NCBI GenBank assembly: GCA_021200215.1 | Contig: JAJQGV010000140.1 | Span: 1-37,321, forward strand | DNA length: 37,321 bases | Direction: 5' to 3' | DNA from: Ruminococcus sp. | GTDB taxonomy: Bacteria > Bacillota > Clostridia > Oscillospirales > Ruminococcaceae | Shown here: positions 1-37,321 of the stretch, piece by piece | Layout of the letters: each line of letters starts with the position of its first letter | Position numbering within the stretch: position 1 is the stretch's first letter | The notes under the pieces: model-generated | Databases searched by the model: none | The model's input: only the letters and a program-made list of their open reading frames with translations | Told to the model about the DNA's origin: nothing | Position numbers and translations under genes: made by a program

Positions 1-90
1 CAATAAGCATATATGTTGTGAATAATATCAGTATTTTTTTGAATTTTTAAAATATTCTTGCGAAAAAGTACCAATCTTTTTAGAAATTTA

Positions 91-119
91 TTGACTTTTA
101 AAGTACGTAATGCTATAAT
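91..119 (+). promoter_or_regulatory. sigma-A type promoter upstream of cell wall hydrolase gene
   Basis: TTGACT (91-96), 17-nt spacer, TATAAT (114-119). Confidence 0.75.
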
Positions 120-195
120 AATATTCAACGTAAGTGGTTGAACTGCACACACGTGCAATAAAATATTCACTATAATAACTTTGAAAGGATTCATT

Positions 196-951
196 ATGGA
201 TAAGTATCTAATGTTTGCAACTTGCATTGTAGTAGCAGTGTTTTCTTTACTTACTGCTTGTGATACTATGCAATCGACTGAACAGCAAAGCATCGATACC
301 ACCTATGAAGTAAGTACATCGCAAGTAACTACTACCGAAGTTACAACTACTGAAACTACTACAGTTACCAAAGTATATCTTAAGGATAGAGATAGAATAT
401 CGGCAGAGTTTATGCCTGTAGAAACTATAACTATCGGTAGCAACGTAGAAGAAACTAGCACCGTGGAAACAACCTCTCAAACTACAGAAACCACTACAGA
501 AACTACTACCGAAACAGAACAGTACTACACTGAACTTTCTAACACAGAATTTGATATGGTTTGTGCAGTGGTTCAAGCAGAAGCCAATAGTGGCAGTGTA
601 CAGTTTAAAGAGTATATTGCAGGTATTATATACAACAGAGTACAAAGTGACCAGTTCCCTAATACTGTATATGGTGTGCTGACTCAAGAGAATCAGTTTG
701 GTAGCATAAGTAACTACTATTATAACACCTACCCCATAGATGATGATACTCGCTTAGCAGTATCCAGAATATTTAGTGGGTACGATTCATACATACTATA
801 TAATCTAAATGGAGCGGTATCATACTGTAATCCAAACTTAGTGAGTAATTCTACTTTAAATTGGTTTGAAACCTCATTAAGATTTACATACCAATGCTCA
901 GAATATATCGATGGCATAACATGGGTGCATCGATTCTATGCATTGCCCTAG
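196..951 (+). CDS. Lipoprotein with Thr-rich linkers and C-terminal SleB-like cell wall hydrolase domain
   Basis: ORF 181-951; ATG at 196 preceded by GAAAGGA. Lipobox-like SLLTAC, TTTE-rich linkers, then 'DMVCAVVQAEANSGSVQFKEYIAGIIYNRV' typical of the Hydrolase_2/SleB family. Confidence 0.75.
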   Translation: MDKYLMFATCIVVAVFSLLTACDTMQSTEQQSIDTTYEVSTSQVTTTEVTTTETTTVTKVYLKDRDRISAEFMPVETITIGSNVEETSTVETTSQTTETTTETTTETEQYYTELSNTEFDMVCAVVQAEANSGSVQFKEYIAGIIYNRVQSDQFPNTVYGVLTQENQFGSISNYYYNTYPIDDDTRLAVSRIFSGYDSYILYNLNGAVSYCNPNLVSNSTLNWFETSLRFTYQCSEYIDGITWVHRFYALP

Positions 952-988
952 TTCTAAATATTTTCATACTAAAATATTTATTATTCAT

Positions 989-1017
989 TTGACATATTTG
1001 GAACTTTATGCTATAAT
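989..1017 (+). promoter_or_regulatory. consensus sigma-A promoter
   Basis: TTGACA (989-994), 17-nt spacer, TATAAT (1012-1017). Confidence 0.8.
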
Positions 1018-1092
1018 TAACTTGTGTTATATGTTACTATAAACTATGTTATAGTACATACCATACATTATCATTTTAGGAGGATTTTTGTT

Positions 1093-1581
1093 ATGAAATA
1101 TGAGGAAATCGTGAAGAGCGTAAAAGATAGCTTTACTACTGTAGATGTTAGCGACTATAAGAATCATCTTGCGGTACAGTTTAATATCATAGGCGAGGGT
1201 GAGGGTGCTTTCTATGTTGAACTTAAGGAAGGCTCAATAGATGTTCAACCTTACGAGTATTATGATAGAGATGTTATATTTACTTTATCTGCAGTAGACC
1301 TATTCGCTTTAATAGATGGTGAGTTAGACCCAGTTAAGGCATATCTTAACGGTAAAATTAAGGTTAGTGATACTAATAAAGCCTTAGAAGTTAAAAACTT
1401 AATAGATGATATGAATAAAAAGAAAAAACCTACTAGGAAAACTACTACCAAGAGAGCTACTAAAAAGACTGAAAAGGTTGAATCTAAAGAAGAAACTCCA
1501 GTGGCTAAGGAAGAATCTAAAAAGACTACTGCTAAAAAGCCTACTACTAAAACTACTAGGGCTAAAAAGACTGACAAATAA
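1093..1581 (+). CDS. SCP2 sterol-carrier-like domain protein with Lys/Thr-rich histone H1-like C-terminal tail
   Basis: ATG at 1093 after AGGAGG; N-terminal ~100 aa resembles SCP2-like fold (FNIIGEGEGAFYVELKEGSIDVQPYEYYDRDVIFTLSAVDLFALIDGELDPVKAYLNGKIKVSD); tail KKKKPTRKTTTKRATKKTEK... Confidence 0.65.
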   Translation: MKYEEIVKSVKDSFTTVDVSDYKNHLAVQFNIIGEGEGAFYVELKEGSIDVQPYEYYDRDVIFTLSAVDLFALIDGELDPVKAYLNGKIKVSDTNKALEVKNLIDDMNKKKKPTRKTTTKRATKKTEKVESKEETPVAKEESKKTTAKKPTTKTTRAKKTDK

Positions 1582-1620
1582 TAATTTGATAACACATATA
1601 ATATTTGTAAATAGCTAATT

Positions 1621-1655
1621 GAAAGGAACGTCTATAGTTTTTAGACGTTCCTTTC
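1621..1655. terminator. hairpin between convergent genes
   Basis: GAAAGGAACGTCTA-tagtttt-TAGACGTTCCTTTC, 14-bp perfect stem. Confidence 0.6.
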
Positions 1656-2246
1656 GTTATGGATATTTTTATTTTTATGATGTTTTTTCTTTTTGCGGAC
1701 AGAAAATCCAAAGTCACCTAACTTTCTACCTAAAGCAAAGTACTCTCCATGAGCATATGCCATTAAACCACTCTGTTGAAGATTTAACTTTCCTTTACTA
1801 TCTATATATCTTTCGTCTATATCTATACCTACTATTTCAGATATGAACATGGTGTGTGTGCCTAAGTTAGAGGTATCTTTTACTATACATTCTAAGGATA
1901 TAGGACACTCATCAACTATAGGAGTATCTATCTTAGTAGCCTTAGATATATGAAATCCACACCTTTCAACCTTATTGATATCTTTGCCACTCCTTACACC
2001 GCAGAAGTCCACCTCTTTACACATAGCAGATGTTGTTAAGTTTATAACAAACTCTCTCCTACTATTAATAATATCATAAGAATATCTAGTAGGTCTTACG
2101 GATATATAGGTCATAGGCGGGTGTGTATTTATAATTCCCGTCCAACCTATGGTCAAAAGGTTACAGTGTTCCATAGTTCCACAAGATACTAAAACTGGTG
2201 GCACTGGAGCTAATATAGTTCCACCATTCCAAAAAACCTTACCCAT
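1641..2246 (-). CDS. Flavin reductase family protein (FMN-binding split-barrel)
   Basis: 'APVPPVLVSCGTMEHCNLLTIGWTGIINTHPPMTYISVRPTRYSYDIINSRREFVINLTT' typical of flavoredoxin/flavin reductase family. Confidence 0.8.
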   Translation of the reverse strand: MGKVFWNGGTILAPVPPVLVSCGTMEHCNLLTIGWTGIINTHPPMTYISVRPTRYSYDIINSRREFVINLTTSAMCKEVDFCGVRSGKDINKVERCGFHISKATKIDTPIVDECPISLECIVKDTSNLGTHTMFISEIVGIDIDERYIDSKGKLNLQQSGLMAYAHGEYFALGRKLGDFGFSVRKKKKHHKNKNIHNERNV

Positions 2247-2266
2247 AGAAAAATCCTTTCAAAAGT

Positions 2267-3085
2267 TTAGTGTATTGCATCTACTATTTTAGATACGTAA
2301 CTATGTGAAATAGTTTCAAACTTTTCAGTGTTGACAAGTTCATTAATAGATGGCATTATTGGAATTTGGTCTATAACCTTACATCTATGTTTCATAGCAA
2401 CTTCATCTATTTTGCTATTGCCAAAGATATTGACCTTCTTACCACAATCAGGACAGACCAGATAACTGTAGTTCTCAACCAATCCAAGAACTTTTAGATT
2501 CATAGCCTTAGCCATATTACAAGCCTTGCCTACAATCATGCTAACTAAGTCTTGAGGTGAAGTAACTATTACAATCTCATCTACGGGAATACTTTGGAAT
2601 ACCGTTAAAGGGATATCTCCCGTTCCAGGTGGCATATCTATTAATAGATAGTCTAGTTCACCCCAAACGACGTCTGTCCAAAACTGTTTAACTATACCAG
2701 CCATAATAGGGCCACGCCATAGTACAGGAGTTTCTTCATCATCTAAAATAAGATTAGATGACATAACCTTTATACCGTTTTTAGTCATATTAGGTAATAT
2801 TCCATCGCTATTGCCTAAAGCCTTTTCGTGTATGCCGAACATTTTAGGTACAGATGGCCCTGTAATGTCTGCATCTAGTATACCCACCTTATAACCCTTT
2901 TCATTTAAAGCACAAGCAATAGATGTAGTTATGAAAGTTTTACCTACACCACCTTTACCACTAACTACAGCTATAATCTTCTTATTAATTTTACTATATT
3001 GATTTAGCTGTTCAATTAAAGATTGTTTCTTCTCGCTACAGTTAGAACTGCAAGAACTACAATCATGAGTACATTCTTCTGCCAT
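2267..3085 (-). CDS. Mrp/NBP35-family ATP-binding protein (Fe-S cluster carrier)
   Basis: Walker A 'VVSGKGGVGKTFITTSIA', CPDCG motif, N-terminal Cys cluster 'CTHDCSSCSSNC'. Confidence 0.88.
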   Translation of the reverse strand: MAEECTHDCSSCSSNCSEKKQSLIEQLNQYSKINKKIIAVVSGKGGVGKTFITTSIACALNEKGYKVGILDADITGPSVPKMFGIHEKALGNSDGILPNMTKNGIKVMSSNLILDDEETPVLWRGPIMAGIVKQFWTDVVWGELDYLLIDMPPGTGDIPLTVFQSIPVDEIVIVTSPQDLVSMIVGKACNMAKAMNLKVLGLVENYSYLVCPDCGKKVNIFGNSKIDEVAMKHRCKVIDQIPIMPSINELVNTEKFETISHSYVSKIVDAIH

Positions 3086-3191
3086 GATATATAATCACAC
3101 TCTTTTCTAAAGTTTTAATACTAGGTTATTATATCACAGATTTTGTAAAGTGTCAACTTAAAAAATCTATATAGATACGTCACCTTATAGT

Positions 3192-4046
3192 CTAATCAAT
3201 ACCGTTTTGAATCTTACTAGCAGTAAGAGTATTCTGCATAAGCATAGCGATAGTCATAGGGCCAACACCACCAGGTACTGGAGTAATATAACTAGCTTTA
3301 GGTTCAACCTCATTGAAATTAACATCACCACAGAGTTTACCATTTTCAAGCCTATTGATACCCACATCTATGACTATAGCATTATCTTTAACCATATCAG
3401 TTGTTACAAAGTTAGGCTTACCTACACTAGCGATTAATATATCTGCTTGTGAACAGATTTCTCTTAAATTTTTAGTCTTAGAGTGGCATATAGTGACCGT
3501 ACCATTACTATGTAACAATAGCATAGCCATAGGCTTACCTACTATGTTGCTTCTACCTATAACTACGCAGTTCTTACCGCATATATCTACACCAGTAGAT
3601 TTTATAAGTTCCATAACACCTGCTGGAGTACATGGTAAGAAAGCATAATCACCGACCATAATCTTTCCAACGTTTATAGGGTGGAAAGCATCAACGTCTT
3701 TGTTTGGAGAGATTGCATTGATTATTGCAGTTTCATCAATATGTTTTGGTAGAGGCAACTGCACTAAGATACCATTTACTTTAGTATCTTTATTGAGGAC
3801 TTCAACAAGGTCTAGTAGTTCTTGTTGAGTAGTTTCTTCTGGTAGAGCGTACTCAAAGGATTTAAATCCTACAGTTTCACAAGCTTTTTTCTTGTTGTTT
3901 ACGTATACCTTAGATGCAGGGTCATTACCTACTATTACTACTGCAAGACCAGTTTCAATACCTTTAGATTTTAACCTTTCATTCTCTAGTCTTACTCTCT
4001 CTTTAACCTGTGCAGAAACTTCTTTTCCACTGATTATCTTTGCCAT
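3192..4046 (-). CDS. folD: Bifunctional methylenetetrahydrofolate dehydrogenase/cyclohydrolase FolD
   Basis: 'GILVQLPLPKHI', 'PCTPAGVMELI', 'VIGRSNIVGKPMAMLLL', 'PVPGGVGPMTIAMLM' motifs; likely ATG at 4046 after GAAAGGA. Confidence 0.95.
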   Translation of the reverse strand: MAKIISGKEVSAQVKERVRLENERLKSKGIETGLAVVIVGNDPASKVYVNNKKKACETVGFKSFEYALPEETTQQELLDLVEVLNKDTKVNGILVQLPLPKHIDETAIINAISPNKDVDAFHPINVGKIMVGDYAFLPCTPAGVMELIKSTGVDICGKNCVVIGRSNIVGKPMAMLLLHSNGTVTICHSKTKNLREICSQADILIASVGKPNFVTTDMVKDNAIVIDVGINRLENGKLCGDVNFNEVEPKASYITPVPGGVGPMTIAMLMQNTLTASKIQNGID

Positions 4047-4066
4047 AATAAAAATCCTTTCTAACA

Positions 4067-5122
4067 TTAAATTTCATCTTCGTTGTCAGATGAATGTTGT
4101 ACATCTTTCATATCCTCTTCAGATAGTATAGATGTATATTTAGTATCTTCTTCGTTAGCTATAGCATCAACTTTGCCAACTTTAGATTCTTTGTTTTTGC
4201 TCTTAGTTTCTTCCTCTAGTAATCTTTTAGAGTGTTCAGTATCCTTGTAGAAGGTGTAATCACTGCCCATACGTTTAACCTTAGAGCCACATACTATTAA
4301 CAGTATTAAAGATGTAATAGTCAACACTATTGCTAACGCTTGTGAAACTCTAATATTACCCAACATTAAACTATCTGTACGCAGACCCTCGATAAAACTT
4401 CTTCCCAAGCCGTACCACATAACGTACATTAAGAATAGTTGACCATCGTACTTACGATGTTTAGAATATAGGTATAGTATAACGAATCCTAATAAGCACC
4501 AAACACTTTCATATAGAAAGCATGGGTGAACTAACTCAGTGGCAGTGATATCTGTATTACCATTTTCTATCATATTAAGGATTCTAGCTTGAATAGTACC
4601 GCCCGACATACCCCAAGGTAGGTCGGTATTAGAGCCAAAAGCCTCTTGATTAGTAAAGTTTCCCCAACGACCTATACCTTGACCTATTAAGAATCCCATA
4701 CCAGCGATATCCAATAGAGGGAGTATTTTAACTTGACGTACCTTAGCGACTATCAAGCCTACTAACATAGCACCTATTATTCCACCATAGATGGCTAAAC
4801 CACCCTCACGAATATTAAATATAGACTTCCAATCGTCGGCATATTCTTCCCAAGAGAATGCTACATAGTAGGCTCTAGCACCTACTATACCGCCTATAAT
4901 TCCACCTATTATGCAATCTATTGCTCTATCGGAGTTCAACCCGTACCTTTTCATCTGAGAAAAGCCAAAAGCTATCGCTAATATTATTCCTATTGAGATT
5001 ATTAAGCCATACCACTGAATGCTTATACCGAATATAGTAAAAGCGGTCTTGTTGATAGTTATATCAATGCCAAGGTGTGGAAACACTATCTGATTAGATG
5101 TAAGGTTTTCTAAAGCTTCCAT
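4067..5122 (-). CDS. lgt: Prolipoprotein diacylglyceryl transferase with long charged C-terminal tail
   Basis: 'GGLAIYGGIIGAMLVG', 'GRWGNFTNQEAFG', 'HPCFLYESVW' Lgt signatures. Confidence 0.93.
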   Translation of the reverse strand: MEALENLTSNQIVFPHLGIDITINKTAFTIFGISIQWYGLIISIGIILAIAFGFSQMKRYGLNSDRAIDCIIGGIIGGIVGARAYYVAFSWEEYADDWKSIFNIREGGLAIYGGIIGAMLVGLIVAKVRQVKILPLLDIAGMGFLIGQGIGRWGNFTNQEAFGSNTDLPWGMSGGTIQARILNMIENGNTDITATELVHPCFLYESVWCLLGFVILYLYSKHRKYDGQLFLMYVMWYGLGRSFIEGLRTDSLMLGNIRVSQALAIVLTITSLILLIVCGSKVKRMGSDYTFYKDTEHSKRLLEEETKSKNKESKVGKVDAIANEEDTKYTSILSEEDMKDVQHSSDNEDEI

Positions 5123-5142
5123 AATATCCACTCCTTTCGTAA

Positions 5143-6417
5143 CTATTCTATTATAGATAGCACTGCCTTATCCAAATCCAACCTAGTTAATAGACAGTTC
5201 ATAGCGTCCTCGTAGGATATCTTAGATAGAATATCTATACTTTCGAAAGGTTTTACTCCCGAAAGATGTGCATTAATAACACCGTTAGCCATAGCACTAA
5301 CGTCATTAAGTTCTCTTATGAAACTTCCATAGGTAGATTTTTTAATCATGTCAAATAGATTTTTATCTAAGCCATTAACCTTAGCGTCATGTATAGCCTC
5401 GAAAATTCTACGTTGAACCTCTTTAGGGTTAGAACTTTCACCACCAAATATTATACTAAAGAACCCATCGCCATTGAATATTTCTACACCAAACTCAGAA
5501 TTTATGAGTCCATCGTTAAGGAGTCCTTCATATAGTGGTGAAGATACATCTGCAATAGTATTTGCCATAAGGTACGATTCTATCTCTGCCTTTAGATTCT
5601 CATAGCCTTGCTCTGGCTTGGATTTGAAACCTAGGTTGAAGATTGGTAAACCTACTGGTAGATGTTCTACTATTTCAGACTTAACTATGGTATCGGGTTC
5701 GTTAGGGCGTATGGTTTGGAGTTCTATACTTTCGCAAGGCTTTAAGAGTTCATCAGCAATCTTAATAACCTCTTGTTCCTTAACGTTACCCGCTATGGAT
5801 AGTACCATATTATGAAGGTTATAGAAAGTATTGTAGCATCTATATAGTAACTTAGCATCTATTTGAGCGATACTTTCAATAGTACCTGCTATATCTATTT
5901 TAACTGGGTGATTGTGGTACATACCTCGTAACATATTAAAGAATACTTTCCATGACGGATTATCTTTGTACATCTGTATTTCTTGACCTATTATACCTTG
6001 TTCCTTGTCCACGCTTTGTTGTGTGAAGTATGGTTCTTGTACAAACGATAGCAATATTCTTAAGGATTGTTCATAGTTCTGCGAACAGCTAAAAAGATAG
6101 CACGTTTTATCGAACGATGTAAATGCATTAGCAGTTGCTCCTGTTTTAGCATATAGTTCAAATACGTTGGAATCTTGATTTTCAAATAGCTTATGTTCCA
6201 AAAAGTGAGCTATACCCTCGGGAACTGTAATGAAGTCCTTATCAAATTTAGTCTTAAAGATAGTATCTATAGAGCCGTATTTAGTTCCAAATAGAGCCTC
6301 AGTAGTACTAAAGCCTTGCATTTCGCAAACGTAGATATCTAAACCACTAGAGTGTTCTAATTTTACTATTCTATCGCCAGTTATGTTACTTTCAATTATC
6401 GTTCTGTTGTTAATCAT
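5143..6417 (-). CDS. M16 family metallopeptidase, YfmH-like (EF-P modification-associated type)
   Basis: Intact HxxEH zinc motif in 'PEGIAHFLEHKLFE'; paired with YfmF-like gene. Confidence 0.85.
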   Translation of the reverse strand: MINNRTIIESNITGDRIVKLEHSSGLDIYVCEMQGFSTTEALFGTKYGSIDTIFKTKFDKDFITVPEGIAHFLEHKLFENQDSNVFELYAKTGATANAFTSFDKTCYLFSCSQNYEQSLRILLSFVQEPYFTQQSVDKEQGIIGQEIQMYKDNPSWKVFFNMLRGMYHNHPVKIDIAGTIESIAQIDAKLLYRCYNTFYNLHNMVLSIAGNVKEQEVIKIADELLKPCESIELQTIRPNEPDTIVKSEIVEHLPVGLPIFNLGFKSKPEQGYENLKAEIESYLMANTIADVSSPLYEGLLNDGLINSEFGVEIFNGDGFFSIIFGGESSNPKEVQRRIFEAIHDAKVNGLDKNLFDMIKKSTYGSFIRELNDVSAMANGVINAHLSGVKPFESIDILSKISYEDAMNCLLTRLDLDKAVLSIIE

Positions 6418-6419
6418 AG

Positions 6420-7694
6420 TTAAACTTCCTTTCCTATGGGTTTTAGTACGAATATAGTATCTAAGGTTAAAGTCTTAGCCGATAGTATAACATCATCTTT
6501 AGTAACCAATCGATACTTTTCGTACTCACCATCTATAGACCTATCTTCGCCTATTAATATGTTATTAAAGTACCAACTTATATATGAAGATTGCGTATCA
6601 CCTATAGATTTTAATGCATTAGTAAGATATGCTATAGCGTTTTGAACGTCCTCATTAGAAAAATTTCCATTTTGAATATCAGTCACCTGCTGAAGTATAC
6701 TCTCTTTAGCTTTTTCGATGTTTTCTAACTCAACACCGCTATCTATGAAGATGGTCTTTTTTAGACTGTCATAACTACTTTGGCAGTAATAACATAGGCT
6801 TAATTTTTCTCTAACGTTAGAGAAAAGTTTAGAGAATGGTGAGAGTCCAAGTATAGTGTTCATAATGGCATTGTTATACTTATTATCGTGAGTAGTCTTT
6901 AAAGCTAGAACCATCTTAGCTTGATTAACTTCTACACATTCAGATAGTTCTTCTACACTAGATTTTATAACACTAGCTTGAGTAATTGGAAACTCTTCGG
7001 GGTTACGTTCCTTTAGACTAGCAAACGATGTCTTAAACCTTTCACCTATATTAGATTTTTCTTCACAGCCAACGTAGAATATCTCTATGTTGCATGAAGC
7101 TAACAACTTAATAAAGGCTTGATAACACTCTTTAGCAGTAGACTTAATAGCGTGTTCCTTATCTCCATATGATGGTATACAAGCAGGTTCTCCACGATAT
7201 ATAGCCTTTTTAGATTGTATTATAGCATAAGCTCTCTTATTGTTTATCTCGCCCTCAATAGCATCTAAGAGTTCTTTTTTGCTAATGTTAAATAGTTCCT
7301 CATTAAAAGCACCGTCTTTAACGTATGGATTGAATATGCAGTCTATTAACATATCTACAATGCTATCTGTAATACTTTCTCCATTGAAAGTAAAGCGGTC
7401 ATCTATAAACCTAGATGCCAACGTCAATATTTGAGTATCACCCATCTTAGAAACATCAGAAACTATAGATGAGCCATATAGTTCACCTAACCTTTTGTTA
7501 AAGGTTGCTATAGTTCTATAGGTATTGTTTGCAGAACCTATTGTAGATATGGCTAATGAGTTCAATGAAGCGGTATTAACATCTAGCTTAGTAAACATTT
7601 TAATAGCAATCTCATTAGATTTAAACTTTGTATCCACAATGGTATTGAAGTATATACCCTTTAATAGTTCTTGTCTTGTGTGCGTAAATGACAT
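6420..7694 (-). CDS. M16-like peptidase, YfmF-like, lacking HxxEH motif
   Basis: M16 C-terminal architecture; preferred start MSFTHTRQ (7694) after GGAGG; adjacent to YfmH-like gene. Confidence 0.8.
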   Translation of the reverse strand: MSFTHTRQELLKGIYFNTIVDTKFKSNEIAIKMFTKLDVNTASLNSLAISTIGSANNTYRTIATFNKRLGELYGSSIVSDVSKMGDTQILTLASRFIDDRFTFNGESITDSIVDMLIDCIFNPYVKDGAFNEELFNISKKELLDAIEGEINNKRAYAIIQSKKAIYRGEPACIPSYGDKEHAIKSTAKECYQAFIKLLASCNIEIFYVGCEEKSNIGERFKTSFASLKERNPEEFPITQASVIKSSVEELSECVEVNQAKMVLALKTTHDNKYNNAIMNTILGLSPFSKLFSNVREKLSLCYYCQSSYDSLKKTIFIDSGVELENIEKAKESILQQVTDIQNGNFSNEDVQNAIAYLTNALKSIGDTQSSYISWYFNNILIGEDRSIDGEYEKYRLVTKDDVILSAKTLTLDTIFVLKPIGKEV

Positions 7695-7803
7695 ATCGAA
7701 TAAACCTCCTATAATGTTTGCAATATATTTTATTATACCACAAAACAATAAAAATAGCCATACTAAAAACAATATTAGTTAAAAATAATGTTAAACATTA
7801 TCC

Positions 7804-7832
7804 TTTACTAAAAGTGGATTCTATGGTATAAT
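7804..7832 (+). promoter_or_regulatory. sigma-A promoter of mtnN
   Basis: TTTACT (7804-7809), 17-nt spacer, TATAAT (7827-7832). Confidence 0.65.
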
Positions 7833-7868
7833 ATATAATATCTTGAAAGTAAAGGAAGTTTTAATATT

Positions 7869-8546
7869 ATGAATACTATTGGAATCATAGGGGCAATGCC
7901 ATCGGAGTTACACGATATTAGAGAAACTTTAAAAGATGCCGAGGTTATCCACATAGGAAGTTTCGATTTCTATAAAAATACTCTAAATGGTAAGAATATA
8001 ATCAACGTATGTTGCGGAGTGGGTAAAGTAAACTCAGCGATATGTACTCAAATGTTGATAGATAACTTTAAAGTAGATTATATTATCAATACTGGTGTTT
8101 CTGGTGGAATGAATAGTCAAGTAAAGGTTTGCGATATAGTTATATCTAGTGAGGTACTTGCACACGATGTAAACTTAACGTTCTTAGAGAAGTATCCGCC
8201 ATACTGTAGTATTTTTAAATCTAGCGATGTACTTATTAACTACACTGTTGAATCGTGCAAAAGCTTAGACTATAAGTACTTCATAGGTAGAATAGCATCT
8301 GGAGAGCAGTTTATTTCTGATAATGCTATTAAACAAGATATCCAAACTAGACTAAACCCTTACGCTGTAGATATGGAAAGTGCATCTATAGGACACTGTG
8401 CCTATGTCAATAAAATACCTAGCATTAGTATTAGATGTATCTCTGATAATGCCGATGATGACGGAAATATATCTTTTGAAGAGTTTGAAAAGATTTCCGC
8501 TAAACGTGTGGCAAACGTAGTTTTAGATGTTATTTCTAAACTATAG
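7869..8546 (+). CDS. mtnN: 5'-methylthioadenosine/S-adenosylhomocysteine nucleosidase
   Basis: 'IGIIGAMPSEL', 'GVGKVNSAICTQ', 'INTGVSGG', 'VDMESASIGHCAYVNKIPSISIRCISDNAD'. Confidence 0.93.
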   Translation: MNTIGIIGAMPSELHDIRETLKDAEVIHIGSFDFYKNTLNGKNIINVCCGVGKVNSAICTQMLIDNFKVDYIINTGVSGGMNSQVKVCDIVISSEVLAHDVNLTFLEKYPPYCSIFKSSDVLINYTVESCKSLDYKYFIGRIASGEQFISDNAIKQDIQTRLNPYAVDMESASIGHCAYVNKIPSISIRCISDNADDDGNISFEEFEKISAKRVANVVLDVISKL

Positions 8547-8581
8547 CGTTATAGTTATATATATAATACTAAGAATAATAT

Positions 8582-8614
8582 AGACCGTTCAACTGTAAGT
8601 ATGTTGAACGGTCT
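8582..8614. terminator. hairpin terminator between convergent mtnN and GGDEF/EAL gene
   Basis: AGACCGTTCAAC-tgtaagtat-GTTGAACGGTCT, 12-bp perfect stem. Confidence 0.7.
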
Positions 8615-8622
8615 TAAGTGTA

Positions 8623-10887
8623 TTAATCTAATGGTTGATTACTTAGTTTTATCAAATCTTCAAACTCAGAGCTTGGAATAGGTTTAGAATAGTAGTAACT
8701 TTGAATCAATATGTTGTAACCTAGTGAACGTAGATAGTTAATCTGTTCAGTAGTTTCAACACCTTCAGCAACAACTCTAACTCCCAACTCATGAGCAAGT
8801 CTAATAGTGTTGTATACTATTATGTTAGATTTTTCAACATCTTGATTGTCTATATCTCTAAAGAAACCGCCATCTAACTTAACTATATCAATAGGTAGTT
8901 CTTTTAAAGAGTTTAAAGAGGAATATCCTGCACCGAAGTCATCTATTGAAACAGAAAATCCATAGCTACGCAACTTTTTAACGGTATCTATTAATAGTTC
9001 CTTGTTGTCGAAGAAAGCACTTTCAGTGACTTCAAGTTCTATTAAGTTATGTGAAAGTTTATAGCTATCTACCAACCTAAGAATATTCTTAGCTAGAGTC
9101 TTATCGGCAAAGGACGCCCTAGAAAGATTCACCGATATAGGTACTACTTTTAAGCCATCATCTAGCCATTTGCGTTGTTTTTTGCATACAGACTCTACCA
9201 TATATTTATCTAAGGTTATAATGCAACCATTATTTTCAAATATCGGTATAAATTCAGCTGGACTTATAAAAGTACCATCTGATTTTTTCCAACGTACTAG
9301 AGCTTCTCCAGCAGATAGAGTTTCTAACATTAAATCATACTTAGGTTGTACGAACAGTTGAAACTCTTCATTTAAGATAGCATCATCGAACTGTTTTAGA
9401 ATCTCAGTTTCTCGAATAATCTTGTCATGCATTTCTTTAGTGAAGAAACTTATAGTTTCTTTAAGAGTAAAGTCTTTAAGTTTATCATTGTCTTTAGACA
9501 TATTAGCCATAGTACTCATACGATTTATAGATACGTTCTTATTATCGGCAACGTACACACCGAAAGCAAATCGTAGACCGTTCAAACTTTGTGAGGCACT
9601 CAATTGTGATGAGAACTCTTTTAAGCGTTCACGCATGGACTTCTCATCTGTATATAGTAAGAACATATCGAAGTTGTCGGCAGTATTATGGGCACAATAC
9701 TCTTTACGTTTTATAAAGCCGTTCATAATTTTGTCAATTTCCACTAAGACTTCATTAGCACGTTTATGCCCGTAGATATCGCAGAATATTCTATACTTGT
9801 ATATATCAAACGATACTAAAGCGTACCTATTCTTACCCTTTTGAATTTCTCTGTAAGCATCTTGTTTAAACTTTAGCCAGTTAGTACCACCAGTAACCGT
9901 ATCCAAATATAATGCTTTTTTTAATTTATGATTAGCACAAGCATTTCTAACCATAAATATTATTAATATTATTATAAAGGTTGCTATTATGGTACTAACC
10001 ATAGCAATGGAAAGCGATAGTAAGTCTTTAACTTCGGCATCTTTGTTAGTAGATGAACGTCCTAAAATGATAGTCCAATCGTTTACTCCTATAGAATGTT
10101 CATACCACATGGTTGGATATGTATCTGGTGAAGTTAAAACACTCTTAATGGATTTTATGAACTTACTAAAGGTAATAGTTCCAATATCGTTCTGATTAGA
10201 TGAATAGATTTGCCCATCGTTATATGAAATAGAAGTATAATCAAAGTTAGGGTCAGCGTCATCACTGTAAGCAATAACGTTCTTGTCTGAATCTAATATA
10301 TAGAAGCCCATGTCATTCCAATCTTCAAGGAGTATCTTGTTTGAACTTATTACAGATGGTAATTCAGCGACTATAAAGAACTTAAACTGATTATCATCAT
10401 CTATAGTTGGAATTATATATAGTAATGTATCATCTTGACATACTATAGATTGTGTAGTATAGTCTAAATCATGAAAAAATTCACTGTTAGAGATATCTAC
10501 ATCATTATTAAGATAGTCAAAACCTATACCGTCATCGTTTACTATATACATAGTAGAGTATCCGTTGTACCTAACCATATTACCCAAATACGCTCTTACT
10601 ATGTAAGTATTTACGCTCGGATATTCAAGCTTACATATTTCATTGGCATAATCTTGAATAGTACTACAATCGTTAGATATAATATCGGTTACCTTATTAG
10701 CAGTAGTCTTTGCCATAGAATCGTAGTTAGAGTTCTTGTAGTATATTAAAGAATCCAACATATACCCACTATATGACATACCACATATGGTAAGTATTAT
10801 AAAACTTAATATTATTATTATAGACGTAGGTAGGAACTTGCTCCTACCTATGTTAGAATTGATAGTATTCTTCTCTTTATTATTCAC
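8623..10887 (-). CDS. Membrane-anchored degenerate GGDEF plus EAL domain c-di-GMP phosphodiesterase
   Basis: N-terminal TM, extracellular sensor region, second TM; GGDEF site reads 'TADNF'; EAL motifs 'GEALVRW', 'VNLSR', 'EVTESAF', 'DDFGAGYSSL', 'VKLDG', 'VAEGVET' present. Confidence 0.9.
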   Translation of the reverse strand: MNNKEKNTINSNIGRSKFLPTSIIIILSFIILTICGMSYSGYMLDSLIYYKNSNYDSMAKTTANKVTDIISNDCSTIQDYANEICKLEYPSVNTYIVRAYLGNMVRYNGYSTMYIVNDDGIGFDYLNNDVDISNSEFFHDLDYTTQSIVCQDDTLLYIIPTIDDDNQFKFFIVAELPSVISSNKILLEDWNDMGFYILDSDKNVIAYSDDADPNFDYTSISYNDGQIYSSNQNDIGTITFSKFIKSIKSVLTSPDTYPTMWYEHSIGVNDWTIILGRSSTNKDAEVKDLLSLSIAMVSTIIATFIIILIIFMVRNACANHKLKKALYLDTVTGGTNWLKFKQDAYREIQKGKNRYALVSFDIYKYRIFCDIYGHKRANEVLVEIDKIMNGFIKRKEYCAHNTADNFDMFLLYTDEKSMRERLKEFSSQLSASQSLNGLRFAFGVYVADNKNVSINRMSTMANMSKDNDKLKDFTLKETISFFTKEMHDKIIRETEILKQFDDAILNEEFQLFVQPKYDLMLETLSAGEALVRWKKSDGTFISPAEFIPIFENNGCIITLDKYMVESVCKKQRKWLDDGLKVVPISVNLSRASFADKTLAKNILRLVDSYKLSHNLIELEVTESAFFDNKELLIDTVKKLRSYGFSVSIDDFGAGYSSLNSLKELPIDIVKLDGGFFRDIDNQDVEKSNIIVYNTIRLAHELGVRVVAEGVETTEQINYLRSLGYNILIQSYYYSKPIPSSEFEDLIKLSNQPLD

Positions 10888-10958
10888 TTTAACAGTACAC
10901 TTTCTTAGTTATTTTATTTTAACTTATACGCTTATGGAACGTAACTAAATATAGGGAA

Positions 10959-12704
10959 TTAATAGTTTAGCAAGTTATTTTTTAATGTAAGTAAATCCAA
11001 TACATTAACATAGCCATCTTGATTTATATCAAAGACTAAACTATTGGTATTATTGCCTATTAAATAGGATTTAAGTTCTAACAAATCCTTAGCATTGATA
11101 TCGCCATCTAAGTTGATATCTAAGAGGGTGTTATCATCTATGATGTCAGTAACATTCGTAGTAGATGTTGTATCGATTTCAGTAGAAGTTTCAGATATAG
11201 TAGTAGTACTTTGAGTATCATCTGTAGTAAACTGTTGAGATGTAGTAACTGCAGTAGTAGTAGTAATGTTGGTTGTAGACTCTTCAGAAGTAGTAACTGT
11301 AGTATCTATAGTAGTAGTAGTGGTAGTAGTCACATTGCTAACAACATCAGCACCACTTAAATAGTCTTGATACCATTCTTCAACGTTGCATATTACTTGA
11401 ATGTTAGTAGCGAAGTCACTTCTGGTATAGTCCAAGTTAGGTTCAAATTGAGCGATAAGATATCCATCTTGAATGTTTATACCATATATAGCATCGCTAC
11501 TACTAGAGTATGTATATACATAGCCTAATAAGTTTCCGTCTATATCCATTGCAATTATACTATCAGGTGTATTGTAGAAGATTACATCTTTGTATGGATT
11601 CAAACTACTAAACTTATCTGAATAGAACACCTTAGAAGATTGACTAAAATCTGCCCAATACTTATTAGAAAGTATATTAGATATGGACGTTAAGGTATCT
11701 TGAGAGAAATCATATTGACAGAACTTTCCGTCATCTATGTAGAATAGTTTGCCATCTATTGCTACACATGGGCAATGGCTAGATTTAAACTCACACGCTT
11801 GATAATCTGTATCGGTAGCAGATACATCTTCATAAGTATACCAATCTCCATGAGTACTATATATTTCCTCATCGGTTAGCATAAAGTAGTTATGGTTTGC
11901 CCAACCTAACAGTTGATAGGTATAGTCGTCCCAAGTTACATCTACTTGATAGTATTCGCCATCTAAGTTGACTATGTTCCAAGTATGATTAATATCATCA
12001 CTTATTACAGTATATGAATCTATGCCCAACTTATTTAGTATATAGTTGTATGTCAACATATAAGCTTGACATACTCCTGAACCATTTACCACAAAGTTAT
12101 ACATATCGAACGTACCTAAAGTTGAATCATAGTAGAAGTTAGCACATATATAGTCATGCACTGCTAAAGCCTTTTCTTTATCGCTCATGGAATCGTCTAA
12201 CCTAGATATTATCTCATCAAACTTGTTATCTATTGTAGCCAACTGTTCAGAATATTCTTCTTCGGTACAAGTATAGTTAAGTACTAACTGTTTAACTTTT
12301 CTACCTAAAGAACCTGTAGCATAGCTTGAATCCAATGAGAAAAGTTCTGGGTGGGTTAAACGAATCTTATTTAGAGTTTCTTTTATAATGTCTACATTGG
12401 AAGTAGTTATACCATAGCTAGATATATCGATTGTGGTGTTAAAGTTCTCAATATTCTCTATTAAATATTCCTCAAGTGATAGTTCACTATTACTAGTGGT
12501 GAGTTCCTCAACGCTGGTAGTGGATAGATAGAAACTATCCAATTGATAGACATCGAACACCTTAGATGGTAGAGTACCAACATCAAGAGATTGTACCTCA
12601 GTAGTTAATTCATCGGCACTTGCTGATATTCCCCCTATTAACACTGTGGAAAGTAATCCAGTAGCCAAAGCACCTACTAGATATTTAGTTTTAAACGTTT
12701 TCAT
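10959..12704 (-). CDS. Secreted transglutaminase-like domain protein with Thr-rich linker and C-terminal type I dockerin
   Basis: Signal peptide; 'GSGVCQAYMLTYNYIL...INHTWNIVNLDGEYYQVDVTWDD' (Cys-His-Asp); C-terminus 'DINLDGDINAKDLLELKSYL...FDINQDGYVNVLDLLTLKNNLL' = duplicated dockerin Ca-binding repeats. Confidence 0.88.
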   Translation of the reverse strand: MKTFKTKYLVGALATGLLSTVLIGGISASADELTTEVQSLDVGTLPSKVFDVYQLDSFYLSTTSVEELTTSNSELSLEEYLIENIENFNTTIDISSYGITTSNVDIIKETLNKIRLTHPELFSLDSSYATGSLGRKVKQLVLNYTCTEEEYSEQLATIDNKFDEIISRLDDSMSDKEKALAVHDYICANFYYDSTLGTFDMYNFVVNGSGVCQAYMLTYNYILNKLGIDSYTVISDDINHTWNIVNLDGEYYQVDVTWDDYTYQLLGWANHNYFMLTDEEIYSTHGDWYTYEDVSATDTDYQACEFKSSHCPCVAIDGKLFYIDDGKFCQYDFSQDTLTSISNILSNKYWADFSQSSKVFYSDKFSSLNPYKDVIFYNTPDSIIAMDIDGNLLGYVYTYSSSSDAIYGINIQDGYLIAQFEPNLDYTRSDFATNIQVICNVEEWYQDYLSGADVVSNVTTTTTTTIDTTVTTSEESTTNITTTTAVTTSQQFTTDDTQSTTTISETSTEIDTTSTTNVTDIIDDNTLLDINLDGDINAKDLLELKSYLIGNNTNSLVFDINQDGYVNVLDLLTLKNNLLNY

Positions 12705-12803
12705 AAAAAAATCACTCCCTTTAAATGGTATATCTATTGTATTCCTGCTTTCTACTATTAAATTATAACATATTATAAGAGAAAAATCAATTATTTTTGT
12801 TAA

Positions 12804-12835
12804 AAAAATAGACGGATATAAAAATATCCGCCTAT
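12804..12835 (-). terminator. intrinsic terminator downstream of the 128-aa ORF
   Basis: Minus strand: ATAGGCGGATATTTTTATATCCGTCTATTTTTTT. Confidence 0.75.
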
Positions 12836-12846
12836 ATTAATTACAA

Positions 12847-13233
12847 CTATCCCATTATATTGCTCCAATATACATCAATGGCTTGAAACTCAATAGATTT
12901 TTCACAACCTTTTTGGCGTGTATATCCATAATAAGGTTCATAAGCATCTGCAGATGTGATAAATATTCTACTCACTCCATTTTCTAAGATTAGATAGTAT
13001 CCATTATGGTCACCTTCTTTGCCCTTCCAAACAGTATCAAATATGTGGGTTAAGATAAAGTTTTGAGTTTCTTCTTTTACCAAGTAGATTTCATCATATA
13101 GGTAATGTAGATGGTAGTATCTTTCTATAGATAGGTTATTTTCTTTGATATATTGTTCTGCTAGAAGTTTAACCATCTCTTTTTCTATAGGACTTGCTTT
13201 TACCTTTACAAGCATAAGATTATTTTTATTCAT
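12847..13233 (-). CDS. Hypothetical protein (128 aa)
   Basis: ORF overlapping the pncB stop by 8 bp on the same strand; no domain recognised. Confidence 0.65.
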   Translation of the reverse strand: MNKNNLMLVKVKASPIEKEMVKLLAEQYIKENNLSIERYYHLHYLYDEIYLVKEETQNFILTHIFDTVWKGKEGDHNGYYLILENGVSRIFITSADAYEPYYGYTRQKGCEKSIEFQAIDVYWSNIMG

Positions 13234-14680
13234 AGTGTGTAATCTCCTTAAAATGTTTATTTAGAAGTTCTTGTTTAACGTTCCAAAGTTCTTGGGATAA
13301 ATCCACATAGTATTCATGAGGATTTTCAAAACGTTTAACTTCGTCCCAGATTAAATCTAATTGATTAGAACAGTACTGTTTAATATCTTCAATGTTTGGT
13401 GATTGGTATACACATTGACCATCTTTAAATATAGGAACTAACAGAGGTTTAACAGTAAAATCTGTTAGAGTTTTCTTTTTATAGGTCTGTACGGGGTGGA
13501 ATATAGTGTAAGGTTTGGTGCTGTCGATAGTTTCATCATGTAGTGTTATAACATCTGCAATAGCTTTATTAGTTTCATTATCGAATAGGCGATACAACAT
13601 CTTAAAGGCTGGAGTAGTAATCTTAGTAGCATTTTCAGATAGTTTAATCTTTGGAGATAGTTTTCCATCTTCTTCAATAGCAACTAGTTTATATACTCCC
13701 CCGAATACAGGTTCAGATTTAGACGTTACTAACCTTTCACCCACACCAAAGCTATCTATCTTAGCACCTTGTTCTATCAAATCCTTAATGATAAACTCAT
13801 CTAATGAGTTAGATGCCACTATCTTTACTTCTTTCAAACCTGCATCATCAAGCATCTTACGAGCTTTCTTACTTAGATATGCAATATCACCGCTGTCTAT
13901 ACGTATGCCAAAGTTTGAATATCCTTGAGATTTTAACTCTTTAAACACCGTAATAGCGTTAGGCACTCCCGATTTTAACACGTTGTAAGTATCCACCAAT
14001 AGGGTACAAGCATTAGGATATTTTTTAGCATAGGCTCTAAAGCTATCCAATTCAGATGTAAACGCTTGTATCCAACTGTGAGCCATAGTTCCAAGAGCCG
14101 TAACGTTGAAATCTCTATCAGCGATGGCACAAGCAGTTCCACAACAACCACCAATATATGACGCTCTCGCTCCATAGATAGCACCATCATAGCCTTGAGC
14201 TCTCCTAGAGCCAAATTCCATTACTGGTCTACCTTGTGCCGATGTTACTATTCTAACGGCTTTAGTGGTAATCAAACTTTGATGGTTTATAGATAGTAGT
14301 ATCATAGTTTCTATAAACTGAGCTTGTATAATGCTACCTTTAACCGTTATTATAGGTTCATTTGGAAACACTGGAGTACCCTCAGGTACTGCCCAAATAT
14401 CGCAACTAAACTTAAAGTTTCTTAGATACTCTAAGTATTCTTCAGAAAATATTTTCTTAGAACGTAGATATTCAATATCTTTCTCGGTAAAGTGTAAATC
14501 CTTGATATACTCTATAAGCTGTTCCAAACCTGAGAATATTGCATAACCTGCATCGTCTGGACATTTGCGAAAGAACATATCGAACACTGCTACTTTATCT
14601 TGATAGCCATTCTGTAGAAAACCATCACCCATAGTCATTTCATAGAAGTCTACCAACATAGTAAGATTTCTCTTTAACAT
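13226..14680 (-). CDS. pncB: Nicotinate phosphoribosyltransferase
   Basis: 'LTMLVDFYEMTMGDGFL', 'EFGSRRAQGYDGAIYGARASYIGGCCGT', 'GIRIDSGDIAYLSKKARKMLD'. Confidence 0.93.
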   Translation of the reverse strand: MLKRNLTMLVDFYEMTMGDGFLQNGYQDKVAVFDMFFRKCPDDAGYAIFSGLEQLIEYIKDLHFTEKDIEYLRSKKIFSEEYLEYLRNFKFSCDIWAVPEGTPVFPNEPIITVKGSIIQAQFIETMILLSINHQSLITTKAVRIVTSAQGRPVMEFGSRRAQGYDGAIYGARASYIGGCCGTACAIADRDFNVTALGTMAHSWIQAFTSELDSFRAYAKKYPNACTLLVDTYNVLKSGVPNAITVFKELKSQGYSNFGIRIDSGDIAYLSKKARKMLDDAGLKEVKIVASNSLDEFIIKDLIEQGAKIDSFGVGERLVTSKSEPVFGGVYKLVAIEEDGKLSPKIKLSENATKITTPAFKMLYRLFDNETNKAIADVITLHDETIDSTKPYTIFHPVQTYKKKTLTDFTVKPLLVPIFKDGQCVYQSPNIEDIKQYCSNQLDLIWDEVKRFENPHEYYVDLSQELWNVKQELLNKHFKEITHYE

Positions 14681-14854
14681 AAAATATCACTCCTTAAATT
14701 ACATTACAGTATATGTATACAATATTTATTATTATGGCAATAACTAAACCAGATATACTTAGATATCCGTTATTATTGATTTGATTATATCATAATGATA
14801 TTAACTTGTCAAGAGATTTTAAAAAAATATTTTCAAAAAAGTTTTAAAAAACAC

Positions 14855-14883
14855 TTGACATTTTTTAAGATATGTGATATACT
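14855..14883 (+). promoter_or_regulatory. sigma-A promoter of tRNA-Leu
   Basis: TTGACA (14855-14860), 17-nt spacer, TATACT (14878-14883). Confidence 0.75.
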
Positions 14884-14895
14884 ATTAAAGTAATC

Positions 14896-14979
14896 GCCAC
14901 TGTGGTGAAATAGGCAGACACGAGGGACTTAAAATCCCTTGGTAGAAATACCGTACCGGTTCAAGTCCGGTCAGTGGCA
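14896..14979 (+). tRNA. tRNA-Leu (anticodon TAA)
   Basis: Acceptor GCCACTG/CAGTGGC, anticodon loop in 'GGGACTTAAAATCCC', variable arm, TpsiC 'CCGGTTCAAGTCCGG'; 84 nt, no encoded CCA. Confidence 0.95.
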
Positions 14980-14994
14980 TAGTTTTTCGAGTAT

Positions 14995-15034
14995 AATCGT
15001 TCATTCTTGTGAGTGAGCGATTGATTTTTTTATT
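14995..15034 (+). terminator. intrinsic terminator of tRNA-Leu
   Basis: AATCGTTCATTC-ttgt-GAGTGAGCGATT then GATTTTTTT. Confidence 0.8.
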
Positions 15035-15090
15035 CTGTTTGTGCAGAATCATGAAATATTGATTTCTGTGTAGAAATTTAAAAAAAGGTA

Positions 15091-15119
15091 TTGACAAATA
15101 ATAAAATATGATGTATAAT
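15091..15119 (+). promoter_or_regulatory. sigma-A promoter of aldolase-family gene
   Basis: TTGACA (15091-15096), 17-nt spacer, TATAAT (15114-15119). Confidence 0.8.
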
Positions 15120-15238
15120 AATAGCAGTTCTCAAATAGGAGAACTATTGATAATGCTAATTCGCTTTAACGCTTTAAAGCTTAGTGCCTTTAAAGTATCA
15201 AAGAAGGATACATTCTAATTTTTTCAGGAGGTTTTAGT

Positions 15239-16204
15239 ATGGAAACAGGAAATTTAGTATCATTCAGACCAGATATAAAGGTCTTAGATGCTACTATCAG
15301 AGATGGTGGCTTAGTGAACAACTTTGCATTCTCAGATGAGTTCGTTAAAGACTTATACCACGCAAATATAAAGGCAGGAGTGGACTACATGGAGTTCGGC
15401 TACAGAGCTGATAAATCTATATTTAGTGTAGATGACTTTGGAAAGTGGAAGTTCTGTAACGAAGAGGATATTCGTTCTATAGTCGGTGATAACAATACAG
15501 ACCTTAAGATAGCTGTAATGACCGACGTCGGCAGAACCGATTACAAAAACGATGTGATTCCAAAAAGTGAAAGCGTAGTAGACTTAATTAGAGTCGCTAC
15601 ATATGTACATCAAATTCCAACCGCTATAGATATGATTGAGGACGCTAAAAATAAGGGTTATGAAGTATCGGTAAACATAATGGCGGTATCTAAGGTAAAT
15701 GACCAAGATATAACTAACTGTCTTGAGGAACTATCTAAGTCGAGTGCAGATATAATATACCTTGTAGATAGTTTCGGAGCATTCTACCCTGAACAGATTC
15801 GCAGTCTTACCGACAAATACATGAACGTTGCCGAAAGGTGTGGCAAGAAGATAGGTATCCACGCACATAACAATCAGCAGTTAGCGTTTGCAAGTACTAT
15901 AGAGGCTCTAACTCATGGAGCGAGTTACTTAGACGCTACCGTATGTGGCATGGGCAGAGGTGCTGGTAACTGTTTTATGGAAAGTCTACTAGGGTTTTTA
16001 AAGAATCCAAAGTATAGCCTATCCCCTATTATGGACTTAGTTTCTAAGCACATGATAGATATGAAGAAAGATTACACGTGGGGTTATGATATTCCATACC
16101 TACTAACTGGAGTATTAAACAGTCACCCATCTACTGCTATAAAGTTCATAAAGGACGGCAGAACAGACTACTCTAAGTTCCAACAAGAACTATTAGACCT
16201 ATAA
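15239..16204 (+). CDS. DRE-TIM aldolase-family protein (HMGL-like / 4-hydroxy-2-oxovalerate aldolase-like)
   Basis: 'KVLDATIRDGGLVNNFAFSDEFV', 'GIHAHNNQQLAFASTIEALTHGASYLDATVCGMGRGAGN'; preceded by CAGGAGG. Confidence 0.82.
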   Translation: METGNLVSFRPDIKVLDATIRDGGLVNNFAFSDEFVKDLYHANIKAGVDYMEFGYRADKSIFSVDDFGKWKFCNEEDIRSIVGDNNTDLKIAVMTDVGRTDYKNDVIPKSESVVDLIRVATYVHQIPTAIDMIEDAKNKGYEVSVNIMAVSKVNDQDITNCLEELSKSSADIIYLVDSFGAFYPEQIRSLTDKYMNVAERCGKKIGIHAHNNQQLAFASTIEALTHGASYLDATVCGMGRGAGNCFMESLLGFLKNPKYSLSPIMDLVSKHMIDMKKDYTWGYDIPYLLTGVLNSHPSTAIKFIKDGRTDYSKFQQELLDL

Positions 16205-16233
16205 TAACAACAATTCCAACCTTATATATATCT

Positions 16234-16264
16234 TTTGCGGAACATTTTTTTAATGTTCCGCAAA
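16234..16264. terminator. hairpin between convergent genes
   Basis: TTTGCGGAACATT-ttttt-AATGTTCCGCAAA, 13-bp perfect stem. Confidence 0.65.
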
Positions 16265-17017
16265 GTTTTTAATAATATTCAAAAATAGTTGATTCAACAT
16301 TTCCCACGAATTATGTTCTTCATTAGGTAGTTGAGATATTAACTCGCTAATGGTTACAAATTCACTTTCAATATACTCATTAACTTCATGAATCTTATTG
16401 CCATATTCACTTTCAGATGAGTTTATCTTAACCTCTAGTAGGTAATCAATATAAGGTTTCATGTAGGCAGGAAGTTCAGCATCTACAAGTTCAGAAAATA
16501 GCATAGGTGGGGGTGATTTTCTATCTAAAATCCACCTACAAGCTAGTAAAGGTCTAACTATATAGAAGTACTTCTTTAACCTAACAGACTCCCCTTTTAG
16601 AAACTCTCTATAGTTGGACTTAGCGGTATTTAGGTAGTGATATAGTCCCGACTTACATGAGAAATAATTGAATATAGTATCCTTGATAGTGACAAATTCG
16701 GGAGTAGTCTTGTAAACTATAGGAGATAGTGACCATTCAAATATGGTAGGGTTAGATTTATATACCAATCTTAAAACCTTTTGTATATCCCAACCGTTAA
16801 TATCAAAGATGTCATTTAGTTCACAGTTTAGAACATCGGTAGTTTTCTGTAAGGCTAGATAATGCTCCATAGGTCTAACATATATAAACCTAACATCATA
16901 ATCACTATCTTTAGATGCGAAACCCCAAGCTCTACTGCCACTTTCAACGGCATGAAGTATCTTAACGTTGTAGATGCGTTCTATATCATTAAGTTTGAGT
17001 AATATTTTGTCATGCAT
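16250..17017 (-). CDS. Predicted nucleotidyltransferase (RlaP/YcgL-like, DNA polymerase beta superfamily)
   Basis: 'ESGSRAWGFASKDSDYDVRFIYVRP' active-site signature. Confidence 0.8.
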   Translation of the reverse strand: MHDKILLKLNDIERIYNVKILHAVESGSRAWGFASKDSDYDVRFIYVRPMEHYLALQKTTDVLNCELNDIFDINGWDIQKVLRLVYKSNPTIFEWSLSPIVYKTTPEFVTIKDTIFNYFSCKSGLYHYLNTAKSNYREFLKGESVRLKKYFYIVRPLLACRWILDRKSPPPMLFSELVDAELPAYMKPYIDYLLEVKINSSESEYGNKIHEVNEYIESEFVTISELISQLPNEEHNSWEMLNQLFLNIIKNFAEH

Positions 17018-17036
17018 AGCAATACACTCCTTCTAA

Positions 17037-18606
17037 TTAATACGATGCATAAAAAGACCCTAGAATATACTTCTCATAGAGTTCTTTAAGACCAAGTGTA
17101 GTAAGGGTATTCTGTAAGAAAGTTTCAGAATCCATTTGATATAGATATTCTTCATATTGAGTATCTAGGTCAAATATATTGTCACTAGGTAAGGTTACAT
17201 CTACGGCATCTATAAGAACCACATTGCTAGATATTGCTATCTTACCGTTAAGGTCTACGTTTACACTTTGGGATTTATCTCCAGCTATAGCCTCAATAGA
17301 TATCGTCTTAAAGTATTCATTATCTACTTCAGTAGAAAACTTTCCATTTAGATAGCCATCGTTAGTAATAGATACATCTTCAAAGTCGAAAATATAGCAA
17401 TCATACCTATCGCTTAAGATAGCCTTACCAGATATGGCATTGCCAGAACTATTTACCATGAACTTGTAATAGATGATATTCTTCCATTTGAACATCTAAA
17501 CCGTAAGAATTGTCATCTAGTGCGAACATTATGGATATTATATTATCATCATCTACCAAGTCGAGCATTTCAAATCCACACACTATACCATAAGAGTTTA
17601 CATACGTTTTAATAGTAACCATACCATCGGCATTTGATAGTTGAGTGTTACTAAACTCTTTAGCATCGTCTATGTATTGTAAGTATTCCTCATTAGAATC
17701 GAAAGTGCCGTTGTCTATGAGTATACTTTCAATAATCTCATCAGATTCCATCTCATCGAGAACCTTTAATGAGATATCAATTAGTTGCTGTTCAGATATG
17801 GTAGTAGATATCACATTATACTTGTACTCAACAGATAATACATCACCTTCAACGTTTTTATCTATAGTACTTTCAGAATCTAAATTTTCTATAAATATGT
17901 TAGAGTACTTAACTATAGTATCTGCTAAGTCTTTGCCTGTAATACCATCTTCCACCATGCTTACATCACTAAGTGAAAACTTTTCAAAAGGTTTCATACA
18001 GTTATCGTATAGTTCACCGTAGTAGCTGTCGGAATCATCTTGGTTGGAAAGATACACATAGGCATCGGATAGTTCATTAACCCTTGCATAAAGTTTTTGA
18101 TTGTCAATATCAGATATTAAGTTTGCAGTCAATAGGTTAGAATCGTTAGCTAAGATATACATATCGAAACTAGCAAGACCATCTTTAGAGTTAATATTTC
18201 CGTTTATACTATACGTAGTAGGAAAAGTATCGGGAAGAGATTCTCCTAGATTTTCAACAAAGTAGTCATCTATAGTACTAATTACATCGTCTTTAAGTTC
18301 AACCGATATATCATAGTCATATGCAACACCATCTTGTATATTGGTAGATTGAACACTTTCATTGTACTTAGAACTTACTATTTTAGCTAAGCTTTCGCAA
18401 TTATCTTGTACTACGACCTCAAGATAATCTTCAGGTTTAAGTACTGCCAATCTAACAGCATTCTTAACGGGTGGCACGAAAGCATATGCAAGAGCCGATG
18501 CTCCGACCAATACCAATGCACATATACCAGCAATCACAGGTACAGATTTCTTTTTAGGAGTATCTGCTCCCACTGAATATTTAGTATTAAAATTATTTGA
18601 TTTCAT
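17037..18606 (-). pseudogene. Membrane-anchored hypothetical protein split by an apparent frameshift (ORFs 17449-18663 and 17037-17495)
   Basis: Two same-strand ORFs overlap in different frames with no independent RBS for the second; N-terminal TM 'VPVIAGICALVLVGASALAYAFV'; ATG at 18606 after AAGGGGG. Confidence 0.6.
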
Positions 18607-18685
18607 AAAAAAATCCCCCTTAATTATAATGATATTAATATATCCATACAAAAATATTATCACAAAAGTAAAAATTTGTCAATAG

Positions 18686-20707
<2,022 letters not shown>

Positions 20708-20776
20708 TCATATGATGTACTTTAATTATATATTAAAAGCAGAAAAAAATCAATTGAAATATGTACGTATTTAGGG

Positions 20777-20816
20777 ATAAAAATATCAACTTAGAAATAT
20801 TTTCCAAGCTGATATA
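20777..20816 (-). terminator. probable intrinsic terminator at the end of the pur-linked gene run
   Basis: Minus strand: ATATCAGCTTGG-aaaatattt-CTAAGTTGATATTTTTA (one mismatch). Confidence 0.6.
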
Positions 20817-20820
20817 AAAC

Positions 20821-21453
20821 TTATTCAAAAAAATCTTTGCTAGAATAATGAATATCTTCTATGACGTCACCATAGCAATCTATGTACACTCTTTCGGTTT
20901 TTATAAGATATAACACCCAAGAGTAGTATATAACGTATGCAATGGCATTGATTAATATACTTATGTAAACTCTAGTACCGTAAGCCACGCAGAACACTCC
21001 ACATAGTGATATTACTGTACCTACGGCGGTAGCTATCTGCAAAGATATTTGCTTACTATCGAAGGTTATATGCGAGAATAGAACTAATCCAGAGAATATC
21101 GAATGACTTATTATTAAAATCTTAGAAGATGGATTGTAGGCATCTTCTATATCTAAAAAGTTGAAGTCCATTAATATTATGCATAGTTCAGTTATAAAGT
21201 AGACTATCAACGCACCTTTAAGTAGATTTCTATCTTTAAGCTTACCTACGAACCCTACTATATATACTGCCATTAAAATAAATCCAATAGCTTCTAAACC
21301 ATAGGCAATGCCCTCAACTAGATTACTTTGAATCTCGGTCTTCAGGTAGATACTATAGTACACCATACAGACTATTATAAAAAGTATAAAGAATCCGTTA
21401 GCGATTATTCCTATCTTTAAGTATCCTTTGATATTATTAATCTTTTGAAACAT
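20821..21453 (-). CDS. Multi-pass membrane protein of unknown function
   Basis: Several hydrophobic segments; directly downstream of purD on the same strand. Confidence 0.7.
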   Translation of the reverse strand: MFQKINNIKGYLKIGIIANGFFILFIIVCMVYYSIYLKTEIQSNLVEGIAYGLEAIGFILMAVYIVGFVGKLKDRNLLKGALIVYFITELCIILMDFNFLDIEDAYNPSSKILIISHSIFSGLVLFSHITFDSKQISLQIATAVGTVISLCGVFCVAYGTRVYISILINAIAYVIYYSWVLYLIKTERVYIDCYGDVIEDIHYSSKDFFE

Positions 21454-21459
21454 AGCAGA

Positions 21460-22743
21460 TTAACCTTTAACGGCTAGAGCCTTTTTACCGATATCATTTC
21501 TGTAGTGAACGTTATCCCAATGGATAGTCTTAACGGCTTTATATGAAGTATCTAAAGCACTTTGTAGGGTGTCACCTATTGCAGTAACTCCTAGGACTCT
21601 ACCACCGTTGGTTAAGAACTTTCCATCTTGATATTTAGTTCCTGCATGGTATACAAAAACGTTGTCAGTTTGACCTTTGTCATCAAGACCAGTAATTTCT
21701 AATCCCTTAGGATAGCTCTTAGGATATCCACCACTAGCCATTACTACACAAGATGCACAAGCATCTTTCCATTTAACATCAATAGTATCTAAAGTGTTAT
21801 CGTATATAGCCAACATAATATCTACTAAATCGGTATCCAAGAGTGGTAATACTACTTGAGTTTCAGGGTCACCAAAACGACAGTTATACTCAATAACCTT
21901 TGCACCGTTTGGAGTTATCATCAATCCAAAGTATAGACAGCCTTTAAAGGTTCTGCCCTCTTTTTGCATAGCCTCAATGGTTGGTAAGAAAATCTTTTCC
22001 ATACATTCGTTAGCGATATCTTTTGTATAGTATGGATTAGGTGCAACTGTACCCATACCGCCAGTATTTAGACCTTTATCGCCATCTAAGGCACGTTTAT
22101 GATCCATAGATGATACCATAGGCTTAATAGTCTTGCCATCTGTAAAGCATAGTACGGATACCTCTGGACCTGTTAAAAACTCTTCAATAACTACGTTCGC
22201 ACCGCTTTCACCAAAGATTTTATCTTCCATTATAGATTTAATTCCATCTTCTGCTTGAGAGAAATCTTCAGCTATTATAACTCCTTTACCTAGTGCCAAA
22301 CCATCGGCTTTAATTACCGTTGGATATGTATTCTCTTTCTTGATATACTCAAGAGCATCTTGAGAGTTTGAAAACACTTCATACTTAGCAGTAGGAATAT
22401 TATACTTTTTCATCAACTCTTTAGAGAACACCTTGCTACCCTCAATTATAGCTCCTGCTTTATTAGGGCCAAAGGTTTTAAAACCTTCCTTATTTAGAGC
22501 ATCGACCATACCCAAGACTAGAGGGTCATCTGGAGCGACTACTACCAAATCAGCTTGAACTTCTTTAGCAATAGATACTACTCCATTTATATCGGTAGCG
22601 GAAACGTTTGGATAACATTCAGCATATCTTGAGATACCACCGTTTCCAGGTACACAGAAAATCTTATCAGTTTTAGAACTTTCCGCCAACTTCATGATTA
22701 ATGCGTGTTCACGACCGCCACCGCCAACTACTAAAATCTTCAT
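21460..22743 (-). CDS. purD: Phosphoribosylamine-glycine ligase
   Basis: 'MKILVVGGGGREHALIMKLAES', 'VIKADGLALGKGVIIA', 'GGMGTVAPNPYY', 'EYNCRFGDPETQVVLPLL'. Confidence 0.96.
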   Translation of the reverse strand: MKILVVGGGGREHALIMKLAESSKTDKIFCVPGNGGISRYAECYPNVSATDINGVVSIAKEVQADLVVVAPDDPLVLGMVDALNKEGFKTFGPNKAGAIIEGSKVFSKELMKKYNIPTAKYEVFSNSQDALEYIKKENTYPTVIKADGLALGKGVIIAEDFSQAEDGIKSIMEDKIFGESGANVVIEEFLTGPEVSVLCFTDGKTIKPMVSSMDHKRALDGDKGLNTGGMGTVAPNPYYTKDIANECMEKIFLPTIEAMQKEGRTFKGCLYFGLMITPNGAKVIEYNCRFGDPETQVVLPLLDTDLVDIMLAIYDNTLDTIDVKWKDACASCVVMASGGYPKSYPKGLEITGLDDKGQTDNVFVYHAGTKYQDGKFLTNGGRVLGVTAIGDTLQSALDTSYKAVKTIHWDNVHYRNDIGKKALAVKG

Positions 22744-22820
22744 TTAATTAAAAGCCTCCCTTTTTTAATTAATAATTAATAGATAATAATTATTAATTAT
22801 TAATTACTAATTGTTAATTA

Positions 22821-23996
22821 TTAATGATGGAATAATCTAATACCAGTGAAAGCCATAGCTATATTGTACTTGTTGCAAGTATCGATAACGTTATCATCAC
22901 GAATAGAACCCCCTGGTTGAGCAATATATTCAACACCCGATTTTCTAGCACGTTCAACGTTATCACCGAATGGGAAGAACGCATCAGAGCCTACACATAC
23001 ACCAGTATTCTTTTTGAGCCATTCTTTTTGTTCTGCTTTGATGAAAGGCTTAGGTTGTTCAGTAAAGTACTTCTGCCATTCTCCATCTTTAATTACGTCC
23101 TCAAACTCATCAGAGATGTAAACATCTATAGCATTATCACGGTCAGGTCTGCGAATATCAGCTTTAAAAGGTAAGTCTAAAACTTGAGGAGCTTGTCTGA
23201 GCCACCAAATATCAGCCTTATTACCTGCTAAACGTGTACAGTGTATTCTTGATTGTTGTCCTGCACCTATACCTATAGCTTGACCATCTTTAACGTAGCA
23301 TACAGAGTTAGATTGTGTATACTTTAAAACTATTAAAGATATGATTAAGTCCATCTTCTTATCATCGGGGATAGTTTTATTATTAGTAACTATATTCTCA
23401 AGTAGAGAGTTATCTATTTTTAGTTCATTTCTACCCTGTTCAAATGTAATACCAAACACTTGTTTAGTTTCAATAGGTTCGGGCTTGTAATTTTCGTCAA
23501 TCTTTATGATGTTATAAGTGCCTTTTCTTTTAGACTTTAAGATTTCAAGAGCCTCTGGAGTATAATCTGGAGCGATAATACCATCAGATACTTCACGTTG
23601 TATCATCTTAGCAGTAGGAACGTCGCAAGTATCAGAAAGTGCGATAAAATCACCATAAGATGACATTCTGTCAGCACCTCTAGCACGAGCGTATGCACAA
23701 GCCATAGGTGATAATTCTTCTAAATCATCTACAAAGTAGATTTTCTTAAGTGTATCAGATAATGGAGTACCTATTCCTGCACCAGCTGGTGAAACGTGCT
23801 TAAAAGATGTAGCACTAGGTAATCCAGTAGCTTGTTTTAATTCTTTAACAAGTTGCCAACCGTTAAAAGCATCTAAAAGGTTTATGTAGCCAGGTTTACC
23901 GTTTAATACTTCAATAGGTAAATCTTTATCTTGAATATATATTCTTGATGGCTTTTGGTTTGGATTACAGCCATACTTCAATTGCATCTCTGCCAT
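22821..23996 (-). CDS. Stand-alone AICAR transformylase (PurH transformylase domain without N-terminal IMP cyclohydrolase)
   Basis: 'LKYGCNPNQKPSRIY', 'SATSFKHVSPAGAGIG', 'ARARGADRMSSYGDFIALSD', 'SNSVCYVKDGQAIGIGAGQQSRIHCTRLAG', 'AFFPFGDNVERARKSGVEYIAQPGGSIRDDNVI'. Confidence 0.92.
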   Translation of the reverse strand: MAEMQLKYGCNPNQKPSRIYIQDKDLPIEVLNGKPGYINLLDAFNGWQLVKELKQATGLPSATSFKHVSPAGAGIGTPLSDTLKKIYFVDDLEELSPMACAYARARGADRMSSYGDFIALSDTCDVPTAKMIQREVSDGIIAPDYTPEALEILKSKRKGTYNIIKIDENYKPEPIETKQVFGITFEQGRNELKIDNSLLENIVTNNKTIPDDKKMDLIISLIVLKYTQSNSVCYVKDGQAIGIGAGQQSRIHCTRLAGNKADIWWLRQAPQVLDLPFKADIRRPDRDNAIDVYISDEFEDVIKDGEWQKYFTEQPKPFIKAEQKEWLKKNTGVCVGSDAFFPFGDNVERARKSGVEYIAQPGGSIRDDNVIDTCNKYNIAMAFTGIRLFHH

Positions 23997-24025
23997 GATA
24001 AAAAATCCTCCTTATTAGTTAAAAA

Positions 24026-24745
24026 TCACTTATTCTTATTGATAGTTCGTGACATAGTTTCACCAGTTTGGATATTAATAAATCTAGTAAATAGTGATAC
24101 CTTGTTATCTTCATTCAAACTAGACCATAACATATTAGTAAAATCATCTATGTTGTTAGTATCAATAGATATTAGTTTAGGTTCGCCCTCAAAAGATGGT
24201 AATGGATTACCATCACCCATATAGGTATGAATAAAGTGTCCTTGTCCGTTTAATGGATTATCATAAGAGTAAGTATAGCGATTACAACAATCAGGATTAC
24301 CATTGTTACTCTTTAGTATAGACATACTATAACTATAAGAACCCTCTTCAAACTCCATAATAGAAGATATTCTAGGAGTATAGTTAGGTTCATCATGTTC
24401 GTATTTACGAGTTCTAAGACTTTCTTCAAAAGTTTTGCCTTGACTCATCAAATTGTATACGGTGTCGGTTTGGTCGCCGTTGGTAACTATAGTTTTGTTA
24501 CCTAGAACTCTAACAGGATAGTATATAATAAGTTCTGGCTTAACTAGTAGAACACTTTCATCAAAGGCTTGAGTTTTAATATTGCTACCTTCCTCAACGA
24601 AGATTCTATTGCGACTACTAGCACTTCTGCCCATAATGAAATATCCAGTAACAGCGAACTTTCCATCTTGAGATTTACCAACTATTATACCTCTACCAGG
24701 GTAGCTATTGGATTTTAACTCTTGTGAAACATCTAAAGTTTGCAT
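24026..24745 (-). CDS. IMP cyclohydrolase-like protein (PurO family)
   Basis: 'SNSYPGRGIIVGKSQDGKFAVTGYFIMGRSASSRNRIFVEE' typical of IMP_cyclohyd family; adjacent to stand-alone AICAR transformylase. Confidence 0.82.
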   Translation of the reverse strand: MQTLDVSQELKSNSYPGRGIIVGKSQDGKFAVTGYFIMGRSASSRNRIFVEEGSNIKTQAFDESVLLVKPELIIYYPVRVLGNKTIVTNGDQTDTVYNLMSQGKTFEESLRTRKYEHDEPNYTPRISSIMEFEEGSYSYSMSILKSNNGNPDCCNRYTYSYDNPLNGQGHFIHTYMGDGNPLPSFEGEPKLISIDTNNIDDFTNMLWSSLNEDNKVSLFTRFINIQTGETMSRTINKNK

Positions 24746-24786
24746 CTAAATAAGTTCCTTTCTTGATAATTATTAATTATTAAATA

Positions 24787-25416
24787 TTAATTATTAACTA
24801 TATAAGCCTTGCCATCTTTAATGGTTATCTTATCTTGGCAGAATAGCGATATTGCCTTAGGTAATAATTTCCACTCAACATTTTCCATAATGCGTCTTTG
24901 AAGCGTTTGAGGAGTGTCATCATTTTTAACATCTACAACACCTTGCATTATAATAGCTCCAGCATCGGCTTTTTCATTTACAAAATGTATAGTAGCCCCA
25001 CTGACTTTAACACCGTAATCTAAAACAGCTTGATGTACCTTTAAACCATAGTAACCCTCACCACAGAAAGATGGTATCAAAGCAGGGTGAACGTTAATAA
25101 TCTTGTAGGGATAAGCGTTGGTAAGTACCTCATCTAAGATAGTCATAAAACCTGCAAGTACTACCAAATCGGCACGTTCCTCATTTAAGATATCTAATAG
25201 AGCCTTGCTGTAGTCGGTAGAGTTTGAGAAATCTTTTCTAGGTAAAACTCTAGTATTTATGTTGTTATCTTTAGCACGTTGAAGGGCATAAGCAGTAGGG
25301 TTAGAAGATACTACACATGATACCTTACCACCAACAATATTACCTTTATTCTGCTCATCTAAGATGGCTTGTAGGTTAGTACCTCCACCAGATACCAATA
25401 CCACAATGTTTTTCAT
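24787..25416 (-). CDS. purN: Phosphoribosylglycinamide formyltransferase
   Basis: 'VLVSGGGTNLQAILD', 'LVVLAGFMTILDEVLTNAYPYKIINVHPALIPSFCGEGYYG', 'VSGATIHFVNEKADAGAII'. Confidence 0.95.
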   Translation of the reverse strand: MKNIVVLVSGGGTNLQAILDEQNKGNIVGGKVSCVVSSNPTAYALQRAKDNNINTRVLPRKDFSNSTDYSKALLDILNEERADLVVLAGFMTILDEVLTNAYPYKIINVHPALIPSFCGEGYYGLKVHQAVLDYGVKVSGATIHFVNEKADAGAIIMQGVVDVKNDDTPQTLQRRIMENVEWKLLPKAISLFCQDKITIKDGKAYIVNN

Positions 25417-25434
25417 AATATATACGAACCTCCG

Positions 25435-26673
25435 TTAATCTTCTGATGTATCTGATTCATCTGATGCATCGGTATAGATACTCTCATCGAACATATTGCA
25501 ATAGTTGTGTAGCCAATCGTAAAGGTCAACTAAACAGTATGTACCGTTAGGGTTCTCTGAGCGTACAGTGATAGTATTAGCGTCAGAATCGTAGGTACAG
25601 TTCATAGGTAATAGAGTACTCCTTTGAGTATCGTATTCAAAAACAACGTATCTATTTACGCCCTCTAGGGTAGAAGTTAGATAGACATCTGTGTAAGCTC
25701 TAGCCCACTCTTGATAAGCAGAAACACCTTGAGTATATATATCGTTGTCAATAGGTGGGTCTAGCATTAGGGAGTCACTTAGAGTAAAGGTTAAAGTAAC
25801 GTCACTAAAAGCAACATCGGAACTATAGTCAACGTCTATGACTTCACCCTTAATGGAAGTATAACTATTCTTAAGGGAACTAAATCCAGAACTTAACTGT
25901 ATAGAGATGCAACCATCGGCACGACCACCTGCATTGACCACAGCATCTAAGGTATAGTCAATATTACTAACGTTAGATGTAATATCTTGTGATATAGGTT
26001 GATAGAACACCCTTTGACTATCCAAAGTAGAGCCATCACTCATCGATACGAGAGGGTTTAAGCTTATAGCAATCTCATCGTAGTCGTTAATTCCGTCACC
26101 ATCGGTATCAGATAGTAGAGGGTCAGTCTTATAGGTATATATCTCATCGTAGTCTGATAGTCCATCGGAGTCGGTATCGATATTGTTAATGTTAGTACCG
26201 TACTTAATCTCTTCAATATTGCTAAGACCGTCACCATCTAGGTCGAGTTTAACATCGTTCTGTAGTGGGTCTAAACCTAGGAGCAGTTCAGTCAAATCGT
26301 CAATACCATCGCCATCGGAGTCAGGGAGTGTAGGGTCTAAACCAAGTTGGAACTCTATCTCATCGCAGACACCATCACCGTCTAGGTCGCTAGTGTTACC
26401 GCTATCCACACCAGCATAATAGTTATACATTTGGTTGACGTAATTTTCATCATTGTATACGAAAGATATATAGGTTTTAAAGTCGGTATCACTCAAGAAG
26501 TCGCTAATACTTTGATTCTCCGAAGAGCTTTCATCGGAAGAGGTTGAAGTAACATCTGTGTTTAATACTATCTGACTTTCACCTATAGTAGAATCATCGC
26601 TACAAGCGGTTAAACTATATATAGACATTATTAAAAGGGTACTAGTTAGTAAGCATTTTTTATACGTTCTCAT
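25435..26673 (-). CDS. Lipoprotein with bacterial thrombospondin type 3 (TSP3) Ca-binding repeats
   Basis: Lipobox 'SLTAC'; repeats 'DLDGDGVCDEIE', 'DSDGDGIDDLTE', 'DLDGDGLSNIEE', 'DTDSDGLSDYDE', 'DTDGDGINDYDE'. Confidence 0.85.
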   Translation of the reverse strand: MRTYKKCLLTSTLLIMSIYSLTACSDDSTIGESQIVLNTDVTSTSSDESSSENQSISDFLSDTDFKTYISFVYNDENYVNQMYNYYAGVDSGNTSDLDGDGVCDEIEFQLGLDPTLPDSDGDGIDDLTELLLGLDPLQNDVKLDLDGDGLSNIEEIKYGTNINNIDTDSDGLSDYDEIYTYKTDPLLSDTDGDGINDYDEIAISLNPLVSMSDGSTLDSQRVFYQPISQDITSNVSNIDYTLDAVVNAGGRADGCISIQLSSGFSSLKNSYTSIKGEVIDVDYSSDVAFSDVTLTFTLSDSLMLDPPIDNDIYTQGVSAYQEWARAYTDVYLTSTLEGVNRYVVFEYDTQRSTLLPMNCTYDSDANTITVRSENPNGTYCLVDLYDWLHNYCNMFDESIYTDASDESDTSED

Positions 26674-26702
26674 AAATAAAAGATTCCTCTCCTCTCTTAA
26701 CT

Positions 26703-26729
26703 TAAACTCACACGCTCACGTAGGCGTGA
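26703..26729. repeat. Small hairpin related to the one at 29301-29326
   Basis: AACTCACACGCTCACGTAGGCGTG; stem CACGC/GCGTG. Confidence 0.5.
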
Positions 26730-26757
26730 TAATGTAGTGTTCATTTAAGGGTTTATA

Positions 26758-27792
26758 TTAGCATATAATAACACCATCATCGGAATTGACTAGTTCGCCA
26801 AGTACGTAAGCTTCTTCACCAGATGCATTAATGGATTCAATAGCTTTGTCTACATCGTTCTTATCGACACATACTATCATACCCACACCCATGTTGAAAG
26901 TGTTGAACATATCTCTTTCAGGAATCTTGCCAACTTCTGCAATTAGATTAAATATAGGCAATACATCTATAGCAGAGCGTTCTATCTTAGCAGAGATTCC
27001 ATTAGGTAGTGAACGAGGGATATTTTCATAGAAACCACCACCCGTAATATGAGAGATAGACTTAACATTTACAACGTCTAAAAGGTTAAGTATAGCCTTA
27101 ACGTATATCTTAGTAGGGGTAAGTAAGCAATCACCTAGAGTAGTACCTAGTTCACCTCTATGTCTAGCAAGATTCTGTTCGTTGATAGTGAACACCTTTC
27201 TAACTAAAGAGAATCCATTAGAGTGTACACCACTAGACTTAATGGCAATTAGAACATCACCCGCCTTTTGGGTATCGGGTTTAAGAATCTTGTTTTTGTC
27301 GACAATTCCCACACTAAAACCCGCAAGGTCATACTCATCTATTGGATAGAATCCAGGCATTTCGGCAGTTTCGCCACCTATTAAGGCACATTCTGCTTGA
27401 ACGCAACCTTCAGCGACACCCGACACTATTTGAGCAACCTTTTCAGGATAGTTCTTACCTACTGCAATATAGTCAAGGAAGAATTGAGGTTTAGCACCAC
27501 AACATATAACATCATTAACGCACATAGCCACGCAATCTATACCCACAGTATTGTGCTTATCCATAAGGAAAGCTAACTTTAGCTTAGTACCAACACCGTC
27601 AGTACCAGATACTAGTACAGGTTTATTAATACCAGTCATATCCAGCTCAAATAAGCCACCAAAACCGCCTATTCCTGAGAGTACTCCCGAAGTAGTAGTT
27701 TTAGCAACGTACTGTTTCATAAGTTCTACAGCCTTGTAACCAGCAGTAACGTCCACGCCAGCCTCTTTATAACTTTCAGAGAAACTTTTCAT
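26758..27792 (-). CDS. purM: Phosphoribosylformylglycinamidine cyclo-ligase
   Basis: '[15 protein letters not shown]', '[13 protein letters not shown]', '[16 protein letters not shown]', '[11 protein letters not shown]', '[11 protein letters not shown]', '[14 protein letters not shown]'-like region. Confidence 0.96.
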
Positions 27793-27825
27793 AGGTTAAA
27801 AACCTCCATATTATTTATAATTAGT

Positions 27826-29262
27826 TTAGTTGTTTGAACTTTCGCCGATACGAAACTCAAACTTATCCTTAGGCATCTCCGAGGGGACGTCTATAGGATA
27901 TTTATTGGTAAAGCAACCGACACAGAAGTCACAATCTGCTTCACTAGCCAAAGATTTAACTCCATCTACGCTAAGATATCCCAAGCTATCAGCACCGATA
28001 TGTTTAGCAATCTCAGGTATGCTCATCTGACAAGCTATGAGTCTATCCTTGCTGTCTATGTCGACACCAAAGAAACAAGGAGCTATAAAAGGTGGACAAG
28101 ATATCATCATATGAACTTCTTTAGCACCTGCCTCACGAAGTAGTTCTACTATGTGTCTGCAAGTAGTACCACGTACTATGCTGTCATCTATTAGAACCAC
28201 ACGTTTGTCCTTAACGGTATCTTTAATCACGTTAAGTTTAATTCTAACAGAGTTAGTTCTTTGTGCTTGAGATGGTTGTATGAAGGTTCTACCGATATAT
28301 CTATTCTTGATAAAACCAACACCGTAAGGAATCTTAGAGGCTTTAGAGAATCCCAAAGCACAATCAAGACCACTATCGGGAACACCTATTACCACATCGG
28401 CATCTACGGGGTGTTCTTTCCAAAGTAGCTCACCTGCTCTAAGCCTAGCCTTGTGAACACTAACGCCCTCTATAACGCTGTCTGGACGAGCAAAATACAC
28501 GTATTCAAATACGCACATATGACCTTTCTTAGTGCAGTTATTAGTTATTGAACGCACACCGTTCTTGTCTATAACCAACATTTCACCTGCTTTAATATCT
28601 CTAATAAAGGTTGCACCTATGCTGTCAAAAGCACAACTTTCTGATGCTACCACATAGCTACCATCATCATCTAGCTTACCCAAACATAGGGGACGAAAGC
28701 CCTCACTATCACGAACGGCTATAAGCTTAGTAGGTGACATAATCACTAAGGAAAAAGCACCCTTTAGCTTAGTGATAGCGTTTTGAACAGCATCTTCAAT
28801 AGAGCCTGTCTTTAAACGCTCTTCGGTAATAGCATAGGATATAACTTCGGTATCGTTAGTACTGTGGAAGATAGCACCTTTGTTTTCGTACTCTTCACGA
28901 AGTTCTCTAGCGTTTACTAAGTTACCATTATGAGCTATTGCCATAGGGCCTTTAATATGTCTAACCACTAACGGTTGAGCGTTTTCTCTGTTGCTATTAC
29001 CAGTAGTAGAATATCTAACATGACCTATAGCCATGTTACCCTTACCAAGGTTTTCTAGCCTATTGTGATTAAACACTTCATGTACAAGCCCTAAGTCCTT
29101 ATACGATGAGAGTAGACCTCTATCATTTACTACTATACCACAACTTTCTTGACCTCTGTGTTGTAGAGCATATAGGGCAAAGTAGGTTGGAGTTGCGACA
29201 TCGATAGTATTAGGACTATAGATGCCGAAAACACCACACTCTTCATGTAAACCATTTAACAT
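27826..29262 (-). CDS. purF: Amidophosphoribosyltransferase
   Basis: 'MLNGLHEECGVFGIYS', 'ALYALQHRGQESCGI', 'GHVRYSTTGNS', 'VVLIDDSIVRGTTCRHIVELLREAGAKEVHMMISCPP'. Confidence 0.96.
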   Translation of the reverse strand: MLNGLHEECGVFGIYSPNTIDVATPTYFALYALQHRGQESCGIVVNDRGLLSSYKDLGLVHEVFNHNRLENLGKGNMAIGHVRYSTTGNSNRENAQPLVVRHIKGPMAIAHNGNLVNARELREEYENKGAIFHSTNDTEVISYAITEERLKTGSIEDAVQNAITKLKGAFSLVIMSPTKLIAVRDSEGFRPLCLGKLDDDGSYVVASESCAFDSIGATFIRDIKAGEMLVIDKNGVRSITNNCTKKGHMCVFEYVYFARPDSVIEGVSVHKARLRAGELLWKEHPVDADVVIGVPDSGLDCALGFSKASKIPYGVGFIKNRYIGRTFIQPSQAQRTNSVRIKLNVIKDTVKDKRVVLIDDSIVRGTTCRHIVELLREAGAKEVHMMISCPPFIAPCFFGVDIDSKDRLIACQMSIPEIAKHIGADSLGYLSVDGVKSLASEADCDFCVGCFTNKYPIDVPSEMPKDKFEFRIGESSNN

Positions 29263-29300
29263 AATATTATACTATCCTTTATAATAATTTTTTACCTTTT

Positions 29301-29326
29301 TAACTCACACGCCCATGTAGGGCGTA
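29301..29326. repeat. Small hairpin resembling a degenerate type I-C CRISPR repeat
   Basis: AACTCACACGCCCATGTAGGGCGT; perfect stem ACGCCC-atgta-GGGCGT. Confidence 0.55.
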
Positions 29327-29424
29327 GTCTTGGATATAAAAGAGTCTAAGGGAGTGATAATGTTGTAACCATATTAATAACTCTCCCCTAACAATAAGAT
29401 TATAACTAAAGATTTTTTAAGATG

Positions 29425-30147
29425 CTATTCGCCAAGTAGTCTTTTCATAATCTCTTTGTAAGCATCTTCTTCGCCACCGAGATTTCTTCTAAATCTGTCC
29501 TTGTCCAACTTTTCATGGGTAGTACTATCCCAAAAACGGCAAGTATCTGGAGAGATTTCATCGGCTAACACTATAGTACCATCAGATGTCTTACCAAACT
29601 CAAGTTTAAAGTCTACGAGTTCTATATTTAAATCCTTTAGATAGTCAGTAAGGAGTTCATTAACCTTTAAAGCATACTTAGCAATAGTATCAATCTCTTC
29701 TTTAGTAGCCCAACCCATAGCAACTATATGATATTCATTTACCATAGGGTCACCTAGGTCATCATCTTTGTAGCAATACTCAAGTACTGTAGAGCCTAAC
29801 TTAACGCCTTCAGGTTGACCAACCCTTTTAGATAGCGAACCTGCAATGATGTTTCTAACTATAACCTCAAGAGGTACTATAGTAACCTTTTTAACTATAG
29901 TTTCTCTGTCAGAGATTTCTTCAACTAGGTGAGTAGGAATACCAGCAGGTTCAAGAACGTTCTTCATTAGATGGTTAGTAACCCTATTGTTAATAATACC
30001 CTTATTATGGATAGTTCCTTTCTTTTCGCCATTAAAAGCGGTAGCATCGTCTTTGTAGTCCACAATGACTAAATCGGGGTTACTAGTAGCAAATACTTTT
30101 TTAGCCTTACCCTCATAGAGTTGTTCCATCTTAGTTAAATTTTCCAT
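29425..30147 (-). CDS. purC: Phosphoribosylaminoimidazole-succinocarboxamide synthase
   Basis: '[34 protein letters not shown]', '[13 protein letters not shown]', '[31 protein letters not shown]'; ATG 30147 after GGAGG. Confidence 0.96.
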
Positions 30148-30199
30148 TTTAAAATCCTCCAAAGTATATAATTAATTATTATCTATAGATATTCTATAA

Positions 30200-30703
30200 C
30201 TATAAAAGTTCTTTTAACTTTTCATTGATGTTAGCATCTTTCTGTCTTACACCATCAGCCATAGATTTCTTCATATCTCTTAGCTTTTGAGCGAGTGTTT
30301 CATCGGATAGTGCCAACATTTGAACCGCTAAGATACCTGCATTGGCAGAGCCATTTATAGCTACAGTAGCAACAGGAACACCCTTAGGCATCATAACGGA
30401 AGAAAGTAATGCGTCCATACCATCGAGTACAGAAGATTTCATAGGTACTGCAATTACTGGTAGTATAGTATGCCCAGCAACCACACCTGCAAGATGAGCC
30501 GCCATACCTGCACAGCATATTATAATTCCAAAGCCGTTCTTTTCCGCATTAGTTGAAAACTCACAAGCTTCTGTAGGAGTTCTATGTGCCGACATAACAT
30601 GGAGTTCATACTCTACACCAAAGTTATTCAACTCGACAACAGCGTTCTTTACTACAGGTAAATCGCTGTCGCTACCCATGATAATAGCAACTTTTTTTGA
30701 CAT
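30200..30703 (-). CDS. purE: N5-CAIR mutase / AIR carboxylase PurE
   Basis: 'VAIIMGSDSDLPVVKNAV', 'VMSAHRTPTEACEF', 'IICCAGMAAHLAGVVAGHTILPVIAVPMKSSVLDGMDALLSSVMMPKGVPVATVAI'; ATG 30703 after GGAGG. Confidence 0.95.
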   Translation of the reverse strand: MSKKVAIIMGSDSDLPVVKNAVVELNNFGVEYELHVMSAHRTPTEACEFSTNAEKNGFGIIICCAGMAAHLAGVVAGHTILPVIAVPMKSSVLDGMDALLSSVMMPKGVPVATVAINGSANAGILAVQMLALSDETLAQKLRDMKKSMADGVRQKDANINEKLKELL

Positions 30704-30728
30704 TAAAAAAAACCTCCAAAAACCAAAA

Positions 30729-30762
30729 TAAAAAAAACTGCGACTTTGTACATATGTCACAG
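30729..30762 (-). terminator. Intrinsic terminator inside the purE 5' UTR (putative attenuator)
   Basis: Minus strand: CTGTGAC-atatgtacaaa-GTCGCAG followed by TTTTTTTT, ending ~25 nt before purE ATG. Confidence 0.75.
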
Positions 30763-30917
30763 CCTATAAGATTGCAATATTGCCATTGAAGAACGTATTA
30801 ATAGTTGCACCTATGCCGTTTATACTCTTTAGATAATATAACATATTTAAAAACATACGGATATAATATATACTATAACACATTCCAAAACAGCACCTCA
30901 CAAAGTATCATAATAAC

Positions 30918-30946
30918 ATTATACAATATCCTAAAAAGAAATTCAA
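30918..30946 (-). promoter_or_regulatory. sigma-A promoter of the pur operon
   Basis: Minus strand TTGAAT (30946-30941), 17-nt spacer, TATAAT (30923-30918). Confidence 0.7.
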
Positions 30947-31063
30947 CACCTTTTTTAAAAAATTACATAATATTTTTTTACAATGAATTTTTTAGAAAGA
31001 ATTATCCGATACTAAATAATACTAATAGATTATTATATGTTATGTAATGGAGGTCTTTTAATT

Positions 31064-31684
31064 ATGATGTTTAAAGAAAGTCAGACACGAGAGAATCTAA
31101 TGAGAGCCTTTGCTGGAGAGAGTCAAGCCAGAAATAGGTATACTTTCGCCAGTGAAAAGGCTAAACAACAGAAACTATACGTAATAGAGATGCTATTTAA
31201 GTATACGGCAAATCAAGAACTATCACACGCAGATATATTTATGAACCATCTACAAGACTTAGATGGCTCAAATATCACAGTAGATGGTGCTTATCCTGTA
31301 GAAACCTCTAACGATATTTTAACGCTACTAAAGAACGCTGTGCATAATGAAACTCAAGAACACGATGTAATATATCAAAAGTTTGGCGAGATTGCTCACA
31401 GTGAGGGATTCTACACAGTTGAAAACTCATTTAACATGATAGCTGAAGTAGAAAAGAATCATGCTAAAAGGTTTGAAATGTTCGCTAAACTTCTTGAGGA
31501 TAATAGGCTCTTCGTAAATGACGTTAAAACTAAATGGATATGTTTAAATTGCGGATTTGAAATAGAAAGTACTCAAGCACCTAAAGTATGTCCTAACTGC
31601 CACCATGAACAAGGATACTTCATAAGAGTAGAATTTGCTCCATACTCATACGATTATAACTATCGTTGCGACTGCAATAGGTAA
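31064..31684 (+). CDS. Rubrerythrin
   Basis: 'NLMRAFAGESQARNRYTFASEKAKQQ', 'ANQELSHADIF', C-terminal rubredoxin-like 'WICLNCGFEIESTQAPKVCPNCHHEQGYF'; ATG 31064 after GGAGG. Confidence 0.93.
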   Translation: MMFKESQTRENLMRAFAGESQARNRYTFASEKAKQQKLYVIEMLFKYTANQELSHADIFMNHLQDLDGSNITVDGAYPVETSNDILTLLKNAVHNETQEHDVIYQKFGEIAHSEGFYTVENSFNMIAEVEKNHAKRFEMFAKLLEDNRLFVNDVKTKWICLNCGFEIESTQAPKVCPNCHHEQGYFIRVEFAPYSYDYNYRCDCNR

Positions 31685-31692
31685 TTAATCAT

Positions 31693-31720
31693 AAGAACGC
31701 TCAAAGTAAGAGCGTTCTTT
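31693..31720 (+). terminator. Hairpin terminator downstream of rubrerythrin
   Basis: AAGAACGCTC-aaagtaa-GAGCGTTCTT. Confidence 0.65.
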
Positions 31721-31738
31721 ACATAGGTAATATGTGAA

Positions 31739-33253
31739 CTATCCGTTGTCTACAGCTAGTAAGATTTCAGTTGATACTATCTTAATGCTACAGAATATCT
31801 CTTTTAAGAAATCTCTTTTTACTCTAATGGGTAAGAGCTTAAACTCCTCTAAGAGAAAGTTATGTATGTTAAACTCGTGGGATTTTAAACTTAGATTGTA
31901 TTCTATAGTGTTTAAAGTCGTTAAATCCTTTTCATACTCCTTAGAAATCTCCTTAAAAGCTAGAGAGTCCTCATCTAAGTGTAGAAGAAGTTTTCTATCC
32001 TTAGATAGCTTTTTAGATATAATATCTCGTTGGATATCTGTAGTACCGTTGCGGATATCCTTTTTTAGATTTTCAAGTTGTGGAACTACATCACTATTAG
32101 GGTGAACTAAAGTAAATATCTTTTTTAAGATAGCGTCATCTAATGAACCATCTACGTTACTAGAGTTACATACTTTAGTACCATGACTCAACTTATTACT
32201 ACACGCATATACGAAACCCTTACGTTTGGTACGAGATATCATCTTTGAATTACATAAGGGGCAGTATATACTTCCAGATAGCAGACTATTAGAGTTGTGG
32301 ATACTCTTAGACCTATAGTCTTTTCTATGTAACGATTTCTGAACATCTACCCAATCGATGCCTTGAACTACTCCCAAATGTTCACCAATAGATACTATCC
32401 AACTGCTTGGAACTACTCTCTTTTGTGATTTGCCATCTACTGTAGAAGTTCTACCATAGACTATATATCCGTTAGAGTTACAACCATCTAAGGTACAGAA
32501 CATATTACAACCTATACCCTTTAGATATTCAAATGATGTGCTATCGGATTGGCAATACACAGGATTCTCTAATATGGTCTTAATGCTAGACCTACTATAA
32601 AGATTCCCCTTAGGTGATTCTATTCTACTTTCAAACAGATACCTCTCTACCGCCGATATACTATGACTTTCTAAGTACTTCTTAAACATAAGATGTATAA
32701 TCTGTAGGTCACTATTAGGGGTAAGTTTAAATTTAGTCTTACCATCGACAATGTAAGACGTAGACGTATATCCAGTAGGAGTTATTCCGCCAAGCCATCT
32801 ACCAGATTTAGCAAGAGAATACATATTGTCCTTTACCCTTTCAGATAGTGTTTCTCTTTCTAGTTGAGCAAATACACACGCCATAAATAGCATAGCTCTA
32901 CCACCCGATGTGGAAGTGTCATACCTTTCTGAAGTGGATATAAAACCTATGCCTAAGTTTACCAATTCTTGATACAAGTTAGCAAAGTCGGATACGTTCC
33001 TAGATACTCTATCTAGTCGATACACTACTACGTAATCTATTAAGTTAGCATAGCAATCCTTTAACATACGTTTAAAAGATGGTCTATCTAAATCTTTGCC
33101 AGAGTAACCTTCATCTAAGTAGGTATGAACCTCATGTGGAGAGGTATCCTTAAAGGTTAGGTCTATGTACTGTAAACAATAATCTAGTTGATTCTGCACA
33201 CTTTCGCCCCTACCCGTATACTTAGACTTCCTACAGTATATTGCAAACCTCAA
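31739..33253 (-). CDS. Large serine recombinase (resolvase plus recombinase plus zinc-ribbon domains)
   Basis: 'FAIYCRKSKYTGRGESVQNQLDYC', 'LDEGYSGKDLDRPSFKRML', 'YRLDRVSRNVSDFANLYQEL', 'YCPLCNSKMISRTKRKGFVYACSN'; TTG start at 33253. Confidence 0.9.
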   Translation of the reverse strand: MRFAIYCRKSKYTGRGESVQNQLDYCLQYIDLTFKDTSPHEVHTYLDEGYSGKDLDRPSFKRMLKDCYANLIDYVVVYRLDRVSRNVSDFANLYQELVNLGIGFISTSERYDTSTSGGRAMLFMACVFAQLERETLSERVKDNMYSLAKSGRWLGGITPTGYTSTSYIVDGKTKFKLTPNSDLQIIHLMFKKYLESHSISAVERYLFESRIESPKGNLYSRSSIKTILENPVYCQSDSTSFEYLKGIGCNMFCTLDGCNSNGYIVYGRTSTVDGKSQKRVVPSSWIVSIGEHLGVVQGIDWVDVQKSLHRKDYRSKSIHNSNSLLSGSIYCPLCNSKMISRTKRKGFVYACSNKLSHGTKVCNSSNVDGSLDDAILKKIFTLVHPNSDVVPQLENLKKDIRNGTTDIQRDIISKKLSKDRKLLLHLDEDSLAFKEISKEYEKDLTTLNTIEYNLSLKSHEFNIHNFLLEEFKLLPIRVKRDFLKEIFCSIKIVSTEILLAVDNG

Positions 33254-33379
33254 AAGTACATCGCCTCCATAGTTAAGATGCTACTACTATAATATATCAT
33301 CGATGTGCGATAAGATTACTTAGTGTACCTATATTTAGCTAAGATTTTTTTAAATTTTGGAGAAATCCTAAAAAACTAC

Positions 33380-33408
33380 TTGCAAATTGTAGAAAAATAT
33401 AGTATAAT
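33380..33408 (+). promoter_or_regulatory. sigma-A promoter of the NifU-like/GGGtGRT operon
   Basis: TTGCAA (33380-33385), 17-nt spacer, TATAAT (33403-33408). Confidence 0.75.
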
Positions 33409-33423
33409 GTTACTTGCAAGTGT

Positions 33424-33448
33424 TATTGAATGAAAGGAGCATTCAATA
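33424..33448 (+). promoter_or_regulatory. 5'-UTR hairpin with Shine-Dalgarno-like loop
   Basis: TATTGAATG-aaaggag-CATTCAATA: 9-bp perfect stem, loop AAAGGAG. Confidence 0.7.
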
Positions 33449-33476
33449 CACATATATTGAAAGGAGTTTTTAGTAA

Positions 33477-34172
33477 ATGATTAATTATTCTCATGAAGTA
33501 GAAACAATGTGTCCTATAGCACAAGGAGTTGCTCATGGTGCTGCACCAATCCCAGAAGAAGCAAAGTGGATTAAGGCTACACAGATTACTGATATCAACG
33601 GTTTTACACATGGTATCGGTTGGTGTGCACCACAACAAGGTACTTGTAAGTTGACTCTAAACGTTAAGGAAGGAGTTATCCAAGAGGCATTAGTTGAAAC
33701 TATTGGTTGTTCTGGTATGACACACTCCGCAGCTATGGCAGCTGAAATATTACCTGGAAGAACTATACTAGAGGCTTTAAATACTGACCTAGTATGTGAT
33801 GCTATAAACACTGCTATGAGAGAACTATTCCTACAAATAGTATATGGTAGAAGCCAAAGTGCATTCTCTGAAGATGGTTTAACTGTAGGTGCTGGTCTTG
33901 AGGACTTAGGTAAGGGTTTACGTTCTCAAGTTGGTACTATGTATGGTACTCTTGCAAAAGGTCCTCGTTACTTAGAGATGACTGACGGTTACGTTACTGG
34001 TATCGCTCTTAATGAAGATAAGGAGATTATCGGATATCAATTTGTAAACTTTGGCAAGATGATGGACTTCATCAAGGCTGGTGACGATGCTAACACAGCA
34101 TTTGAAAAGGCTAAAGGTCAATACGGCAGAGTTCAAGATGCTGTAGAAATCATCGACCCAAGAAAGAAATAA
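33477..34172 (+). CDS. NifU-like iron-sulfur scaffold-type protein (partner of GGGtGRT protein)
   Basis: 'GWCAPQQGTCKLTLNVKEGVIQEALVETIGCSGMTHSAAMAAEILPGRTILEAL' NifU/IscU-like; AAAGGAG upstream. Confidence 0.82.
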   Translation: MINYSHEVETMCPIAQGVAHGAAPIPEEAKWIKATQITDINGFTHGIGWCAPQQGTCKLTLNVKEGVIQEALVETIGCSGMTHSAAMAAEILPGRTILEALNTDLVCDAINTAMRELFLQIVYGRSQSAFSEDGLTVGAGLEDLGKGLRSQVGTMYGTLAKGPRYLEMTDGYVTGIALNEDKEIIGYQFVNFGKMMDFIKAGDDANTAFEKAKGQYGRVQDAVEIIDPRKK

Positions 34173-34190
34173 TTAAGGGAGGATACTATA

Positions 34191-35189
34191 ATGGCTTTAT
34201 TTGAAAGTTACGAAAGAAGAGAAAAACAAATCCTTGCAGTTATTAAGGAGTACGGTATTAACTCTATTGAAGAGTGTGCTGACGTATGTAAGGAAAAAGG
34301 TTTAGACATATACAAACTAGTTGAGGGCATTCAACCAATCTGTTTTGAGAATGCTAAGTGGGCATATACTGTAGGTTGTGCTATAGCAATCAAGAAAGGT
34401 TGTACTAAGGCATCTGATGCTGCTGCTGCTATCGGTGAAGGCTTACAAGCTTTCTGTATCCCTGGTTCTGTTGCAGACCAAAGAAAGGTTGGTTTAGGTC
34501 ATGGTAACCTCGGTAAGATGCTACTAGAAGAAGATACTGAATGTTTCGCTTTCTTAGCTGGTCACGAAAGTTTTGCGGCTGCTGAGGGTGCTATAGGTAT
34601 CGCTGAAAAGGCTAATAAGGTTCGTAAGAAACCTCTAAGAGTTATCTTAAATGGTCTAGGTAAAGATGCTGCTCAAATCATTGCTAGAATTAATGGCTTT
34701 ACTTTCGTTGAAACTGAAATGGATTACGCTACTGGCGAAGTTAAAGAAGTATTCCGCAAGGCTTACTCCGATGGCCTTCGTGCTAAGGTAAACTGCTATG
34801 GTGCTAACGATGTAGTCGAAGGTGTGGCTATAATGTGGAAAGAAAACGTAGATGTTTCTATTACAGGTAACTCAACTAACCCTACACGTTTCCAACACCC
34901 AGTAGCTGGTACATATAAGAAAGAACGTCTTGAGGCTGGTAAAAAGTACTTCTCAGTAGCATCTGGTGGTGGTACTGGTAGAACTCTACACCCAGATAAT
35001 ATGGCTGCTGGCCCTGCATCTTATGGTATGACCGATACTATGGGTAGAATGCACTCCGATGCACAGTTTGCAGGCTCATCTTCTGTTCCTGCTCACGTTG
35101 AAATGATGGGATTAATCGGTATGGGTAACAACCCTATGGTTGGTGCTACTGTTGCTTGTGCCGTTGCTGTTGAAGAGGCTATGAAGTAA
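34191..35189 (+). CDS. GGGtGRT family protein of unknown function
   Basis: Diagnostic 'FSVASGGGTGRTLHPDNMAAGPASYGMTDTMGRMHSDAQFAGSSSVPAHVEMMGLIGMGNNPMVGATVACAVAVEEA'. Confidence 0.88.
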   Translation: MALFESYERREKQILAVIKEYGINSIEECADVCKEKGLDIYKLVEGIQPICFENAKWAYTVGCAIAIKKGCTKASDAAAAIGEGLQAFCIPGSVADQRKVGLGHGNLGKMLLEEDTECFAFLAGHESFAAAEGAIGIAEKANKVRKKPLRVILNGLGKDAAQIIARINGFTFVETEMDYATGEVKEVFRKAYSDGLRAKVNCYGANDVVEGVAIMWKENVDVSITGNSTNPTRFQHPVAGTYKKERLEAGKKYFSVASGGGTGRTLHPDNMAAGPASYGMTDTMGRMHSDAQFAGSSSVPAHVEMMGLIGMGNNPMVGATVACAVAVEEAMK

Positions 35190-35232
35190 ATCTTAAATTC
35201 ATTTATTACAACGTTTAACTAATTTAAGCAAG

Positions 35233-35490
35233 AATTCTCGCCACTTCAACAGTGTAAGTGGCGAGATGAATTGTTAAAAGGAAACTTAACGGCAGTGGTG
35301 GGGCGGAGAGAAATCGGTATCCCCTACTGACACAAGGCTAATTCATGCGTATCAATGTACGCACGTCGCACTCCGATAATATACCGAGCATGAGTTGAAA
35401 CAAACATACTCTTTGTATTATGTAACTAAATCTATGTGCGAACCATAAGCACACATGAAAATACTGCATCATTCACAGAAGCTTTCTGTG
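35233..35490 (+). ncRNA. Candidate structured, pseudoknotted non-coding RNA (possibly raiA-like; identity unverified)
   Basis: Hairpin AATTCTCGCCACTT/AAGTGGCGAG-atg-AATT; GTTAA/TTAAC; CAGT..GGGG/CCCC..CTG; TGCGTA/TACGCA; AATTCATG/CATGAGTT; crossing helices CGGAG(35304-35308)/CTCCG(35371-35375) and TCGGTAT(35314-35320)/ATACCGA(35381-35387); 3' hairpin CACAGAA-gct-TTCTGTG then TTTAATTTT. Confidence 0.6.
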
Positions 35491-35606
35491 TTTAATTTTC
35501 ACATTTTTGTCGCCTATTGATTAAAGTATACAGGCAAAATCCTGTGAAATATGGTAAAGTGCATAGATTTGCAGAAATATCAAGGTCAATCTTTGGTATT
35601 TTTGCT
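35491..35606 (+). promoter_or_regulatory. Probable CRISPR leader
   Basis: AT-rich non-coding sequence immediately 5' of the first repeat; orientation set by repeat ending ATTGAAAT, as in I-C repeats. Confidence 0.5.
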
Positions 35607-37319
35607 GTCGCTCCTCACACGAGGAGCGTGGATTGAAATTTTACAGTGTATCGATGTAAATTTTATTAACTATGGTCGCTCCTCACACGAGGAGCGTGGA
35701 TTGAAATGTAAAATGTTATCATATAACCTAACTTAGTCACAGTCGCTCCTCACACGAGGAGCGTGGATTGAAATATGCCTAGCAAAGCACTTCAACAGCC
35801 TATAGACGTTCTGTCGCTCCTCACACGAGGAGCGTGGATTGAAATATGCTTTTTCTCACTTTCTCCGGCACTTGGGGGGTCGCTCCTCACACGAGGAGCG
35901 TGGATTGAAATTATACTTATTTTGCCCAAATTTACCCGTTACAGGTCGCTCCTCACACGAGGAGCGTGGATTGAAATAATATATTAGCGTTAATATATGA
36001 CATTTGTTGCAATGGTCGCTCCTCACACGAGGAGCGTGGATTGAAATACGATTTGGGGCATAAGTTAATAAAATCGTGCAGGTCGCTCCTCACACGAGGA
36101 GCGTGGATTGAAATTTGATTATAATTATACTCGGTTAAAAATTTTTCCGTCGCTCCTCACACGAGGAGCGTGGATTGAAATCGAGAATACGATTTAAACA
36201 AGAATACTGTTTATGTCGCTCCTCACACGAGGAGCGTGGATTGAAATAGAAACAACAAGAATGAGTGCTATGGAAATGCATGTCGCTCCTCACACGAGGA
36301 GCGTGGATTGAAATGTATCTATGATTATAGGTGCAGTTATGTTCTGCGTCGCTCCTCACACGAGGAGCGTGGATTGAAATATTTGATTGTTTACAGTGCT
36401 TGTTTGTGGTTGCTGTCGCTCCTCACACGAGGAGCGTGGATTGAAATATTTACTTTGTTACAAATTCATTGTTATTTTTTGTCGCTCCTCACACGAGGAG
36501 CGTGGATTGAAATATCAATAAAGTCAGATATATTAATAAAAATAGCGTCGCTCCTCACACGAGGAGCGTGGATTGAAATACCCTCGTTGCCACAATCTTG
36601 CCACATTGCTGCGGTCGCTCCTCACACGAGGAGCGTGGATTGAAATACATAGCCTAAAGTAACTCTGAACGCCATCTCTGGTCGCTCCTCACACGAGGAG
36701 CGTGGATTGAAATCAAGAGGTAGTATTATATACATATTTATGTTGTTGTCGCTCCTCACACGAGGAGCGTGGATTGAAATGTGGGCAATAGTTTTAAAAT
36801 AGTCTTGCGTTAAGTCGCTCCTCACACGAGGAGCGTGGATTGAAATTGTGGGAGCAGGTCGGGAAATATAAAAACTCAACTGTCGCTCCTCACACGAGGA
36901 GCGTGGATTGAAATAAAACGCATGGATTGTAGAAATTGCGGAACTCTCGTCGCTCCTCACACGAGGAGCGTGGATTGAAATACAATAGCCGGTAGGTTGT
37001 CTAAATATATGATGTGTCGCTCCTCACACGAGGAGCGTGGATTGAAATACGAGTCCTAAAATCATACTCCTCGGTTGATAACCAGTCGCTCCTCACACGA
37101 GGAGCGTGGATTGAAATACCATACTGATTACAAAGATTTATATATTCATTGTCGCTCCTCACACGAGGAGCGTGGATTGAAATGAGTTAGTGTGTGTAAC
37201 TTCGTTTTAGTGTTTGCTGTCGCTCCTCACACGAGGAGCGTGGATTGAAATGTTTGCCCCTACCCCACCTAGTGGGGCAGTAGGCTGTCGCTCCTCACAC
37301 GAGGAGCGTGGATTGAAAT
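35607..37319 (+). CRISPR. Type I-C-like CRISPR array, 26 repeats / 25 complete spacers, reaching the window edge
   Basis: Repeat GTCGCTCCTCACACGAGGAGCGTGGATTGAAAT (33 bp), identical in all 26 copies; spacers 33-38 nt; internal palindrome CGCTCCTC-acac-GAGGAGCG. Confidence 0.98.
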
Positions 37320-37321
37320 AA

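What the first reader, a model, noticed from the sequence alone, without database searches (positions are those of the whole stretch)
35233..35490. Pseudoknotted structured RNA candidate between the GGGtGRT gene and the CRISPR leader
Seen: this 250-nt intergenic stretch is less AT-rich than neighbouring spacers and dense in complementary segments. The strongest are the hairpin CTCGCCACTT(35237-35246)/AAGTGGCGAG(35256-35265), and two crossing helices, CGGAG(35304-35308)/CTCCG(35371-35375) and TCGGTAT(35314-35320)/ATACCGA(35381-35387). Those two together would form a pseudoknot enclosing TGCGTA(35346-35351)/TACGCA(35358-35363), with AATTCATG(35340-35347)/CATGAGTT(35389-35396) as a further or alternative helix. 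A CACAGAA/TTCTGTG hairpin with a following T-run could be the 3' end. Inference: a conserved ncRNA. The layout is reminiscent of large Firmicute RNA motifs such as raiA, but I cannot confirm membership. If unmatched, it is a new RNA class, possibly linked to the CRISPR locus only by position.
Basis: partly seen in the sequence, partly recalled or inferred. Interest (0 to 1): 0.75.

Follow-up and report, generated by a model that had tools for sequence, protein, structure and literature searches.

The report
Mobile element carrying a pseudoknotted RNA

Summary
In detail: every helix listed is at the stated coordinates, and homologues support the crossing helices by compensatory changes. The interpretation needs changing. 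The conserved unit is 35219-35403 (185 nt), not 35233-35490; the terminator hairpin is separate. It is not raiA and matches no Rfam family. It is a dispersed repeat: about 53 copies in this 1.9-Mb genome, 9-23 in several Lachnospiraceae and Oscillospiraceae, but present in only 3 of 396 genomes sampled from the order. Its first ~60 nt are homologous to the left end of TTTAA-targeting IS605 transposons. An empty site in a sister species shows exact insertion after TTTAA with no target duplication, the IS200/IS605 signature. Unusually, the 3' two-thirds is not an IS605 right end but a pseudoknotted domain, strongly constrained even in copies that lost the left end. Copies lie sense to the upstream gene (41 of 43), often directly before a ribosome-binding site. 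Best reading: a non-autonomous IS200/IS605-type (PATE-like) element carrying an RNA domain that acts in the host mRNA. A guide-RNA role or a purely ssDNA role is not excluded. The CRISPR link is positional.

The parts
35214..35218 (+). TTTAA, target pentanucleotide 5' of the insertion (host side)
   Evidence: Found 5' of the left end in 40 of 56 scored copies, TTCAA in 5; kept in the empty site of a sister species
35219..35403 (+). The whole element, 185 nt, from the base after TTTAA to GAAACAA
   Evidence: Boundaries from homologues and the exact empty site
35219..35277 (+). Left-end module: linker plus hairpin, homologous to IS605 left ends
   Evidence: 38 nt at 92% to IS605 left ends in L089/L091 (E 2e-9); 42 nt at 86% to L252; 32 nt at 91% to L079; matches found with homologous copies of the element
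35236..35266 (+).
   Evidence: compensatory changes
35293..35298 (+). P3 5' strand CAGTGG, pairs with 35324-35329
   Evidence: 95.5% of cells paired, all 6 pairs with two-sided changes
35324..35329 (+). P3 3' strand CTACTG
35304..35308 (+). Pseudoknot helix 1, 5' strand CGGAG
   Evidence: 96-98% paired, compensatory CG>UA and GC>AU changes
35371..35375 (+). Pseudoknot helix 1, 3' strand CTCCG
35314..35319 (+). Pseudoknot helix 2, 5' strand TCGGTA
   Evidence: 98.2% paired, compensatory GC>AU and UA>CG changes
35382..35387 (+). Pseudoknot helix 2, 3' strand TACCGA
35340..35348 (+). P4 5' strand AATTCATGC
   Evidence: 89.1% paired, 8 of 10 pairs with two-sided changes
35388..35396 (+). P4 3' strand GCATGAGTT
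35346..35363 (+). P5 variable hairpin TGCGTA/TACGCA (shares 3 nt with P4)
   Evidence: differs between subfamilies
35397..35403 (+). Element 3' end GAAACAA; sequence beyond it is unrelated between copies
   Evidence: empty site
35474..35490 (+). Separate intrinsic-terminator-like hairpin, NOT part of the element
   Evidence: not part of the sequence shared with the other copies

Best explanation
35219-35403 is a protein-less mobile element of IS200/IS605 type (PATE-like). Shown: it inserts 3' of TTTAA without target duplication, its left end is homologous to IS605 left ends, it is repeated tens of times per genome, and its 3' domain (P3, P4 and a two-helix pseudoknot) is conserved by compensatory change. 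Inferred: a Y1 transposase (TnpA) acting in trans moved it as single-stranded DNA; once inserted in the sense direction inside a transcription unit it is transcribed with the host mRNA, and the knotted domain acts there in cis, as an intercistronic or 5'-leader element that shields the mRNA or tunes translation of the downstream gene. Confidence: about 0.9 for the mobile-element identity, 0.85 for a real conserved pseudoknot, 0.4 for the cis-mRNA role.
For: Copy numbers: 53 in G000, 23 in G124, 14 in G211, 15 in G212, 9 and 20 in the two Hungatella genomes. Exact empty site: GTGCAGTTCTTTAA|TTTTCATTTTAC in L115 against TTTAA[element]TGTTCATTTTAC in L041; six congeneric genomes lack the copy that lies upstream of lgt. 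Left-end homology. Covariation. RNA-level role in place: in 13 own-genome copies without a recognisable complete left-end hairpin, pseudoknot sites differ from consensus at 4.9% against 25.2% at unpaired sites (Fisher p 4e-16, sites not independent), and pseudoknot pairing is fully intact in 11 of 13. Five of those 13 lie 3-40 nt after a near-perfect sigma-70 promoter against 0 of 32 others. The upstream gene is codirectional in 41 of 43, the downstream gene in 34 of 38; GGAG within 22 nt of the 3' end in 18 of 46. In a Hungatella genome a copy behind a terminator lost its pseudoknot 5' strands by internal deletion.
Against: No transcript data. The flanking genes are ordinary and diverse and no downstream gene family recurs, so a regulatory signal is not apparent. 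A Hungatella subfamily (L232-L238) replaces the pseudoknot with a local hairpin near the same 3' end, so the pseudoknot is not essential to every lineage. Codirectionality is partly expected from the lagging-strand preference of IS200/IS605 plus leading-strand genes, and from TTTAA containing a stop codon. No Y1 transposase was found in G000. The element lacks the IS605 right end. The CM search favours copies with intact cores.
Confidence: 0.55

Rival explanations
1. Guide RNA of a TnpB-like nuclease (omegaRNA): the knotted domain is a natural single-guide scaffold that ends at the transposon end, the flank is the guide and TTTAA the TAM, so that empty alleles are cut and the element is retained.
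For: T-rich 5' target motif, scaffold end equal to element end, pseudoknotted scaffold, sense orientation; the left end and TTTAA target are shared with TnpB transposons. RAGATH-18 is a precedent of a structured RNA motif that proved to be a TnpB guide (PMC11061315).
Against: No copy was found next to a tnpB. TnpB genes are absent from G124 (23 copies) and from the closed H. hathewayi genome (9 copies) by two Pfam models. The right ends and omegaRNAs of the TnpB transposons inspected are unrelated. The pseudoknot does not involve the 3'-terminal nucleotides, as it does in ISDra2 (PMC10097598).
Confidence: 0.2
2. The fold matters only as single-stranded DNA: P3, P4 and the pseudoknot are the right-end structure read by the transposase, and conservation reflects mobility only.
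For: IS200/IS605 transposases read ssDNA hairpins near the ends (established for the family); the Hungatella subfamily has a local right-end hairpin about 13 nt from the same end.
Against: Many G-U pairs are tolerated in the short helices. Pseudoknot sites stay constrained in copies lacking the left end, which should be immobile. Five such copies lie directly after a promoter, four of them also directly before a gene.
Confidence: 0.2
3. crRNA or CRISPR-repeat mimic of the type I-C system of the same locus: the 3' end resembles the repeat's ..GAGCGTGGATTGAAAT.
For: About 16 nt of likeness to the window's repeat; sub-threshold Rfam CRISPR-DR9 match in one homologue, 21.2 bits against a cut-off of 45, E 0.018.
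Against: No Cas5d in G000, G124, G219 and G474, all of which hold copies; the part in question is P4 and changes by compensation to GACTGTGAG in Fusicatenibacter; no match in L028.
Confidence: 0.03
4. Member of a known large RNA motif such as raiA.
Against: No Rfam match in the window element or in 18 homologous loci; multi-copy mobile distribution.
Confidence: 0.01

Closest known systems
PATEs (palindrome-associated transposable elements) of Haloquadratum walsbyi, PMC3119063
   Same: Short, protein-less, no target duplication, short 5' target oligonucleotide, near-terminal palindrome related to IS605 ends, high copy number, repeat-mediated core deletions (seen here in G226)
   Different: Only the left end matches an IS605 end here; the 3' two-thirds is a covarying pseudoknotted domain, not a right-end palindrome (except in the Hungatella subfamily)
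TnpB omegaRNA / reRNA (ISDra2, PMC10097598; RAGATH-18 with IS607 TnpB, PMC11061315)
   Same: Structured, pseudoknotted RNA ending at a transposon end, T-rich motif at the left flank
   Different: No adjacent tnpB, different sequence and pairing, found in hosts without TnpB
IS605 stem loops at the 3' ends of Borrelia lipoprotein genes, PMC2775950
   Same: IS605-derived structure kept at gene ends with G-U pairs that suggest an RNA-level role
   Different: Simple hairpins on plasmids of one genus; no pseudoknot
raiA motif (RF03072; ModT, PMC11706538)
   Same: Pseudoknotted Firmicute RNA of similar size
   Different: No Rfam match; dispersed mobile repeat

Membership tests
IS200/IS605-type non-autonomous element (PATE) | No target-site duplication | tested here: met
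   Exact empty site, L115 against L041; one site only
IS200/IS605-type non-autonomous element (PATE) | Insertion 3' of a short fixed oligonucleotide | tested here: met
   TTTAA in 40 of 56 scored copies, TTCAA in 5; also in the empty site
IS200/IS605-type non-autonomous element (PATE) | Left end related to an IS605 left end, with near-terminal palindrome | tested here: met
   92% over 38 nt, E 2e-9
IS200/IS605-type non-autonomous element (PATE) | Right end related to an IS605 right end, with near-terminal palindrome | tested here: not met
   No similarity to the right ends of the TnpB transposons inspected; near-terminal hairpin only in the Hungatella subfamily. Filed as PATE-like, not as a member of any described PATE family
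IS200/IS605-type non-autonomous element (PATE) | Too short to encode a transposase, no terminal inverted repeats | tested here: met
   185-200 nt; ends CTAATTTAAG and GTTGAAACAA are not inverted repeats
IS200/IS605-type non-autonomous element (PATE) | Mobilised by a Y1 transposase | not testable with these tools
   Y1 genes in F. saccharivorans and Hungatella, fragments in B. schinkii, a degenerate one in G124, none in G000
TnpB omegaRNA | Overlaps or follows tnpB, forming the right end of its transposon | tested here: not met
TnpB omegaRNA | Guides DNA cleavage next to the TAM | not testable with these tools
   Only the T-rich flank is compatible
raiA (RF03072) | Reaches the Rfam gathering score | tested here: not met
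Type I-C CRISPR repeat | Reaches the CRISPR-DR9 cut-off, with Cas5c in the host | tested here: not met
   21.2 of 45 bits; no Cas5d in 4 of 11 element-bearing genomes

The most novel reading that the evidence does not exclude
A transposon-borne riboregulator: an IS605-type left end was joined to a pseudoknotted leader RNA, and transposition has spread that RNA in the sense direction to some fifty sites in the operons of one genome, where it is kept by selection as a dispersed post-transcriptional control element of essential genes.
Probability: 0.25. Interest if true: 0.8.

Novelty: new variant of a known kind. Interest (0 to 1): 0.6.

Why it matters
It adds, where Rfam has nothing, a conserved pseudoknotted RNA of human-gut Lachnospiraceae and relatives that spreads as a small IS200/IS605-type element. 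Insertions into rpoB|rpoC and hisI|hisE and in front of efp, tig, ileS, murA, argH and rplT would make a testable case of transposons rewiring mRNA leaders, or of an orphan guide-RNA system. The cultured hosts (Fusicatenibacter saccharivorans, Blautia schinkii, Hungatella hathewayi) make the test direct.

Tried and rejected
raiA and any Rfam family: no match. Scan of viral contigs with an 18-base core pattern: nine hits, all chance. Plasmid records: none. The six 'phage' records are unannotated human-faecal contigs; four of them (L008, L010, L011, L012) carry the same flanks as F. saccharivorans copies, so they look like bacterial DNA rather than evidence of phages. Partner protein next to the copies: none recurs. 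CRISPR-mimic idea: rejected on host distribution and compensatory change. Own TnpB as the autonomous parent: its ends differ. TnpB transposons in G226 and G474 searched for the GTGGATTGAAAC right end: none. The first MAFFT alignment misaligned P4 of Fusicatenibacter; counts were redone on a model-based alignment, which leans towards P3 and P4 but not towards the pseudoknot, whose pairs were not in the model.

Full report
What is in the sequence. The 268-nt stretch folds better than shuffles (z = -2.7), and the 185-nt unit defined below better still (z = -3.4, 0 of 200 shuffles). No Rfam family reaches its cut-off there.

It is a dispersed repeat. A DNA search found two more copies at about 95% in the same genome and three at 73-78% in a relative. 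Homologues followed in human-faecal contigs and, by a core pattern, in about 45 loci of Fusicatenibacter saccharivorans, Blautia schinkii, Hungatella hathewayi, Eisenbergiella tayi, Clostridium clostridioforme, an Oscillospiraceae MAG and others. A covariance model of the core then counted 53 copies in the window's own 1.89-Mb genome, 23 in G124, 14 in F. saccharivorans, 15 in B. schinkii, and 9 and 20 in two Hungatella genomes. Yet only 3 of 396 genomes sampled from the order have any: patchy and strongly amplified, as mobile elements are.

Boundaries and mobility. Copies share sequence from just after TTTAA to GAAACAA, and nothing beyond. In the window this is 35219-35403, with TTTAA at 35214-35218. 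The terminator-like hairpin at 35474-35490 is outside. The H. hathewayi copy L041 has an exact empty counterpart in a sister species: GTGCAGTTCTTTAA|TTTTCATTTTAC against GTGCAGTTCTTTAA[element]TGTTCATTTTAC, so insertion is 3' of TTTAA and nothing is duplicated (a 1-nt placement ambiguity remains). Six Fusicatenibacter genomes lack the copy that F. saccharivorans carries upstream of lgt. Insertion 3' of a fixed short motif without duplication is the signature of IS200/IS605.

Relation to IS605. The first ~60 nt (linker and P1 hairpin) are homologous to the left ends of IS605 elements that also follow TTTAA: 92% over 38 nt, E = 2e-9, in a Lachnospiraceae genome that also holds copies; likewise in B. 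schinkii (hairpin part) and G474. In F. saccharivorans the transposon left end is of the same kind but follows TTTAT (by inspection). The right ends of those transposons (..GTCAC) and their omegaRNAs are not in the element. It is therefore PATE-like at its left end and unusual at its right.

The RNA domain. On a model-based alignment of 87 distinct sequences, P3, P4 and the two crossing helices are 94% paired (31-38% when slid), 19 of 27 pairs vary on both sides, and no shuffle of 500 matches this. Pseudoknot helix 1 shows CG>UA and GC>AU, helix 2 shows GC>AU and UA>CG, both 96-98% paired; these pairs were not in the model used for alignment. Many of the loci were found by a pattern that fixes the 5' strands, but the own-genome copies found by the model were not. 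The P4 helix changes wholesale between lineages.

Context. In the own genome the upstream gene is codirectional in 41 of 43 copies and the downstream gene in 34 of 38, and a GGAG lies within 22 nt of the 3' end in 18 of 46. Against an assumed 78% background of leading-strand genes 41 of 43 is still high (p = 0.002; the 78% is an assumption), but TTTAA also carries a stop codon and often precedes GGAG, so part of the bias is expected. Sites include hisI|hisE, rpoB|rpoC (L070 of the Oscillospiraceae MAG), and the leaders of efp, tig, ileS, murA, argH and rplT (gene names by reading the proteins).

Constraint without mobility. Thirteen own-genome copies lack a recognisable complete left-end hairpin (judged by eye). 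In them unpaired sites differ from consensus at 25.2%, pseudoknot sites at 4.9%, and pairing is fully intact in 11 of 13. Five lie 3-40 nt after a near-consensus sigma-70 promoter, against none of 32 others; in four of these a gene starts within 20 nt downstream, so promoter, core and gene form a leader. This suggests that the RNA is kept for a role in the mRNA. Limits: the model favours intact cores, copies share ancestry, and there is no transcript evidence. In Hungatella several copies lost the pseudoknot 5' strands by deletion, including one behind a terminator, and one subfamily has a local hairpin instead.

Mechanism. Shown: target, lack of duplication, left-end homology, conserved pseudoknot, sense orientation. 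Inferred: mobilisation by a Y1 transposase in trans, and a cis role in mRNA stability or translation. A guide-RNA role is a main rival; it explains the T-rich target and the RNA ending at the element end, but hosts without any TnpB (H. hathewayi, G124, G214, G215, G216) keep copies.

CRISPR. The array starts at 35607. The element's 3' end resembles the type I-C repeat, with a sub-threshold Rfam match in one homologue, but four of eleven element-bearing genomes, G000 among them, have no Cas5d. The neighbourhood looks accidental.

Literature. PATEs (PMC3119063), IS605 stem loops kept at the RNA level in Borrelia (PMC2775950), and TnpB guide RNAs (PMC10097598, PMC11061315) are the nearest precedents. 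The searches run did not turn up a description of this element; subscription papers and supplements were not searchable.

Noticed in passing
window 35607-37321: CRISPR array with type I-C-like repeats (GTCGCTCCTCACACGAGGAGCGTGGATTGAAAT) running off the contig end; no Cas5d found in the genome assembly, so the cas genes are missing from the assembly or the array is orphan.
   Followed up: partly
window 31739-33253 (-): Large serine recombinase (matches to the CcrB/CcrC families below cut-off), a sign of an integrated element.
   Followed up: no
   Followed up: no
L232-L238 (G226): Second subfamily (~199 nt, L232-L237 91-97% identical, L238 about 76%): same P3 and (in L232-L237) same left end, but a local right-end hairpin CATTCTGAGTT/AACTCAGAATG and GTGGATTGAAATAA instead of the pseudoknot.
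   Followed up: partly
L222 and L236: Sister Hungatella genomes carry insertions of different subfamilies about 20 nt apart in the same leader, upstream of the same coding region.
   Followed up: no
G000 contigs C15, C97, C131, C152 and others: Many copies lie at contig ends, so the element probably breaks the assembly and its true number may exceed 53.
   Followed up: no
window 35299-35303: The window copy has one extra G (GGTGGGGCGG) that the other aligned copies lack, just 5' of the CGGAG strand.
   Followed up: no
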